Assembly (NCBI GenBank): GCA_021797495.1
Contig: JAJZZO010000009.1
Location: 1-64,000 of the forward strand
Direction of reading: 5' to 3'
DNA from: Microcaldota archaeon
Lineage (GTDB): Archaea > Micrarchaeota > Micrarchaeia > Micrarchaeales > Micrarchaeaceae
Length of the DNA: 64,000 nt
A program made the translations under genes and the position numbers. This document shows positions 1 through 64,000 of the stretch, one piece after another. Numbering within the stretch: position 1 is the stretch's first letter; each line of letters begins with the position of its first letter. The notes under the pieces were generated by a model. The model was not told the DNA's origin, did no database searches, and saw only the letters and a program-made list of their open reading frames with translations.

Positions 1-510
1 GTGCTCCAACTCCTTTATCGCATCGCTAATACCTGCAATCTCTTTTTCAGTTAAGTAAGCCTTCTTTTGATTATTCGAAGTACTCGCTTTGGATATTATC
101 ATCCTAAGCGCTTCGGACTGCGGATAGATGTAATTGCTTAGCGATTTCCTGCCGTTTTCGGTTATGCCTATCTTGTTATCCTTTATACTTATCCAGCCGT
201 TCCTCTTCGCCCATGAAAGCGCTATCTTATCAATTCTCCCGTCAAGCGGTTCTGCGCCGTCCTTCAACTCTTCTATCAATGCTTGTTCTGGAAACCTCTG
301 CTCGTATCCTAGGGCTTCGACACTTATGTCGAATTCGGCGCCCTTTTCAACCGTTATCTTTACCTCTTCCTTAGCTTTGAGGTTCTCTACGGCCCATAGT
401 ACAGCGTCCGCACTCAGCCCCGTACTGTCGCAAATACGTTCTACTGTAGAACTTTTAACGTCTCTTAGATAAGAAAGCAGTTTTGTCTCATATTCATGCA
501 AGGTAAGCAC
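1..510 (-). CDS. pheS: Phenylalanyl-tRNA synthetase alpha subunit, N-terminal part (runs off window)
   Basis: Reading from a GTG at 508-510 to the window edge gives 170 residues with no stop. The N-terminus begins LTLHEYETKLLSYL and continues with a winged-helix-like stretch, followed by WAKRNGWISIKDNKIGITENG. This matches the helical DNA-binding-like N-terminal domain of archaeal PheS, in which a GW-x-x-I/V-x-x-G-K-x-x-x-T-x-x-G motif recurs. The catalytic domain lies outside the window. The family charges tRNA-Phe in the cytoplasm as an alpha2-beta2 enzyme. The start lies 4 nt after the stop of the upstream membrane-protein gene, so the two are probably co-transcribed. The identification rests on recognising the N-terminal domain only, so it is good but not certain. 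Confidence 0.75.
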   Translation of the reverse strand, partial: MLTLHEYETKLLSYLRDVKSSTVERICDSTGLSADAVLWAVENLKAKEEVKITVEKGAEFDISVEALGYEQRFPEQALIEELKDGAEPLDGRIDKIALSWAKRNGWISIKDNKIGITENGRKSLSNYIYPQSEALRMIISKASTSNNQKKAYLTEKEIAGISDAIKELEH

Positions 511-514
511 CGTT

Positions 515-1282
515 TCATTTGGATTTCAGGTAGGCATACGCTATGAATACTGCTATTATAATTCCTATTATCACATAGGAAAAAATACCAAGCGCGTTGT
601 ATGTCCCTGCAAAAAAGGCTTCGACCTCCTGGCTGAGGCTTTGGTGTATGATGAAAATGAACGTGAACTTCGAAAGCGGCTCTCCGTCAAACCACGAAAA
701 CTGTGTGGTGTTCGAGTATCCTGTGGTAAAGTTTGCAACAGGTGCATCGGGTATAGGGTAAACGGCCGATATCTTAGCGCCGTTGGGTATTATTATCGTA
801 AGTGTCGTATTGCTAGGAAGCACCTCTCCGCTTACTGCATGCTCAAAATTGAATACGTTTTTATTGAACGTGTAAACGAACTGCCTCGGAGCCGTTTGCT
901 TTACCGTGGTGACGTTATTGACATAATAACTCATTATTAGTTTCGCAACGCCCCCATTATACTGGGGCACAAGCGGTCCGGGCAGGTATTTGAAGTTGTA
1001 CACCCCGCTTTTTGGGTTTATTATGTGCTGTACAAGCAGCGGACCAACCAAGCCCTGCCACGTGCTCAGCGTAAGGTTGAGCGCTATTCTGTCTCCTTGG
1101 TACTGGCTAACTGAGCTGTTGCTCACATAAAGGGTCAATACCTCAGTAACCTGTGCGCTTGTGTTTGTGTTAAGCGTAACTGTCGTATTAAGGTGTGTCA
1201 CGGTGTAAGATGCATAACTGTAGCCCTGCATAGCTGCGAGCAACAGCAAAGCGGCAGCAACGATTCCAATCGGTACTCGCAT
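515..1282 (-). CDS. Secreted, C-terminally anchored protein of unknown function
   Basis: The product has 255 residues. A hydrophobic signal peptide (about residues 5-24) precedes an extracellular domain rich in Asn/Thr/Ser with many N-x-S/T sequons, consistent with archaeal N-glycosylation. A single transmembrane helix (about 230-250, IFSYVIIGIIIAVFIAYAY) ends in a short KSK tail. The outside part looks beta-rich. I do not recognise the family. It sits immediately upstream of pheS on the same strand with a 4-nt gap, an arrangement that probably reflects shared transcription rather than shared function. An A/T-rich TATA-like stretch lies about 30-45 nt upstream of the start (near 1305-1320 on the complementary strand). 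Confidence 0.7.
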   Translation of the reverse strand: MRVPIGIVAAALLLLAAMQGYSYASYTVTHLNTTVTLNTNTSAQVTEVLTLYVSNSSVSQYQGDRIALNLTLSTWQGLVGPLLVQHIINPKSGVYNFKYLPGPLVPQYNGGVAKLIMSYYVNNVTTVKQTAPRQFVYTFNKNVFNFEHAVSGEVLPSNTTLTIIIPNGAKISAVYPIPDAPVANFTTGYSNTTQFSWFDGEPLSKFTFIFIIHQSLSQEVEAFFAGTYNALGIFSYVIIGIIIAVFIAYAYLKSK

Positions 1283-1420
1283 ATAACCACACCTACATAA
1301 ACATTAAAGATTATATTATGTGCGCTTAAATAACTTAGCTCAAGCCCTGCCGATGCCGATTTGCCTGTTTTGTCCATTGCGGTAAATCCAGGCAGATGTG
1401 GGGAAGTCCACCACGCAAAG

Positions 1421-1432
1421 ATTTAAATATAA
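1421..1432 (+). promoter_or_regulatory. TATA box for TRAM-domain gene
   Basis: The sequence ATTTAAATATAA resembles the archaeal box A. It lies about 80 nt upstream of the ATG at 1507, which would leave a leader of roughly 50 nt. Inferred from sequence only. Confidence 0.45.
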
Positions 1433-1506
1433 GAGCAACCGCAATTATACTATATATGTAGTAAGGCAAAGAAATGAACCAATTCTACATATGAGCAAAG
1501 ATACAG

Positions 1507-1806
1507 ATGGAAGAAGACGAAAGTTTCGGACAGGAAAGAAATGAAGAAGGAATGGAAGGAGAAAGAAGGCCAAGGCGCGACGGAAGGGACAGGGGCGTAT
1601 CAATAAAACCCTCATACTTTTTGCAGAAGCCGGTAAAGGCCGGAGATGAAGTCGACGTGACCATAGAAGCAGTAGCCTCAAAGGGCGACGGCATAGCTAA
1701 GGTAAACGGCTTCGTTGTCTTTGTAAAAGGTGCAAAGCAAGGAGAAAGCATGAAGGTAAGAGTAACCGATGTCAAGGCAAGGTTTGCATTGGCGGAAAGA
1801 ATCTAA
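1507..1806 (+). CDS. TRAM-domain protein
   Basis: The product has 99 residues. A charged low-complexity head (residues 1-35, rich in E/R/G) precedes a TRAM domain of about 60 residues: KPVKAGDEVDVTIEAVASKGDGIAKVNGFVVFVKGAKQGE, ending in a basic beta-strand segment. TRAM is an OB-like RNA-binding fold. Stand-alone TRAM proteins of this size are common in archaea, and some act as RNA chaperones. The G-D-G-I-A-K-V and V-F-V-x-G-A signatures are intact. The gene is monocistronic, with its own TATA-like box upstream and a T-rich stretch downstream (1836-1875) that could terminate it. Only the protein-family call is supported; the target RNA is unknown. Confidence 0.85.
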   Translation: MEEDESFGQERNEEGMEGERRPRRDGRDRGVSIKPSYFLQKPVKAGDEVDVTIEAVASKGDGIAKVNGFVVFVKGAKQGESMKVRVTDVKARFALAERI

Positions 1807-1829
1807 TCGCTTAAAAGCTTTCAACAAGG

Positions 1830-1875
1830 TTCTGTTTAATTTTTAAATATTTTTACTATTTCTATTATTTTGTAA
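1830..1875 (+). terminator. T-rich probable terminator after TRAM gene
   Basis: The stretch TTTAATTTTTAAATATTTTT, followed by further T runs, begins about 30 nt after the TRAM stop codon. Archaeal transcription often ends at oligo-T tracts without a hairpin, so this is a plausible terminator. The rest of 1807-2033 shows no gene. Confidence 0.4.
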
Positions 1876-2033
1876 GGCATAGCCTAGGCTATCGCAAAAA
1901 CAAAAGGATCGTAGCATTGCAGATTCTGCAAATGCTTATAGAGAAAGCACCAGTGCAAATTGTTTGTAGAAAAGTAAACGCCGCATGATGTTGCGATTTT
2001 ATTGCTTTTTTACATAATCCTATTGTGGTTTGA

Positions 2034-3032
2034 GTGCGTGCGTTAGTTTTTGAGAAACAGGGAACTGAGAATCTCAAAGTAGCTGAAGTTGAAAAGCCGT
2101 CTCCCAAAGAGGGCGAAGTATTGGTACGGGTAAAAATGTCAGGGGTCAACCCGATAGACAACATGGTTATAAACGCCATACCTGGTATAAAGCCAATGCC
2201 GCACATACCTGGCACTGAATCTGCGGGTGTGGTAGAAGAGACAGGCAACGACGTGACTTCCGTATCCAAAGGAGACAATGTCACAGTATTCGGCAGGTAT
2301 TTTGACGGTACCTGCGACATGTGCGCGCACGGGATGGAGATGCTGTGCCGCAAAGGCTATATTTTAGGCTTATTAAACAACGGAAGCTTCGCAGAATATG
2401 TCACGGTTGATGCAAGGAATGTGGTGAAGATCCCAAGCGGGCTGAGCTGGGAGATGGCGGCTTCGCTTCCTGTGGCTGCGCTAACACCTTATCACGCCAT
2501 AAAAAGGTCAATGCTAAAAAGCGGGGAAATCGCCCTGATTCTCGGTGCATCGGGGAACACTGGGCAGTTCGCGTTGCAGTTTGCTAAGGAGCTCGGCGCA
2601 AGGACCATAGCAATATCAAGAAAGCAATCCCTGTCGGATTTCGGCGCGGACGAGACGCTGCCTTTGGCTAACGCCGCGGAAAAGCTTGGAGAAATCACCG
2701 AAGGTCGCATGGCTGATTTTGTCATGAACTCGCTGGGGGAAAAATTCTGGAACGAAAGCTTCTCGATGCTTGGCGTAAACGGCCGTATGGTTGCGTTCGG
2801 CACGCTTACCGGTCCTCAGGTAAACCTGGACCTATCGGGACTGTATTCAAAACACGCCGCGCTGATAGGCTCTACTGGCGGTCCTCTGAATGAATTCAAG
2901 GAGCTCGTGTCAAAGGCTGCAAATTACAAGGTAAAAGTCTGGAAGAAATTCAAGCTCGAAGATGGACAGGAAGCGATAAAAGCGCTTTCCTCACCGGAAA
3001 GAGACGGGCGCGTGATGCTAGAGATAAGCTAG
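2034..3032 (+). CDS. Zinc-type alcohol dehydrogenase / quinone reductase-like oxidoreductase (MDR family)
   Basis: The product has 332 residues from a GTG start. The N-terminal GroES-like fold contains VKMSGVNPIDN and PHIPGTESAGVVEE. The Rossmann fold contains ILGASGNTGQFALQFAKELGA, the nucleotide-binding GxxGxxG-type turn near residue 170. MDR enzymes reduce or oxidise carbonyl, alcohol or quinone substrates with NAD(P)H. The usual catalytic-zinc Cys is replaced (SGVNPID, as in quinone oxidoreductases). The structural-zinc lobe keeps three cysteines (TCDMCAHGMEMLC), with Asp or Gly at the first position, so zinc binding is uncertain. The substrate cannot be predicted. The gene appears monocistronic and ends just before a tRNA gene on the opposite strand. 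Confidence 0.85.
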   Translation: MRALVFEKQGTENLKVAEVEKPSPKEGEVLVRVKMSGVNPIDNMVINAIPGIKPMPHIPGTESAGVVEETGNDVTSVSKGDNVTVFGRYFDGTCDMCAHGMEMLCRKGYILGLLNNGSFAEYVTVDARNVVKIPSGLSWEMAASLPVAALTPYHAIKRSMLKSGEIALILGASGNTGQFALQFAKELGARTIAISRKQSLSDFGADETLPLANAAEKLGEITEGRMADFVMNSLGEKFWNESFSMLGVNGRMVAFGTLTGPQVNLDLSGLYSKHAALIGSTGGPLNEFKELVSKAANYKVKVWKKFKLEDGQEAIKALSSPERDGRVMLEIS

Positions 3033-3048
3033 CGAATGTTCCGATTAA

Positions 3049-3147
3049 AGCCTCGAGAGGGATTTGAACCCTCGGCCTCCTGTTTTCACGTTTTTTACCC
3101 AAAAACCATTACGAGACAGGCGCTCTACCAGACTGAGCTACCGAGGC
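3049..3147 (-). tRNA. tRNA-Thr(CGU) with anticodon-loop intron
   Basis: On the minus strand the acceptor stem GCCTCGG pairs with TCGAGGC, followed by discriminator U (typical of archaeal tRNA-Thr). The T-arm is GAGGG-TTCAAAT-CCCTC. The anticodon stem CCTGT/ACAGG encloses CTCGTAA once a 25-nt insert is removed, giving anticodon CGU. The insert occupies the canonical position 37/38. CCA is not encoded. AT-rich sequence at 3160-3195 probably holds the promoter. The 3' 17 bases of the gene are the same as those of tRNA-Thr(GGU) at 16477. Confidence 0.93.
3085..3109 (-). other. Intron of tRNA-Thr(CGU)
   Basis: The 25-nt insertion lies between position 37 (A) and 38 (A) of the anticodon loop. It can fold on itself through GTTTTT/AAAAAC. 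The boundary is placed at the canonical archaeal intron site. I could not build a perfect bulge-helix-bulge by eye, so the splice points may differ by a base or two. Confidence 0.8.
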
Positions 3148-3233
3148 ACATGAAACCTAATTCTTATAATTCAAACAACAAACTATAAATTCATTCATAA
3201 ACAAATCTCTGAGTAGCGTATCGGGCTAAGGTA

Positions 3234-6200
3234 GTGTCAGTGTCAATACTCGGAAACAATGCTGATGGAAGTGCAGGGGTCAACCCAGACAACCAGAACG
3301 GGGGTTGGCAGGAAGTGCCGAACACCCAGAACCAGGGATATAAAATCGATGTTACCCCAAATAATCCTTTTAAAGCACCGGAGCAGGCTCCTCAAGCTCC
3401 AGCTCCTGCTGTAGCACGCAAAAAGCAGAAGACGAAGTTTCCGATCAAATATCTGGCAATAGCTATAGCGGTAATATTCATAGCGGTAATAGTCTTGGCT
3501 ACCCTGCATAAACCTACTGCAGTAACCACTATAACCACATCAATAAAATCCAGCGTATATACCTTATCAGCGTGCGGTGTTGTAAGCGCTCCAGGCTCTT
3601 ATTATATCAATTCAGACATAAAAACCAACATAACTGATGGCTCTTGCATAGCCATAAATTCAAGCGATGTTAATCTGGTATGCAACGGGAAATCCATAAC
3701 AGGTTCAGGGCCTTACAGCAACAAAACCCCATACACATATGCGATATCCGTAGATGGCAGGAAAAACGTTTTCATAAATGGCTGCACCCTTTCCGATTTC
3801 TCGTATGCCATAACTGCTGATAATTCTACCGGGATAAAAATATCAAACAACAACGTATACAACAATACTATGTCAGGCATTTATTTTTCAAATACTTCAC
3901 TGTCGTCAATATCTAACAACAAGGTATCGGGTTCGTCAGGTCCGCAGGGTGCCATTTTTATAGGCAACAATTCATTCGGAAACAAAATCATAAACAATTC
4001 CGTGGTGTCTAATGGCGCCGTAGGCATAAGCGTTTATTCGTCAGGCGAGGGCATATATAACAATTACATAAATGCAACCCCTACCTCGTTTGCCTGCAGC
4101 GGTCTGTCCGGTCTGATAAACGCTAGCGCGGCATCCGGCAACAGGTGTGATATCAATTCTGGTTGCAACTTCCTATCATGCAACGCTATAAATTACCCAA
4201 TAAACGTATCGCAGATACATCTCAGCAATGTGCTTGACAGCTGTGGCGTGATAGATGCTCCGGGCAATTACCACGTATCGCAAAGCATAAACGCTGGTTT
4301 ATATCTGAAAGCAAAAGGAGCCTTAAGCTCTGAGCCTGGCACGTCATGTATAAAGATACAAGCTCCGGACGTTCATCTAGATTGTGGGGGCAACAACATA
4401 ACAAACGTGTCGTTCGGCTACGCAATATCATCTGTTTCAGAGCAAGGTTTGGAAATAAGTCATTGCGGCATCTATTCCTCTAAAGGTGGCATATTGCTCG
4501 AAAACATAACTGGGGCAAACGTATCATACATAAACATATCTTCCGTAGGTACTGGAATAAAGCTTTCAAATTCCAATAAAAACATATTGTCGAATGTGGA
4601 TGCAACTGGCTCAAAAATCGGTATTTATATAAACTCATCGACGCTTGATACCTTCGATTATTTCGGGCTTTCAGGCAACGGCTACGGCATATACATAAAC
4701 AATTCCATAGGGGACGTGTATTCCAATGGATACGCACAGGACAATTCGAGGATGGATATATACGCCACAAACAATTCCATACAATCAGGTTATTCCCTGA
4801 TGTCCAATACTCGTTGCGGTCTTACTGACGCACAATGGACAACCTGTACGGATGTTACAAAACCCCAGCTAAAATACTACACGGTAAACTCATGCATCTA
4901 TATAAGATACGCAGGAAATTATTCATTATCCCAGAGCATACTTGCAACCTCACCAAAATGCATAGATATAGCTGTAAGCAATGTCAGGCTTTCGTGCAGC
5001 TCCAATAGAATATCCGCGCAGAATAAAGGTTCTGGCATTGCAATATTTGCCAATGGCGTAAGTAACGTAACGATAAACAATTGCAGCGTTGACGGGTCCA
5101 AATACGGATATTACTTGCGGAATGTAAGCAATTCGACGATAAGCTATGGGTCGGCGTCACAGAATGTTTTTGGTGTATACCTTAACGGGTCTAAAGGCAT
5201 TACAATAAGCAATTTTGCGGAATCAGATGCATCGGGCGCAGGCATTGTTCTCAACTCTTCCAAGAACAATAACATTGTTGCAGGTACTTTCAGTTCAGGC
5301 GCATACGGCATGTCCCTTTATAATTCAACAAATAATATTATTCTCGGCAACGGTGGTTCCGGCGATGCCGTAGGGATGCATATAAACACCAATTCAACGA
5401 ATAATACCATAGTACGCAATAATTTCACCGGTTCTTCAAGCTATGATTATCTCTGTTCGGGTGCGGCTTCTGGCGTGTCTTCCGAATACGGAGGAATAAA
5501 CTACGGCCAGAAGACATCAAATTGCAGATGGCTTTCTGCCATATCTCCAAACGCAGCGCCAATAGCGTGCAATGCCTATTTCAGCTCTTCGTCTTATAGC
5601 ATAGGCAGCGACGGCTACTACAGCCTTGGAGCGCTATGCAACGGAATCTACGCAAATTCCACCACAATAAACTGCAATTACAACACAATAACCGCAACAA
5701 ACGGCGGGACATTTGCGGAGTTCAGCGGAGTAAAGGGTGGACTCATAGAAGATTGCATACTCAGGGGATTCAGCAAAGCGATAATAATAAAGAACTCAAG
5801 CGTAAAGGCGCTTAACGACGTAATATATGTAAACGCAACGGGCTCTTCATCATCGATTAAAAACTTTGGCGTAGGCGTATACTCCTCCAAAAACTTCCAG
5901 ATAAACAATATCACTGTAATAAGCAACTCCACAGGCATTTTGATCGAGAATTCACTTGACGGAGTGATATCAAACGCGAATGTCACTGCCAGGCAGATAA
6001 GCTATTATGTGAGCAATACTGTTGGCACTACCTTCAAGAATAACATAGCCGTAAGCCCTGGGATAGGCATAAGCATGCAGAACTCCACTACTAATTCCTT
6101 CTCAAATAACCATTTCAACGGTACAATAGGAGGTGCACTGTGCCAAGGAACGTCAACCAATAGCTCATCTAACCTAAATTCAGGTTCGAACTACTGCTCC

Positions 6201-6242
6201 ATTAACGTCAACTGCCCGTGGTTCGGAGGTTCTAACTGTTGA
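3234..6242 (+). CDS. Membrane-anchored parallel beta-helix (NosD/pectate-lyase-like) surface protein
   Basis: The product has 1002 residues from a GTG start (a second in-frame GTG lies 6 nt later). A Pro/Gln/Ala-rich cytoplasmic head of about 70 residues ends in KKQKTKFPIK. One transmembrane helix follows (about 73-92, YLAIAIAVIFIAVIVLA). The remainder is made of short repeated rungs such as ISNNNVYNNTMSGIYFSN and NNIILGNG, with abundant Asn and N-x-S/T sequons. That is the signature of right-handed beta-helix proteins (periplasmic NosD-like or polysaccharide-binding). Paired Cys occur between helix blocks, for example SACGVV, DSCGVI, NSCIYI and CNAY, and four similar blocks start with such a Cys. 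It is probably exposed outside the cell and adhesive or glycan-binding; no catalytic residues can be assigned. DNA ligase follows after 9 nt, so they may share a transcript. Confidence 0.8.
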   Translation: MSVSILGNNADGSAGVNPDNQNGGWQEVPNTQNQGYKIDVTPNNPFKAPEQAPQAPAPAVARKKQKTKFPIKYLAIAIAVIFIAVIVLATLHKPTAVTTITTSIKSSVYTLSACGVVSAPGSYYINSDIKTNITDGSCIAINSSDVNLVCNGKSITGSGPYSNKTPYTYAISVDGRKNVFINGCTLSDFSYAITADNSTGIKISNNNVYNNTMSGIYFSNTSLSSISNNKVSGSSGPQGAIFIGNNSFGNKIINNSVVSNGAVGISVYSSGEGIYNNYINATPTSFACSGLSGLINASAASGNRCDINSGCNFLSCNAINYPINVSQIHLSNVLDSCGVIDAPGNYHVSQSINAGLYLKAKGALSSEPGTSCIKIQAPDVHLDCGGNNITNVSFGYAISSVSEQGLEISHCGIYSSKGGILLENITGANVSYINISSVGTGIKLSNSNKNILSNVDATGSKIGIYINSSTLDTFDYFGLSGNGYGIYINNSIGDVYSNGYAQDNSRMDIYATNNSIQSGYSLMSNTRCGLTDAQWTTCTDVTKPQLKYYTVNSCIYIRYAGNYSLSQSILATSPKCIDIAVSNVRLSCSSNRISAQNKGSGIAIFANGVSNVTINNCSVDGSKYGYYLRNVSNSTISYGSASQNVFGVYLNGSKGITISNFAESDASGAGIVLNSSKNNNIVAGTFSSGAYGMSLYNSTNNIILGNGGSGDAVGMHINTNSTNNTIVRNNFTGSSSYDYLCSGAASGVSSEYGGINYGQKTSNCRWLSAISPNAAPIACNAYFSSSSYSIGSDGYYSLGALCNGIYANSTTINCNYNTITATNGGTFAEFSGVKGGLIEDCILRGFSKAIIIKNSSVKALNDVIYVNATGSSSSIKNFGVGVYSSKNFQINNITVISNSTGILIENSLDGVISNANVTARQISYYVSNTVGTTFKNNIAVSPGIGISMQNSTTNSFSNNHFNGTIGGALCQGTSTNSSSNLNSGSNYCSINVNCPWFGGSNC

Positions 6243-6251
6243 GTTGTTTCC

Positions 6252-8027
6252 ATGCAGTTCATAAAGCTCGCTGAATACTACGATGCGCTTGAAGGCGTAT
6301 CCTCAAGGCTCAAAATGATAGACATAATGTCAGATCTATTCAAGGAGTCCGAGCCTTCCGAGATTGACCATATAGTGTATATAACGCAGGGGGTACTCGC
6401 CCCGCCATTTGAGGGCAGGGAGTTTGGGGTAGCGGAGAAAATGGCACAGGAGGCAATAGCGCTCGCAACAGGCTACACCAAGGAGAATGTTGAGCTGGAT
6501 TTCAGGAAAAGCGGCGACCTTGGCAAAACAGCCGAAAGTTTTGTCTCAAAATCCAAGCTGAAGCGCATGAATTCCTCAAAGCCTGACGTAAGCGAAGTGT
6601 ACAACTCTATGATAAAGATATCTTCAATCTCGGGAAAGGGCAGCAAGGAGCAGAAGATAAAAACCCTGGCAAACCTGGTAGCCAGCTCAAGCCCGGTCGA
6701 GGCAAGGTACCTGATAAGGTACCCATTGGGTCAGCTCAGGCTCGGATTGGGCGACGCTACGATGCTGGAAGCGCTCTCAGTGATGGAAAACGGCGACAGG
6801 ACATTAAAGGAGGAACTCGAAAAAGCGTACAACATATGCAGTGACTTGGGGCTTGTCGCAAAGGAGATGAAGTCAAAGGGTATCAAGGCGATAAAAGAGT
6901 TTTCGGTTACGGTGTTCAAGCCCATAAGGCCAGCGCTTGCAGAGCGTCTGCCCACTGCGGAAGAGATACTGGAAAAGATGGATGGCGAATGCGCGGTGGA
7001 GCAGAAATACGACGGCTTCAGGTGCCAGATACACAAGAAGGGGAAGCACATAGAAATATACTCGCGAAGGCTGGAGCGCACCACCGACATGTTTCCCGAC
7101 ATAGCGAGCGCCGCGTTGAAAGAGGTTCATGCATACGAGGCAATATTCGAGGGCGAAGCCCTGGCATACAACGATTCCACTGGCGAATTCATGCCGTTCC
7201 AGGAAACCATACAGAGAAAGAGGAAGCACGGCATATCCGAAAAGGCCATAGACCTTCCGTTAAAGCTCATGGCTTTTGACCTGATGTTCGAAAACGGCAA
7301 GAGCTACATCAACGAGCCCTACGAGAAGCGCAGGGCAAAGCTCGAGCAACTGCTTGAGGGAAGCGATACGATAAAGCCATCAAAGCGCATAATAACGAAA
7401 TCCGCAAAGGAACTTGACGATTTTTTCAGCACTTCCGTAACAGACGGACTTGAAGGCATAGTCGCGAAGGACCTGAAAGCCCCGTATGTGGCTGGTGCGA
7501 GAAAGTTCTCATGGATAAAGCTAAAAAGGAGCTACCAGGGCGAATTGTCGGATACGCTAGACCTTGTGATAGTCGGTTACTACAGGGGCCGCGGCTCAAG
7601 GACCGAATTCGGCTTTGGCGGACTTCTCTGCGCAGTTTATAACGAAACGAGGGACATGTTCGAGACTGTATCGAAAATAGGGACAGGGTTTACTGAAGAG
7701 CAGATGCAGGAGCTAAGCAAAACGCTCGGCAGTATAGAGCAAAAATCAAAACCTGCAAGGGTGGATTCCATAACAGAACCGGATTTTTGGGTATACCCGA
7801 AATATGTAGTAACCGTAAAAGCGGACGAGATAACGAGGTCCCCTATGCATACGTGCGGCATCGCGATACAAAAAGACGGTACAAAGTCAGGATACTCGTT
7901 AAGGTTCCCGCGCTTGGTCGGCGAAACGACAATAAGGCGAGACAAGAGCCCTGAGGAAGCAACTACCACCAAGGAGATAGAAGAACTTTTCTCCCAGCAG
8001 AAAAAAGTCAGGGTTTCCGACAAGTAG
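6252..8027 (+). CDS. lig: ATP-dependent DNA ligase (archaeal type)
   Basis: The product has 591 residues, the usual length for archaeal replicative ligase. The N-terminal DNA-binding domain (about 1-215) includes ARYLIRYPLGQLRLGLGDATML. The nucleotidyltransferase motif I is VEQKYDGFRCQIH, with the adenylated lysine at residue 252. Motif III lies near IFEGEALAYN, motif IV is EGIVAK and motif V is FSWIKLKR. The C-terminal OB domain carries VYPKYVVTVKADEITRSP and ends SGYSLRFPRLV. The enzyme seals nicks during replication and repair through ligase-AMP and DNA-adenylate intermediates. The gene starts 9 nt after the beta-helix protein gene and is convergent with the small winged-helix gene at 8038. 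Confidence 0.96.
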   Translation: MQFIKLAEYYDALEGVSSRLKMIDIMSDLFKESEPSEIDHIVYITQGVLAPPFEGREFGVAEKMAQEAIALATGYTKENVELDFRKSGDLGKTAESFVSKSKLKRMNSSKPDVSEVYNSMIKISSISGKGSKEQKIKTLANLVASSSPVEARYLIRYPLGQLRLGLGDATMLEALSVMENGDRTLKEELEKAYNICSDLGLVAKEMKSKGIKAIKEFSVTVFKPIRPALAERLPTAEEILEKMDGECAVEQKYDGFRCQIHKKGKHIEIYSRRLERTTDMFPDIASAALKEVHAYEAIFEGEALAYNDSTGEFMPFQETIQRKRKHGISEKAIDLPLKLMAFDLMFENGKSYINEPYEKRRAKLEQLLEGSDTIKPSKRIITKSAKELDDFFSTSVTDGLEGIVAKDLKAPYVAGARKFSWIKLKRSYQGELSDTLDLVIVGYYRGRGSRTEFGFGGLLCAVYNETRDMFETVSKIGTGFTEEQMQELSKTLGSIEQKSKPARVDSITEPDFWVYPKYVVTVKADEITRSPMHTCGIAIQKDGTKSGYSLRFPRLVGETTIRRDKSPEEATTTKEIEELFSQQKKVRVSDK

Positions 8028-8037
8028 CACCTAGGAA

Positions 8038-8358
8038 TCACATGCAGCTTTCTACTACCTTTGAAGCTTTCTGCAGGCTCTTTATTATGTCCTTCACCTT
8101 CGGGTTTAGCTTATACCCGAGCCCGTAGCCGTTCGTGGTCCTTATATGCGTTGGTTGTATCACGTTTAGGTCGAGCGAAAGCTCCCTGAGCGATATTATG
8201 AGCGTTTTCCTTGTGAACTTCTTCTCAAGAACCGAATATATCTCTTTGGTCGTCCTGGGTGATTTCTCGAATAGCAATTCCATAACTGCATAGTTCGGTC
8301 TGCTTATCGCTTTTCTTAAGGGTGCTATAGCATCCTGCTGCTTTTCTTTTTTTGCCAT
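8038..8358 (-). CDS. Small winged-helix DNA-binding protein, candidate local regulator
   Basis: The product has 106 residues. A basic head (MAKKEKQQ) precedes a winged-helix-like core of about residues 15-90: NYAVMELLFEKSPRTTKEIYSVL, then RKTLIISLRELSLDLNVI, then a wing TTNGYGLGYKLN. I do not recognise a named family. The gene is divergent from the pilus operon at 8487, with a 128-bp shared promoter region containing TATA-like boxes in both directions and an inverted motif (ATACTTTTTGTA at 8363-8374 and its complement TACAAAAGTAT at 8450-8460). That arrangement is typical of a regulator controlling itself and its neighbour, but the link is inferred. Confidence 0.6.
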   Translation of the reverse strand: MAKKEKQQDAIAPLRKAISRPNYAVMELLFEKSPRTTKEIYSVLEKKFTRKTLIISLRELSLDLNVIQPTHIRTTNGYGLGYKLNPKVKDIIKSLQKASKVVESCM

Positions 8359-8486
8359 ATTAATACTTTTTGTAAAAGATTTATATATATTTGCTCTTTC
8401 TGCGCTATTTGTGCTTTAATGTGTAAAAGCCCAGCAATCTGCATATTTATACAAAAGTATATAAATATTTACTTTAATATAATATT
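8359..8486. promoter_or_regulatory. Divergent promoter region between winged-helix gene and pilus operon
   Basis: A plus-strand TATA-like box (GTATATAAATATTT, 8457-8470) lies about 20-30 nt before the ATG at 8487, predicting a leaderless or nearly leaderless transcript. A minus-strand box (8376-8389) serves the gene at 8358 with similar spacing. ATACTTTTTGTA (8363-8374) and the inverted TACAAAAGTAT (8450-8460) match apart from one extra T. They are candidate operator half-sites, though AT-richness makes chance matches likely. Confidence 0.5.
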
Positions 8487-9998
8487 ATGGATTTTAATAA
8501 TAGGTTTATTCAAGCCATGATATCAAGGTTCGGCAAAACCGGCCCAGAACGCAGGACAGAGCCACCAGGCTACAAAATTTCGTTCCGTTTTCTGGATGAC
8601 TATCCCGCAAATCCGTCTCTTGAAACTAACTCCGTATCAATAGGTGCGCGTGAAGGTTACACATTATATTCGATAAAAGCCCATCCGGAATGGCTTAAAA
8701 CCGAAAAAGACGCTGAAAAAATGAAGGCGTATCTGGTATCATTTGCAATGGAATCAAGCGAAGAGTACAACATCGGCGACGCATCTGTCATCTCTTCGGC
8801 CCAGGAGCTGCTTTCCGAGCATTTCGGTATGCAAAAAGATTGCGTCACTGTAAAAGCCGTGGCACACGACACGTTTGGCTACGGTCCGATAGGTCTGCTC
8901 CTAGAAGACAGTGCCAACATAGAAGAAATAGTAATCAACGGCGGAACCTCGCGCATATCTATATACCACCAGAAGTATGGTTTTTGCGTAACGAACTTGC
9001 GCTTCGTATCCGAAGATTTCGCCAGGCATGCGTTAAACAAGCTTTTGGAATCCGCAGACAAGGAGCTGCTTTCCGAAAACCCGATAGTCGATGCAAGCAC
9101 TAATTCAGGGTTAAGGATCCACGCGCAACAAGCGCCTTATTCGTCATCAGGGCTAATTGCTTCGATAAGGCTCGCAAAACCCGAACGTATGGGTGTGGCA
9201 TTCATATTAAGGAAAGGAACGGTAAACGCCGAATTGCTCGCATACCTGTGGATGGCGATAGAAGCAAAGCTAAACATACTGATAACGGGTCCTCCAGCTT
9301 CTGGTAAAACCACGCTGTTGAAAGCGCTAATGGAGGTAATACCCCGCTACGAAAGGATAGTTGCGATAGAAGAGGAAACAGGCGAACTTATAATGCATTC
9401 CAATTTTTCAAATGCGGTATACTTAATAGGCAAAAATAACAAAGACATTTCCAATCGCGGCGTATCGGATCAGGTGGTAAACGCCTTAAGGCTAAGGCCG
9501 GACCGCATAATAGTGGGGGAAATAAGGGGTCCGGAAGCAAAGGATGTATTCTTTGGGTCCAATACAGGCGTGCCTTTCGTAGCCACAATGCATGTATCTG
9601 GAGGAGGCATAAACGTGGTGTCAAGGCTGGAATCTAGGCCAATGCTGGTAGATCATGCGCTGGTTTCAAATATGGACATCGCGGTATCGATGTCACTAAA
9701 CAGCTCTCTCCAGCGGGTTATATCCGGGATCTCTGAATACATGTGGCTTTCAAGGGCGGAGATTGATGTTGACAAAGCTAAAGAACTTTTTATAAACGAG
9801 GTTTTTGCCCAGGGGCGCATAAGCAAGGAAGAACTCCGCCATTCCAAGGTGATAACCTATTTCGCAATGCGGAAGCTGATATCCCCTACAGAAGCGGTAA
9901 AAGAGTTTGCAAGAAGGGTAAAGTTTATCGGACTTTTTGCAACAACTTCTGGTACAGAATTCCAAAATTACGTGCAAGAATATTCGGGGTTCAAATGA
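8487..9998 (+). CDS. Type II/IV secretion (archaeal pilus) ATPase, GspE/TadA/FlaI family
   Basis: The product has 503 residues. The N-terminal region (1-130) is divergent. The core follows: FGYGPIGLLLEDSANIEEIVIN, the Walker A motif GPPASGKTTLLKAL (starting at residue 268), the Asp box IEEETGE and the Walker B-like RIIVGEIRG. A His box FVATMHVSG then precedes a helical C-terminus. This hexameric motor powers pilin assembly at the inner face of the membrane. It heads an operon whose following genes overlap by 4-14 nt: two platform proteins, then pilins. The Walker A P-P-A replaces the more usual G-T/P-T-G, so the motor belongs to a divergent branch. It differs strongly from the second ATPase at 30390. 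Confidence 0.9.
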   Translation: MDFNNRFIQAMISRFGKTGPERRTEPPGYKISFRFLDDYPANPSLETNSVSIGAREGYTLYSIKAHPEWLKTEKDAEKMKAYLVSFAMESSEEYNIGDASVISSAQELLSEHFGMQKDCVTVKAVAHDTFGYGPIGLLLEDSANIEEIVINGGTSRISIYHQKYGFCVTNLRFVSEDFARHALNKLLESADKELLSENPIVDASTNSGLRIHAQQAPYSSSGLIASIRLAKPERMGVAFILRKGTVNAELLAYLWMAIEAKLNILITGPPASGKTTLLKALMEVIPRYERIVAIEEETGELIMHSNFSNAVYLIGKNNKDISNRGVSDQVVNALRLRPDRIIVGEIRGPEAKDVFFGSNTGVPFVATMHVSGGGINVVSRLESRPMLVDHALVSNMDIAVSMSLNSSLQRVISGISEYMWLSRAEIDVDKAKELFINEVFAQGRISKEELRHSKVITYFAMRKLISPTEAVKEFARRVKFIGLFATTSGTEFQNYVQEYSGFK

Positions 9999-10723
9999 GG
10001 CAATGGAACGCATCACGGATTTTTAGGATTCCAGGCATGGCGGAATGTATCGCATATGTCTTTGCAATCCCTTTGATAGCTGTGCTGGTTTTTGGAAGAG
10101 AGGGTGCGCTCATTGCCGTGCTCTCTTCGTCAGCTTTTGCGATGTATTATACGGCGAGTTCTGGTGTGCGAAGAAAGATAAAGAGAATGAGGGAAGAACA
10201 AAGCCTTACAGAAATAATGTCCATGTCAATAGCTCAACACCGAAACGGCATCGTCTCAAAAAAAGCCATTTCAAACTCTATAATAGGGTTTTCAAAGGCC
10301 GGCAATGCCATGGCAACATCGATGCTCGATGTGGTTCGGATGATGCAGTTCGTAGATTTCAAGGCGTCACTAAACTTCGCAATAAAGCGCAACAACTCCG
10401 CTGCAACACTGAACCCTGTAATGGAGCAAAGCGATAAATGGGACGCAATGCCATCGATAAAATCCTATTACGGCCAGTCTACTGCAAAAATCGAAAACAC
10501 TCTATCGCTGTACTTGAGGAAAGCAAGCAGGTATTTTACCGTTCAGATGCTTTTCTCCACGATACTGCCCTCATTTGCGCTATTCGGGATTGCGGGATAT
10601 GCCATACTTTATTCAAATGCGTCCATACTTCCAGTGGTCTTTTCGATTTTCGCTGTTTTGTTGCCCTTGGCGTATTTGCTCTCTTCAAAAACAACTGCGG
10701 TGATCTACAATGCGGCTTTATGA
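9995..10723 (+). CDS. Pilus platform membrane protein, T2SF/TadC-like, first half
   Basis: The product has 242 residues and overlaps the ATPase stop by ATGA. Two hydrophobic hairpins sit near residues 20-55 (IAYVFAIPLIAVLVF, LIAVLSSSAFAMYY) and 185-235, flanking a soluble, basic helical section of about 60-180. That is the topology of one T2SF (GspF/FlaJ) repeat. These proteins form the membrane platform that couples the ATPase to the growing pilus. FlaJ/TadC-type platforms commonly carry two such repeats in one chain, whereas here the next gene encodes the second. Sequence similarity to T2SF is weak by eye, so the call leans on topology and on position after the ATPase. Confidence 0.7.
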   Translation: MRQWNASRIFRIPGMAECIAYVFAIPLIAVLVFGREGALIAVLSSSAFAMYYTASSGVRRKIKRMREEQSLTEIMSMSIAQHRNGIVSKKAISNSIIGFSKAGNAMATSMLDVVRMMQFVDFKASLNFAIKRNNSAATLNPVMEQSDKWDAMPSIKSYYGQSTAKIENTLSLYLRKASRYFTVQMLFSTILPSFALFGIAGYAILYSNASILPVVFSIFAVLLPLAYLLSSKTTAVIYNAAL

Positions 10724-11519
10724 GATTGCAAACATAAAATACAAGCCATTGCGCAAGTATGTAAAAGGAATCTCGGAATACGCCGCCGTCTTCCTATACT
10801 CGGTGTCAATCGTATCTTCGATTTACTATCTGCCATTGTCTGCTTCTGCGTTTATGCTTGCCATTGCTGTCCAAAAACTTTCAAAACACGGTTACAAAGG
10901 ACGCGATAAGTTCGTAATAAGCGATACCTTCGAAATGATGAAATCAATGTCAGCCGCAAAAAAGAAGCCCAGATATTCAAACATATTATCTTCAATGCCT
11001 CGAGACTTCAAGCATTACAATCTGGTAAAAAGGTCATTGGTAAAGTTCAAGCTTACTGGAGATGCCGAAAGCTCTTTCGGGGAAATGCTCGGCAGCGTGG
11101 ACAAGCGGCTCAGAGACATAGGCACAATACTTTATTCCAGTTTCATTACAGGGTCTGACATTTCAGGTATATCATCATGGTTTATCAAAAAGAATTCGTC
11201 CGCAATGCGATACGGGATGAGAATACTGCCGCTTGCAGAGAATTCAGAGCTTATGCTTTCCAGCGGCATAAATTTTTTCTTCCCTTTGTTTGCTGGTATA
11301 ACGATAAACATAATCAAGTTCTCCAGTCCCGGTGCATATGCATCCTCATATCTATCCATGTTTGCTATTTTCATTTTTTATATTATCACGGTTAATTATG
11401 CCACTTTAAAGAATTCCTTCGCGGCACGCGACGGATATTTCATAAAAGTACTAAGCCTCACCGCGTTTGCCTCTCTTGCAATGCAGCTGGCGGTACGGGT
11501 GTCTTCTTTCATGCTTTGA
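10710..11519 (+). CDS. Pilus platform membrane protein, T2SF/TadC-like, second half
   Basis: The product has 269 residues and overlaps the previous gene by 14 nt. There is a hydrophobic pair near residues 25-55, and a soluble segment with FEMMKSMSAAKKKPRYSNILSSMP and GEMLGSVDKRLRDIG. Three further hydrophobic segments follow (about 175-200, 205-225, 245-265). The layout matches a T2SF-type platform subunit, and with the preceding gene it probably makes a heteromeric platform. The strict overlaps argue for translational coupling. The function is inferred from context and topology. Confidence 0.65.
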   Translation: MRLYEIANIKYKPLRKYVKGISEYAAVFLYSVSIVSSIYYLPLSASAFMLAIAVQKLSKHGYKGRDKFVISDTFEMMKSMSAAKKKPRYSNILSSMPRDFKHYNLVKRSLVKFKLTGDAESSFGEMLGSVDKRLRDIGTILYSSFITGSDISGISSWFIKKNSSAMRYGMRILPLAENSELMLSSGINFFFPLFAGITINIIKFSSPGAYASSYLSMFAIFIFYIITVNYATLKNSFAARDGYFIKVLSLTAFASLAMQLAVRVSSFML

Positions 11520-11528
11520 GGTGTAAAA

Positions 11529-11768
11529 ATGGAAACACAATATTCGGGATTGGCAAGGGCCATGTTGGCTTTGGCAAGGTCGAAGAGGGGGCAGAGCTCA
11601 ATAGAATATCTAATGATGCTCTCAGCGGTAAGCATAGTGATAATCATAGCGCTCGCTATGATAACACAACTCAAGGGTGCAGCTGTCCATTCATTTTTTA
11701 ACGGGACAAACGGCAGCGTGATATCCACAATCAAAACAGAGATAAGCAATATAACCAGCCAAAAATAG
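11529..11768 (+). CDS. Pilin with class III signal peptide
   Basis: The product has 79 residues. The basic leader ends in SKRG, followed by QSSIEYLMMLSAVSIVIIIALAMI. Prepilin peptidase should cut G21|Q22, leaving Glu at position 5 of the mature helix, the hallmark of archaeal class III (archaellin/pilin) signals. Only about 35 residues follow the hydrophobic helix, including two N-x-S/T sites (NGT, NGS), so it may be the major short pilin. It starts 9 nt after the platform gene. Confidence 0.88.
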   Translation: METQYSGLARAMLALARSKRGQSSIEYLMMLSAVSIVIIIALAMITQLKGAAVHSFFNGTNGSVISTIKTEISNITSQK

Positions 11769-11775
11769 TGTTGCG

Positions 11776-12156
11776 ATGCAATCGAAAGCTCAGATAAGCC
11801 TCGAGTTCCTGATATACGTGGCGGTTGCGATATCCGCGCTATCGGTATCGTTATACGCCACGGCACACATGCGCAGTAGTTATTACAACAGAATATCTGA
11901 AACAGGCATAGCTGGATTTTCCAATTATCTAATCCAGATGCAGCAATATGGCAGTGCGCGTTTCGCCGCATTCGTACCTAAAGCCATATGTGCATGTTAT
12001 TCCGCGTCAGATTCTCTGCGCTGCGACAGCTTTTCAGTAAATACTAGTTCGAGGATAGTTCTGTCGCCTTCGCTGTGCTTGAACTCAGGCAGCATAGAAA
12101 ATGTCAGCGAGGTTTATTCCGGCAACGGTACATTTATGGTAAGTGATTCGCAATGA
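11776..12156 (+). CDS. Pilin-like protein with class III signal
   Basis: The product has 126 residues. A very short leader, MQSKA, precedes QISLEFLIYVAVAISALSVSLYA, with cleavage expected at A5|Q6 and Glu at mature position 5. The exported domain contains four Cys (CACYSASDSLRC, then C in SLCLNSG) that could form disulphides. It lies 7 nt after the previous pilin gene and overlaps the next gene by 4 nt. It is probably a minor pilin. Confidence 0.82.
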   Translation: MQSKAQISLEFLIYVAVAISALSVSLYATAHMRSSYYNRISETGIAGFSNYLIQMQQYGSARFAAFVPKAICACYSASDSLRCDSFSVNTSSRIVLSPSLCLNSGSIENVSEVYSGNGTFMVSDSQ

Positions 12157-12365
12157 TGGCACAAGCGATGTTCGTGTTCATAGTTTCGTTGCTTCTTGCG
12201 GCTTCTGTAACAACAATGCTTCTCGCTTTTACTGCATATACTTCGGCATCTTTATCTAGCATAAACAGTTCCATAAAGTCGGATCTGTCACAGTGGAAAG
12301 CTGGCGCGCCTTTCCAACCCCAATTCTCGAATGCCGTGCAAAAGGTGGTATTGGAATGGAAATGA
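12153..12365 (+). CDS. Small pilin-like membrane protein
   Basis: The product has 70 residues (ATG, overlapping the previous stop as ATGA). One N-terminal hydrophobic helix (MFVFIVSLLLAASVTTMLLAF) is followed by a Ser-rich stretch and SQWKAGAPFQPQFSN. The signal lacks the classic Glu, so it could be an unprocessed or atypical minor pilin. Its place inside a translationally coupled pilin series supports that reading. No domain is recognised. Confidence 0.65.
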   Translation: MMAQAMFVFIVSLLLAASVTTMLLAFTAYTSASLSSINSSIKSDLSQWKAGAPFQPQFSNAVQKVVLEWK

Positions 12366-12724
12366 AAGCGCTTTTTACGGGACTGGAGCAATTGATTGCG
12401 TTCTCGATGCTCTTCGTCGCTGTACTTTCTGTAACCGCTTTTATCCTGCACTATTATAGAGCGGATTCTCTGAATTCCTCATTTTTTACCAAGAAAGCAA
12501 TCTCGTATTCGGTCATACAGCAGATCTCTTACGAAATGGCCACTAACAATTATTCGGTTATTGGTACCGGAGAGGCGAAAGGCGTTAGCTTATACGACAT
12601 AACAGATTCCGGCCAAGCAGGCGATTTTTGTTATTTGAGTTATACAGAGTCAAAGAACTATTCCTGCGGCATAGTCACTTACCAAGGCAGAGTATACCTT
12701 ATAAAGGTGGATCAAAATGCATAA
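12362..12724 (+). CDS. Pilin-like protein
   Basis: The best start is the ATG at 12362, which overlaps the upstream TGA (ATGA), giving 120 residues. MKALFTGLEQLIAFSMLFVAVLSVTAFIL resembles a type IV pilin helix with Glu near the front (G7-L8-E9). The exported part has two Cys (FCYLSYTESKNYSCG) and ends KVDQNA. It overlaps the next gene by 8 nt. A longer reading from 12293 would run through the previous gene and is not needed. Confidence 0.75.
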   Translation: MKALFTGLEQLIAFSMLFVAVLSVTAFILHYYRADSLNSSFFTKKAISYSVIQQISYEMATNNYSVIGTGEAKGVSLYDITDSGQAGDFCYLSYTESKNYSCGIVTYQGRVYLIKVDQNA

Positions 12725-14045
12725 AAGAAATGACAAAAAACTCCAGAGCTCTATAGAATTTGTTATGATAATGGCTGCTGTAACCAGCATGTCTGTGGTT
12801 GGTTTATCTTACTATATGCACGTACATTCGCTTTTTATGCAAGCGATCAGCCCGCCAAGCAATTCCAGCAATTCGACTGTTGCATTAAATAGGATGAACA
12901 ATTCAGTGAATGCCTATATATTCGCCCCTGAGCTGCAAATAGGCAACGCCTCTGAACTTACATTGCTCGTTTCAACGGCAGTGCCCTCCAACGTTTCCAT
13001 ACATGCAACAGGCACAGGTATAACAATAAGCCCGAGCAATCTGAGCTCACTGATTCAAGGATCGCAGGCACTGTACAGTTTCTACGTGTCTACAGATAAT
13101 CCAGGGCCGAATCCAGTGTCTTTCAGTATAACGGCAAGGAACGGAAGCGCTGTCTCAAAATATAATCTGAGTACAATGCTGTATGCGTATGAGGGACTAA
13201 ACTCAGGACATAATCCACAGAACTCTTCCCAAACTTCCCCAATATCGGATGTATACCTCAAGTCAAAAAGCGAAGCGCTTTCCTATAAAACTGGAAAGCC
13301 ATCAAACCTGTACTATATAACCGAAAGTTCACATTGCAGCGAACTGAACTTTTGGGGGCAGCAGATGCCGATACAATCCCAATGCGGCGGCGCATCCTGG
13401 TACTTTTGGTATTTTTCAGGCGATTGCTACTACGGCAGCGCGCAAGTCCCCACGATGACGTATTGTGTGTACAAGCATTATTCGGGCTATAACGCAAGTG
13501 CAATCGAGGGCAACACGTCATACGTATACAACGTCACGATGGGTTTGAGATATAAAAGTATGAATCTTAGTGCAAACGTGGCCTCATCGCATCCGGAATC
13601 TGGCATCGGCACTGGCACCGCTGTTTTAGGCTTGGCATCTGCCGGCAATTCAATATATGCGCAAGAGATTCCACAAGGGTCGTTATATCTGGTTTCATCA
13701 AAGTCAGGAAATTATATTATAAACAACGCGAACTATTCCGCTTACGAATACGCGTATTCAAATATTGAAGACGATTTGGCATACTACAATAATTCAGGCA
13801 ACGGCAATTTAGGTACCATAAACAGGGAAATATACTCCTATAACAATACGCTGGCAAGTCTCATTTCAATGCTTGACACGGTAAATTCCAGCCAATGCAC
13901 GGTAAACTCGCAAAACGGAACAAGGCATTATATCTGTAAAACGGAATCGCCAATGCAATTCTACAACGCGTCAATACACCTATACAACTACACTGGCAAC
14001 CAAAGTGAATACAGCTACATGGGCTCTGACATATGGGTGGGGTAA
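12717..14045 (+). CDS. Large pilin-type surface protein with class III signal
   Basis: The product has 442 residues. The basic leader KRNDKK is followed by LQSSIEFVMIMAAVTSMSVVGL, with cleavage expected before Q10 and Glu at mature position 5. The exterior is about 410 residues, rich in Ser/Asn/Tyr with many N-x-S/T sites, and has several Cys pairs (CSELNFWG...CGGASWYF...CYYG...CVYK; CTVNS...CK). It is far larger than a shaft pilin, so it is a good candidate for a tip or adhesin pilin. It overlaps the previous gene by 8 nt and the next by 1 nt. No named domain is recognised. Confidence 0.8.
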   Translation: MHKRNDKKLQSSIEFVMIMAAVTSMSVVGLSYYMHVHSLFMQAISPPSNSSNSTVALNRMNNSVNAYIFAPELQIGNASELTLLVSTAVPSNVSIHATGTGITISPSNLSSLIQGSQALYSFYVSTDNPGPNPVSFSITARNGSAVSKYNLSTMLYAYEGLNSGHNPQNSSQTSPISDVYLKSKSEALSYKTGKPSNLYYITESSHCSELNFWGQQMPIQSQCGGASWYFWYFSGDCYYGSAQVPTMTYCVYKHYSGYNASAIEGNTSYVYNVTMGLRYKSMNLSANVASSHPESGIGTGTAVLGLASAGNSIYAQEIPQGSLYLVSSKSGNYIINNANYSAYEYAYSNIEDDLAYYNNSGNGNLGTINREIYSYNNTLASLISMLDTVNSSQCTVNSQNGTRHYICKTESPMQFYNASIHLYNYTGNQSEYSYMGSDIWVG

Positions 14046-14425
14046 TGAGGGCGCAACTTGCAATGCTCGAATCCGTCATATGCATCGTGCTTTTGGGCTC
14101 AGCGTTCTTCACGCTACTGGACTCTTTATCCCACAGCCCAATTCCGGAGCCAAGCCAATACGCTTATGCTGTATTCAGCATAATGTCAGCTTATGAATCC
14201 AACTCGTCAATGCGCTATTGCATAAACACTGGCACATACTCTGCAATATGCAACGATATTTTATCTGATGTCATTGAGGTATACGGCGTACCTGGCATTG
14301 GGATAACCCATAACAATAACGCAATGTACTTCGGAACAACTGCGTGCAAATACTCCAAAACATACTGCTCGATATCCACGAGTAATGGAATCTCGTACGT
14401 TTGCATAAGGCTTTGCGGTGGTTGA
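14045..14425 (+). CDS. Pilin-like protein
   Basis: The ATG at 14045 overlaps the previous stop (TAATG), giving 126 residues. MRAQLAMLESVICIVLLGSAFFTLL has a pilin-like helix with Glu at residue 9. The remaining domain carries six Cys (CINTG, C in SAICND, CKYSKTYC, CIRLC), suggesting disulphide bonds outside the cell. It belongs to the coupled pilin operon. Confidence 0.75.
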   Translation: MRAQLAMLESVICIVLLGSAFFTLLDSLSHSPIPEPSQYAYAVFSIMSAYESNSSMRYCINTGTYSAICNDILSDVIEVYGVPGIGITHNNNAMYFGTTACKYSKTYCSISTSNGISYVCIRLCGG

Positions 14426-14737
14426 TTGTCATTTTTCGGCTTTGCGGTTATAGCAATCTCTCTTCTGATAACTGCACTTTCGTTAAATTTGCTAGCCATA
14501 ACGATGAATGAAAATGCCTTATTCATGAATGGGGCAGCATATGCAAACGTGGCAAATATGGAAACTTTTGCATATACAAGCCATGTGACCCTTCAAGCGC
14601 TGCAAAATACGACGCTTTTCTACTCCGATATAAGAGGGATAAGCTCTATCGACGGCATAAATGCTTCGATATCAGGTAACAGCATAATACTGAAGACTTA
14701 CGCAAAGCCTACGGCAATCTCCATACTCTCAAAGTGA
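14426..14737 (+). CDS. Small pilin-like protein, last gene of first pilus operon
   Basis: The TTG start directly follows the upstream TGA, giving 103 residues. The N-terminal hydrophobic helix (FFGFAVIAISLLITALSLNLLAI) is preceded by almost no leader. The rest is Ala/Asn/Thr-rich with N-x-S/T sites. It ends 11 nt before the convergent galT stop. The start codon is inferred from coupling; no ATG is available upstream. Confidence 0.65.
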   Translation: MSFFGFAVIAISLLITALSLNLLAITMNENALFMNGAAYANVANMETFAYTSHVTLQALQNTTLFYSDIRGISSIDGINASISGNSIILKTYAKPTAISILSK

Positions 14738-14748
14738 AACGCCTAAAA

Positions 14749-15777
14749 TTAGCGAAGCAGCCCTGTTATCCTTTTAACGTAGTCTTCGGGCATTATACTG
14801 CTCCCGTAATATCCGGCCATCTGCATCGGTCCTATGTCTGATACTCTTGGGATTATTTCCATGTATGCGTGGAAATTCTTTTCATTCCTTATGCTGTACC
14901 CTAGTATGTTGTAGGCGTGGGCTCCGAAGAGCCTGTTGTTTGAAGCAACTATGGCGCTGCACTCCTTTAACATCTCTAACCATTCTTTTTCATCCAAATC
15001 GCTGAGCTTGCTTACATGCCTTTTCGGCATGATTACGGATTCGCCAGTGAAGAGTTGTGCGAACGGCGCATAAGCTACTGCATAATCTCCGTTTAAAATG
15101 ACTCTCTCTGTTTCAAGCCCTAGCGCATATTCCATCAGGCATCCATTCCTTTCCTCAAAAAACTTGTTTGCAAGCTCAAGCCTATTCATGGCAATGGCAG
15201 GAATCTCTTTGTATCCAAGCGTCTGCCAATGCGAGTGGGCCAACGTTCCGCTGCTTTTCCTGCCAAAGTTCTTGTTCAAATAGACAAAATCCACACTGCT
15301 TTCGTCATATATCCTACGCTCCGTCTCAGATATGGCTTGTGCAAGCTCTCTCAACTCTTCATCCGAAGAATCTTCAAATTTTTTGCTGTGTTTTGGCGTA
15401 TCTATTATCACAAAACTGAAACCATAATTTGATTCCTTTACTAAGATATCGTTCCTCTCAATTTTTTCAGCGGACCTATAATCAAACAACGGGTATTTGT
15501 TATATATGACTCTTACCCTCCACGGGTCCCCTATGCTGAAGAACGTTTTGTTCAAATCGTCTTTTTCAGGTTCAAATGGGCATTTTTCAGGTCCTGAATC
15601 TGTTATATTGTCCGATTTCTCGAAATAATCTATTGGTCTGTCTTTTCTCGATAAGGCATATATCGCCTTGAATCCGGTCCTGTAATCCGTTCTTATCTCG
15701 CCGCTTTCATGCGGAGAATCTGCATCTTTAGAATCAGGTATTCTCGATTTCTCGGAATCCACGCGCTCCATATACAT
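14749..15777 (-). CDS. galT: Galactose-1-phosphate uridylyltransferase (GalT family)
   Basis: The ATG at 15777 gives 342 residues (a TTG lies one codon earlier). The HIT-fold signature is present: GTLAHSHWQTLGYKEIP, with the H-x-H nucleotidyl-acceptor motif. Upstream are NYGFSFVIIDTPKHSKKFED and WRVRVIYNKYPLF, and in the second half YAPFAQLFTGESVIMPKRHV and NILGYSIRNEKNFHAYMEIIPR. The family exchanges UMP between UDP-glucose and galactose-1-phosphate in the Leloir pathway. The usual zinc-binding CPFC reads CPFEPE here, so that zinc site is probably lost or altered. A TATA-like stretch (15792-15812) sits just upstream, suggesting a leaderless mRNA. Other sugar-nucleotide transferases of the family cannot be excluded. 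Confidence 0.85.
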   Translation of the reverse strand: MYMERVDSEKSRIPDSKDADSPHESGEIRTDYRTGFKAIYALSRKDRPIDYFEKSDNITDSGPEKCPFEPEKDDLNKTFFSIGDPWRVRVIYNKYPLFDYRSAEKIERNDILVKESNYGFSFVIIDTPKHSKKFEDSSDEELRELAQAISETERRIYDESSVDFVYLNKNFGRKSSGTLAHSHWQTLGYKEIPAIAMNRLELANKFFEERNGCLMEYALGLETERVILNGDYAVAYAPFAQLFTGESVIMPKRHVSKLSDLDEKEWLEMLKECSAIVASNNRLFGAHAYNILGYSIRNEKNFHAYMEIIPRVSDIGPMQMAGYYGSSIMPEDYVKRITGLLR

Positions 15778-15826
15778 CAATAATATATGCTGGCATATTT
15801 TAAATATATTATGCCAATGCGTCGGT

Positions 15827-15843
15827 AAAGCCTCGAGAGGGAT
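15827..15843 (+). repeat. tRNA-Thr 3'-end duplicate (att-like, distal copy)
   Basis: AAAGCCTCGAGAGGGAT repeats exactly the 3' end (and flank) of tRNA-Thr(GGU) found at 16475-16491. It has the same orientation and lies on the 3' side of the gene. This is the layout left when an element inserts into a tRNA 3' end, with the original 3' end displaced to the far side. Confidence 0.75.
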
Positions 15844-15896
15844 AAACGTAATAGGTTATGGGCCCTACGATAACCGGCATGCCTTCAAGAATCAAG

Positions 15897-16119
15897 CTAA
15901 AGATATTCCTCAATGTCTCCTTTGCTTAACCCTGCCTGGTTTAATATTCCAATCAAGGTCCCTTGCTTTAAATCCTTGTTATGTATCGAAATAGTGACAT
16001 AACGATTATTGTTATCTCTAAGCCTTACATGGCTTACCCCTTTGCCTTACTGCAACAAAACCAAAGTATCTTGTGAGGATCTTTAGCAGTTCTGTGTCCT
16101 TCAACACAAGCCTTGGCAT
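15897..16119 (-). pseudogene. hicA: hicA toxin gene with one-base frameshift
   Basis: The start at 16119 reads MPRLVLKDTELLKILTRYFGF, then VAVRQRG, and runs into a premature TAG through KPCKA. Shifting one base at GGTAAGCCAT (16029-16038 on the plus strand) restores HVRLRDNNNRYVTISIHNKD and then LKQGTLIGILNQAGLSKGDIEEYL, which ends at 15897. That is a complete HicA (YcfA-type) mRNA interferase fold. GGTAGCCAT would restore the conserved G-S-H active-site histidine, so a single inserted A (or a sequencing error) explains the break. The gene follows hicB by 4 nt in the usual operon. Confidence 0.8.
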
Positions 16120-16123
16120 AAGA

Positions 16124-16402
16124 CTACGCCTTTGCCGTGTCAAAAACAGCTCTTCCATTCTTTTGGGATAGTATTTCAAGGCTGGCCACTAGCGGCTTAG
16201 ATAGAAGATCAATAGCGTCCTTTGCCTTTTTGCCCTTTAAACCAAGATCATCTTTGACCAGACTTTCAACAGTAAGTTCTACGGCCTCTTTAAGGTTCTT
16301 TTTCAGTTCGCTTATGCTTTCTGCCTGGTCGACAATGTGCAGGCTCGGAATTTCCGCTATGTAATGGTTGTCTTCCGTCCAGACTTTGATAAAACCAGCC
16401 AT
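16124..16402 (-). CDS. hicB: HicB-family antitoxin
   Basis: The product has 92 residues. FIKVWTEDNHYIAEIPSLHIVDQAESISELKKNLKEAVEL is the HicB (UPF0150) partial RNase-H-like fold. The C-terminal tail lacks an obvious helix-turn-helix. HicB neutralises HicA by direct binding. Here the partner hicA is frameshifted, so the antitoxin may persist as a relic. The gene lies between two copies of the tRNA-Thr 3' end. A TATA-like TTTATTATAG lies upstream near 16422-16432. Confidence 0.85.
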   Translation of the reverse strand: MAGFIKVWTEDNHYIAEIPSLHIVDQAESISELKKNLKEAVELTVESLVKDDLGLKGKKAKDAIDLLSKPLVASLEILSQKNGRAVFDTAKA

Positions 16403-16474
16403 AATTAATTTATGCAGGTTAAACTATAATAAACCCTACTTTCCAAGCGCAATTTTAAGCCTTTTATTGTTAGA

Positions 16475-16491
16475 AAAGCCTCGAGAGGGAT
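16475..16491 (+). repeat. tRNA-Thr 3'-end direct repeat (proximal copy)
   Basis: AAAGCCTCGAGAGGGAT forms the 3' terminus of tRNA-Thr(GGU) and pairs with the identical copy at 15827-15843, 648 bp away. The two bound the hicBA segment. Confidence 0.75.
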
Positions 16492-16550
16492 TTGAACCCT
16501 CGGCCTTCTGCTTACCATGCAGACGCTCTACCATACTGAGCTACCGAGGC
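16477..16550 (-). tRNA. tRNA-Thr(GGU)
   Basis: The full cloverleaf reads acceptor GCCTCGG/TCGAGGC, T-arm GAGGG-TTCAAAT-CCCTC, and anticodon stem TCTGC/GCAGA enclosing ATGGTAA (anticodon GGU). The discriminator is U and there is no intron. It shares both acceptor halves and the T-arm with tRNA-Thr(CGU) at 3049. The promoter region is shared with rsmA on the other strand. Its 3' end is the probable insertion site of the hicBA island. Confidence 0.95.
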
Positions 16551-16573
16551 ATTTGCCAAAATGCAATATCCTT

Positions 16574-16595
16574 TTTAGTTATAAACTTATAAAAT
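16574..16595. promoter_or_regulatory. Bidirectional TATA region between tRNA-Thr(GGU) and rsmA
   Basis: The AT-rich stretch TAGTTATAAACTTATAAAAT reads as a TATA box in both directions. It lies about 25-40 nt before the tRNA 5' end on the minus strand and about 20-30 nt before the ATG codons at 16600/16609 on the plus strand. Confidence 0.5.
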
Positions 16596-16599
16596 CCCT

Positions 16600-17409
16600 A
16601 TGTTTCAAATGGACAGCAACATCGAGCAGATAAAAGCCCTGAGGGCAAACAGGAAACTTGGGCAAAACTTCATGGTCAACGAAGCGGTTGCAGAATCGGA
16701 AGCGGAATATGCCCTTGGCAGGAATGCGATAGAGCTCGGCCCGGGTTTTGGCATACTCACAAAAAAGCTCTGCAAAAAAGCGGCAAGGGTTCTTGCCGTA
16801 GAGCGCGACGAACGCCTGTACGAGTTACTTGAACAGAACCTAAAATGCAAAAACGCAACAGTGGTAAAGGGCGACTTCTTCAAACAGCCTGACAAGATTT
16901 TTGACGGTTACGATATTATGGTGTCGAACATACCGTACAATCTCTCAAGCAAGACGATATCATGGCTCGCAAAAACCCGTATCGAAGCGCTGTTATGCGT
17001 TCAGAAGGAATTTGCAGAGCACATGCTTGCAAAACAGGGCACCAAAAAGTACTCGAGGCTTAGCGTGATGTCGCACCTAATGTTCGATATCTACCAGATA
17101 ATGCGCGTGCCTAGGAACAATTTTTATCCGGTACCGAAAGTAGATTCAATGATTGTGTACATGCGCCCCAAAAAAGTCGGTATAAGCGCCAAAGTAACCT
17201 ACATAATAAACCTGCTCATGGAGCACAAGAAGAAAAGCCTCAGGAACGCGCTTCTGGATTCGCGCAAAGCGCTTGGTTTGACGCAGGAGAATGCGCTAAG
17301 CATTTCGGAATCGTTAAGCCTAAGCTCGAGCAGGGTCTTCAAGCTTTCTCCTGAGCAGATAGCACAGAGCGCTGAAGAGGTGGCCGCGTCGCTTAGTATT
17401 AAAAGATAG
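16600..17409 (+). CDS. rsmA: 16S rRNA dimethyladenosine transferase (KsgA/RsmA/Dim1)
   Basis: The product has 269 residues from ATG 16600 (the ATG at 16609 fits leaderless transcription equally well). NRKLGQNFMV is the substrate-loop signature and ELGPGFGILT binds S-adenosylmethionine. VSNIPYNLSS is the catalytic N-I-P-Y motif, and FYPVPKVDSMIV is the conserved C-terminal signature. The enzyme dimethylates two adjacent adenines near the 3' end of 16S rRNA during small-subunit maturation. It is nearly universal and of standard length. Confidence 0.96.
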   Translation: MFQMDSNIEQIKALRANRKLGQNFMVNEAVAESEAEYALGRNAIELGPGFGILTKKLCKKAARVLAVERDERLYELLEQNLKCKNATVVKGDFFKQPDKIFDGYDIMVSNIPYNLSSKTISWLAKTRIEALLCVQKEFAEHMLAKQGTKKYSRLSVMSHLMFDIYQIMRVPRNNFYPVPKVDSMIVYMRPKKVGISAKVTYIINLLMEHKKKSLRNALLDSRKALGLTQENALSISESLSLSSSRVFKLSPEQIAQSAEEVAASLSIKR

Positions 17410-17412
17410 CAT

Positions 17413-17428
17413 GATATATTTAAATAAT
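17413..17428 (+). promoter_or_regulatory. TATA box for giant surface protein
   Basis: GATATATTTAAATAAT lies about 30-45 nt before the candidate starts at 17452-17461, which gives a very short leader. Confidence 0.5.
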
Positions 17429-17457
17429 TTAAAACAGGTATAATAATAAAAGTGCAT

Positions 17458-20400
17458 ATGATGAAACTGCTGGCCAAAGCTCCCTTCCCAATACTTTACC
17501 TGTTAGTGCAGTTGCTAGTATTTTCGTTCATCGCTCATTTTTCTTTCGCACAATCACTGCCTGCCGCGGCTACTAACTCTAATGTTATAAGCCCAGCCAT
17601 AATGACTGCCACTTTCAGCTGCCCGAACGGCCAAAGCGCCCAAAATACTGTAACATATTCAAGCGGTTCAACAACAACCCTCTCTAGCGATGTTTGCGCC
17701 TATAACGTGATAGTAAATAATAATGCGGTGCTGGAGACCAATGGTTACACGATATATGCGCTTGAATCCTTTACAAACAATGGTATTGTCGAAAACAGGA
17801 ACGGTGGCGCTGGCGGTGGCAGCTATTCGGATGCAGGAGGCAACGGCGATGGCGGCACCGGCCCTGATACTAGCGGTTTGACTGGAAGCTTATCTGGTGG
17901 TTCGGGAGGTTCCTCGAACTATCAGAGCGGTTTATGTATCCTACCAGGCGATTGCGCTGGGTGGGGTTCCGGCGGCGCAGGAGGCGGAGGAGCAAATGCT
18001 AACGGTGGTCAGCGCCAAAGCGATCCAAGCGGTGGATCTTCTGGCGGTGATTACGGCGGAGGTGGTGGCGGCGGTGGCGCCTTTGGTGGAGGTGGAAATA
18101 ACGGGGCTAACGGTGGTGGCTACATAGAAATATATGCAAACAGGTTTATCAACAACGGCCTTATATCGGTTGCCGGCCATAACGCTAGTGGTTCTGCCGC
18201 CTGGGCAGGCGGCGGAGGCGGCGGTGGGTACGTATATATACTGATAACTACTGAGAATCCTACATATGCTGTTCTTGGCAGTATAGATGCTAACGGAGGA
18301 AATGCCGCTACTGTCGCATCCAGCACATATTGTGGTGGCGGCGGCGGAGGCGGCGGCGGTGTTGTGAAAATAAAGACAGAACCTGGAATACTATCCCCAA
18401 ATTCTTATACTAGTGCTTATGGTAGCGTTTCTGTAGTTGGAGGCTCTGCCAGTTCAGATTCTGCAGGTTGTGAAAACGGTTCACCAGGTGGCAACGGTAT
18501 AATAGACATAACAAACGCCCCTCCAGTGCCTCCTCCGGCAGGCTGTTCCGGCCCTGCAGACAGTTATCACGAGAAATACGGTTATTGCGTTTTCGTAAAC
18601 TCAGCCTCAATATCGACCCCATATCCTGATGCAATAGGCGGCACCCTTGAATCTGTCCAATCATATACCTCAAGCTCTCCGACAACCGCAAACGAGCTTA
18701 GCTATGAGCAGCAGAATGCGCAATGGCTTATAACGTGCCCGTTGGTTCCAAATGCTTTAGCTACTGCTAATTATTTCAGCACTGCAACTCCTCAATTCAT
18801 CTCAGGAGACAGGTGCCTTGCAAGCACTGCGCCTCTTTCGACTAAAATAGTTGTAAATACAACAGTATCGTGGGCATACAATTCAATAGCAAATTCCACC
18901 ACCAATATAAATATAGAAAATCCCGGACGTCTTTCGGTATCAAATCTTGGTTACGCTGGAGAAACGCAATTGATGAATTCTTCCTATGCAGTATCAAATC
19001 TTTACAATACCGAATCATACATCTTTGACAGCCTTCCAACAAGCAATGAATCTGGAGTATGGACGTGGACTTTCGAATTTGTGAACTTCAGCAAGCTTTC
19101 AAGCGGTCAGATAGCTTCGCTATCGCAGAAGCAGAGGGAATTCCCTAAGTCTGGAAGCACTTTCCCATACCTGCAATATTACAACACCAGCACCGATTGC
19201 CTTTATAACTACACCTATACAGAATCTGTGGATTTCAAGAGCATAGGCAATGAGCAGATACCTGTGCCGGTGAACCTGCCAAGCCTATTGCCGTATAGGA
19301 TAAAATTTGCAAACGGCACCGTTTCTGGAACATCAACCGCAAAGCGCGCAGACACGAACTGCGCCCAATGGCTTTTCTGGGACGGCAACCCAAACGCATT
19401 CCCCTCTTCATGTAATAGTAATTTGGGCATTAACTTGGTCTCAAGTTCAGCTGCGTTCTATTATGCGAATGCAATACAGTCCGGAGGCAGCGGTTGTAAT
19501 CTATATATTGTTTCCGGAGGGAATTGCATAGGTTCTAAATCGTTCGTATACACTGCCAATGACGTAGTGAACGGCGTAAATATATATGCCAACGACTATA
19601 TCGTCGCTACTGCAAGTTGGGAGCCTCCATCTATTTTTAATGGCTGTCTTTATCTTAGGGGGTGCCTGTATGATTACAAAGCGTATGTCATACCTGCTTC
19701 CGAACTTCATTTCGAGAATGTCAGAGCCATACCGTACCTGCTTTACAACTTCTCCACACCTGCGACTGTAAGCGACGTGAACGGCAGAACCAGATACCTA
19801 AACGAATCATACGACATGTACAGCCCGCACAACTACCTTAATCCCAACAGTTTGGAACCTTATGGGTTGCATACGGGTTCGGCAGTCTTCGCAACTATAA
19901 TGAACAGTTCCGGCTCATATTTCGTAGAATTCCCTTATTCGGCAGCTTCTGAGACTTCAAATACTGCATTCTCTAATCCTAACCCTAATTTCGTAAGCGC
20001 TTTGAATTCAAGTCAGCAAGCTGCAGAAACAAACAGCAACAATCCTCTTACTGGATTACTAAGCTTGCCTGTCGGGCTGTTTAAGTCGGGTAAGATACTG
20101 ACTCCATCATACGCAATATCAACGCCTAATGACTATCTATACTTGATAAACCATACCACATCTATACATAACTTAGTTTTCGCGGACGTCGAAAGTTACA
20201 TCTATACTATCAGAATGATACCTTTTGGCTACTACAATCTGACAAACATCCAGCCCAACTTTGCAGTAAATTCAATATCTCCGAATTCCATTTATCCAAA
20301 CAATGCGGTTTGGGAGTCTGCATGGGAATCGTACTGGAAGGATGCTTTGGCGGAACAGGGCCAGAATTATTATATTACTAACCTGACTCGCATCTCCCGC

Positions 20401-23400
20401 AGCAACTCCTATGCTTGCCTTTCATGGACGTTTAGTTGCTTAAACGGCAAGAAGGCAGTCTTTGCAGACTTCATACCTACGTACGTAACTTCGGATTACG
20501 CTGATGACATATTCTTAGCAGGTCTGGATGCGGCTTACAATCCGCCGAGGCTGGAACTTGCAGCATATTTCACCAATTACACTCCTTCAAATCCAGCTGC
20601 CAGCCAAGTGACAAGTGTCGTAAGCCCATCGAGCGATGCAGGATTTACGCTGGCACAAGACCTAGCTGCAAGTGCAGGAGGTCAGTTCTTGTACCTTTCC
20701 AACCGCAGTTATCCAAACATACCGATGTTCTCCTCAAATACCCTCACATATTTACGAAACATAAGCCTTTCTTATTCAAATTTCACATATAATCTTAACA
20801 TAACCTCATATCTGGCTCACGGAGGTCCGTTTAACAGCACGGCTGTAGCAAAAGCATATGCGAATGTGGGCAATGTTGTAGACGTATCAACAAACCACCA
20901 TCCAGTATCGATATTTGATTACGGAAATCTGCTGTATGTGGTGGACAATTGGACATTCACAGTCAATGGGTTAATGTCAAGCATGCTGATGCTGCGCGTA
21001 TTCTACCCTAACGGCACTGCAATACCTTTAGACGGGGTAAACTACAATGACCTCATAATTAATGCATCGCAAGCAGGTGTTGTTGACACTTCGGGAACGA
21101 ACATAACCACCACAATCACAAATCCGCCATACGGGTGGCCGCTCTCGGTAAACATATCGATAGGTAACAACAAATACGTTTCATATTGTGTTGCAGACTG
21201 CGAGTACTCACCATCAAGCGCCCCATCTACGGACAAAAATTATAACGGCTATCCGCCAATAGGCCCATTTATGATTCAAGATGGTTTTATAGGCCCGAAT
21301 CTAAACGACACTGCCTTTTACATGGACTACAACGGCACGGCTTATATGATAACCCACACCGAAATCCCAAGTACGCATTCCACCAATGGCAGATTTCAAA
21401 GGACTAGTGAAACAACTTACAAAGGTTTATATACCGAATTTCTGAGGTTCAAGCCTGAGATAATAAACTACACGAAGATAGCGCTTTCATCTTACGTGCC
21501 ATACGACTGCCTTATAAATATAACTGCTTCAGGGCCCTGCACCCAAAACAGTTACATATCCGATATGTATCCTCCGTTCACAGTGACGCCAAGCCCGTCA
21601 AGGTTTGTATTTGGCGAAGGATCCGCTTCGGATTACTACGATGCTCAGGCAGTTTCACAATCCCTGTTCCCTGGCGGCTTCGGCAGCTATAACGGCATTT
21701 ATTCGTCCAACACTCAGAACGCCATAAGTACTTCGAGTAACTCTCCAGGGCTCGGTTCGAGCTATGTCAGTAACGGGATAACTGCTAATGTGGTAAGTGC
21801 GAACAACGAAAATTTCATAAGGATAACTTCAACAATAGGGGGTTACGCGCTCATACCATATAATATTTCATATACGGTGACCAAGGACTGGAACCTGATA
21901 AGCACAGATCCTAATAATAATGCTTGCCCAAACGTCCTCCCTAAAAGCAACACTTTTGTATATAACGGCATATCTGTGCTGCAAGTCAATGCATCGCCGG
22001 CACAGGCAAACGTTTTAGTGGAAGGAGGACCAACATATCTCAAATACTTCAACACAAATAATTTTTATGATGCAAATCTCTCGGACAACAGCTCAATAAT
22101 ACCCCCAAGCACCGCTTACAATATATTCACCAACAGGCTTTTCGGCTCCATAATAATAAACCAAAGCATCAACTCCTCCGGAGCCGGGGCAGCAAAACTC
22201 ATACAATCACAAAAATGTTTTGGAAACTTTTGCGTCCCTACCTCGTCCTATGGGCCCGCAGCGCCGAAAATAATAAACTACACGAGGTTATACAACTACA
22301 GCCTCTACAACGTAATGCAAGCGGTACCAAACGGCAATAACTACTACGGGTATTCTTACGAAAAAGTGGTTCTAGCCAACATAAGCACAACACCGCCTTC
22401 GAACATACCTGTTCCTTCTAACATACCAGTTTATGGGGTATCCAACTCGTTGCTCAGCAACCCAAACGTATTCGTCGGCAATAACCTAATCACGTATTCA
22501 AACAGGTCTGCACCCAGCGTTACCAACATATTTCAGCAATTCACCTATTTCAATTATTACAATCTGCTTGCGCTATCGTTCCCTAACGACAGGCAAATAC
22601 TGGGCTATAACAGGCTTGTTTACATAATGCAGGATGCGTTCAATAACACAATATACGTACCTGTAGATGTAGATATTGCCAATACCACAATGGTGACCGT
22701 AAACGTTAATCCCATAGTTAGCGTAACAAACGCCAACCAAACGCGTCTTAACATAACGGGCAATGCCGGCTACATATCAGGCACATACGCGAAATCCTTC
22801 GCGCCGCTGCCAGAGGGATCCAAGATTTACCTGTACTATGATACCCCACTCAATTATTACAATTCCACCGTTAGCCCACTGGTATCGAGCGAGGCTACGC
22901 AGTATTATACATATGCGGAAAAATGCGCATTCGGTGACAATCCTGGTGTCGTATGCAATTTTGCAAATCCCCTAAGCGAATACACGCAGGGCTTAGTTGG
23001 CTCCACGGAGGCAAACGTTATAACCTATAACTCTCAGTTCAATAGCTCAGGCGTATGCCCGCCACCTCCGAGGCACAGCCTTCTTAACATAACTGTGCCG
23101 ATAGATTGCAGCATAAACAACGATACCGCTTACATACCTGCAAACACTGCTTTGAACGGCATAAGCTCTGCCCCATATCCGCGCTACTGCGAGCCCGAAT
23201 TCCTAAACGGCAGCGGAGTACTCACATCGCAACTTGGCCTCGCTGCGATATTGACAACCAACAGTACCGGAGGATTTTCAACCAATGCTATAACCGCATG
23301 CGGAACCGGAACAAGCCAGGTAATCGCAAAATACTACGGCGGGCCTTACCCCGAACCTAACATATACTCACAGCCGCCGATATCCAATTCCATATCGCTG

Positions 23401-23631
23401 TTAAGCCCAACCCAAAGCGCGGTATCTACCTATGAATACAATTATTCGTTTGCACCTAACCAGACAAGCGGTTCATTTAGCATAGGTAGCTATTACCTTA
23501 GCGTCGGAAACATAAGCATAATAGTAACGATATTTGCAATAGCCATGCTCATAATCTATCAGCTACGCCCCAAGCGCGCCATACCTAAAGGCATTAATAA
23601 AGCCAATAAAGGGAAAAAGCCGTTTAGATAA
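17458..23631 (+). CDS. Giant secreted glycine-rich surface protein with C-terminal membrane anchor
   Basis: The product has about 2057 residues from ATG 17458 (GTG 17452 and ATG 17461 are alternatives). A signal peptide (LLVQLLVFSFIAHFSFA) probably ends before QSLPAA. Residues about 110-325 are glycine-rich, with runs of six to eight Gly encoded by varied GGN codons and beta-type breaks such as YIEIYANRFINNGLISVAG. The next 1,650 or so residues are Tyr/Asn/Ser/Pro-rich and heavily sequon-bearing. Near the C-terminus SVGNISIIVTIFAIAMLIIY is a membrane helix, followed by a basic tail (RPKRAIPKGINKANKGKK). I recognise no catalytic domain. Its size, glycosylation sites and anchor suggest an S-layer-like or adhesion protein. 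The membrane-protein gene at 23670 follows after 38 nt and may be its partner. Confidence 0.8.
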   Translation: MMKLLAKAPFPILYLLVQLLVFSFIAHFSFAQSLPAAATNSNVISPAIMTATFSCPNGQSAQNTVTYSSGSTTTLSSDVCAYNVIVNNNAVLETNGYTIYALESFTNNGIVENRNGGAGGGSYSDAGGNGDGGTGPDTSGLTGSLSGGSGGSSNYQSGLCILPGDCAGWGSGGAGGGGANANGGQRQSDPSGGSSGGDYGGGGGGGGAFGGGGNNGANGGGYIEIYANRFINNGLISVAGHNASGSAAWAGGGGGGGYVYILITTENPTYAVLGSIDANGGNAATVASSTYCGGGGGGGGGVVKIKTEPGILSPNSYTSAYGSVSVVGGSASSDSAGCENGSPGGNGIIDITNAPPVPPPAGCSGPADSYHEKYGYCVFVNSASISTPYPDAIGGTLESVQSYTSSSPTTANELSYEQQNAQWLITCPLVPNALATANYFSTATPQFISGDRCLASTAPLSTKIVVNTTVSWAYNSIANSTTNINIENPGRLSVSNLGYAGETQLMNSSYAVSNLYNTESYIFDSLPTSNESGVWTWTFEFVNFSKLSSGQIASLSQKQREFPKSGSTFPYLQYYNTSTDCLYNYTYTESVDFKSIGNEQIPVPVNLPSLLPYRIKFANGTVSGTSTAKRADTNCAQWLFWDGNPNAFPSSCNSNLGINLVSSSAAFYYANAIQSGGSGCNLYIVSGGNCIGSKSFVYTANDVVNGVNIYANDYIVATASWEPPSIFNGCLYLRGCLYDYKAYVIPASELHFENVRAIPYLLYNFSTPATVSDVNGRTRYLNESYDMYSPHNYLNPNSLEPYGLHTGSAVFATIMNSSGSYFVEFPYSAASETSNTAFSNPNPNFVSALNSSQQAAETNSNNPLTGLLSLPVGLFKSGKILTPSYAISTPNDYLYLINHTTSIHNLVFADVESYIYTIRMIPFGYYNLTNIQPNFAVNSISPNSIYPNNAVWESAWESYWKDALAEQGQNYYITNLTRISRSNSYACLSWTFSCLNGKKAVFADFIPTYVTSDYADDIFLAGLDAAYNPPRLELAAYFTNYTPSNPAASQVTSVVSPSSDAGFTLAQDLAASAGGQFLYLSNRSYPNIPMFSSNTLTYLRNISLSYSNFTYNLNITSYLAHGGPFNSTAVAKAYANVGNVVDVSTNHHPVSIFDYGNLLYVVDNWTFTVNGLMSSMLMLRVFYPNGTAIPLDGVNYNDLIINASQAGVVDTSGTNITTTITNPPYGWPLSVNISIGNNKYVSYCVADCEYSPSSAPSTDKNYNGYPPIGPFMIQDGFIGPNLNDTAFYMDYNGTAYMITHTEIPSTHSTNGRFQRTSETTYKGLYTEFLRFKPEIINYTKIALSSYVPYDCLINITASGPCTQNSYISDMYPPFTVTPSPSRFVFGEGSASDYYDAQAVSQSLFPGGFGSYNGIYSSNTQNAISTSSNSPGLGSSYVSNGITANVVSANNENFIRITSTIGGYALIPYNISYTVTKDWNLISTDPNNNACPNVLPKSNTFVYNGISVLQVNASPAQANVLVEGGPTYLKYFNTNNFYDANLSDNSSIIPPSTAYNIFTNRLFGSIIINQSINSSGAGAAKLIQSQKCFGNFCVPTSSYGPAAPKIINYTRLYNYSLYNVMQAVPNGNNYYGYSYEKVVLANISTTPPSNIPVPSNIPVYGVSNSLLSNPNVFVGNNLITYSNRSAPSVTNIFQQFTYFNYYNLLALSFPNDRQILGYNRLVYIMQDAFNNTIYVPVDVDIANTTMVTVNVNPIVSVTNANQTRLNITGNAGYISGTYAKSFAPLPEGSKIYLYYDTPLNYYNSTVSPLVSSEATQYYTYAEKCAFGDNPGVVCNFANPLSEYTQGLVGSTEANVITYNSQFNSSGVCPPPPRHSLLNITVPIDCSINNDTAYIPANTALNGISSAPYPRYCEPEFLNGSGVLTSQLGLAAILTTNSTGGFSTNAITACGTGTSQVIAKYYGGPYPEPNIYSQPPISNSISLLSPTQSAVSTYEYNYSFAPNQTSGSFSIGSYYLSVGNISIIVTIFAIAMLIIYQLRPKRAIPKGINKANKGKKPFR

Positions 23632-23669
23632 ATATTTATATTAAGCAAGCCCTATATTTATTGAGGAAA

Positions 23670-25142
23670 ATGTTCTGGCTTATACCGATATTGTTAAGCT
23701 TTGACATAATAGAGGCACTGGTGCCTGTAATAATAATACTCGTTCTTATAGCAGCAGCGGCCGGACTTACCCGCGGTATGGACATGTTCGCGCTGTTCGG
23801 CCTGGGTTCACTCATGGGTTTTGCGAATTCGGGATCAGGCAGGGTCGGAAAGGGCTTAAGGGGCACAAGGTACGGTGCTGATGCTGTACGAAGGGGCAGA
23901 GCAGCTTCAAAGGCCAACGGCGGCGTATTAAAGAAAGTGAAAGGTATACGTAAAAACATAAAAGCAAGAAATTCTCTAGAGGCTCGAGCGGCGCGTAAGC
24001 AATCCAGGGACAGGAGACAAGCAGGCAGGGCCAGGCATGCGGCATTCCTGGCAAGAAGGTTCGCTAACCTTCAAAAAAACGGCAAGGGCGATTCATTGAG
24101 GGCCCAGCTCATAAAAAAGGACCTAGCTCACATAAGGGAACAGACAACAAAAAATTACAAGACTAATTTACGGGAGGCGGACATCGCAAAGGCTACCAAT
24201 CAGGTATTAAGCGGGAAGAATATGGCAGGCGCAGCTGCAGGAGGCATCATGCTTTCTACAAGATCGCACCAGCGCATCGAAAAAACAAAGGGAAAAATAG
24301 ATAAAATTTCGCAGGAGAAAGACCAGAAGACTAAAGATTCTAACTCTAAGAAGCTCCAGTTTGCGCAGGCCAACAAAGCTACATTCGCCAATATGGGGTT
24401 TGATGTAAATAAGATATTTTCACATACTTACGACAAACAACAACGCGATGCTGAAGTCAGGAAAATGTTTGAGCAGGGATCAGCAAGAAAAACACGTCTA
24501 GCCTCTGCGAGCGAGAACGGGATAAGGATCGGAAAGGTTCCGACATTCAACTATGTGAAGAACCTGAAATCTGCTTCGGGAAAAGACGTGAACGTCTTGA
24601 CTATCCCAAAATCCGCTTTCGTGCAGAAAGGCGCCACTACAGCAATAGGGGTAGCTATCCTCCAAAAGCATTGGCAAAAGAAAGCTTTGGGCACCGGCAA
24701 GGCAGCCGACAATGCCCTAAAGAATCTCAACAAACTGAATGATTATGTTGCCAAGGGTTATTACGGCACAGGTAGCGCTGCAAATGCATTTGAGAAAAAT
24801 AAAAAAGGCGAGCTCCATTCATCAAGTGCGAAAAAGCTCAAGAATGTGGTAAATTTCGATATACCCGTGCCTTTCTCGCATACTGTCAGCAAACTAATAG
24901 GCAAGAGATTCGAGGAGGAGAAAATAGTCAGGCTTCCAGGCGAAGATTATGATCAATATAGGACCAGGGTAAAGGATATTAAAGAAATTGAAAAGATGGA
25001 ACAGGTAAACAAATCCCACACCATCAGGCATCCGATAGCTGGCGTCCACGGCACAAACGCTTTACAGAAGAAGATAAACGAATTGAATAACTCCGTATAC
25101 AACGAAGTCAAGAAAAACGCACCTCCACGGAAAAAATACTAA
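23670..25142 (+). CDS. Membrane protein with long, very basic cytoplasmic-type tail
   Basis: ATG 23670 (GAGG five bases before; TTG 23661 is an alternative) gives 490 residues. Two hydrophobic segments (FWLIPILLSFDIIEALVPVIIILVLIAAAAG; MFALFGLGSLMGFA) are followed by about 430 residues dense in Lys and Arg, e.g. RRGRAASKANGGVLKKVKG and AARKQSRDRRQAGRARH, with helical stretches (IEKTKGKIDKISQEKDQKTK). No family is recognised. The basic tail could bind nucleic acid or acidic polymers if cytoplasmic, or stack with glycans if outside; topology is not determined. It probably forms an operon with the giant protein upstream. Confidence 0.7.
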   Translation: MFWLIPILLSFDIIEALVPVIIILVLIAAAAGLTRGMDMFALFGLGSLMGFANSGSGRVGKGLRGTRYGADAVRRGRAASKANGGVLKKVKGIRKNIKARNSLEARAARKQSRDRRQAGRARHAAFLARRFANLQKNGKGDSLRAQLIKKDLAHIREQTTKNYKTNLREADIAKATNQVLSGKNMAGAAAGGIMLSTRSHQRIEKTKGKIDKISQEKDQKTKDSNSKKLQFAQANKATFANMGFDVNKIFSHTYDKQQRDAEVRKMFEQGSARKTRLASASENGIRIGKVPTFNYVKNLKSASGKDVNVLTIPKSAFVQKGATTAIGVAILQKHWQKKALGTGKAADNALKNLNKLNDYVAKGYYGTGSAANAFEKNKKGELHSSSAKKLKNVVNFDIPVPFSHTVSKLIGKRFEEEKIVRLPGEDYDQYRTRVKDIKEIEKMEQVNKSHTIRHPIAGVHGTNALQKKINELNNSVYNEVKKNAPPRKKY

Positions 25143-25158
25143 GACGGCATCCGTAATT

Positions 25159-25878
25159 CTATGAATAAACGCCGATTATGCTTTCGGCTATGCTGTCTCC
25201 GGCGGTTGCCTCCGGCATTACGCATTTGAATACACCGCTCCTGCTTAATTTCGGTATGTTTTCTTCTTCGGTTACCCTTGTTATTATCCTGCTGTTTCTT
25301 TCTATGGCCTTGGCGGATATGGCTATGATGCTGTTCCTTATGTCATCTTCGCTGCATGCGACTACATAAGACGCCCTTGTTATCCCAGCCTTGATAAGCG
25401 TCTCCCTTATTGTCGGATTTCCTATAACCGCCATCACTCCAAGTTCGTCGGCTCTCTCGAGTTCGTCAGGATTTTGCACTATGAATACATGTTTTATGCC
25501 TTTCTCCATAAGCCTTGCGGAAATAAGTTCCCCGAGTTTGTTCATATTCGTTATTATTACGTGCTTTTTGAGGCCGCGTATTTTCCTTTCCTCGAATTTT
25601 TCCCTGATTCCGAGGCCTTTTATAAACTCGAAAAACAGTGCCGCGAGCCATACAGCAAGCAGCGTGAATACTATGACATCTATTATGTTTGCGGCTACTA
25701 TAAGGGGGTTCATGGCTGTGGAAATCGGTATCTTATAATACTCTATGTCAAGGGCGAGCAGAGCATTCCATGCTATGGCTACTGCGAGGTTTAGCCCTGC
25801 GGCAGCGCTAAGTACCACTGCAAGTATAAACAGCAATATTGAAGCATATGCTATAATCGCAAGCCTTTCGTCCATCAT
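25159..25878 (-). CDS. Two-TM protein with RCK (TrkA-N) domain, degenerate pore and nucleotide loop
   Basis: The product has 239 residues. Two transmembrane helices (about 8-30 and 58-88) enclose a short loop that lacks the T-x-G-Y-G potassium selectivity filter. An RCK-N domain follows from about residue 100 (HVIITNMNKLGELISARLMEKGIKHVFIVQNP). The dinucleotide-binding GxGxxG reads NMNKLG, so NAD(H) binding is doubtful. It is the last gene of a three-gene minus-strand series, and its start abuts the stop of the preceding gene. Probably a regulatory or channel-like membrane protein; the transported ion is unknown. Confidence 0.75.
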   Translation of the reverse strand: MMDERLAIIAYASILLFILAVVLSAAAGLNLAVAIAWNALLALDIEYYKIPISTAMNPLIVAANIIDVIVFTLLAVWLAALFFEFIKGLGIREKFEERKIRGLKKHVIITNMNKLGELISARLMEKGIKHVFIVQNPDELERADELGVMAVIGNPTIRETLIKAGITRASYVVACSEDDIRNSIIAISAKAIERNSRIITRVTEEENIPKLSRSGVFKCVMPEATAGDSIAESIIGVYS

Positions 25879-26658
25879 TCATACACCGCCGCGAGCCTTT
25901 CGCCTTATTATGTCACCCATGTCGAGCCCGGCAAGAATCTCGGGAACCACGCACAGCCCGGCACCAGCCCTGTGCATTTTTGTAACGCTTGCCTCTTCCC
26001 TTGCCCTAGACACTATATTTATATCTGGATTGAGGTAGTGCGCGGTCACTATGCCAAGCATGTTCTCGAAATCGCTTTCCGTAGAGAACACTATCGCTTT
26101 TGCAGAGCCTATCGAGCACTTTTTCAGTATGTTTTCGCTTGTGAAATTTCCCCTTACTGCTATGTATCCAAGTCCCCTGAGCATCTCAACCTTTTCGGGA
26201 TCCTTATCAACTATGACAAACTTTCTCTTCTCCTTCTTGAGCCTTGCACATATGCTTTCCGCAAGGTCGTTATATCCGCAGACTATTATGCCCTTGCTCA
26301 TCTTGCGCACGCCTATATTGCCGAGCTTTTCGAAAAGGTTTATGACGCTTATGAGCTCCACCACGCCGGCAAGTATAAAACCTATTGCCACTATTTTTAT
26401 TATACCGTCAAACATCAATATCGGGAATGTCGCATAAAATTCATTGTCAAACGTCAGAAGGTGGTAATCGAACGCCGGCGAAAGCGACACGCCGTTTATG
26501 TCAAATAAAGCGGATACCGTGAAATATTCTGCGTCATAGAAGTTTCCCACATAATGGTACACAAACAATACTGTGCCAACGGCAGAAGCTATGACCAACA
26601 GGAGCAGCATGGCTATATAGCTCAAAGGCATATCGACTTTGGAACTTACCTCACTCAT
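25879..26658 (-). CDS. Two-TM protein with RCK (TrkA-N) domain
   Basis: The product has 259 residues. The first membrane helix (about 12-38) and second (about 85-108, DGIIKIVAIGFILAGVVELI) flank a roughly 45-residue outside loop with no K+-filter sequence. The RCK-N domain has GIIVCGYNDLAESICARLKK; GYNDLA is a degenerate GxGxxG. It then continues RKFVIVDKDPEKVEMLRGLGYIAVRGNFTSENIL, the family hallmark. The stop directly precedes the next gene's start and the upstream gene ends 14 nt before it, so the three genes form an operon. Function is uncertain. Confidence 0.75.
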   Translation of the reverse strand: MSEVSSKVDMPLSYIAMLLLLVIASAVGTVLFVYHYVGNFYDAEYFTVSALFDINGVSLSPAFDYHLLTFDNEFYATFPILMFDGIIKIVAIGFILAGVVELISVINLFEKLGNIGVRKMSKGIIVCGYNDLAESICARLKKEKRKFVIVDKDPEKVEMLRGLGYIAVRGNFTSENILKKCSIGSAKAIVFSTESDFENMLGIVTAHYLNPDINIVSRAREEASVTKMHRAGAGLCVVPEILAGLDMGDIIRRKARGGV

Positions 26659-26672
26659 CGTGCTCCACTTAT

Positions 26673-27188
26673 CTATTTCGTTATCTCGGCCACTATCTCG
26701 TCGCTTGCGCTGTTCTGCGGCATTACTATGTAATCCGCGCCAGCCTCTATCATTTTCTCCCTCACGAGCCTGTCATTGGCTCTTGTCGCTATGAAAATGT
26801 TTTTGTTCATGTCTCTTGCGGTCAATACTGCAAAAAGGTTCTTCGCGTCGTTGTCCATGGCTATCGCTATAGCTTTGGCGGTCGCTACTCCCGCGTTTTT
26901 AAGCACGTGCGAAGATGTGGCATCTCCCTCTATGACCGTATAACCTTTCTCAATGCTCTTTTTTGCTACTTCGTGGTCGTATTCGACAATGACGAATTTT
27001 ATTCCGTGCTCCAAGAGGGTTTCTACAATCCTCTGGCCCACTACGCCGTATCCGCAGACTATCGTATGGCCCGATAACATTTCCAATAAAACACCCTGGT
27101 CTCTGCTGAAAAATGGCAATTTAAATTTAAATACTGTTGTATACTTTTCAAGCCGAGTCAAAAGGGGTCTAAGGCAAAGAGCTGTCAA
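26673..27188 (-). CDS. RCK (TrkA-N) NAD-binding protein without full membrane part
   Basis: The product has 171 residues from TTG 27188; an in-frame stop lies a few codons upstream. A linker-like N-terminus (LEKYTTVFKFKLPFFSRDQGVLLEML) leads into an intact RCK-N: HTIVCGYGVVGQRIVETLLEHGIKFVIVEYD, with a canonical GYGVVG loop, then EGDATSSHVLKNAG. It is therefore the one of the three neighbouring RCK proteins expected to bind NAD(H). The linker resembles what follows TM2 in 2TM-RCK channels, so the gene may be a truncated channel. The att-like repeat at 27228 lies just upstream and could mark where the 5' part was lost. Confidence 0.72.
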   Translation of the reverse strand: MTALCLRPLLTRLEKYTTVFKFKLPFFSRDQGVLLEMLSGHTIVCGYGVVGQRIVETLLEHGIKFVIVEYDHEVAKKSIEKGYTVIEGDATSSHVLKNAGVATAKAIAIAMDNDAKNLFAVLTARDMNKNIFIATRANDRLVREKMIEAGADYIVMPQNSASDEIVAEITK

Positions 27189-27227
27189 CAGAACATATGC
27201 CTAGTCAAAACAAGCAGACAATAGAAT

Positions 27228-27242
27228 ATAATTAGCTCCAGC
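27228..27242 (+). repeat. tRNA-Gln 3'-end duplicate (att-like, distal copy)
   Basis: ATAATTAGCTCCAGC repeats exactly the 3' end and flank of tRNA-Gln(CUG) at 28105-28119, in the same orientation and 877 bp away on the 3' side of the tRNA gene. The segment between them holds a single gene. Confidence 0.65.
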
Positions 27243-27301
27243 ATAATACCATTGCATACTGGTATTTATACGGTAGTTTGCACGTATTCTAGTATACAGA
27301 C

Positions 27302-28078
27302 CTATGAAAAATTAAGGTATAACGGAAGATGGTCTGAAACCTCGTCTTGTAACACTCTGAATTCATTCACATTTATGTCGTTAGAAACGAATGCGTAATC
27401 TGCGAATTTACCCTTGCTCAATCTAGGGTACAGGGAACTTCTAGTCGATTGCACATTATTCCTTTTAATCAGGTTTAACATGCCGGAGTCCTCTATCATC
27501 TCTATGCTTTTCGTCTCTGGTGAAAGGTTGAAATCACCTACCAAAACTCTTCTCTCAGATGTTCTTGACAGAAACTCCACAATTTTTTCGGACTGGTACA
27601 ATCTTTCAGGTGTATCTCTTTTGCCTACTTGTTGCCAAAGGCCGTGGATGTTACCTATGCATAGATCTTTATCAACCATTATGTACTGAATGGCTGAAGA
27701 AAGTGTGAAACTTTCTCCTTCGAAATCAACCTTAACCGGTTTCGATGTTAAAACAAATCCATTGTCGTTTATCTGCATTCCCCTTCTGTAAAAGATGGCT
27801 AGACGCTCCCCATCTTCTGTGGTTGTGAGTGGATTACCGAGTATGCTGTCAAAATCAGTCAGTACAGATTTGAGTTTGGAGTATAGGTCTGGCACATCAT
27901 CATATGAACTACCTGAATGCGCCTTTTTCAACTTTTTGAATTGGGGGTTGGCGTCCCCCGCTTCAGATAAAACCTCCTGGAAGCAGAAGACATCGATATC
28001 TGGGGCTTTTTCTTTCAAGAACGGTACGAGTTTGTCGTACACCCTGCCGGCCCATAAGTTCAAGGATAATAGTTTCAT
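27302..28078 (-). CDS. Endonuclease/exonuclease/phosphatase (EEP) family protein
   Basis: The product has 258 residues. It keeps the DNase I-like catalytic set: SLNLWAG (Asn7), FQEVL (Glu35), GNIHGLW, VGDFNL (Asp/Asn pair) and the terminal SDHLPLYL (Asp-His). The fold hydrolyses phosphodiester or phosphomonoester bonds with a divalent metal; members act on DNA, lipids or inositol phosphates, and the substrate is not predictable here. No signal peptide is present, so it is cytoplasmic. The gene lies alone between two copies of the tRNA-Gln 3' end, which suggests acquisition by site-specific integration. Confidence 0.85.
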   Translation of the reverse strand: MKLLSLNLWAGRVYDKLVPFLKEKAPDIDVFCFQEVLSEAGDANPQFKKLKKAHSGSSYDDVPDLYSKLKSVLTDFDSILGNPLTTTEDGERLAIFYRRGMQINDNGFVLTSKPVKVDFEGESFTLSSAIQYIMVDKDLCIGNIHGLWQQVGKRDTPERLYQSEKIVEFLSRTSERRVLVGDFNLSPETKSIEMIEDSGMLNLIKRNNVQSTRSSLYPRLSKGKFADYAFVSNDINVNEFRVLQDEVSDHLPLYLNFS

Positions 28079-28104
28079 AATACCAACATTGAATTCAACA
28101 TAAA

Positions 28105-28119
28105 ATAATTAGCTCCAGC
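28105..28119 (+). repeat. tRNA-Gln 3'-end direct repeat (proximal copy)
   Basis: ATAATTAGCTCCAGC spans the 3' end of tRNA-Gln(CUG) and matches the copy at 27228-27242. Confidence 0.65.
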
Positions 28120-28213
28120 CAGATTCGAACTGGCGTTTACGGCTCCAGAGGCCGCCGTCCTTTTATGGTGGCATATGCATTGAAATATGCCATGACCACT
28201 AGACGATGGAGCT
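28110..28213 (-). tRNA. tRNA-Gln(CUG) with D-loop intron
   Basis: The minus strand gives acceptor AGCTCCA/TGGAGCT with discriminator A. The D stem is GTCT/GGAC, the anticodon stem GCGGC/GCCGT encloses CTCTGGA (anticodon CUG), and the T-arm is GCCAG-TTCGAAT-CTGGC. The stretch GGCGGCCTCTGGAGCCG is typical of archaeal tRNA-Gln. A cloverleaf forms only if about 31-32 nt are removed from the D-loop. The gene's 3' end is duplicated 877 bp away. The promoter is probably the AT-rich sequence at 28225-28250. Confidence 0.9.
28162..28193 (-). other. Intron in the D-loop of tRNA-Gln
   Basis: The insert begins ATGGCATAT, contains the complementary ATATGCCA and ends CCATAA(A). GTGG in the D-loop pairs with CCAT, with a 3-nt bulge TCA on the 5' side and A-rich bulge on the 3' side. 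That is close to a bulge-helix-bulge substrate for the archaeal splicing endonuclease. Exact ends are uncertain by 1-2 nt. Confidence 0.8.
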
Positions 28214-28269
28214 AATCGCATATTATTTTGTCGCATGCATTTTAATACCTTGCCGATAAATTAACCCAT

Positions 28270-28965
28270 ATGCAGTATCGACCAAACATAACAAAGTCAG
28301 AAGAGATAAAGCAGATAATCATGGCTGATGCCGCGCTTACGATAGCGTTTTCCCTAGCACTTGCCGGGGGCATATTCGGGAAGCTGGGAGCCGTTATAGT
28401 GCTGCTGCCTATGGCATTTGTGGCAGTGACGCTGAGCTTCGTGCTCCACGAGCTGATGCATAAGTATACCGCGCAGCATTACGGCGCGATAGCGGCATTC
28501 CAGACATCCAGGATGGGATTGCTCATAACACTTGGCACGAGCATATTCGGCTTCCTTTTCGGGATTCCGGGTGCGACAGTAATATACACAAATTCGTTCA
28601 CCGTAAAGCAGAACGGAATAACGTCGCTTGCAGGGCCGCTGACGAATTTTGCAGTATTCGCCGTTTTCTTCGTTTTATTCCTATTTACGCCACCGCTCTC
28701 GTACATAAACGAGCTGGCTGCGCTTGTAATGTTCATAAGCATACTGCTGGCATTTTTCAACATGCTTCCGATAATGCCTCTAGACGGTGCGAAGGTGTTG
28801 CACTGGAGCAAGGAGGTATATTTTTCAGCGCTCGGGGTTATATTGGCATTAATGGGTGTTGCGTACTATTCATTGTTTAAAAACGTAACCGGGATGATAA
28901 CTGAGATAGTGTTCATGCTTTTCATAGCAGTATTTTTCTCCATGTTCTACAGGAACGTATTGTGA
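28270..28965 (+). CDS. Site-2 protease-like M50 metalloprotease
   Basis: The product has 231 residues with about six membrane helices. The zinc motif HELMH is at residues 60-64 inside a helix, and the second motif NMLPIMPLDGAKVL supplies the third zinc ligand Asp. GPLTNFAVFAV matches the conserved Gly-Pro-x-x-N helix of the family. Such proteases cut transmembrane segments within the bilayer; the substrate is unknown. The gene is divergent from tRNA-Gln and stands about 115 nt before the coiled-coil gene of the second pilus locus. Confidence 0.9.
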   Translation: MQYRPNITKSEEIKQIIMADAALTIAFSLALAGGIFGKLGAVIVLLPMAFVAVTLSFVLHELMHKYTAQHYGAIAAFQTSRMGLLITLGTSIFGFLFGIPGATVIYTNSFTVKQNGITSLAGPLTNFAVFAVFFVLFLFTPPLSYINELAALVMFISILLAFFNMLPIMPLDGAKVLHWSKEVYFSALGVILALMGVAYYSLFKNVTGMITEIVFMLFIAVFFSMFYRNVL

Positions 28966-29080
28966 TGATGGGCAATATGCTGCATTTGGCCACTAACGTT
29001 CTTGCCGCATACAAAAAGCAAAACATAACCTATAAAGGTATTTAAGCCTAAGTAGAGAATAATAATCGGTGCATTCGGGA

Positions 29081-30379
29081 ATGGAGCAGAATACCAAATC
29101 AGAGGCTAGGACCACCATAGACACAATGCTGGAACTTATAAGGTCAAAAGGCAGGATGGACCTGAACAGCATAGCTGCAGCTTTGGGTATAGCCCCTAGT
29201 GTGGTAGAAGGATGGGCAAAAGTCCTGGAATCCGGCAACCTTGTCAAGATAAGCTACGAAGTAGGCAAGATGTATGTATCTTCGGTAGAACTTAGCAAAG
29301 ACGAGCTCCAGGCGCTGGAAACGAAGACCGAGCAGCAAAAGTTCATATTATCCGAGGAACTGGAATCGGATATCCTGAGCATAGACAAGCTTTCGCAGTC
29401 TCTTAGGGACGTAGAATCAAACATAACCTCTTTCGAGCAAAATCTGCAGAAGGAATCTCCCGATGCAAGGAAAAAAATAGAGGAACTTTCAAAGCTGTAT
29501 GCACAGCTGAAGACGTATCAATCGAACATAGACTCAATAAAGAAAGGGATAAACTCCGACTATGACAACATGGAAAAGAAATTCAATGAGATCATGGGCA
29601 AACTGGACAAGGTTATAGCACAGGAACAAAAAGCCAAAGGTGGCATACCGGAAACCATGCAGGGGAGCATAAACAATGCCAAGGCTGCTCTGCAAGAACT
29701 CGAAGTGGTAAAAAAGAACGTTTCGCAAAGCATAGAGGACACCAGGAAAGACCTGGAAAACCAGCTGAAACAGGAGAGCGCAAGGCTCGACGCGATAATG
29801 AAGCAGTCGCACGAACAGCTCGAAAGCTCGTTCAAGGAGCTGGAGAAGCAGGTCGGTTCTTACAAGGGGGACATAAGGGAGCTTAAGACATTGCAAACTG
29901 AGGAGGAGCAGCTGTCAAAGAAGCTGAAGCAGCAACATGCGGAATTCAACTCAAATTATTCAAAACTCGAGCAATCGCTGAAAGACGCGATTGCTAAATT
30001 CTCGCCAAAGTACGAGGAAGCGATGGCGGAACTCAACAAGGTTATGGAAAGCGCGGGATCGCTTGGCGAGGTCATAAAAAGCATGGGCGATTTGAAAGCT
30101 GAGATTGCTGAGCTAGGGCCCAAGCTTAACGATTACAAGCAGGAAATGCAGAAGCTGGAGGACCAGACGAATGCGCTACACGCTATGAGGAACCTAACTC
30201 CTTCACAAAAGGATGAAAAGCTTTCAGAGCTAAAGTCCAAGAGCGACAACATACACGATGATTTGAAAAAGAGGAAATCCAGGATATCGTCATCGTTAAA
30301 AAACATACAAGATGTTACCGGGAAAATGAGCGGCAAGAAAAATAACGATGTTAAGAATGATTCGAAAGGCAAAGATTGA
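29081..30379 (+). CDS. Winged-helix plus long coiled-coil protein, first gene of second pilus/secretion operon
   Basis: ATG 29081 gives 432 residues (GTG 29069 is an alternative). Residues about 1-70 form a winged-helix-like domain: DTMLELIRSKGRMDLNSIAAAL, then GIAPSVVEGWAKVLESGNLVKI. From about 85 to the end the chain is almost continuous coiled coil (SEELESDILSIDKLSQSL, LENQLKQESARLDAIMK, IAELGPKLNDYKQEMQKL). A TATA-like TATAAAGGTATTTAAG lies at 29031-29046. It ends 10 nt before the secretion ATPase gene. A structural or scaffolding role next to the motor is possible; the DNA-binding head could instead mark a regulator. No named family. Confidence 0.7.
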   Translation: MEQNTKSEARTTIDTMLELIRSKGRMDLNSIAAALGIAPSVVEGWAKVLESGNLVKISYEVGKMYVSSVELSKDELQALETKTEQQKFILSEELESDILSIDKLSQSLRDVESNITSFEQNLQKESPDARKKIEELSKLYAQLKTYQSNIDSIKKGINSDYDNMEKKFNEIMGKLDKVIAQEQKAKGGIPETMQGSINNAKAALQELEVVKKNVSQSIEDTRKDLENQLKQESARLDAIMKQSHEQLESSFKELEKQVGSYKGDIRELKTLQTEEEQLSKKLKQQHAEFNSNYSKLEQSLKDAIAKFSPKYEEAMAELNKVMESAGSLGEVIKSMGDLKAEIAELGPKLNDYKQEMQKLEDQTNALHAMRNLTPSQKDEKLSELKSKSDNIHDDLKKRKSRISSSLKNIQDVTGKMSGKKNNDVKNDSKGKD

Positions 30380-30389
30380 GTGGTAAAGG

Positions 30390-32036
30390 ATGGCTAAGAT
30401 AAAACCTGCAGACAATATAAATACTCCTGACAAGAAAGAACCAGAAGACGCGGAAAACTCCACGAATGCCAAAAGCTCTGAAAGTGAAAAAGATACAGGA
30501 GCAGATAAAGAAAATCCGAAAACAGCCGCTGTGGCCGCTCCAGAAAAATCAGAAAAGATACTAGAGCACTATCCGTTAAATGCGCACGGCATGGCGATAG
30601 ATGTCATAATAAAAACCAATCCTAACGAGTTCGTGCCTACGTACAACGTAACGTTTGAGGGCGTCAGCGAAGCAACAAAGTTGCTTTTGCTCTCTTTTAG
30701 GAGGGAACTAGTCTCTATGGTGCCCATGGACCCTACAAAGGTGGAAATACAGTCTTACGTTGAAGAGCTCAACAAGCGGTACGTCCAGTCGAGCAAAATA
30801 CTTATAGACAGATACCTGCCAAATACCGACGAGAAGACGAAGGACGTGCTTACTGCATACATACTGAACATGATGCTTGGCCTGGGCGACCTGGAAGTCC
30901 CGCTGTCGGATGAAAACCTTGAAGAAATAGCCGTCAACGGTTCGAAAAGCAACATATGGGTTTTCCACAAAAGGATAGGCTGGTGCAAGACAAACATAAA
31001 ACCGGCAAGCGAAGAGGCGATATACGATCAGGCGGAGCAGATTGGCAGGCGCGTCGGAAGGGAGTTGAACAACCTCGCGCCTCTCATGGACGCAGAATTG
31101 GTCGATGGATCAAGGGTCAATGCCACTTTGTATCCGATATCGCAAATCGGCAACACCATAACGATAAGGAAATTCGCCAAGAACCCGTGGACCATGCCCG
31201 CTCTCGTAAAATCGGGAAGCCTGCCGCCGGAGCTTGCAGGGCTTCTGTGGTTGTGCATACAAAACGAAATAAGCATATTGATATCCGGAGGAACTGCCAG
31301 CGGTAAAACCTCTTTCTTGAATGCGTCGAGCGTTTTCTTCCCGCCGACACGAAGGATAATATCTGTCGAGGAAACCAGGGAGCTTGCGCTTCCCGACTCG
31401 CTGCAGTGGGTGGCCATGGTATCCAGGCAGCCTAACCCTGAAGGCAAGGGCGAGGTTACGCTCTACGATCTCATGATAAACGCCCTCAGACAGAGACCTG
31501 ATATAATGCTCGTTGGAGAGATAAGGACTGGCAAGGACGCGGAAACGCTGTTCGAAGCCATACACACTGGACACTCCGTCTATGCTACAGTGCACGCTGA
31601 TAACGCGCAGGATACTGTAGTGAGGATGACAAACCCGCCTATTGCAACACCGAAGATACAGATGAATGCCCTGGGTGCCATAGTCAGTCTTTTCAGGCAC
31701 AGGAGCAAGGGCATAAGGCGTACCCTCGAATTTGCAGAGGTGCTCAGAACCGGGGACGCCAACGTCCTATATAGGTGGAACATGAGGGATGATACATTTG
31801 CACAGATAAGCGATCTCACAAACCTTGCTGAGGTGCTTTCGCTATACGGCGGCTACACCAAGACCGAAATAGCGGAAGAGGTCACGATGAGGGCAAAGAT
31901 AATAAGGTGGATGATAAAGTACAAGGTTACCGACATAAACGATGCGGGATTCCTTATAGCGAACCACTACATGAACAAGGACAGGGTGATAGACCTTGTC
32001 AACCATGACGTACCATATTCAAAAGAGTTGTTTTGA
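30390..32036 (+). CDS. Type II/IV secretion ATPase (GspE/TadA/FlaI family), second copy
   Basis: The product has 548 residues. An acidic disordered head (1-60) is followed by an N-terminal domain (about 65-200). The core contains LEEIAVNGSKSNIWVFHKRIGW, Walker A ISGGTASGKTSFLN (Lys306), Asp box SVEETREL, Walker B PDIMLVGEIRTGKDAETLFEAIHTGH and His box VYATVHAD. This is the canonical archaeal motor for type IV pili or protein secretion. It is much closer to the standard family than the first ATPase at 8487. Its stop overlaps the next start (TGATG), and platform proteins follow. Confidence 0.94.
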   Translation: MAKIKPADNINTPDKKEPEDAENSTNAKSSESEKDTGADKENPKTAAVAAPEKSEKILEHYPLNAHGMAIDVIIKTNPNEFVPTYNVTFEGVSEATKLLLLSFRRELVSMVPMDPTKVEIQSYVEELNKRYVQSSKILIDRYLPNTDEKTKDVLTAYILNMMLGLGDLEVPLSDENLEEIAVNGSKSNIWVFHKRIGWCKTNIKPASEEAIYDQAEQIGRRVGRELNNLAPLMDAELVDGSRVNATLYPISQIGNTITIRKFAKNPWTMPALVKSGSLPPELAGLLWLCIQNEISILISGGTASGKTSFLNASSVFFPPTRRIISVEETRELALPDSLQWVAMVSRQPNPEGKGEVTLYDLMINALRQRPDIMLVGEIRTGKDAETLFEAIHTGHSVYATVHADNAQDTVVRMTNPPIATPKIQMNALGAIVSLFRHRSKGIRRTLEFAEVLRTGDANVLYRWNMRDDTFAQISDLTNLAEVLSLYGGYTKTEIAEEVTMRAKIIRWMIKYKVTDINDAGFLIANHYMNKDRVIDLVNHDVPYSKELF

Positions 32037-32668
32037 TGGCTGTACAAGAGGGCTATGTGCAAAGCGAATACGAGCAGATTGCGGCTTACATAAAGCAGGT
32101 AGAGCAATCGTCGCAAAAGCCGCAGCAATCCGCAATAGACATCTCAAAGCTTTTTGCCGAGGGAGAAAGCAATAATTCTCCGACGTATCTTGACCTGCTG
32201 GGCAGGATAGATTCCATTGAAAGCAGCAGGGACGGGCAGCGCATAAGGTCGCAAAAGACAATGCCGAAGGAATCGCAGCTTATCTCTTCCGGCGTGTCGC
32301 AGTCAAGCAGGGCATCTGTAATGCCGCTTGCAGAGCAGCAGAGTTTCGAGGTTCCGGAATCGAAAAAGCAGCAGCAAAAGACCAAAGTCAAATTCAACGA
32401 GAAAGATCTCGTGCTCCCGAAGCTGTCCATCGCGGACCAGATATCCGAGCTAGAGCGCATAATAGAAGGCTTAAAAGAGCAGGTTTTCGACGATAGTCAC
32501 AAGGAAGTGGTGTTGCAGGAAGTATACGGGCTAAGCGCCCATATAGACAAGAATTCCAAGGATCTCAGGAAGAGGCGCATAACGCTTAACCAAACGGAGC
32601 AATCGCTGTGGGCGCTAAGGCAGCAGCGCATTGATGAGGCCATGAGCCTGATAAACGCAGGTGCCTAG
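32036..32668 (+). CDS. Cytoplasmic hypothetical protein of the secretion operon
   Basis: ATG 32036 overlaps the ATPase stop, giving 210 residues. The N-terminal half is Gln/Ser-rich and probably disordered. The C-terminal half is helical (LSIADQISELERIIEGLKEQVF, QTEQSLWALRQQRIDEAMSLINAG). There is no membrane segment or signal. Its position between motor and platform genes suggests an accessory factor of the complex. I do not recognise the family. Confidence 0.7.
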   Translation: MAVQEGYVQSEYEQIAAYIKQVEQSSQKPQQSAIDISKLFAEGESNNSPTYLDLLGRIDSIESSRDGQRIRSQKTMPKESQLISSGVSQSSRASVMPLAEQQSFEVPESKKQQQKTKVKFNEKDLVLPKLSIADQISELERIIEGLKEQVFDDSHKEVVLQEVYGLSAHIDKNSKDLRKRRITLNQTEQSLWALRQQRIDEAMSLINAGA

Positions 32669-32670
32669 TG

Positions 32671-33702
32671 ATGTTCGGAAAGAAAAAACCGAAAGTTGTC
32701 AACGTAAACGGACAGGACATAACGCTGCAGCCGAAGCCAGGGATAGGGTCAAAGCTTTTCCAACAGTCTGCGCAAAAATCTGTGCAACCATCGCAACAAG
32801 CGCCCCAATATGGGTCAGGCATAAATCCGATATCTCAGGGTCAGAAGCAGAGCCAGCAGAAGCGCCCGGGCAGATGGCATCTTTTTGTCGAAGGGATAGG
32901 CGCAAAGCACAAGGGTCTGGAACAAACACTCAGGGACCAGGGAATAAAAGGAACCATGTATTCCTTCGTGCAGAGGATGATAATAGCCGCAATGATGATA
33001 GGGCTGGTGCTCGGAATAACATTCTACGTGCTTTTCATACATCTCGGTCTTCTGTTACCCGAGGCTGTGGTGCTCGCGGCCCTGCTCGGGTTCATGGTAT
33101 TCTACATGGGAATGAATATGTTCCTGAATTTCCCAAAGCACAAGACCAAGAAGAACGCAAAGGGCGTGGAGAAGGACATACTGTTCGCTGCCAGAGATAT
33201 GATTATAGCTCTTCGTTCAGGAATGCCGCTCTTCAACACATTGGTTTCTATAAGCTCAGGTTACGGGGATGCGAGCAGGGAATTCCAGAAAGTCGTCGAG
33301 CGCGTGCAGCTCGGAATGCCGTTGGAAGAGGCCATAGACCAGACGATAGCCGAAAGCAAGAGCGATTCCTTCAGGAGGATAATGTTGCAAGCTTCCGTGA
33401 GCATCAAATCCGGGGGAGACGTTGTCGCCGCGCTCCAGAGCGTCATAGACCAGCTTTCCGAAGAGCGTGTCATAGAGCTCAGGAGGTACGGCCAGAGGCT
33501 TAACGCCATAGCCATGTTCTACATGCTTTTCGGGGTTATACTGCCGAGCATGGGTATAGCCGTGGTTACAATACTCACCACGTTCATAGCGCTTTTCACA
33601 GTAACGCCCCAGCTTCTTGAAGGGGGCTTGATAGCTATAGGTTTCCTGCAGATAGTGTTCCTGCAGATGATAAGGGGCTCAAGGCCGTCGTTCTCCACGT
33701 GA
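32671..33702 (+). CDS. Pilus platform protein, T2SF/TadC family
   Basis: ATG 32671 (GTG 32668 overlaps the upstream stop) gives 343 residues. A Gln-rich cytoplasmic head of about 75 residues precedes two membrane helices (about 105-150). The T2SF domain is RDMIIALRSGMPLFNTLVSISS, then FQKVVERVQLGMPLEEAIDQ, then MLQASVSIKSGGDVVAAL. Two further helices (about 280-335) follow. GMPLEEAI and SIKSGGD are family hallmarks. It forms the membrane base on which the ATPase acts. Confidence 0.88.
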   Translation: MFGKKKPKVVNVNGQDITLQPKPGIGSKLFQQSAQKSVQPSQQAPQYGSGINPISQGQKQSQQKRPGRWHLFVEGIGAKHKGLEQTLRDQGIKGTMYSFVQRMIIAAMMIGLVLGITFYVLFIHLGLLLPEAVVLAALLGFMVFYMGMNMFLNFPKHKTKKNAKGVEKDILFAARDMIIALRSGMPLFNTLVSISSGYGDASREFQKVVERVQLGMPLEEAIDQTIAESKSDSFRRIMLQASVSIKSGGDVVAALQSVIDQLSEERVIELRRYGQRLNAIAMFYMLFGVILPSMGIAVVTILTTFIALFTVTPQLLEGGLIAIGFLQIVFLQMIRGSRPSFST

Positions 33703-33706
33703 TCAT

Positions 33707-34717
33707 ATGGCAAAAAACATATTCAGCAGAATAAATTTCGAAAGGCTCGTTTCAAGGAGCGTAGCGCGCTTCATATCCAAAACGCTTGACCTTGCCGGCT
33801 CCAAGATGGACGTCAATACGTTTGTCGGGATAGTGATAGTCGGAGGCTTTGCGACTTTGATAGCGTTGGCATTTAGCTTATTTTTTGTAATGCATTTGAA
33901 CTTCCTAATATCTTTTGTCGGAGGAATAGGTGCCGCCATCATGTTCGGGGTTGTAATGTACATGATGCTAAACTACAAGATAGACCAAAGGAAGACTTTC
34001 GTGGAATCCATACTTCCTGATTATTTTTCACTCGCGGCGGCAAACCTCAAGAGTGGGATATCTCTGGACAGGTCAATGCTTCTTGCGGCAAGGCCGGAAT
34101 TCAAATATTTCTCTAACGACGTGCAAACAATGAACAGGAACGTCTTCGGCGGAGAGACTTTTGAGAATTCATTGAAAGACCTCGCGGGAAAATACAACTC
34201 CAGCAACTTCCAGCATTCTGTAAGGATGATGATAGAAGCGCAGAAATACGGAGGCGCAATGGCCGACCTCATGGAGCAACTGTCTAAAGACATGAGGAGC
34301 CAGCAGATGATTCAGAAAGAGGTTTCGGGTCAACTGCTTATGTACAGCCTTTTCATAGCCTTTGCTGGGCTCATAGCAGCGCCTGTGCTATACGGGCTCA
34401 CGAGCCAGATGATTGTTATAACCGATACCGTGTGGAAGGGAATACTCGCCTCAAACCCAGGAGGGCTTCCAACAACCGGCGTATCGTTCCTCAAACCGAG
34501 CCCGCCCAAGATAAGCCCTACCGTGTACCACGATTTTTCGTTGGTGGCAATAGCTATCATAACGGGATTCGCTGCGCTCATAATGTCTACTATATCCTCT
34601 GGAAGCACTACCAAGGGCATGAGGCTTGTGCCTGTATTCATAATCGTGGGCCTTGGCATATACTTTGTAGTCGGAGGGGTTATAGCTTCGCTGTTCAGCA
34701 GCTTCGGCAGCCTCTGA
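33707..34717 (+). CDS. Pilus platform protein, T2SF/TadC family, second subunit
   Basis: The product has 336 residues and starts 4 nt after the previous gene. Two N-terminal helices (about 40-90) precede a T2SF domain: FSLAAANLKSGISLDRSMLLAA, then FENSLKDLAGKYNSSNFQHSV, then MIEAQKYGGAMADLMEQLSKDM. Three C-terminal helices follow. It is probably the partner of the preceding subunit, so this locus, like the first one, uses two single-repeat platform proteins. It ends the plus-strand operon; a 9-bp hairpin follows at 34777. Confidence 0.87.
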   Translation: MAKNIFSRINFERLVSRSVARFISKTLDLAGSKMDVNTFVGIVIVGGFATLIALAFSLFFVMHLNFLISFVGGIGAAIMFGVVMYMMLNYKIDQRKTFVESILPDYFSLAAANLKSGISLDRSMLLAARPEFKYFSNDVQTMNRNVFGGETFENSLKDLAGKYNSSNFQHSVRMMIEAQKYGGAMADLMEQLSKDMRSQQMIQKEVSGQLLMYSLFIAFAGLIAAPVLYGLTSQMIVITDTVWKGILASNPGGLPTTGVSFLKPSPPKISPTVYHDFSLVAIAIITGFAALIMSTISSGSTTKGMRLVPVFIIVGLGIYFVVGGVIASLFSSFGSL

Positions 34718-34776
34718 AAACGCAACAGCACAGCAGCGAAGCTACAAACCAAACACTTATGTAGTGCCTACAACGG

Positions 34777-34797
34777 TTGGGGCATTACATGCCCCAA
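34777..34797. terminator. Hairpin between convergent operons
   Basis: TTGGGGCAT-TAC-ATGCCCCAA is a perfect 9-bp stem with a 3-nt loop in the 203-bp gap between the secretion operon and the convergent LamG operon. It could terminate from either side. No T-run follows, so a structural or processing role is equally possible. No gene was found in 34718-34920. Confidence 0.45.
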
Positions 34798-34920
34798 AGT
34801 AACTAGGGCAGCTACAATAATACTAATCTATCTCAGAAAGATAAGACATGCGCATAGATATGCGTAGGTTACACAAAACCCTGACGGTTCGCCAAGCACC
34901 TTGAATTACAAACAATCAGT

Positions 34921-37900
34921 TCACCCAGGTACGTACGAAACTCCGCAGTTTCCGTTTATTACCTGCGAGTTAGTGCAGGCAACCGAAGCTGAGTTATACA
35001 AGTAGCCGTAATCCGTAGCGTTCATTATATTTTCCGTTTCATTCAACAGGTTGCCGTTCCCTTCTCCCAGCGGCCAATAATCTTCGGGCGCGATACTGCT
35101 TATGCTATTGTTCTGGTAAAGCTGCTCAGCCTGTGCTGGGGTAAGCCCGGAGGCATAAAGCTGTACGCCACTTATCTCGCCATTGAATGATTGCGTTTCC
35201 CACTGCGGCGAACTTCCAACCGCGCTATAAGTGAAACTGCCGCTTGACCCGCTTCCGTCGACGTATACGTACGCTGTCGAACTTGAAGAGTTGAATACTG
35301 ATATTATATTATACCATCCGGGTGCAGTTACAACAACGTTGGAGCTTAGCCCGCTGATGGTGAGCCCGCTTTCCTTTATGAAGGTTTCTGTGCCGCTGCT
35401 TCCAACTATCGAGAATATGTTACCGTTCGTATTGGGAGTTACATAAGTCCATACACTTGCAGATATGCTGTTTGCTGTAGAGAAATAATCCTGTAACGGT
35501 GCATCAATATAACTGCTTCCGCTAAATTGCAATGCAGCAGGCACTACTCCGTTTAGCATTCCCAAGCTCGTGCTTGCGTTCATGTACCCTAAGCCAGCAC
35601 TCTCGAGAGGCAAACCTGAAAGGTAAAGCCTTTGCGAAGAGCTGTTGCACGAGCTCATGCTGTCGCAGCCGAGAACCCCCTTGACAGGGCTTGTCGAAGC
35701 CGGGAGCTCCTGTGGCATATAACTTACATAATAAGCAGTGCCACTATTCCCGTTGTCGCTATAATCATTAGCATTACCGTCAAGAGGCCACCAACCAACA
35801 AGAGAAGCATTTTCTACGGGTCCGGTATGCATCCCGCTCAAATATAATTGTTGTATCTCGCTATTTGTAAGCCCCGAACCGTAAATCTGTACGTTTGATA
35901 TGCTTCCGTTGAATATAAACTGGTTAGTATCCGATTGCGAGCTTCCTATCCTAAGATCTTCTGTATAAGAATATGTGTTGGTGAAGGAATATGGTCCGTA
36001 TTCGACTCCGTCAATATATAAAGTTACATTCTTGCCTATGTTATTTACTGCAACAATATTTACCCATTTGTTCTCGGGTATCGCAGGCCCAGTGCCTATA
36101 TTTGCCACTGTCGATTCTGCCCATTCCAAATTACATGCGCTATTTACCGGAGATACATAAAACGTGTAGCTGTCGGAACCATGTCCTACTACTGCAGCCC
36201 CGCTAGTCCCATCTGCAGTGCAACTGTGTATGTTTACCCACGCATAAACTGTTATTGTATTTCCGCTGCCAAATTGCAGGTCGCTAGGGTTACCAAGGTC
36301 TATGTAACTGTTGCTTCCGTTGAAATTTGCCAATTTTGAGATATAATTCTGTTGCTGCTGCTCTGTTGGGTTCGATGTATATCCAGTTATTCCAGTATAA
36401 ATCACATTTGTCGGAACCCCGTTTTTTCCATTGCCGCTGTAGTCGTTGGCGTTGCTGTCCAACGGATACCAAGCCGCAAGCTTCGAGCCATTTATTGGGA
36501 TGTCGTTTATTCCCTGCATATAAAGGCTGCTTATCTGGTAACTTGAAAGCGATGAGTTGTAAACCTGAACATTTGCAATCGAACCGTTTAATTGGCTTAT
36601 AGACTGTGCAGATTGGCCAATCGCAAAATCCTCCAAAGAATATGGACCACCAACTATGCTAATTTTATACGCCGGTTTATTATTTACATATAAAGTTCCT
36701 ATACTATTTGATACACTAACCGCAACGAAACTCCAGCTGGAGTTCCCAACTCCGTAAGCATGGTAAAAATTGCTACCAAATCCTACCTCTTCGTCTCCTG
36801 TTCCTGCTGCTGCTGATGGCCCGCCGCCGTCATTCAGCCACATCTCAAAATTGTTTGTCCCGCCGGAATTAAACAACGTATACCCGTTTCCACTTTCAAT
36901 CTTTGATAAGCTTGTTGGTTTCACCCAAAACACTACTGTGAAGTTATATGTCGATGCTATTGGCAATGTGGTTATGATGTTGCTTGCACCGTTGAAATAA
37001 GCAGCGCCTCTGTCTGTGCTCCTGAATGAGAATATGCCTTCCGGGGACTGCAGATAAGGCTTGCCCTCGGCCCTTTGCAGGTACGATGCCGTGTAGGGTG
37101 ATGGATAATAAAAGCCCCCAACCGCGCTGCTCTGTATTGCGGATGTGTTGAGCAGGTCCAGCCCCGCGCCGTCTATGAGCAAGTTCGGATCGCTTTGCAG
37201 ATAGCTCATTATGCTGTCGTTCTTGTAAACGAGATACGGCTTAAGCGGCGTCGAAGAATTGGATATGTTGGTTATAAGCCCTGCCATCCCGCAAACATTT
37301 TGCCCTATATCGGCTGCATTGGGCGTTGCGAGTATGTAATTCCCATTGGTATACTGGGTTGCAACGTCGCTGCATATGGGCTCTCCTGATATATATATAA
37401 CCTTGCCGTATGCGAACATGTAAGGGCTCATAGAGCCGGAAACTGCTGTAATATTCCCTACAACAGTTGCCTTTGGCAGTTGGGCTTCCTGCAATGTTCC
37501 GTTCAGTCCCTGCTCGGCCCCTATCAGCGATGGCTTCGAATTTATGCTAGAGGTCGTATTTGCATTTATCGGATAATCAAGTGATATCCCGCTGCTCGTG
37601 TTTAATGCCGCTAATCCGGTCACGTAAACGCCTACCCTAAAAGGGGAACTTTGCTTTATCCTCAGGGTTATATTTGAAAGGTTTGCAGAGAAGCCGTCAG
37701 TCAATGCCTCGGCCTCAAATTCCTTGACTGCTTTTTGGAAGCTGTTGTTGTAATATGCTATGGTATTTGAATACAGCGTGCCGTTGTACAGTAAGGTACT
37801 GATCGTCTGTGTCGAATCGTTTATGAAGTTGCCATTCCTAAGTGTAGGGGTGCTTTCAAATGCGGTAATTATGCTTATGGATTTCGACAAGCTCGAATAC

Positions 37901-38115
37901 AGAAAAGCATTCATTCCGGAATCCAAATTCTGGGCGAAGTTTCCCGACGCAAGGCTTTGCGCAACGCTGGCGGAAAGATTGTCGTAGTTTATGTTAAGCA
38001 CCACGTAAGTGATTACCTCCCCAAGCATTAGTATGAATATTATTATCGTCAACAGCGTCAGCAGTACGCCCTTCTTGCTCTTTGGCTTCCTAATGCTTTT
38101 GTGTTTCAGCGCCAT
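34921..38115 (-). CDS. Membrane-anchored surface protein with about three LamG-like domains
   Basis: The product has 1064 residues. A basic head (KHKSIRKPKSKK) is followed by one membrane helix (GVLLTLLTIIIFILMLGEVITYVVL), with the remainder outside. About residues 50-360 are unassigned. Then LamG/concanavalin-like modules occur at about 370-535, 600-760 and 870-1030, each with a FNG or FSG start strand, WV or VYAW core strand, a VTLYIDG-type strand and an IxNVQIYNSSL end. They are joined by a repeated linker (AAWYPLDSNANDYSGNG; VGWWPLDGNANDYSDNG). LamG domains bind glycans or proteins. It overlaps the upstream gene by 10 nt and is the last gene of the operon. Confidence 0.85.
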   Translation of the reverse strand: MALKHKSIRKPKSKKGVLLTLLTIIIFILMLGEVITYVVLNINYDNLSASVAQSLASGNFAQNLDSGMNAFLYSSLSKSISIITAFESTPTLRNGNFINDSTQTISTLLYNGTLYSNTIAYYNNSFQKAVKEFEAEALTDGFSANLSNITLRIKQSSPFRVGVYVTGLAALNTSSGISLDYPINANTTSSINSKPSLIGAEQGLNGTLQEAQLPKATVVGNITAVSGSMSPYMFAYGKVIYISGEPICSDVATQYTNGNYILATPNAADIGQNVCGMAGLITNISNSSTPLKPYLVYKNDSIMSYLQSDPNLLIDGAGLDLLNTSAIQSSAVGGFYYPSPYTASYLQRAEGKPYLQSPEGIFSFRSTDRGAAYFNGASNIITTLPIASTYNFTVVFWVKPTSLSKIESGNGYTLFNSGGTNNFEMWLNDGGGPSAAAGTGDEEVGFGSNFYHAYGVGNSSWSFVAVSVSNSIGTLYVNNKPAYKISIVGGPYSLEDFAIGQSAQSISQLNGSIANVQVYNSSLSSYQISSLYMQGINDIPINGSKLAAWYPLDSNANDYSGNGKNGVPTNVIYTGITGYTSNPTEQQQQNYISKLANFNGSNSYIDLGNPSDLQFGSGNTITVYAWVNIHSCTADGTSGAAVVGHGSDSYTFYVSPVNSACNLEWAESTVANIGTGPAIPENKWVNIVAVNNIGKNVTLYIDGVEYGPYSFTNTYSYTEDLRIGSSQSDTNQFIFNGSISNVQIYGSGLTNSEIQQLYLSGMHTGPVENASLVGWWPLDGNANDYSDNGNSGTAYYVSYMPQELPASTSPVKGVLGCDSMSSCNSSSQRLYLSGLPLESAGLGYMNASTSLGMLNGVVPAALQFSGSSYIDAPLQDYFSTANSISASVWTYVTPNTNGNIFSIVGSSGTETFIKESGLTISGLSSNVVVTAPGWYNIISVFNSSSSTAYVYVDGSGSSGSFTYSAVGSSPQWETQSFNGEISGVQLYASGLTPAQAEQLYQNNSISSIAPEDYWPLGEGNGNLLNETENIMNATDYGYLYNSASVACTNSQVINGNCGVSYVPG

Positions 38116-39965
38116 ATTACCACGCTTATGTTATAAGTTTGGAACGTGCCATCCCTATTAAGCGACAGCGGTATCGAAGATTTGCTTACAGTATAGGCAT
38201 TCAAAAGGCTGGGTGGGGTGAACGGTATCGATTCATATGTAACTTTGTAAGGTATTGCAGCATCGCCGTTCCCGCTGTAGTCGTTAGTATTTCCATCTAA
38301 CGGCCACCATCCTACAAGCTCGGAGTTGCCCAACGCCATTCCGCTTATTCCCTGTAGGTAAAGACTATAGAACTCTTGCGGATTGAGCGTCTCATTATAT
38401 ATCTCGATGTTTGTTATGGATCCGTTGAACGTTCCAGTTATGCTTCCTGGGCTGCCTGTTGCTCCAACTATAGAATTGCTGCTTGTGGCAACCACGTTCC
38501 CGGTAACGTATACGGGTTTAATCATTCCGCCGTCATAGCTCAGGTTGGCTATACTGGAGTTCCTTGTAAACCCTATCTGCGCCCATGTCCTAGGCTGGAC
38601 AATTGGAATGGTGCAGTTCCACGCGGTGCCCAGGCTGGTGCCTTGCAACTGCAGGCATACTGAACCCGAAGAATTTACCGCTAGCGCATAACTGCCCTGC
38701 TTGTCAAAAACCATGCACGACGGAGTGGTAGTGCCGCATGTGCCCAATCCCTCTGCATAAACCCAAGCGGATATGGTCATATTCGGACTGCCCACATTAA
38801 GCACGCTGTTGTTGTACACTATTGCATAGCTGCCGTTAGTCGTATTGAAAAATGAAACGCTTTCGGAACCGGAATAATTACCATTTATGTATATGCCGGC
38901 GCGCGGCTGCCCCAGCACTGAATCATTGAGCAGGAACTCTGCATACATGCTGTTGTTGTTAAGGTAAAGCTCCCCTAAAGTTTCAGCTATGCTCTCGTTG
39001 ATGCTGGCGTTGTAGCTCCCTATGGGCAGATAGCCAGTAACTACGAAATTCACGTTGTGCGGAATCCCGTCATTGCCGTTTCCGCTGTAGTCGTTGGCGT
39101 TTTTGTCAAGAGGCCACCAACCTACGAGCTTCGAATTTTTTATGGGAACGCTGTTTATTGCGCTTCTATAAAGCTGGTATATTTTGCTTTGCGTTAATGA
39201 TGAATTGTACAGCTGTACATTTGCTAGGTATCCCGTGAAATTGTATTCTCCCAGGTTGCTGCTGCCCTTTGCGCCGCCATTCCCTAAAGCAGTGCCCAAT
39301 AGCAAACCTTTCAGCACTTCTGTGCTCGTGCTTGCTGCTATATACGGCGTCTGCACCCCATTTATGAATATGATTATATCGGTTGCGTTTTGCCTTACTA
39401 CAACGTTTGTCCATTTTCTAATAGGTACGCTTCCAGCTGGTGATATCGGGCAACCGCCAGGGTACCAGCCGTTTATGTATATCCCGCCGCTGGAATTGTA
39501 AGCTACCTCAACCGAATCAGTAGTGTTCCCTAAGTACAGTATGACGCTTGCGTTGTTTCCTGCTCCAACTCCGCAACCGCTAACAGATCTCCCTTGCCTT
39601 TCCGGTTTTATCCAGAAGGAAAGCGTAAAACTGTTTTGCGATACGGGGTCTGTAGGTGCAGAAATATAACTGCCGTTAGAAAGGAAACCGGAATACCCAA
39701 ACGGTTCGCTGCTGCTCGGAAGCCTGTATGCCTGCATTGGTGGAAGAGCAACACCGCTTTCCAGTATCCCTGCAAGCTGCGTGGACAGCATATTATGCAT
39801 AACGCTCAACGCCTCTATCGTAGGTGCAGCTGCAGGGGTTATCGGGCTGGTAAAATGAACATAAAGGAGCAACGAGACAGCAGCACTTGCCACTATAAGC
39901 GAGAACACAGCGTCCAACGTAAATATGAACGCTTTGTAATTTTTGCTATGTGCATTATGTTCCAT
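38106..39965 (-). CDS. Pilin-type protein carrying LamG-like domains
   Basis: The product has 619 residues. The N-terminus NYKAFIFTLDAVFSLIVASAAVSLLLYV resembles archaeal atypical prepilins with a [A/G]-F-I/V-F-[T/S]-L-D-A helix. Two LamG-like modules follow (about 100-270 and 375-545), separated by LVGWWPLDKNANDYSGNGNDG-type linkers; a second linker sits near the C-terminus. It starts 5 nt after the upstream gene and overlaps the downstream one, giving a tight operon. Probably an adhesive minor pilin displayed by one of the two motors. Confidence 0.82.
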   Translation of the reverse strand: MEHNAHSKNYKAFIFTLDAVFSLIVASAAVSLLLYVHFTSPITPAAAPTIEALSVMHNMLSTQLAGILESGVALPPMQAYRLPSSSEPFGYSGFLSNGSYISAPTDPVSQNSFTLSFWIKPERQGRSVSGCGVGAGNNASVILYLGNTTDSVEVAYNSSGGIYINGWYPGGCPISPAGSVPIRKWTNVVVRQNATDIIIFINGVQTPYIAASTSTEVLKGLLLGTALGNGGAKGSSNLGEYNFTGYLANVQLYNSSLTQSKIYQLYRSAINSVPIKNSKLVGWWPLDKNANDYSGNGNDGIPHNVNFVVTGYLPIGSYNASINESIAETLGELYLNNNSMYAEFLLNDSVLGQPRAGIYINGNYSGSESVSFFNTTNGSYAIVYNNSVLNVGSPNMTISAWVYAEGLGTCGTTTPSCMVFDKQGSYALAVNSSGSVCLQLQGTSLGTAWNCTIPIVQPRTWAQIGFTRNSSIANLSYDGGMIKPVYVTGNVVATSSNSIVGATGSPGSITGTFNGSITNIEIYNETLNPQEFYSLYLQGISGMALGNSELVGWWPLDGNTNDYSGNGDAAIPYKVTYESIPFTPPSLLNAYTVSKSSIPLSLNRDGTFQTYNISVVIWR

Positions 39966-39970
39966 TGCTA

Positions 39971-40549
39971 TCAGCTTATTGCTACCGGCTCATTGGTCCA
40001 GACTATCACTTTCATAAGCACAGGTTCTGTGCCGAATACCGTCCTGGCCTTATAAACATAAGTGGTTAACGCGTTGTGCGTAGCAGGATTCTCCCCTATC
40101 CTGATGTTTACATCCTTGCCTGTTATCGTTATATAATAATCATAGCCTATTCCCATAACTGATTTTGTCGCTTGGTAGTCGGAATTGTTATAATTGGCCA
40201 TAGCCATCAACGTATAAACCTTGCTAGGCGATATCGTGCTGCTGTTGGAAGATGTAGTTAAACCTATGCTTATGTCTTTCCATGTCGACACATTTGATGT
40301 ATTTACCAAAGCGTTCCAGTCTGCAGGTGTACCGGGCGTAAGCATCCTTTCAGTAAGCACCTGCGTTTCGAACTGCATTGTCTCAGTGCCGCTTCCGTAG
40401 CTTAATGCCAACTGGTTGTCTATATTGTACCATGTATACGCCAGTATGGTCATCGCCACAGTAAATATGACTATCGCAAAAATTATATCGAAGCTCCAGA
40501 ACTGCGCCTTGAATGTTTTTTCCGTTTTTGTGCGCGTCATATATTTCAT
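39971..40549 (-). CDS. Pilin-like protein
   Basis: The product has 192 residues. The basic leader MKYMTRTKTEKTFK precedes AQFWSFDIIFAIVIFTVAMTILAYTWY, a pilin-like helix with acidic Asp instead of Glu, and an exported domain of about 150 residues with several N-x-S/T sites. It lacks LamG modules. Neighbouring genes lie 5 nt away on both sides. It may bridge the LamG proteins and the pilus base. Confidence 0.72.
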   Translation of the reverse strand: MKYMTRTKTEKTFKAQFWSFDIIFAIVIFTVAMTILAYTWYNIDNQLALSYGSGTETMQFETQVLTERMLTPGTPADWNALVNTSNVSTWKDISIGLTTSSNSSTISPSKVYTLMAMANYNNSDYQATKSVMGIGYDYYITITGKDVNIRIGENPATHNALTTYVYKARTVFGTEPVLMKVIVWTNEPVAIS

Positions 40550-40554
40550 AGAAA

Positions 40555-43356
40555 CTACCCCACTGAGAAATTAAAGCCTTTGGCAGGCGGCAATCCGTTC
40601 GCATACAGCTGTTTTATTTCGTATGGCGTTAAGCTTATGTTGTAGATTTGCAGGTCTGCAACCGACCCGTTAAAGAACTTTGTTGCAGTGTTTCCGTCAA
40701 GCGCATCCCCTATGTAACCAGTTTCAGTATAATTGCTTAGGTAATCCCCACTAGGGACAGTCGCGTTGGAATAATACTGTCCGTTGACATAGAAATTTAG
40801 CTTCCCGGTGCTGGCATTATACGTCCCGGTTAGCATATAAAGCACGTTCGGCAATATCGACGCTCCCGTGGGCGTGATTCCGCTGCCGCTGGTGGGGCAT
40901 CCTGGTGGGTTGTTGGCGTTGGATGTATACCAATTAGCAAATTCTACAGTGGAACTTCCGGAAAACATAAATCCCATATGGCAGCCTGGCCAGCCTATCG
41001 GAAATGGATTCTGGCCGAAATATTGCGAACCTCCTTTGTATTCAAGCCATGTGTTTATGCTGTATGAATGATGTCCGTTGAGCACTTCCAACGGAGGTAT
41101 GGCAATGCTGCTTGCGGAACTGCTGCCGTTGAAACTTGCTACATTGATTCCGTTAGGCACGCCAGCAACTGCACTGACGTTATAAACATTATAATAAGCT
41201 ATATTGCTTGATGACGTCGGGTAATTATTTGTCGAATAGTCGTTCGGCTCTCCGTCAAGCGGGAACCACCCTACCAAGCCGACATTGTTTATCGGAGCGC
41301 CATCAATGCCGTTTTGATAAATCTTTTTTATATAGCTTTGCTGCAGCGATGTGTTGTAAACCTGTACGTTGCTTATCCTTCCGCTGAAGGCATTCATTCC
41401 CGCATAAGCACCTCCTATATTTATCTTTCCTATTGCTTCTGCATAAGTTCCGTTCCCAGGGCTTGTTGCAACCGGGTTACCGTTTACATATACAGTTATC
41501 GTGTTGTTGGCTCCATTCCAAACGCCTGTGACCAAATATGGTGTATTCGCCGTTATTGTGCCTCCTGCTGGCTGTGGGGCCGAAGCACTCCCTGGGCTAA
41601 GGCTGTTGGCTTGGTTGTTCCACCTCGCTACCGCCTGTCCATTTGCGCCTGTTACTCCTATATCGAAAGCTTCACTTGTGTAAGGTCCGCCCGAAACCTC
41701 TGCGATATTCTGCCCATATGTGCCGGTGCCTGTATTATTTATCCATGCGGATATGGTTATCCCGCGGGAATAAGTCTCAGCGGTAGTCGCATTATCATAA
41801 CTGCTGCCGTCAAATCCAGCAACTTTGAATGCAGTTGATGTCTCACGTAAAGGTTGCCAATGTGGGTCAGTGAAACTTCCGGCATTGAAATAGCCGCTGA
41901 AATCGTAAACCTTGTTGCCTGTGCTCTCTTCTAAAGGCCACCACCCTCTGAGATTTGCTGCTGTGGAAGAATTCCCGTTGAAAAGAAAAGCCTGTCCGGA
42001 TATCGAATGTATGGGCGTGTTGGAGGTCAAGAACACTGTTGCGTTTCCGTTCGCATGAGTTATGCCTGCTACGTAAGCTAAATTTGGTTGGGTTATGTAC
42101 TGCGGCGAGATTATGTCCCCGCCTGTATTGGAATCAGCCCCAATCAATGCATGCGATGCGTTGTCACCGTTGCTAAGCGTTGCATGCGTATTTATCTGCG
42201 CTAAGTTAACATACTTTATATTGTAAGCTACTCCGTTGTTTCCGCTGCCGCTGTAGTCGTTCGCATTCCCATCCAAGGGCCACCATCCAACAACATTTGC
42301 ACTGCTTACCGGGCTACCGCTAATCCCTCTTCCGTAAATATCTTTGATCTGGTTGGATGTTAATGCAGAATTGTAAAGTTGTACGTTTGTTACCAATACG
42401 TTTCCTATAGGCGTGGCGAAATTGCTGCCTATTACAAAATTGCCAGTTGTTGCCTGTCCGGTACCTCCAGGTCCGCCGCCGAAATAATTGCCGTTTATAT
42501 AAAGTGCAACATCGGAACTGCTTGCATTGTAAACTCCTGTAACAAGATACCAGTCGCTTTTGTTATAAGGAAAGTCCATTTCCTGGTTGCCACCGCGCAC
42601 CATCTGCAGTGCGCCCCCATTGTTGCACAAGTCCCTGATTACACCGTTAGGATAACCTCCAAATCCGATTATGTGGTAGCTCCAGTAGCATGCGGGTGCA
42701 GGCTCTTCTTGGTTAACTATATTGACCCATGCAGACATCGTAAAGCTATTTACGTTGGGCGCAAATGTTATTGTGTTTGATGTTCCTACATAAATATAAC
42801 TATTGGCCGAACTTCCATTCAACTCAGCTGCTTTGGTTATTCCTTTATTGTGTATATACATCGAATCTGCCAGAAACGATGTGCTCGGCGGAAGCTCGTC
42901 TATGTATATGGCGCCGTTCGCGTTGGTTATCTCTATGCTTCCCGTGTATGTAGAAACATTATATAGGGTAACACCATTAAAACTCGTCACCGCAGTCCCG
43001 TTTATTACAAGGTTCCTGGCAGAGCTATAAGCTATCGCCTCAGCCTTTGTTATCCCTATTGTTATGTTGGCTTCCACCACCCCACTGGTCGAAATGAACA
43101 GTTTATATGGATTTTCGCTAGTTACCGGAGGAATTGGCACTATGGCGGAATATCCGTTCCCGGCAATTATCGCTTGGTCCATATGTATGGCTATATTCTG
43201 TGCTGCGAGCTGCAACGATTGGTATTCGTCCTGTCCGAGAGAAGCGGCGCGCTGGTTGACTACCAAGGCGAATATAATGACAAATATCAAAAGCACTAGC
43301 GAATACACTATAAGGAATTCGAGGGCGATTTGCCCTTTTCTTCTGCCGTCTAGCAT
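40555..43356 (-). CDS. Class III-signal pilin fused to multiple LamG-like domains
   Basis: The product has 933 residues. The leader MLDGRRKG is followed by QIALEFLIVYSLVLLIFVIIFALVV: cleavage expected at G8|Q9 with Glu at mature position 5, a textbook class III signal. After a linker domain come three LamG-like modules (about 175-345, 490-680, 740-925), each beginning with a FNGSS-like strand and ending NVQLYN or DLQIYNISL. Linkers VVGWWPLDGNANDYSGSGNNG and LVGWFPLDGEPNDYS repeat between modules. It leads the LamG operon; a TATA-like stretch precedes it near 43386. It is probably a giant adhesin polymerised or anchored as a pilin. Confidence 0.88.
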   Translation of the reverse strand: MLDGRRKGQIALEFLIVYSLVLLIFVIIFALVVNQRAASLGQDEYQSLQLAAQNIAIHMDQAIIAGNGYSAIVPIPPVTSENPYKLFISTSGVVEANITIGITKAEAIAYSSARNLVINGTAVTSFNGVTLYNVSTYTGSIEITNANGAIYIDELPPSTSFLADSMYIHNKGITKAAELNGSSANSYIYVGTSNTITFAPNVNSFTMSAWVNIVNQEEPAPACYWSYHIIGFGGYPNGVIRDLCNNGGALQMVRGGNQEMDFPYNKSDWYLVTGVYNASSSDVALYINGNYFGGGPGGTGQATTGNFVIGSNFATPIGNVLVTNVQLYNSALTSNQIKDIYGRGISGSPVSSANVVGWWPLDGNANDYSGSGNNGVAYNIKYVNLAQINTHATLSNGDNASHALIGADSNTGGDIISPQYITQPNLAYVAGITHANGNATVFLTSNTPIHSISGQAFLFNGNSSTAANLRGWWPLEESTGNKVYDFSGYFNAGSFTDPHWQPLRETSTAFKVAGFDGSSYDNATTAETYSRGITISAWINNTGTGTYGQNIAEVSGGPYTSEAFDIGVTGANGQAVARWNNQANSLSPGSASAPQPAGGTITANTPYLVTGVWNGANNTITVYVNGNPVATSPGNGTYAEAIGKINIGGAYAGMNAFSGRISNVQVYNTSLQQSYIKKIYQNGIDGAPINNVGLVGWFPLDGEPNDYSTNNYPTSSSNIAYYNVYNVSAVAGVPNGINVASFNGSSSASSIAIPPLEVLNGHHSYSINTWLEYKGGSQYFGQNPFPIGWPGCHMGFMFSGSSTVEFANWYTSNANNPPGCPTSGSGITPTGASILPNVLYMLTGTYNASTGKLNFYVNGQYYSNATVPSGDYLSNYTETGYIGDALDGNTATKFFNGSVADLQIYNISLTPYEIKQLYANGLPPAKGFNFSVG

Positions 43357-43410
43357 CCTATCGAATAATATTGCTACAGCAATAAATAAATACGTGATTA
43401 GGTGCTGTAT

Positions 43411-43986
43411 TCAAGCGAACGATAAAACTATGGATATAAGCATGAAAAGCAACCCCTCATTCATGAAAAGCATTGCTCCTGTGAAAGCCTGGGAATTAAG
43501 GTATGCGTTGCCCGAGTAAAAAGATAGCGAATACAATCCCAGCAAGCCGAAAAAGACTGCGGCTATGGAAATATAAGGCTGCACTGCATGATTTCGTATT
43601 CTCTTGTAATTTTTCTTGGGTGTTTGTGCAAGGTGTGCGATGAGCGTTGCGAATATTATTACCAAGCACATGATTGCGGCATATGTGCTGTTTATGTAAA
43701 TGGTTTTGACATATTCAAACGACAGATCAGGCACCAACACCATAACTTCTGCCAATGCCATGGCTATGAGTGTGCCTTTGCGTATCTGTAATATGGCCCT
43801 ATTCCCGTTACTGCTGTTCCGCACTTCTGTAAATGCATCATAAGCCCACAGCGCCATGCATATTGCTATTATGCCTAAACCAGCTGCCAGTGCTGGTACC
43901 GTGTAATAATAAACGGCGTTGAACGCGTTGAATATGAACGCTGTTCCAAGCATGAGCATTGCTGCAATCGTCATGCGTTCCTGCAT
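43411..43986 (-). CDS. Polytopic membrane protein of unknown function
   Basis: ATG 43986 gives 191 residues (TTG 44004 would add six). About six hydrophobic helices are visible (IAAMLMLGTAFIFNAF; TVPALAAGLGIIAICMAL; TLIAMALAEVMVLV; TYAAIMCLVIIFATLIAHL; ISIAAVFFGLLGLYSL; GAMLFMNEGLLFMLISIVL) with a short basic loop (KKNYKRIRN). No domain is recognised. It lies between the 34-residue ORF and the LamG operon on the same strand. A role in surface-structure export is possible only by association. Confidence 0.7.
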   Translation of the reverse strand: MQERMTIAAMLMLGTAFIFNAFNAVYYYTVPALAAGLGIIAICMALWAYDAFTEVRNSSNGNRAILQIRKGTLIAMALAEVMVLVPDLSFEYVKTIYINSTYAAIMCLVIIFATLIAHLAQTPKKNYKRIRNHAVQPYISIAAVFFGLLGLYSLSFYSGNAYLNSQAFTGAMLFMNEGLLFMLISIVLSFA

Positions 43987-44024
43987 GCTATTCCTTACAT
44001 ACAAAATTAGTTATTGCTTACTCA

Positions 44025-44129
44025 TCAAAAAGAAAAATAAAAAAGGCATTCTATGCTGTCCAGTGCTCCGGACGGCCTGTACACTTCGGGCCTGTTTTCC
44101 TTATTTTTCTTCTTTTCGTTCTTTTCCAT
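44025..44129 (-). CDS. Possible 34-residue peptide gene
   Basis: ATG 44129 to TGA 44025 encodes a peptide with a lysine-rich head (EKNEKKKNKENR) and a hydrophobic tail (RPSGALDSIECLFYFSF). A GGTGAT Shine-Dalgarno-like box lies 3 nt before the ATG. A TATA-like box sits at about 44168-44182 and an inverted repeat TGTCAA/TTGACA (44143-44148, 44156-44161) near the predicted start site. These signals make it more credible than a random ORF, but coding is unproven. It could lead the transcript containing the membrane-protein gene 39 nt downstream. Confidence 0.35.
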   Translation of the reverse strand: MEKNEKKKNKENRPEVYRPSGALDSIECLFYFSF

Positions 44130-44142
44130 GGTATCACCAATT

Positions 44143-44202
44143 TGTCAACTTTTAATTGACATATCCATTTATAATATAATTAAACCGAAAAAGATTTATA
44201 TC
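44143..44202. promoter_or_regulatory. Divergent promoter and inverted repeat upstream of chaperone locus
   Basis: The interval contains TGTCAA-CTTTTAA-TTGACA (44143-44161), a minus-strand TATA-like TTTATAATATAATTA (44168-44182) and a plus-strand box GATTTATATC (44193-44202) about 30 nt before ATG 44232. The inverted repeat lies where a repressor could bind. Whether the regulator encoded at 44232 binds it is untested. Confidence 0.5.
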
Positions 44203-44231
44203 TTTTGTTTCATAATAATTCCTGCGGTTGC

Positions 44232-44696
44232 ATGCGCATAGTAATAAGGACTGTGGAACGGGTTTCCAACAGGACACCTACGGAATTCGTCAAGTGGCTC
44301 TGCGAGGCCCTGGGATTGGCTGAAGGCGAAGAGAATGCAAAAGCTTTAGACCAGCAGATACTCGAGAAGCTTATCGTAGCCTCAAGGCTCGATACCGGCA
44401 TAACGAGCTCGGAGATAGGCAAAAAGGAGGGAATAGCCAGGAGCACTGTAATATACCATCTCAACAGGCTCATCAACACCGGATTGGTTACAAAAAGGGG
44501 CAGGAAGTACTATCTGCGCGCCATGGACGTCGCATCGACGATAAAGGAGATAGAGTACGACATAGACAGGGAGTTTTCGCGCATACACGACGCCGCGCAG
44601 GAGTTCGACCGCGTTCTCATAGAACAGATGAGGGAGATGCAGAACAAGAAAAAGATGCAAAAAGGTGGATTTGGCAATGTCAAACGGAAAGAATGA
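44232..44696 (+). CDS. ArsR-like winged-helix regulator of the chaperone locus
   Basis: ATG 44232 fits the TATA box spacing, giving 154 residues (a TTG at 44205 is unlikely). After a 55-residue head, TGITSSEIGKKEGIARSTVIYHLNRLINTGLVTKRGRKYYL forms a winged helix with the recognition helix ARSTVIYHLNRL. The C-terminus is an amphipathic coiled coil (IKEIEYDIDREFSRIHDAAQEFDRVLI), probably for dimerisation. It overlaps grpE by 20 nt, so it is co-transcribed with grpE and dnaK and likely controls them. The exact family is not named. Confidence 0.8.
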   Translation: MRIVIRTVERVSNRTPTEFVKWLCEALGLAEGEENAKALDQQILEKLIVASRLDTGITSSEIGKKEGIARSTVIYHLNRLINTGLVTKRGRKYYLRAMDVASTIKEIEYDIDREFSRIHDAAQEFDRVLIEQMREMQNKKKMQKGGFGNVKRKE

Positions 44697-45324
44697 CGAA
44701 AAGAAAGAGGAGAAGCTTGAGAGCAGCGCAAAAGCACAGCAAGGCGACAATCAGGAACAAAAAAGCGCCGATAAAAAGCCTGCGGATACCGTTCCGAAAA
44801 GCGAATACGACGAGCTTAAGGAAAGGGTCCTGAGGCTAGCAGCGGAATTCGACAATTACAAGAAACGCTCGGCATCGGATCTCGAAAACGCCAAGAACGT
44901 CGGCAAAGCCGAAATCCTGAAGCGCATAATGCCTGTGATTGACGAATTCGAACTTGCGATGATATCGTCAAGCGGATCCAGTGACGAAAACCTTTCAAAG
45001 GGCATAAAAATGGTCTATGCAAACCTGATGGATTCGCTAAAGGCCGAGGGTCTGCGCGAGGTTGAGGCCAAAGGCAAATACGACCCGTACACTAATGAGA
45101 TAATGATGGCGAGGGATAGCCCAAAGGACGACCCTGGCACGGTGCTTGAGGTGCTGAAAAAGGGATACAAGATAAACGGCATACTCGTGAGACCTGCCGC
45201 GGTAATAATAGCCAAGGAGCCGCAGAACGATGCAAATAACGGAGCTGTTGCGCACGGTAAGGAAAACAACGGTGAAGGGAAAGAAAATAAGGAAGGAAAT
45301 AACGACAAAAAAGAGGATAAATAA
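44677..45324 (+). CDS. grpE: GrpE nucleotide exchange factor
   Basis: ATG 44677 is preceded by AAAGGTGG at good spacing, giving 215 residues (GTG 44665 is an alternative). A charged low-complexity head precedes a long helix (EYDELKERVLRLAAEFDNYKKR, the GrpE dimer helix). The core continues IMPVIDEFELAM and GIKMVYANLMDSLKAEGLREVE, and the beta-wing is KYDPYTNEIMMA with VLEVLKKGYKINGILVRPAAVIIAK. The tail is Asn/Gly/Lys-rich. GrpE releases ADP from DnaK. dnaK follows 26 nt downstream. Confidence 0.95.
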   Translation: MSNGKNDEKKEEKLESSAKAQQGDNQEQKSADKKPADTVPKSEYDELKERVLRLAAEFDNYKKRSASDLENAKNVGKAEILKRIMPVIDEFELAMISSSGSSDENLSKGIKMVYANLMDSLKAEGLREVEAKGKYDPYTNEIMMARDSPKDDPGTVLEVLKKGYKINGILVRPAAVIIAKEPQNDANNGAVAHGKENNGEGKENKEGNNDKKEDK

Positions 45325-45350
45325 AAAACGAATACTAAAAAGGTGAAAGA

Positions 45351-47204
45351 ATGAAAATAATAGGAATAGATCTTGGAACTTCAAATTCCGCAGCGGCGGT
45401 TCTTGAAGGCGGAAGGCCGACAATAATACCAAGCAGCGAGGGCGCATCGCTATACGGCAAGGCGTTTCCGAGCTATGTTGCGTTCACGAAGGATGGCCAA
45501 CGTCTGGTTGGGGAACCGGCGAGGCGACAGGCCGTTGCAAACCCTGAAGGGACAATAACCGCATTCAAAAGGAAAATGGGCAGCGACTTTACGTACAAGA
45601 TATACGGAAAGGACTATAAGCCGCAGGAGCTTTCTGCGCTTCTGCTCCAGAAAATAAAGAAGGATGCCGAAGCCTTTCTTGGAGAGGAAGTCAAAAAGGC
45701 AGTAATAACAGTGCCGGCATACTTCAACGACAACCAAAGGCAGGCCACAAAGGACGCAGGCGCCATAGCTGGTTTGGAGGTCGTAAGGCTTGTCAACGAG
45801 CCAACCGCGGCATGCCTCGCATACGGGCTTGACAAGACGGACAAGGAGATGAAGATATTGGTGTACGACCTCGGGGGAGGCACGCTCGACGTTACAATAA
45901 TGGAATTCGGCAACGGTGTTTTCGAGGTCAAATCCACAAGCGGCGATACGCAGCTCGGCGGCACGGACATGGACAACGTCATAGTGGAGTTCCTTGTTTC
46001 GGAATTCAAGAGTCAATCGGGAATGGACATAACAAAGGATCTGCAGGCGCTCCAGAGGCTCAAGGAAGCTGCCGAAAAGGCGAAAATCGAGCTCTCGACG
46101 GTGCTTACCACTGAGATAAACCTTCCGTTCTTGGCACAGAAAAACGGGCAGCCTGTGCACTTCACGTACCAGTTCACAAGGGCCAAACTCGAAAGCCTTG
46201 TCGTGCCGATAATCGAAAGGTCCACCAAGCCCGTGATGCAGGCTTTGAAGGATGCTAAACTGGAGCCGAGCGCGCTGGACAAGACGATACTAGTGGGAGG
46301 CCCCACAAGGATGCCGATAGTGCAAAGATATGTCGAGCAACTGCTAGGCAAGAAGATAGAGCGCGGAGTAGATCCTATGGAAGCGGTAGCCCTAGGCGCA
46401 GCGATACAGGCCGGCGTACTGACCGGCGAAGTCAAGGACATACTGCTGCTTGACGTGACACCGCTTACGTTGAGCATAGAAACTCTCGGCGGCGTGGCTA
46501 CTCCTATAATAGACAGGAACACAACAATACCTGTGAAGAAATCGCAGGTGTTCAGCACAGCCGCAGATTTCCAGACGAGCGTAGACATCCATGTGGTGCA
46601 GGGCGAGAGGACTCTGGCAAAGGACAACATAGACCTGGGCAAGTTTACCCTCACAGGAATACCGCCGTCAAGGCGCGGCGTGCCGCAGATAGAGGTGACA
46701 TTCGACATAGACTCAAACGGCATACTTCACGTAACAGCAACCGACAAGGCGACAGGCAAAGCGCAGAGCATGGACATAGTGGCGCCGCACAAGATGAACA
46801 AAGCTGACATAGAGAAGAAGATGTCCGAGGCCAAGCAGTACGAGGAGCAGGACAAAAAGCTCAGGGAGCAGATAGAAATAAAGAATTCGGCCGAATCTAT
46901 GATATTCACCGCCGAGCATACGTTGGAGGAATTCAAGGACAAGGTGAAGCCTGAGCAAAAGGAAAACGTTGAAAAGGCAAAGGCTGCAGTGGAAGACGCC
47001 ATCAAGTCGGACAACTACGACGACATCAAATCGAAGACCGACGACCTGAAGAAGGCTTTGGAGGACATAGGCTCCTCGATGTACGGTACACCGAACCAAG
47101 GCCAGGAGGCTCCGTCACCGGGTCCAGACACTGGTCCAGACGCGGGAGCAGACGACACAAATGACAAAGGCGACGCAACGGATGCCGACTTCAAGGTGAA
47201 GTGA
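45351..47204 (+). CDS. dnaK: Hsp70 chaperone DnaK
   Basis: The product has 617 residues, with AAAAAGGTGAAAG as ribosome-binding site. The nucleotide-binding domain begins [14 protein letters not shown] (phosphate 1), continues [19 protein letters not shown] and has [13 protein letters not shown] (phosphate 2) and LVGGPTRMP (adenosine). The linker is [12 protein letters not shown], and the substrate-binding domain carries [19 protein letters not shown] helical lid and an acidic tail rich in Pro/Asp/Gly end the protein. It folds and protects proteins using ATP with DnaJ and GrpE. DnaK in archaea is patchily distributed and generally considered to have been acquired from bacteria. Confidence 0.98.
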
Positions 47205-47217
47205 GCAAGAACATACC

Positions 47218-47240
47218 TGCATGGGCTTCAAGCCCATGCA
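47218..47240. terminator. Perfect palindrome between dnaK and dnaJ
   Basis: TGCATGGGCTTCAAGCCCATGCA forms a stem of up to 9 bp with a 5-nt loop, extended by CC..GG-type flanks (CCTG/CAGG). It begins 13 nt after the dnaK stop and ends 6 nt before the dnaJ TATA box. It may end the dnaK transcript, stabilise its 3' end, or act as a binding site for dnaJ control. Confidence 0.5.
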
Positions 47241-47246
47241 AACAGG

Positions 47247-47259
47247 TTTATATATAAAG
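47247..47259 (+). promoter_or_regulatory. TATA box of dnaJ
   Basis: TTTATATATAAAG lies about 37-49 nt before ATG 47296, so dnaJ has its own promoter despite following dnaK. A purine-rich AAGGA precedes the start. Confidence 0.6.
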
Positions 47260-47295
47260 CTTGGGTAAATTAGGAATCATAATCGGGGCAAGGAA

Positions 47296-48432
47296 ATGGC
47301 CAAGGATTTTTATGAAGTGCTGGGCGTAAAGAAAGGCGCAACTCTAGACGAGATAAAGCAGGCATACAGGAAACTGGCCCTGCAGTACCATCCAGACAGG
47401 AACAAGGGAAAAGACGCAGAGGAGAAATTCAAGGAGATAAACGAAGCGTATGCAGTTCTGAGCGATCCCGGAAAACGCAAACAGTACGATGCATACGGCC
47501 CAGACCAATTCAACCAGCGCTTTTCGGAAGAAGACATATTCAGAGGGTTCGATTTCCAGAACATATTCAGGAATATGGGTTTCGACGTGAATGAGCAGGG
47601 GTTCTCGGGCTTCGGCAATATTGACGACATATTTGACAACCTGTTCAACAGGGGATCGCAATACGGCCAGGGCTCGCGCGGCAACGACATACTTGCAAAG
47701 GTAAAAATATCGATGCTCGAAGCTGTCAACGGCACTTCAAAGACCATAAGCCTCAGGCACATAGCTCAGTGCGACAGGTGCACGGGCTCGGGTGCAGAAC
47801 CTGGGTCTAAGGTTATCGCATGTCCGACATGCAACGGTCGCGGACAGGTGGCCAATGCAAGGAGGACTCCATTTGGGGTCATGCAAACTATAACCACGTG
47901 CCCTGCTTGCGGCGGTGCGGGCAAAGTGCCGGAAAAGAAATGCAAGAAGTGCAGCGGCACCGGAAGAATCCAGAAAGAGGACCACGTGGAAGTAGAAATA
48001 CCAAAAGGCGTAGATACAGGAACCAGATTAAGACTGCGCGGCTTGGGAGACTACGGGAGCTCTAGGAGGGGAGATTTGTACATAGACGTAGAAATCGAGC
48101 CCGACCCGAGATTTAAGAGGAAAGGCGACGACTTGGTGACTACAGTGCACATACCATTTTATACTGCAATCCTCGGGGGAAGCGTGGAAGCTCCCACTAT
48201 AGACGGCTCTGAGAGCATCAGGATAACTCCCGGCGCCCAAAGCGGCGATACAGCAGTAATAAGGGGAAAGGGTGTGCCAAGGTTCAACAGGTCCGGCGTG
48301 GGGGATGAAATAATACGCATACAGGTGGACATGCCAAAGAAGCTTACAGCCGAACAGGAAGAGCTCATAAAAAAATACGCCGAACTGGATGGTACAGACA
48401 CTTCAGGCAGAAAGAAACATTTCTGGAAATAA
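47296..48432 (+). CDS. dnaJ: Hsp40 co-chaperone DnaJ
   Basis: The product has 378 residues. The J domain (1-68) has the YHPDRNKG catalytic HPD. A Gly/Phe-rich linker ([13 protein letters not shown]) is followed by four zinc-binding CxxCxGxG repeats ([32 protein letters not shown]). The C-terminal peptide-binding domains ([22 protein letters not shown]) complete a full-length type I DnaJ. It delivers clients to DnaK and stimulates its ATPase. The palindrome and a separate TATA box upstream suggest independent control. Confidence 0.98.
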
Positions 48433-48611
48433 TGCTTAATGGCTTCCGATGAGCATAACCCAATCAGTTCTTAGTAAACTGACTTCCGATCTTTATGCCT
48501 GTTCTGCATAAAAGCATGGTTCTGGTATCTATTTCCAAGTTTTCACTAAAACAGACTGCTTAATTAAGAAACTAACATTTTTATATGTTACTATGTCTTT
48601 TTATATTTGCG

Positions 48612-48668
48612 TGCCTTTTTATATATTGCTATACTAAAAATATATTAGATATTAGAGGATAGCAAGGC
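48612..48668 (+). promoter_or_regulatory. AT-rich promoter region of first twin adhesin
   Basis: GCCTTTTTATATATTGC and AAAAATATATTAGAT are TATA-like, followed by TAGAGGATAGCAAGGC just before a GTG at 48669. The same sequence recurs before the second twin (51549-51605), where the GCCTTTTTATATATTGCCAT unit is nearly duplicated in tandem. The rest of 48433-48611 shows no gene. Confidence 0.5.
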
Positions 48669-50049
48669 GTGATTAAACGGGTAAAGCACAATCCGCAATA
48701 GAATACCTAATAACGTATGGTTGGGCGATACTGATTGTTGCTGTTGTGATATCTTTGCTCTATCTGTATATTGCAGTTCCCAAAGTGATAGTTCCTTCCA
48801 CGTGCAGCTTCGTAACCGGTGCGGTATGCCAAGACATGGTATTCGGCACAAACACCACGACACATGCAACAGTCGTTGGCTTTTTCATAACAAACCCTAA
48901 TGAGTATCCTATTCTTAATCCAAAAATATATGCAACCGTGAACGGCAAAAACACCACAGCGGTTTCATGCAAACCTTCGTTTGTTCTTTCCGGTGGCTCC
49001 ATAATATGCGTGCTTCCCGTATCTGGAGTATCGTCTTCGCTAGGCCAGTTCTTTACTGGAAACATATATCTTAACGTTTCCTACTGCGGTTTGGCTTCAA
49101 GTGTGTCGTCGCCTTCTTCATGCGCAACAGCTCCAAAAGAAACCTACAAAGGCTTATACAGCGCACATGCAGAACCTTTAATAGCCCCAAGTTATACAGT
49201 ATCTCTTTCGGTGCAAAATTCAACAAACTTTGCCAACAACGCAAAGGATAAACTCACGGCTACCATAAACCTTCTCGGCTACGTTCAAAGCGGCGCCACT
49301 ATAAACTTCACCGCAAAGTTTACCAACAACGGCACCAACGCTGTACCTCCGTATTCGCTTCAGAGTCAGTATGTTACCTCTGGCACAAACGGCCAGGCAA
49401 TAGATTACATATGGGGCACCAAAGCCTCCAACGTTACTGTAACCGCAAGTTATGCAGGTATTAACGCATCAAAAACGATAAACTTCATACCTGTTGTCCC
49501 TATATTCTTCAACATATCAAACATACCTTCATCGTTGCAAAGCTCTCCGTCATCCATAGCCGCTATTGACGGCGTTGCGTATTCATACTTGCAGCTGACA
49601 AAGAGGCCAACGTCTTTCGCCTGGGGTTGCAACACCACGCACACGTATGATTTCGAACCCATAATTTACAATTCCTCAGGTACAAGGTTTGTATTCAACA
49701 GCGTCACGATAGACGGAATAACTTCTACTGGCAATTCTGGCAACATAACTGTATCCGCATGCAAGACCCAGAGTATAACCGCATCGTATTCGGAGCAATA
49801 CGAACTATACGAAGTCGCATCTCCTTCTGCAGGAGGAAGCGTTTCGCCTGGTACTTCATGGTATGCACCCTCAAGTAGCGTAACCATATCGGAGACTCCG
49901 AACACAACGGGCCATTACGTTTTCGCGAACTGGACATGTGCAGGCACAGGATGCTATTCCGGCACGGATGCAAGCACGTCAGTCACCCTCAACAATCCAA
50001 TAAACGAAACTGCGGTATTCAAGACCACCACAACCACCACCACAACCAT
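48612..50049 (+). repeat. Tandem duplication, copy 1 (promoter to Thr-rich linker)
   Basis: This stretch recurs at 51549-52986 with offset 2937. The first 1.04 kb differs at scattered sites, whereas the last 400 nt (49650-50049) is identical to 52587-52986. Beyond the ACC/ACA Thr-codon run the copies diverge. Confidence 0.9.
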
Positions 50050-50827
50050 TCCAGGATTTATTCCATCCATGGGTGTAGCTTTCGACCCAAACGCCTCCTT
50101 CGGAGGAGGAGAAGCCTATGTCACGACCCCACCCTACGACCTATTCATTATCAACACGGCCGACAACCAGGCTGCAATTCTGCTTTCAGGGACTGCTTTT
50201 GCCGGTAATGCAATAGCTTTCTATCCTTCCTCTGGTGCATACTCTTATATCACAAATCCCAACAACAGGGTAAGAGTTATTCGCACAAATTCAATTGCAC
50301 GCATAGGCACTATTACGGGATTCGATAACCCTAGCGGTGTGGCTTTCTCTCCCTCAGGTGCATCTGCTTATCTAACAAACTCCGACAACGACACCGCAAG
50401 CATTGTCAACACATCTACTCGCATAATCACCGGCACTATTACGGGATTCGATAACCCTAGCGGTGTGGCTTTCTCTCCCTCAGGTGCCTACGCCTACGTC
50501 ACAAACTATGGCAACAGCACAGTCAGCATTGTCAGCACATCCACAAACACAATCACTGGCACCATTACAGGGTTTAATAAGCCTGGTGATGTGGCTTTCT
50601 ATCCTTCGGGTGCCTACGCCTACGTCACAAACGTCGCTAACAACACAGTCAGCATTCTCAACACATCCACAAACACAATCACCGGCACCATTACAGGATT
50701 TGATAATCCTTTGGATGTATCTTTCTCTCCATCAGGTGCAACGGTCTATGTCACAAACGGCGGCAATACTACCGTCAGCATTGTCAGCACATCCACAAAC
50801 ACAATCACCGGCAACATTGCCCTTTAA
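48677..50827 (+). CDS. Pilin-anchored beta-propeller adhesin, twin 1 (start codon unresolved)
   Basis: The frame opens after a TAA at 48674 and reads GKAQSAIEYLITYGWAILIVAVVISLLYLY, a class III pilin signal, so real coding begins upstream of any in-frame ATG or GTG. A GTG at 48669 gives MIKR and then stops unless the frame shifts by -1 at CGGG. About 716 residues follow. Residues about 25-440 are Cys-containing, beta-rich and sequon-rich, with a YEVASPSAGGSVSPGTSWY module (repeat-like PKD or surface-layer type). A Thr run (TTTTTTTT) comes next, then six YVTN-type propeller blades of about 42 residues (GVAFSPSGAYAYVTNYGNST, VSIVSTSTNTITGTITGF). Propellers of this kind mediate binding. The tandem twin lies at 51614. 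Confidence 0.8.
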   Translation, partial: TGKAQSAIEYLITYGWAILIVAVVISLLYLYIAVPKVIVPSTCSFVTGAVCQDMVFGTNTTTHATVVGFFITNPNEYPILNPKIYATVNGKNTTAVSCKPSFVLSGGSIICVLPVSGVSSSLGQFFTGNIYLNVSYCGLASSVSSPSSCATAPKETYKGLYSAHAEPLIAPSYTVSLSVQNSTNFANNAKDKLTATINLLGYVQSGATINFTAKFTNNGTNAVPPYSLQSQYVTSGTNGQAIDYIWGTKASNVTVTASYAGINASKTINFIPVVPIFFNISNIPSSLQSSPSSIAAIDGVAYSYLQLTKRPTSFAWGCNTTHTYDFEPIIYNSSGTRFVFNSVTIDGITSTGNSGNITVSACKTQSITASYSEQYELYEVASPSAGGSVSPGTSWYAPSSSVTISETPNTTGHYVFANWTCAGTGCYSGTDASTSVTLNNPINETAVFKTTTTTTTTIPGFIPSMGVAFDPNASFGGGEAYVTTPPYDLFIINTADNQAAILLSGTAFAGNAIAFYPSSGAYSYITNPNNRVRVIRTNSIARIGTITGFDNPSGVAFSPSGASAYLTNSDNDTASIVNTSTRIITGTITGFDNPSGVAFSPSGAYAYVTNYGNSTVSIVSTSTNTITGTITGFNKPGDVAFYPSGAYAYVTNVANNTVSILNTSTNTITGTITGFDNPLDVSFSPSGATVYVTNGGNTTVSIVSTSTNTITGNIAL
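50056..50824 (+). repeat. Propeller-blade repeats in twin 1 (about 126 bp each)
   Basis: About six units encode a blade with GVAFSPSGAYAYVTN and STNTITGTITG. The three middle units are nearly identical at DNA level. They are coding repeats and are translated in frame. Confidence 0.85.
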
Positions 50828-50887
50828 GGCTACGTTCACCGCAACAAGCCAAATAATTTTGCAGCGTCATGGGTATTCGATGAAATC

Positions 50888-51300
50888 ATGAATGTAGCAA
50901 TAGATGTGGGAAAGGAAAGTGGTTATATTGTTGTGGAAGACAATGGGAATATAACTACAGAGGGATATGTACCTACGACAAAGGACTGGTTCTTTACAAT
51001 AGAAAACTTATGTGCATATGCAGGTCTTGCACCAATTATGCACCGGTCTGGCAACAAGGAATAGAAGGATCACATCTCGAAAGTTAATAACCTTCTTGAA
51101 GCACCTTCTCCTCCAGTGCGTTCAAATACACATATACAACTCTGATTCGTGGATAACTGATGCGTATAATAGTATAAAGGTCAGGGATGAAAAAGGCAAA
51201 GATTGCGGTTGCAAGGAGATTACTGGTAACAATCTACTGTATACTCAAAGAGTACAGGGAATACCTTGCCTAATGAATGAGGCAAATGGTGGGCGTTGAT
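50888..51300 (+). pseudogene. Relic of an IS110-type transposase
   Basis: A short ORF (50888-51064) reads MNVAIDVGKESGYIVVEDNG, the N-terminal DEDD-type start of IS110 transposases. It jumps directly to LCAYAGLAPIMHRSGNK, which belongs to the C-terminal transposase domain, and stops. A shifted frame then continues RRITSRKLITFLKHLLLQCV and NSDSWITDAYNSIKVRD. The middle of the enzyme is deleted and at least one frameshift is present. The element lies exactly between the twin adhesin genes and may have promoted their duplication. No ends or repeats could be drawn. The rest of 50828-51548 shows no other gene. Confidence 0.65.
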
Positions 51301-51548
51301 GGTACCCTATTCTACCGGAATATGTGAAAGACGAACTCCACCACCCGCAATTATGTAAGTCGGTATATCACACAAAATATGTGGTGATGAATAGTAACAC
51401 ATAATTTTATGAAAGAAAAGATTAAGAATGTTTAAGGTGATAAATGGGTTAATTGATGACACAACTATTATTCTTGCTGTTGGGAAAGTTAACATAGTGG
51501 ATATACAAGTCAACTTCCTACTTTTATATCTATTTTTATATATTGCCA

Positions 51549-52986
51549 TGCCTTTTTATATATTGCCATGCTAAAAATATATTAGATATTAGAGGATAGC
51601 AAGGCGTGATTAAACGGGTAAAGCACAATCCGCAATAGAATACCTAATAACGTATGGTTGGGCGATACTGATTCTTGCTATTGTGATATCTTTGCTCTAT
51701 CTGTATATTGCAGTTCCCAAAGTGATAGTTCCATCCACATGCAGTTTCGTAACCGGTGCGGTATGCCAAGACATGGTATTCGGCACAAACACCACGACAC
51801 ATGCAACAGTCGTTGGCTTTTTCATAACAAACCCTAATGAGTATCCTATTCTTAATCCCAAAATATATGCAAACGTTAACGGCAAAAACACCACAGCGGT
51901 TTCATGCAAACCTTCGTTTGTTCTTTCTGGTGGCTCCATAATATGTGTGCTTCCTGTATCTGGAGTATCGTCTTCGCTAGGCCAGTTCTTTACTGGAAAC
52001 ATATATCTTAACGTTTCCTACTGCGGTTTGGCTTCAAGTGTGTCGTCGCCTTCTTCATGTGCGACAGTTCCAAAAGAAACATACAAAGGCTTATACAGCG
52101 CACATGCAGAACCTTTAATAGCCCCAAGTTATACAGTATCTCTTTCGGTGCAAAATTTAACAAACCTGGCAAACAACGCAAAGGATAAACTCACAGCCAC
52201 CATAGACCTTCTCGGCTACGCGCAAAGCGGCGCCACTATAAACTTCACCGCAAAGTTTACCAACAACGGCACCAACGCTGTACCTCCGTATTCGCTTCAG
52301 AGTAAATATGCCACCTCTGGCACAAACGGTCAGGCAATAGATTACATATGGGGCACCAAAGCCTCCAACGTTACTGTAACCGCAAGTTATGCAGGCGTTA
52401 ACGCATCAAAAACGATAAACTTCATACCTGTTGTCCCTATATTCTTCAATGCATCGAACATACCTTCATCGTTGCAAAGCTCTCCGTCATCCATAACTGC
52501 TATTGACGGCGTTGCGTATTCATACTCGCAGTTGACAAAGCGGCCAACGCCTTTCGCCTGGGGGTGCAACACAACGCATATATATAATTTCGAACCCATA
52601 ATTTACAATTCCTCAGGTACAAGGTTTGTATTCAACAGCGTCACGATAGACGGAATAACTTCTACTGGCAATTCTGGCAACATAACTGTATCCGCATGCA
52701 AGACCCAGAGTATAACCGCATCGTATTCGGAGCAATACGAACTATACGAAGTCGCATCTCCTTCTGCAGGAGGAAGCGTTTCGCCTGGTACTTCATGGTA
52801 TGCACCCTCAAGTAGCGTAACCATATCGGAGACTCCGAACACAACGGGCCATTACGTTTTCGCGAACTGGACATGTGCAGGCACAGGATGCTATTCCGGC
52901 ACGGATGCAAGCACGTCAGTCACCCTCAACAATCCAATAAACGAAACTGCGGTATTCAAGACCACCACAACCACCACCACAACCAT
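51549..52986 (+). repeat. Tandem duplication, copy 2
   Basis: Counterpart of 48612-50049. It contains the same AT-rich promoter, the same GTG-ATT-AAA-CGG-GTA start context, the same signal, and the 400-nt identical tract (52587-52986). Confidence 0.9.
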
Positions 52987-53773
52987 CGGATTTACTGATC
53001 CTTACGGCGTAGCTATCTCCCCCTCCGGCGCCTACGCCTATGTCGTAGACGACGCTATTATCATCCCCTACGGTGGCATAAGCATTGTCAACACATCTAC
53101 AAATACAATCACAAACCACACCACCGCCGTTAGCGAATTTGGTATGCCTGGTGTAGCTATCTCCCCCTCCGGCGCCTACGCCTATGCCACAGCGTGCATC
53201 TACGTCAACAGTATCTGTATTGTCAGCACATCCACAAACACAATCATCAGTACTATTGGTGGATTTGATTCTCCTGCTGGGGTAGCCTTCGCCCCCTCCG
53301 GCGCCTACGCCTATGTCACAAACTCCAACCGCACCACCGTCAGCATTTTCAACACATCCACAAACACGATTACAGGTACCATTGGCGGGTTTTATAGTCC
53401 TGATGCCGTAGCTATCTCCCCCTCCGGCGCCTACGCCTATGTCGCAAACTACGGCAACAGCACAGTCAGCATCGTCAGCACATCCACAAACACAATCACC
53501 GGCACCATTACCGGATTTGTTAACAATCCTCTCGGCGTAGCTTTCGCCCCCTCCGGCGCCTACGCCTATGTCGCAGACGGCAATGCTTATACTGTCAAAA
53601 TTGTCAGCACATCCACAAACACAATCACCGGCACCATTACTGGATTTTATCTTCCTCAAGGCGTAGCTTTCGCCCCCTCCGGCGCCTACGCCTATGTAAC
53701 AAACTACAACAGCACCGTTAGCATCGTCAACACATCCACAAACACAATCACCGGCACCATTGCCAACACTTAA
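51614..53773 (+). CDS. Pilin-anchored beta-propeller adhesin, twin 2 (start codon unresolved)
   Basis: The layout matches twin 1: the frame opens after a TAA at 51611 and reads GKAQSAIEYLITYGWAILIL, with the same upstream GTG at 51606 in another frame. About 719 residues follow. The N-terminal 435 or so residues closely match twin 1, with differences such as ATVNGKN/ANVNGKN and FNISNIP/FNASNIP. Six blades follow the Thr run. Several units share PSGAYAYV and STNTITGTI with twin 1, but the first blades (VVDDAIIIPYGGISIVN, ATACIYVNSICIVS) differ. The different propellers suggest different ligands on the same pilin stalk. A 471-bp gap follows before the oxidoreductase genes. Confidence 0.8.
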   Translation, partial: TGKAQSAIEYLITYGWAILILAIVISLLYLYIAVPKVIVPSTCSFVTGAVCQDMVFGTNTTTHATVVGFFITNPNEYPILNPKIYANVNGKNTTAVSCKPSFVLSGGSIICVLPVSGVSSSLGQFFTGNIYLNVSYCGLASSVSSPSSCATVPKETYKGLYSAHAEPLIAPSYTVSLSVQNLTNLANNAKDKLTATIDLLGYAQSGATINFTAKFTNNGTNAVPPYSLQSKYATSGTNGQAIDYIWGTKASNVTVTASYAGVNASKTINFIPVVPIFFNASNIPSSLQSSPSSITAIDGVAYSYSQLTKRPTPFAWGCNTTHIYNFEPIIYNSSGTRFVFNSVTIDGITSTGNSGNITVSACKTQSITASYSEQYELYEVASPSAGGSVSPGTSWYAPSSSVTISETPNTTGHYVFANWTCAGTGCYSGTDASTSVTLNNPINETAVFKTTTTTTTTIGFTDPYGVAISPSGAYAYVVDDAIIIPYGGISIVNTSTNTITNHTTAVSEFGMPGVAISPSGAYAYATACIYVNSICIVSTSTNTIISTIGGFDSPAGVAFAPSGAYAYVTNSNRTTVSIFNTSTNTITGTIGGFYSPDAVAISPSGAYAYVANYGNSTVSIVSTSTNTITGTITGFVNNPLGVAFAPSGAYAYVADGNAYTVKIVSTSTNTITGTITGFYLPQGVAFAPSGAYAYVTNYNSTVSIVNTSTNTITGTIANT
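52993..53770 (+). repeat. Propeller-blade repeats in twin 2
   Basis: Six units of about 125-130 bp contain a near-invariant CCCTCCGGCGCCTACGCCTA core. At DNA level they are more uniform than blades in twin 1, so internal homogenisation is likely. Confidence 0.85.
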
Positions 53774-54244
53774 ACATCATAGAGACTTCAGTAAACTCTA
53801 CTGACCCTAAAATAACCACAGCCCAAAGGTATAAAATTCTCATTCGAAGACGTCTATGTATATATGCATGTTACATGGAACTAGCACATAAGATACAATA
53901 TCAGAATCTTTTACCATGCAGTTGTCAAATAGGTATTCACCATACGTGGTACTAAAAGAAATTCCGAAGCACAGGCTAAGATAGTTCAAAGGGCGTTTCT
54001 GGATTGCGAGATACAGTAATGGAAGCGTCTGTTCGGGCGATGAAACTACAGAAATTATATCAGAAGACAGGATATCTCAGGACATATAATACCTACATGG
54101 TGCTACCTGGTTTTTAAGGCATAGAGAAGGTCATTTGCTGTAAGATATTAGAGCCCTAAAAGCCATAGAGCTATATGACCTAAATAAACCTGCAAATAGG
54201 AAAGTATTTTAGCGTTTAAATAGAAATTCTGAATAGGTGTATTC
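53774..54244. other. 471-bp gap without a recognisable gene
   Basis: All frames are broken by stops. A stretch near 53990-54110 reads in pieces like decayed coding sequence (e.g. ASVRAMKLQKLYQKTGYL), but I cannot name a family. A TATA-like GTTTAAATAG (about 54216-54225) precedes the oxidoreductase start at 54245. Confidence 0.4.
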
Positions 54245-57778
<3,534 letters not shown>

Positions 57779-57782
57779 CTGT

Positions 57783-58220
57783 TCAATCTTCGGAGAATTT
57801 GTCTTTGGGCTTTCCCACCCTTATTAAACGCGATAGCGCCGGAATGCTCGTACTGGTACCATTTATCGCGTCTTCTATGTACGGCTTTAACTCCTTCGGA
57901 GTGTTCGGATGTGCGTATATATCCCAAAGCAGCCTTTGCGATTTTATCTCTTTTATAGCTGAGTATGCTATTGCCATTACCATATAAGGCTCTGCTTCGC
58001 CAAAAAGTTTTATCAGCGTGTTGGTTTTGCGTGCCTCATCCTTGATCAACGAGAAAGCAGAAATGGATAGCGTCGGGTATTTTGCGCATAACGCCACCTT
58101 GACAATATCGTCGTCGGTAAAATTAGAGTTCAAAAGAACCCAATTCCTGTGGGCAAGGCTAAGCCTCTCGTCAAACACCGTTTGCAAATCATTACTGCTT
58201 TTTTTCTCCCTCCACATCAA
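57783..58220 (-). CDS. Helical hypothetical protein
   Basis: The product has 145 residues and no membrane segment. Helical repeats recur, with RLSLAHRNWVLLNSNFTDDDIVKVALCAKYP and RLLWDIYAHPNTPKELKPYIEDAI resembling short alpha-alpha units as in HEAT-like or leucine-rich-repeat-variant folds. It is convergent with the GTP cyclohydrolase-like gene (4-nt gap). No family was recognised and no functional clue is visible. Confidence 0.6.
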   Translation of the reverse strand: MMWREKKSSNDLQTVFDERLSLAHRNWVLLNSNFTDDDIVKVALCAKYPTLSISAFSLIKDEARKTNTLIKLFGEAEPYMVMAIAYSAIKEIKSQRLLWDIYAHPNTPKELKPYIEDAINGTSTSIPALSRLIRVGKPKDKFSED

Positions 58221-58279
58221 AGAAATAACGGTAAGACAGTAATAAAAAGTTAAGCTTTGGCAGTTTTACAAATGATTTA

Positions 58280-58486
58280 TTAATCTCCCGCTCCGCACGC
58301 GCACATGCCGTTTTCATCTATCCTGCTTCCGCAAATAGGGCATATATGTTCCTTGGAATATTTTACCTCATGGTATCCCTTGGAATACAGTTCCTTGTGC
58401 GGGTCCTTTGACCTGTATTTGCCTTTTATCATTTTTTTAAGTTCTGCCTTGGTCTTCTTTGAATTTTTGTGCTCTTGATTCCTCAT
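58280..58486 (-). CDS. Small zinc-ribbon protein
   Basis: The product has 68 residues. A lysine-rich head (RNQEHKNSKKTKAELKKMIKGKYRSK) precedes HICPICGSRIDENGMCACGAGD, a C-x2-C...C-x-C zinc ribbon at the C-terminus. The basic part suggests nucleic-acid contact. It stands alone with an AT-rich region upstream. Confidence 0.72.
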   Translation of the reverse strand: MRNQEHKNSKKTKAELKKMIKGKYRSKDPHKELYSKGYHEVKYSKEHICPICGSRIDENGMCACGAGD

Positions 58487-58570
58487 CGCACCACCACATT
58501 AACTATTAGCGTTTTTTATATTTAAGCTTTATGCCAAAAGACTTTTACGGGTAAACTGCCATCAATCTGT

Positions 58571-58583
58571 ACTATATAAATAA
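58571..58583 (+). promoter_or_regulatory. TATA box of pilin gene at 58605
   Basis: ACTATATAAATAA lies about 22-34 nt before ATG 58605, which predicts leaderless transcription and decides between ATG 58605 and upstream TTG 58584. Confidence 0.55.
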
Positions 58584-58604
58584 TTGACGATACAAGGTAT
58601 ATCA

Positions 58605-59414
58605 ATGGAGGTCATGGATAAGGCAAAACATTCCGATAAACGCAACCAAAAGTTGCAATCGGCAGTGGAAATGCTCAGTGTTTATTCGTGGGCTTTGATA
58701 TTGATAGCCATGGTCGTGGCTCTGGTTTTTGTGCTTAACGGGCCATTTGCCCCAGTGCAGTATCTATCATCAAGCTGCAATATAGAACCGCTTATGCTTT
58801 GCATGCACACCTATCTTGCGCCATATACAAAATCCGGGAATCCCATAAAATTTACCCTTATATTCGTAAACAACATGGGGGTAACTTTGAATTTTACTGC
58901 AGAACCATTTAACGTAACTACTACTAACGTTGGAGGGAAAGGGACGGTTAACAGCAGCGGAACCTGTTTGCCCTCAAGGGCGCATGCCGGAAGTGAGGTC
59001 ATATGCACGGCAGACATATACGGGACAGTAGAGCCGCCAATGTACAGCAGCACGAGCACGAGCTTCAAGCTAAGCTATTACATATGCAAGGGCGCGTCCT
59101 GTTCCGGTCCGTACGTTTCTACGGGAACTTCAATACAGCAGATATCCCCAGGTTCTGCAAACCTGGTTAACCTTTCGATAAAAACAAATCCGAGCAACGG
59201 CAGGGTTGTTATAAACGGCATAAGCTACAGCAACGGGATAATAATCCCATTGGAGAAAGAGAATTATACGATATACGCAGTACCACCAAACGGGTATTCG
59301 TTCGGCCACTGGACCATAACCTCGCAGACATCCAACATAATAAATTCAAACTCCTTACAGACGACACTTTCACTAAATTCGAACGCTATACTCACCGCAA
59401 ATTTTACAACATAA
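58605..59414 (+). CDS. Pilin-type surface protein
   Basis: ATG 58605 gives 269 residues (TTG 58584 and ATG 58614 are alternatives). The leader KRNQK is followed by LQSAVEMLSVYSWALILIAMVVALVFVL, with Glu at mature position 5. The exterior has Cys residues (SCNIEPLMLC; C in GTCLPS; CTAD; CKGASC). A final module LSIKTNPSNGRVVINGISYS and GYSFGHWTI resembles beta-sandwich surface repeats. The same SAIEY/SAVEM plus YSWA/YGWA pattern links it to the twin adhesins, whose N-termini it resembles. It stands alone, so it probably uses one of the motors encoded in the window. Confidence 0.8.
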   Translation: MEVMDKAKHSDKRNQKLQSAVEMLSVYSWALILIAMVVALVFVLNGPFAPVQYLSSSCNIEPLMLCMHTYLAPYTKSGNPIKFTLIFVNNMGVTLNFTAEPFNVTTTNVGGKGTVNSSGTCLPSRAHAGSEVICTADIYGTVEPPMYSSTSTSFKLSYYICKGASCSGPYVSTGTSIQQISPGSANLVNLSIKTNPSNGRVVINGISYSNGIIIPLEKENYTIYAVPPNGYSFGHWTITSQTSNIINSNSLQTTLSLNSNAILTANFTT

Positions 59415-59468
59415 TAATTTAAGAAGCAAGCTAAAGCTTGTCTAATATCAATGGTTCAGGTATAATCC

Positions 59469-61079
59469 ATGCAGATAAACATTGCAGACGGGGTTGACAT
59501 AGACGCCCAGCGCATAGTGACTGGAAGGTGCTGCGTGATAGGTCAGAGCGGCTCAGGAAAATCTTTTCTGATAGGGGTTTTTGCGGAAGAGCTTGCGAGG
59601 GCGCATCTTCCGTTTCTCATAATAGACACTGAGGGCGAATACGTTAACCTCGGCAAGGCCTACGGCCTCTTGGTTGTGGGCAACGGTCCGGAATCGAATG
59701 TAGGCATAGAAACAAACTACGAGCTTCTTTTCAGGCAAAGCATACAGGCGAAGAAGCCTATAGTCATGGACGTTTCAGACGTGATAGACCCACAGCAAGC
59801 GGTCTATAATGCAATAAAAGCGCTTTACGCCGTTGAAGAACAGCTCAGGGCTCCATACTTGATAATAATAGAAGAGGCCGACAAGTTCGTGCCGCAGGTA
59901 GTGAAAGGCAGGATAAACATAATCGAAGAGGTCAGTGTCAGGGGAAGAAAAAGGGGCATAGGACTGATGGTTGCGACGCAGAGGCCCGCGAACATAAGCA
60001 AGAACGTTCTGGCGCAGTGCTCATACGGTTTCATAGGAAGGCTAACGATAGAGAACGATTTCGACAGCATAAGCATACTCCTGGAAAACAGGAAGCGCAT
60101 GGAAGAGGTGGCAAAGCTCAGCACTGGGGAGTTCATGCCTTTCGGCATAGGCAAGGACGAGGTCTTCAAGGTAAAAGACAGGAGCGTCGTACATTCGGGG
60201 AGCACTCCGTCCATAGATTACAGCGAAAAGGCAGACGTGAGCATAGAGTCCATAGTTGCTCAGCTTAGCAGCGCCGCTGCTATCAGAAAGCCCACCGTTC
60301 CGAGGCAAAACCCGAGAAAGCCGCGGGAAGCCGCCGGAGACAGACAAGATGCAGAGAAATCAGAGAAATTGCAGATAATATCTGCGGCGCATGAAAAGGA
60401 GGAGCTCATGCAAAGGCTGCAGGGAACAAAAAGCGCCCTGGCTAAGATAATGCGCAAGAATAATTACTCCATAGAATCGCTTGACACTGTTTACGTGCCG
60501 TTCGTAAGCCTAAAACTGCTGGTCCCTGTAGGCAAGGGCTCGGATTACAGGGAGTTTGAAGCGATATACGACAGCAGCATGCGCGAAGTTTCCATCGGAA
60601 AGGACATAAAAATACTGAGGCACGCGCCGCAAAGAATCCATAAGCTCAACGAGAAAGAGCTGTCGGCCCTCGAAACTCTGAGGAGGTTCAAACGTTCAAA
60701 GGCCGAGCGGCTTGCCAAGGAATGCAATATGGATGTTGCTGTAGCTGAGAAGCTGCTGATAAGCCTTGAAAGCAGGTCGCTGGTGGATTTTGATGGAAAG
60801 GACTACAGGTCAAAGGCCATACCAAAGAAAAGCTTTTCAATGCCGCAAACTCTTGAAACCGAGCCTGAAGGAACTGTATTTGATATGGACACTAAAGCCA
60901 TACCTAAATTGGTAGACAACAACTATCCGGGGTGCAGGCTTGAATCGTACTCGGTTTTCTACGTCCCCTTTTACAGCGCAAGGCTCAGGTACAAGAACAA
61001 GGTAAAGGTTGCCATATTCAACCCCATAAGCCTGAAAGAGGAAAAGGCTTCACGTTTCAACAGCTTCACAAAAACCTGA
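59469..61079 (+). CDS. HerA-like ATPase (DUF87/FtsK-HerA superfamily)
   Basis: The product has 536 residues. Walker A is GQSGSGKS (25-32). Walker B-type segments are LPFLIIDTEGEY and PYLIIIEEADKFVP. The HerA signature GRKRGIGLMVATQRPANISKNVLAQ supplies the arginine finger, and an extended C-terminal region of about 300 residues is unassigned. The hexameric family translocates DNA, and archaeal HerA works with NurA, Rad50 and Mre11 in end resection. Those partners are not in the window, and the long C-terminus differs from classic HerA, so this may be a relative with another role. Confidence 0.85.
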   Translation: MQINIADGVDIDAQRIVTGRCCVIGQSGSGKSFLIGVFAEELARAHLPFLIIDTEGEYVNLGKAYGLLVVGNGPESNVGIETNYELLFRQSIQAKKPIVMDVSDVIDPQQAVYNAIKALYAVEEQLRAPYLIIIEEADKFVPQVVKGRINIIEEVSVRGRKRGIGLMVATQRPANISKNVLAQCSYGFIGRLTIENDFDSISILLENRKRMEEVAKLSTGEFMPFGIGKDEVFKVKDRSVVHSGSTPSIDYSEKADVSIESIVAQLSSAAAIRKPTVPRQNPRKPREAAGDRQDAEKSEKLQIISAAHEKEELMQRLQGTKSALAKIMRKNNYSIESLDTVYVPFVSLKLLVPVGKGSDYREFEAIYDSSMREVSIGKDIKILRHAPQRIHKLNEKELSALETLRRFKRSKAERLAKECNMDVAVAEKLLISLESRSLVDFDGKDYRSKAIPKKSFSMPQTLETEPEGTVFDMDTKAIPKLVDNNYPGCRLESYSVFYVPFYSARLRYKNKVKVAIFNPISLKEEKASRFNSFTKT

Positions 61080-61114
61080 AAACAAACGCCTTCCAACTGC
61101 CGAATAAATAAATT

Positions 61115-61768
61115 TTATTCTGTTAGTTCATTATCGACTTCAGAGACTATGCGCTTGGCAATACCTACTGCTTTATCTTCATTCTCATCAACTGTGCTCC
61201 CGGGTCTGACAGGTTTAAACGAATGGTCTGCGTTTTCTATCACGTTTAGCTTATACTTTGCCAATATCGGCGGCGCTTTTTCAACATCCCAAACATGATC
61301 TGAATCTCCCACTATAAACTCAACAGGAAGCATGGCACTTTCTAGGTGTATATGTGTGAGCTCGAATCTGACTTCGTTAGGTTTATCTGGTTTATGGAGC
61401 GGGTAGCCTAATGCAATGACCTTTTTTATACCGAGATCATCTCTGCCTGCGAGCAAGGTAGATACATAGCCACCATAGGATTTGCCTATAAGTACCACGT
61501 TATCTGTACCTATATATTTTATGCACGCCGTCAGTTCTGCTTCGCTTTTACCTACATTACCCATTGCGATTCTGCCTTCGTTGACGAATGAGAAGTTGAA
61601 TCTTAGTACTGAATATTTATCCACAAAGGCATCAAAAAGTTTCTGTATTAAACTGTGGTTCATGTTGTTATTGCCGCCGTGTGCTATGACTATGTTCAGC
61701 TTCGAACCTGGTTTTCTAGATATTTCTGCATCTATGCTATATTCCCCGACTTGTATCGTATCCATCAT
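61115..61768 (-). CDS. Alpha/beta-hydrolase family protein
   Basis: The product has 217 residues. NIVIAHGGNNNMNHSLIQKLFD is the oxyanion strand-turn. GKSYGG holds the nucleophile Ser in G-x-S-x-G context. EFIVGDSDHVWDVE supplies the acid and NADHSFKP the catalytic His. The set resembles the KANL3/Tex30-type dienelactone-hydrolase-like group. No signal peptide is visible. Substrate unknown. Confidence 0.85.
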   Translation of the reverse strand: MMDTIQVGEYSIDAEISRKPGSKLNIVIAHGGNNNMNHSLIQKLFDAFVDKYSVLRFNFSFVNEGRIAMGNVGKSEAELTACIKYIGTDNVVLIGKSYGGYVSTLLAGRDDLGIKKVIALGYPLHKPDKPNEVRFELTHIHLESAMLPVEFIVGDSDHVWDVEKAPPILAKYKLNVIENADHSFKPVRPGSTVDENEDKAVGIAKRIVSEVDNELTE

Positions 61769-61824
61769 TTCAACACCGTTTTTATTTATATCTTATCTAG
61801 CGCTTTGCCCTTGGTCAAGCTTTA

Positions 61825-62493
61825 CTAGGTATTTTTGAGCGTGTAAACATCTCCAGACTTCATTATTGGCACTTCAGCCTTGCCGCTTAGCATCTCCTTG
61901 AGCTCTTCAGGGTTTTGCCGTATTACTGGGAATGTGTTGAAGTGCATCGGAAGCACCACCTTTGCTCCAAGCCATTCGGCAGCCGTAGCCGCTTCTTTAG
62001 GGCCCATGGTGAAAAAGCCCCCTATCGGAAGCATAGCTATGTCTGGCTTGTACATCTCGCCTATGAGCTTCATGTCACCAAAAAGGCCTGTATCGCCGGC
62101 ATGATATACCGTAATTCCACTGCATCTTATCACGAAGCCTGATGGATTTCCGCTATGCGCTGCAGGCGTGAGTGCAGCCTCAAGCTTTCCCAGATTTGCA
62201 TAAGTGCCTATGTTCATGCCTAACGCCAAATCCTCCTTGAGCCCTGCCTTCTTGGCCTCTTCCACTGTTTCAAACACTGCAACCAGTTTTGCGTTGTTCG
62301 CGTTTGCTATCTTCACCGCATCGCCCATATGGTCAAAGTGGTTATGCGTTACAAACACATAGTCTATGCCGCTTATCTCAGAGCTTTTCATTGCCGAAGA
62401 GGGATTGCTGTCCAAAAACGGGTCTATGATGGCCTTCACAGAACCGAAATCCATAAGCCATGCTGCATGTCCAAGCCATTTAAAGTCGGCCAT
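61825..62493 (-). CDS. Metallo-beta-lactamase-fold hydrolase (UPF0173-like)
   Basis: ATG 62493 gives 222 residues and matches the family's usual start (MADFKWLGHAAW); a longer reading from 62547 adds 18 unrelated residues. Metal ligands are FVTHNHFDHMGD (HxHxDH), AAHSGNPS, HAGDTGLFGDM and LPMHFNTFPVI. PIGGFFTMGP is typical of UPF0173. Members hydrolyse ester or phosphodiester bonds using one or two metal ions; the substrate is not known. Confidence 0.88.
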   Translation of the reverse strand: MADFKWLGHAAWLMDFGSVKAIIDPFLDSNPSSAMKSSEISGIDYVFVTHNHFDHMGDAVKIANANNAKLVAVFETVEEAKKAGLKEDLALGMNIGTYANLGKLEAALTPAAHSGNPSGFVIRCSGITVYHAGDTGLFGDMKLIGEMYKPDIAMLPIGGFFTMGPKEAATAAEWLGAKVVLPMHFNTFPVIRQNPEELKEMLSGKAEVPIMKSGDVYTLKNT

Positions 62494-62633
62494 ATTACCA
62501 CAATACTTGTTTTCCTGCAAAACCATTAATGCCTTTCTTGCAATCATGTTGTAAGAAGGGTAACGCTGTGCCCCTGTCCCATTTTCGGCAAATAACCAAG
62601 CAATAAATATTATTGGCTCTAAATAATCTAATT

Positions 62634-63392
62634 ATGGTTTCAGGAAGCGATTCTAAGAAGGCAGGCCGATACAGGGAAACATTAAAGGAGGATTTGTTCA
62701 CTAAGTACGGCGATATCTTCGAGCGAAGCTATAATCACCTCAAAAAAATGCGCAATCTATATTCTGTTGACGACACCATTGTCCATTCGGAAATGCGAAA
62801 ATTATCAACACAGGGGCTTTTCGGAAGTTTTATGGAAAAACTAAAGTCCATAGTATCAAGCCAGTATTCTAAAGATGCAACTAGTGGTGAAAAGTCAAAG
62901 GCCTTATTCTCAAACTTGGTACTGGATATAACAGCCGTGGTGGACGTATCTGCCGATATCGGTGAGATATACAAAGTCGATAATTCGAAAAAGAGCCTTA
63001 TGGAGCTCAATATAATGCTGGCAGATAAGCTGCTTGACGATCCCAATTACTGCAGGAAGGCAATAAAATTACTGAACAAGGTTGCGATAAACTCTTTTGC
63101 AATAAAAGAGATAATGGAGCACAACTCTGTAGACTTTGAAGATAAGGAGCTTATCGGAACGCTTACTGTTGAACTTTTCGAATCGCTGATTTACGCGCAT
63201 GATTCTATGCCATCGAACAGGTACAGGAACCTGGTAAATAAGTCTTTTTCCATGGTCGAGGGTAGGAAAAAGGGCTATAACATAGCACTATTAAGGCGTG
63301 AAGAAATCTCAAGCGGTATAGCTGATGATAAAATAGCGATAAACCGGCTTGTCGGCCTGCATTATCTGATAAAGAACATAATCAGGGAATAA
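62634..63392 (+). CDS. Helical hypothetical protein
   Basis: ATG 62634 fits an AT-rich promoter (AATAAATATTATTGG at 62602-62616), giving 252 residues; TTG 62613 is less likely. The chain is mainly alpha-helical (RYRETLKEDLFTKYGDIFE, FGSFMEKLKSIVSSQYS, LTVELFESLIYAHDSM). No membrane segment is present and no family was recognised. It is convergent with the gene at 63421. Confidence 0.6.
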   Translation: MVSGSDSKKAGRYRETLKEDLFTKYGDIFERSYNHLKKMRNLYSVDDTIVHSEMRKLSTQGLFGSFMEKLKSIVSSQYSKDATSGEKSKALFSNLVLDITAVVDVSADIGEIYKVDNSKKSLMELNIMLADKLLDDPNYCRKAIKLLNKVAINSFAIKEIMEHNSVDFEDKELIGTLTVELFESLIYAHDSMPSNRYRNLVNKSFSMVEGRKKGYNIALLRREEISSGIADDKIAINRLVGLHYLIKNIIRE

Positions 63393-63420
63393 GCCTGAAA
63401 TGTGCCTCTTCTATATATTT

Positions 63421-63990
63421 TTATTTCCTTAGCCTTGCCTTTATCTGCTCAATCTGCTTTTCGTTCGAAGAAACTAATGATTCATAATTTTGCATGTAAT
63501 ATTCGTTTGGCACTACACCATTTTCCTTCGCGTACGATTCTATTGTTCCTATTATCTCCTTGTTCAGGTTGGACAATCTGGCCGCGAGCCTTTCCATAGC
63601 CAAGAATCTCGCTTCTGGATCCGTTTCATGCATCAGGTAAAATCTGTTTTCTGCCATAGAAACTTTTGCACTCATTATTGTTTCCATCTGCATGCCTTTT
63701 ACGATATAATCCGGGAAAATTCTGCTTTCGACCGCGTGGGAATAAGCGTCCTTGGCTGCTTTATAAGACGTTTTTAATCCGTAACGCAGCATGTTCCAAT
63801 ACGCCTTGTATTCGTTTCCTGATTTAGAATATTTCGGTATCTTTTCCGAAAGCCGAAGTTGCCACTGGATTTCGTTTATCAAAACGTTATCTACTGCAGT
63901 CTGCAATATGAACGTATCAATGGTGTTGATTGTCTTACGCCTGAGGACTGATATTACGCTCTTATCCTGTCCGTTTTTACTATTTGGCAT
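63421..63990 (-). CDS. Helical hypothetical protein
   Basis: The product has 189 residues, mostly helical (AAKDAYSHAVESRIFPDYIV, RFLAMERLAARLSNLNKEII, NEKQIEQIKARLRK). The start (ATG 63990) is 11 nt from the window edge, so an extended or upstream-coupled start cannot be checked. No known domain was recognised. Confidence 0.6.
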   Translation of the reverse strand: MPNSKNGQDKSVISVLRRKTINTIDTFILQTAVDNVLINEIQWQLRLSEKIPKYSKSGNEYKAYWNMLRYGLKTSYKAAKDAYSHAVESRIFPDYIVKGMQMETIMSAKVSMAENRFYLMHETDPEARFLAMERLAARLSNLNKEIIGTIESYAKENGVVPNEYYMQNYESLVSSNEKQIEQIKARLRK

Positions 63991-64000
63991 TCTGCCTGCG

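Follow-up and report, generated by a model that had tools for sequence, protein, structure and literature searches.

Small integrase-less gene cassettes at tRNA 3' ends in a Micrarchaeota genome and their possible mobilization

We have analysed a window of 64,000 nucleotides from a Micrarchaeota genome, and observed that 2 small gene cassettes are inserted site-specifically at the 3' ends of tRNA-Thr(GGT) and tRNA-Gln(CTG), at positions that are empty in relatives. Because these sites are empty in relatives, because the same gene packets are found at other tRNAs, and because packets stand in rows behind a recombinase gene, it seems that small packets of 1-2 genes, mostly toxin-antitoxin pairs and single enzymes, which bring no recombinase of their own, use tRNA genes as docking sites. 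It is rather probable, in our judgement, that the cassettes are non-autonomous elements akin to cis-mobilizable elements (CIMEs), that integrases from elsewhere moved them, and that there has been some decay.

Micrarchaeota are archaea with tiny genomes and are probably host-dependent. In the literature library that we searched, we found no paper that treats Micrarchaeota, integrases, mobile genetic elements and tRNAs together, and Micrarchaeota are not named in a publication about genomic islands in acidophilic archaea. Surveys that begin from the integrase overlook integrase-less units of <1.5 kb. If movement in trans is true, tRNA genes would be sites of gain and loss for toxin-antitoxin and defence genes in these streamlined genomes.

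Insertions at tRNA-Thr and tRNA-Gln

The features of the 2 cassettes and their surroundings are given in Table 1. Cassette 1 is bounded by the 17-bp exact repeat AAAGCCTCGAGAGGGAT, with a spacing of 633 bp (0.63 kb), and consists of a HicA-family toxin gene beside a HicB-like partner, that is, a HicBA pair. The HicB protein has a 71% identical counterpart in G019. The C-terminal part of HicA matches its Pfam family well; the gene is split over 2 frames, from which it follows that the toxin gene is frameshifted and that cassette 1 has, at least in part, lost its function. At the empty tRNA-Thr site of same-genus relatives (L032, L033, L034, L036 and L038), the GalT-like gene lies 20-60 bp past the tRNA. 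The 17-mer also terminates the second tRNA-Thr, at 3047, and no cassette was found in the 3 kb downstream of that gene, which was all the sequence available.

Cassette 2 is 0.87 kb long, is bounded by the 15-bp exact repeat ATAATTAGCTCCAGC and carries a single gene, whose product belongs to the endonuclease/exonuclease/phosphatase (EEP) superfamily. This assignment draws on the PF03372 match, on a predicted model (pLDDT 90) whose structural (PDB) matches are to EEP proteins, LINE-1 endonuclease being among the matches, and on conserved active-site residues, with N7, E35, H145, D182, N184, D249 and H250 invariant in an alignment of 13 relatives. The tRNA-Gln site is without the EEP gene in same-genus L132, L133, L134 and L137, and the 18-bp sequence GCTGGAGCTAATTATATT at the tRNA-Gln end of L133 and L134 equals the distal copy in the window plus its flank. 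A PADLOC search with HicB, the HicA pieces and EEP gave no match.

Table 1. Coordinates of the 2 cassettes, their tRNA targets and neighbouring genes in the window
Feature	Position	Strand	Basis
tRNA-Thr(GGT), target of cassette 1	16477..16550	-	ARAGORN; Rfam RF00005, 69 bits
Proximal 17-bp repeat, cassette 1 (tRNA-Thr 3' end + 2 bp)	16475..16491	-	exact repeat
HicB/UPF0150-like antitoxin, 92 aa	16124..16402	-	Pfam UPF0150, E 0.005 (weak)
HicA-type toxin gene, frame broken at ~16023-16040	15897..16119	-	two frames; PF07927 E 3e-9
Distal 17-bp copy of tRNA-Thr 3' end, end of cassette 1	15827..15843	-	exact repeat
GalT-like gene, directly after tRNA-Thr at the empty site of relatives	14749..15780	-	Pfam; synteny
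Second tRNA-Thr, intron-bearing, identical 17-bp 3' end	3049..3147	-	exact repeat
tRNA-Gln(CTG) with D-arm intron, target of cassette 2	28110..28214	-	RF00005 32 bits (split match); sequence
Proximal 15-bp repeat, cassette 2 (tRNA-Gln 3' end + 5 bp)	28105..28119	-	exact repeat
EEP family protein, 258 aa	27302..28078	-	PF03372 E 4e-9
Distal 15-bp copy of tRNA-Gln 3' end, end of cassette 2	27228..27242	-	exact repeat
TrkA-N protein, next after tRNA-Gln at the empty site of relatives	26673..27188	-	Pfam; synteny

These observations bear out the initial annotation, which had described 2 cassettes of <0.9 kb, each composed of a tRNA, passenger gene(s) and a 15-17 bp copy of the tRNA end, and had called them integrase-less: examination of the open reading frames and Pfam matches revealed neither an integrase nor transfer genes inside either one. 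It had also described the design as recurring, a view that an absence of such copies at further tRNA genes would have refuted. Recurrence was observed. The genome that contains the window has 4 tRNA-copy cassettes (HicBA, EEP, M23 peptidase and Fic), and we searched the 247 tRNAs of 7 Micrarchaeota genomes, this genome itself having been chosen because of the finding. Counted were non-tRNA copies of at least 15 bp, downstream and on the same strand; paired or duplicated tRNA genes (in G005, G014, G031 and G010) were excluded. Such copies were present at 8/247 tRNAs versus 0 in 3 equal controls, namely an upstream search and both opposite-strand searches (Fisher P 1.4e-5). Two of the 8 (G010 tRNA-Leu and G014 tRNA-Trp) were included as already known, and 6/245 remain when they are subtracted. 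In shuffled sequences, any 12-mer match within 1 kb was expected in just 0.2-0.3% of cases. Copies of 13-14 bp do arise by chance in the controls, and we treated them as weak; this is the one point in favour of chance repeats, or of tRNA fragments with no tie to mobility, a reading which the control searches rule out at 15 bp and above, which the empty sites in relatives refute, and to which we give practically no credence.

Cassette cargo at other tRNAs

The same cargo recurs at different tRNAs. HicBA adjoins 9 tRNAs (Thr-GGT, Thr-CGT, Lys-TTT, Cys-GCA, Pro-TGG, Leu-CAG, Arg-CCG and 2 more), and flanking copies of 13-44 bp are present at 5 of the 9 loci; cassettes with HicBA only are of nearly equal length, 608-633 bp, at Cys and Thr tRNAs. 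EEP genes were found at 6 types of Micrarchaeota tRNA (Gln, Ser-TGA, Gly, Glu-CTC, Met and Val), and at 3 of these a copy lies 861-867 bp downstream; Fic genes were found at Trp, Ala and Leu tRNAs. One pair of Fic proteins is 85% identical across genera whose RsmA proteins are just 45% identical. Over the Micrarchaeota cassettes, the cargo is of a self-preserving or defence-like kind (HicBA, RelE-type and AbiE pairs or Fic), or else a single enzyme, EEP or M23. Every time, the copies match their target tRNA, even where the same kind of cargo lies at different tRNAs; the distal copy at tRNA-Glu reaches, degenerately, into the anticodon arm. None of the full-length EEP or Fic genes examined has an integrase in the flanking sequence examined, the sole integrase hit, in G052, being next to an EEP match that is partial.

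Integrase elements, arrays and shared ends

The INT19-type integrases form a tyrosine recombinase family (~250 aa, PF00589), many members of which lie right behind tRNAs. The R-K-H-R-H-Y set of tyrosine recombinases is invariant in their alignment, as R69, K94, H187, R190, H214 and Y223. We observed INT19-type genes immediately behind Ala, Pro, Trp, Leu, Arg and Glu tRNAs, and, where the far end of the element was within the sequence, 20-59 bp copies 1.8-7.4 kb downstream. In the genome that contains the window, there is one INT19-type integrase and one larger integrase, each directly after a tRNA. Integrase elements with defence cargo are common at tRNAs, and one near-identical integrase element is located at tRNA-Pro and at tRNA-Trp, a case relevant to the question of target change by integrases. 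Among the viral contigs of IMG/VR, neither EEP nor INT19 had relatives.

Some relatives contain arrays. At tRNA-Leu of G010, an integrase at the head is followed by a 32-bp copy, an ATPase gene, a 25-bp copy, an AbiEi-AbiEii pair and a 59-bp copy, such that the integrase-less units are divided from each other by tRNA-Leu copies. Next to an integrase unit in G014 lies a unit of ~1.0 kb without an integrase; the right ends of the two, ~97 bp in length, are related, and close relatives of this integrase element use a different tRNA. The right-end motif of G014 and G018 is strong in 5 of the 85 family genomes searched, including same-genus G004, and is absent from the genome that contains the window. 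The arrays of G010 and G014 make recombination directly testable. In G102, 2 diverged elements are in tandem at tRNA-Pro. A candidate circle junction, L345, was dropped, since its 2 left ends are 7.5% different.

Beyond the tRNA core, the ends of the window cassettes were unlike those of every integrase element examined, and no end motif common to both was found. The tRNA-Thr(GGT) and tRNA-Gln loci of the relatives examined yielded no integrase, and no PF00589 gene was detected in 3 cassette-bearing genomes (G021, G022 and G033).

Origin of the cassettes and comparison with known systems

In the scheme that we prefer, the window inserts would be small non-autonomous integrated elements in the 3' ends of the 2 tRNA genes. 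A tyrosine recombinase encoded outside the cassettes may recognize the T-arm and acceptor end of the tRNA, and recombination at a cassette core that resembles the tRNA end would preserve the tRNA and place a short copy of the tRNA 3' end beyond the insert. The cassettes would be non-autonomous partners, as CIMEs are, of small (~2-7 kb) tRNA-targeting INT19-type elements, beside which such units stand in arrays in relatives and whose enzymes presumably move them in trans or in cis, and they may be retained through toxin-antitoxin addiction or through usefulness. We count against this scheme the unmatched ends of the window cassettes, the lack of an integrase at their tRNAs in relatives, the HicA frameshift and the hosts without PF00589. 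Also, a fixed core should bind a cassette to one tRNA, yet the cores are target-matched across tRNAs. A wider proposal, which we make only tentatively, is of a dispersed system in which tRNA genes would be docking sites and a promiscuous INT19-type recombinase, acting in trans, would move one-function cassettes between tRNAs into short arrays, the newest beside the tRNA, as an integron-like capture without IntI or attC.

Alternatively, each cassette could be the remnant of an integrase-bearing element at that tRNA from which the integrase was deleted, with neither mobilization in trans nor a system. The frameshifted HicA, the eroded insert at tRNA-Thr(TGT) of G010, an element of 1.9 kb that holds little beyond its integrase (L331), the commonness of defence cargo in integrase elements at tRNAs, and the hosts without a PF00589 match are all consistent with such decay, and the CIME route of decay followed by accretion is documented in bacteria (PMC5704250). 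However, decay does not readily account for many independent cases in which both ends are kept around 1-2 tightly packed genes, for the uniform lengths of EEP cassettes at 3 tRNA types and of HicBA-only cassettes, or for full-length EEP and Fic genes with no flanking integrase, and we regard simple decay as rather unlikely. The initial annotation, which had read the cassettes as satellites mobilized in trans or as eroded elements, is partly supported: the HicA frameshift speaks for erosion, and the integrase-headed arrays and the shared right end in relatives speak for mobilization.

The invariable matching of copies to target would also be expected if the copies were target-site duplications from a nuclease-driven or retro-type process acting at tRNA 3' ends independently of an integrase, and the LINE-1 endonuclease match of EEP points the same way. 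Yet the HicBA, Fic, M23 and RelE cassettes are without EEP, integrase elements of equal layout have copies of 20-59 bp, and a degenerate copy that extends into the anticodon arm of tRNA-Glu is unexpected for a target-site duplication; we consider such a process very improbable. Homologous recombination of tRNA-bearing circular DNA, which would leave 2 tRNA copies, might apply at the G014 locus where hemA lies between 2 tRNA-Gln genes and the flank is duplicated. For the window it is more improbable still, as the distal copies are just 15-17 bp and the repeated sequence does not extend upstream of the T-arm.

Tycheposons target tRNAs. Like these and other satellites, among which tycheposons have been named (PMC11389934), the cassettes appear tRNA-targeted, cargo-bearing and helper-dependent; they differ in being much smaller, and we saw in them no genes for phage packaging or replication, nor any EEP or INT19 relatives among viral contigs. 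The Thaumarchaeota cryptic integrated elements are likewise archaeal, integrated and bounded by short direct repeats, but are defined by an integrase, which the window cassettes do not encode; they span 2.6-98 kb, and the smallest has 4 genes including the integrase (PMC6563490).

The comparison with integron-like capture that had been drawn in the initial annotation holds as an analogy. Integron cassettes and CALINs (PMC9668308, PMC11389934) are also small and single-function, often toxin-antitoxin, with arrays split by recombination sites and with integrase-less forms. Here, however, the separators, judged by sequence, are tRNA 3'-end copies in place of folded attC sites, there is no attI, and the integrases score far below the TIGR02249 cut-off of 265 bits (INT19, 23 bits; C5 integrase, 44 bits). 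The cassettes resemble integron cassettes in logic and are not integrons.

CIMEs are by definition decayed ICEs or IMEs whose integration and transfer genes have been lost, and tandem accretion is described for Streptococcus ICEs and IMEs (PMC5704250). The units described here differ in their size of 0.6-1.5 kb, with 1-2 genes and no conjugation genes seen, and in that one cargo is found at many different tRNAs. As in CIMEs, attL and attR are kept while the integrase is absent, both att ends of the window cassettes being recognizable from the 17- and 15-bp copies and from the empty sites, and tandem arrays with an integrase element occur at one tRNA 3' end.

Two inserts at tRNA genes and the same sites in relatives

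The initial annotation had described two inserts without an integrase, each with a tRNA gene at one side and a 15-17 bp repeat of that tRNA's 3' end at the other, and we found both arranged as stated (see the table). In cassette 1, a gene for a HicB-like antitoxin is paired with one for a HicA-type toxin, the latter with a broken reading frame; the 17-bp repeat of this cassette also forms the 3' end of a second tRNA-Thr, at 3047. Cassette 2 encodes a single protein of the endonuclease/exonuclease/phosphatase (EEP) family. On the basis of named relatives, we assign the organism to Candidatus Micrarchaeota.

Features of the two window cassettes and integrases encoded elsewhere in the same genome
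Feature	Location	Strand
Cassette 1 target, tRNA-Thr(GGT)	window, 16477-16550	minus
Cassette 1 far end, 17-bp copy of tRNA-Thr 3' end	window, 15827-15843	
Cassette 2 target, tRNA-Gln(CTG), with intron	window, 28110-28214	minus
Cassette 2 far end, 15-bp copy of tRNA-Gln 3' end	window, 27228-27242	
395-aa integrase	contig C5, behind tRNA-Glu	
INT19, 254-aa integrase	contig C19, behind tRNA-Ala	

The GalT-like gene found past the distal copy of cassette 1 in the window was located 20-60 bp behind tRNA-Thr in 5 same-genus genomes. The tRNA-Gln site was without the EEP gene in 4 same-genus genomes, and at 2 of these 4 sites the tRNA end and its flank matched the distal copy and flank of the window over 18 bp; none of the 7 same-genus relatives searched had an EEP gene. 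Judged from these sequence comparisons, both window cassettes are insertions and not the ancestral arrangement.

Other occupants were seen at the same two loci: a gene for a protein without assigned function behind tRNA-Thr in G004 (L035) and a methyltransferase-like gene behind tRNA-Gln in G006 (L136), with a copy detected at neither. In G014, a hemA (glutamyl-tRNA reductase-like) gene lies between 2 complete tRNA-Gln genes with the flank duplicated (L356, G014:C1:411558-413014), at the same tRNA-Gln/TrkA locus as cassette 2. Separately, the window segment 17452-23631, immediately after RsmA, holds a gene for a 2059-aa predicted secreted protein rich in Gly, Ser and Asn.

Frequency of tRNA 3'-end copies and further cassettes

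Downstream same-strand copies of at least 15 bp, other tRNA genes excluded, were counted for 247 tRNAs in 7 genomes, namely the genome of the window, 3 of the same genus and 3 of the same family. Such copies followed 8 of the 247 tRNAs and were absent from equal-sized upstream and opposite-strand searches (Fisher P 1.4e-5); the window's own genome accounted for 4 (of 38 tRNAs), and none was found in the same-genus G001 and G005 or in the family member G031. Because 2 of the 8 copy-bearing tRNAs were known beforehand, and the own genome was picked on account of the finding itself, we claim only that the excess is real and that this genome is rich in such copies.

Further cassettes were seen both in the own genome and in relatives. 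On contig C1, an M23-peptidase gene lies between tRNA-Glu(TTC) and an exact copy of 26 bp at +621 bp, with weaker similarity extending to the anticodon loop; on contig C18, the gene between tRNA-Trp and its 17-bp copy, at +1330, is of the Fic family. In the same-genus G004, the cargo at tRNA-Ala(TGC) is a gene pair that includes a YoeB/ParE-type toxin, and the copy, of 19 bp, stands at +677; G010 has a ParE-type pair at tRNA-Lys with a weak, 13-bp copy. Also seen were 2 integrase-less inserts whose copies are at noise level: one of 3.6 kb that encodes proteins resembling ParB and adenine methylases (L196, G004:C22, tRNA-Val; 14 bp) and one of 2.1 kb with small membrane-type proteins (L152, G001:C1:362958; 13 bp).

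The same cargo recurs behind different tRNAs. HicB genes lay directly behind a tRNA 3' end in 9 of the 30 loci examined in the order, and 5 of these 9 had a 13-44 bp flanking copy (Thr-GGT, Thr-CGT, Lys, Cys and Pro). In 12 distinct loci, a same-strand tRNA precedes the start of the EEP gene by 8-70 bp; these include Micrarchaeota loci at Gln, Ser-TGA (4 loci), Gly, Glu-CTC and Met, as well as 1 Aenigmatarchaeote and 3 uncultured bacteria; at one extra locus, at Val, the gene is reversed. As a baseline, about 11-21 tRNAs per genome have any ORF of at least 80 aa equally close behind them, or about 2% of genes if, by our own estimate, a genome holds about 1000. Copies at 3 EEP cassettes lie at +861, +862 and +867. 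Fic genes were found behind Trp, Ala and Leu tRNAs, with copies at several, and the Fic homologue in G033 is 85% identical, whereas RsmA of the same 2 genomes is only 45% identical. An M23 homologue lies behind tRNA-Val in G022. Members of the EEP family are present in Patescibacteria, Legionella, Chlamydiae and other groups as well, for the most part not near tRNA genes (L208-L280).

Integrases at tRNA genes and composite arrays

The suggested search for tyrosine recombinases found PF00589 genes in 37 of 60 genomes; the own genome has 2, each immediately behind a tRNA. Enzymes of the INT19 type (about 250 aa), which keep the catalytic set in full, were found behind Ala, Pro, Trp, Leu, Arg and Glu tRNAs, and their elements, where the far end is available, have 20-59 bp copies 1.8-7.4 kb downstream. 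Some cassette-bearing genomes had no PF00589 integrase in this 60-genome search, and the ends of the window cassettes matched no integrase element examined. Besides its INT19-type integrase, the element at tRNA-Ala(TGC) on C19 (3592-7525; L130) encodes a class I short, SPARTA-like Argonaute and a TIR protein of the type associated with Argonautes.

Contig C5 (74554-74664; L129) and the end of C1 (L088) have 111 bp in common, up to and including the final base of tRNA-Glu, past which one contig enters the integrase element and the other the M23 cassette. This split looks like an assembly fork, as would arise if the population held variants that bear and variants that lack the integrase element.

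Arrays connect the integrase elements with the integrase-less class. At tRNA-Leu(TAG) of G010, three units stand in a row, each closed by a copy: first an integrase unit (copy of 32 bp), then an ATPase unit (25 bp) and last an AbiEi/AbiEii unit (59 bp). Likewise at a tRNA, G102 has 2 diverged elements in tandem at tRNA-Pro. The integrase unit at tRNA-Trp of G014 is 90-92% identical over its first 1130 bp to tRNA-Pro elements in G011 and G018, and thus a near-identical integrase stands at 2 tRNAs; its right end bears a tRNA-Pro-type core. Behind it lies a unit of about 1.0 kb without an integrase, which ends in a tRNA-Trp-type core and whose right end of about 97 bp is related to that of the integrase unit (85% identical over 95 bp), so that the two share a likely cis-acting end. 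The junction position at this single locus suggests that crossover takes place at the tRNA's CCCC end, in which case the tRNA would be spared. The same cargo occurs with different, target-matched cores; the core mismatch in G014 points to target switching.

Proposed working and likeness to known systems

Most likely, the cassettes are non-autonomous and owe their insertion to tRNA-targeting tyrosine recombinases whose genes lie elsewhere, on a partner within the array or on some other element; the cassettes may persist through addictive or useful cargo. Since the toxin of cassette 1 is broken, decay is part of the picture.

The cassettes would work like cis-mobilizable elements (PMC5704250). 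The comparison with integron-like capture made in the initial annotation is good as an analogy only: there is some likeness to integron cassettes (PMC9668308, PMC11389934), but the integrases here are not IntI and the separators between units are tRNA ends. In the literature collection searched, no paper treated integrases, mobile elements and tRNA together for Micrarchaeota. In Thaumarchaeota, the smallest of the described integrated elements, which are defined by their integrase, measures 2.6 kb (PMC6563490), and the units described here are smaller.
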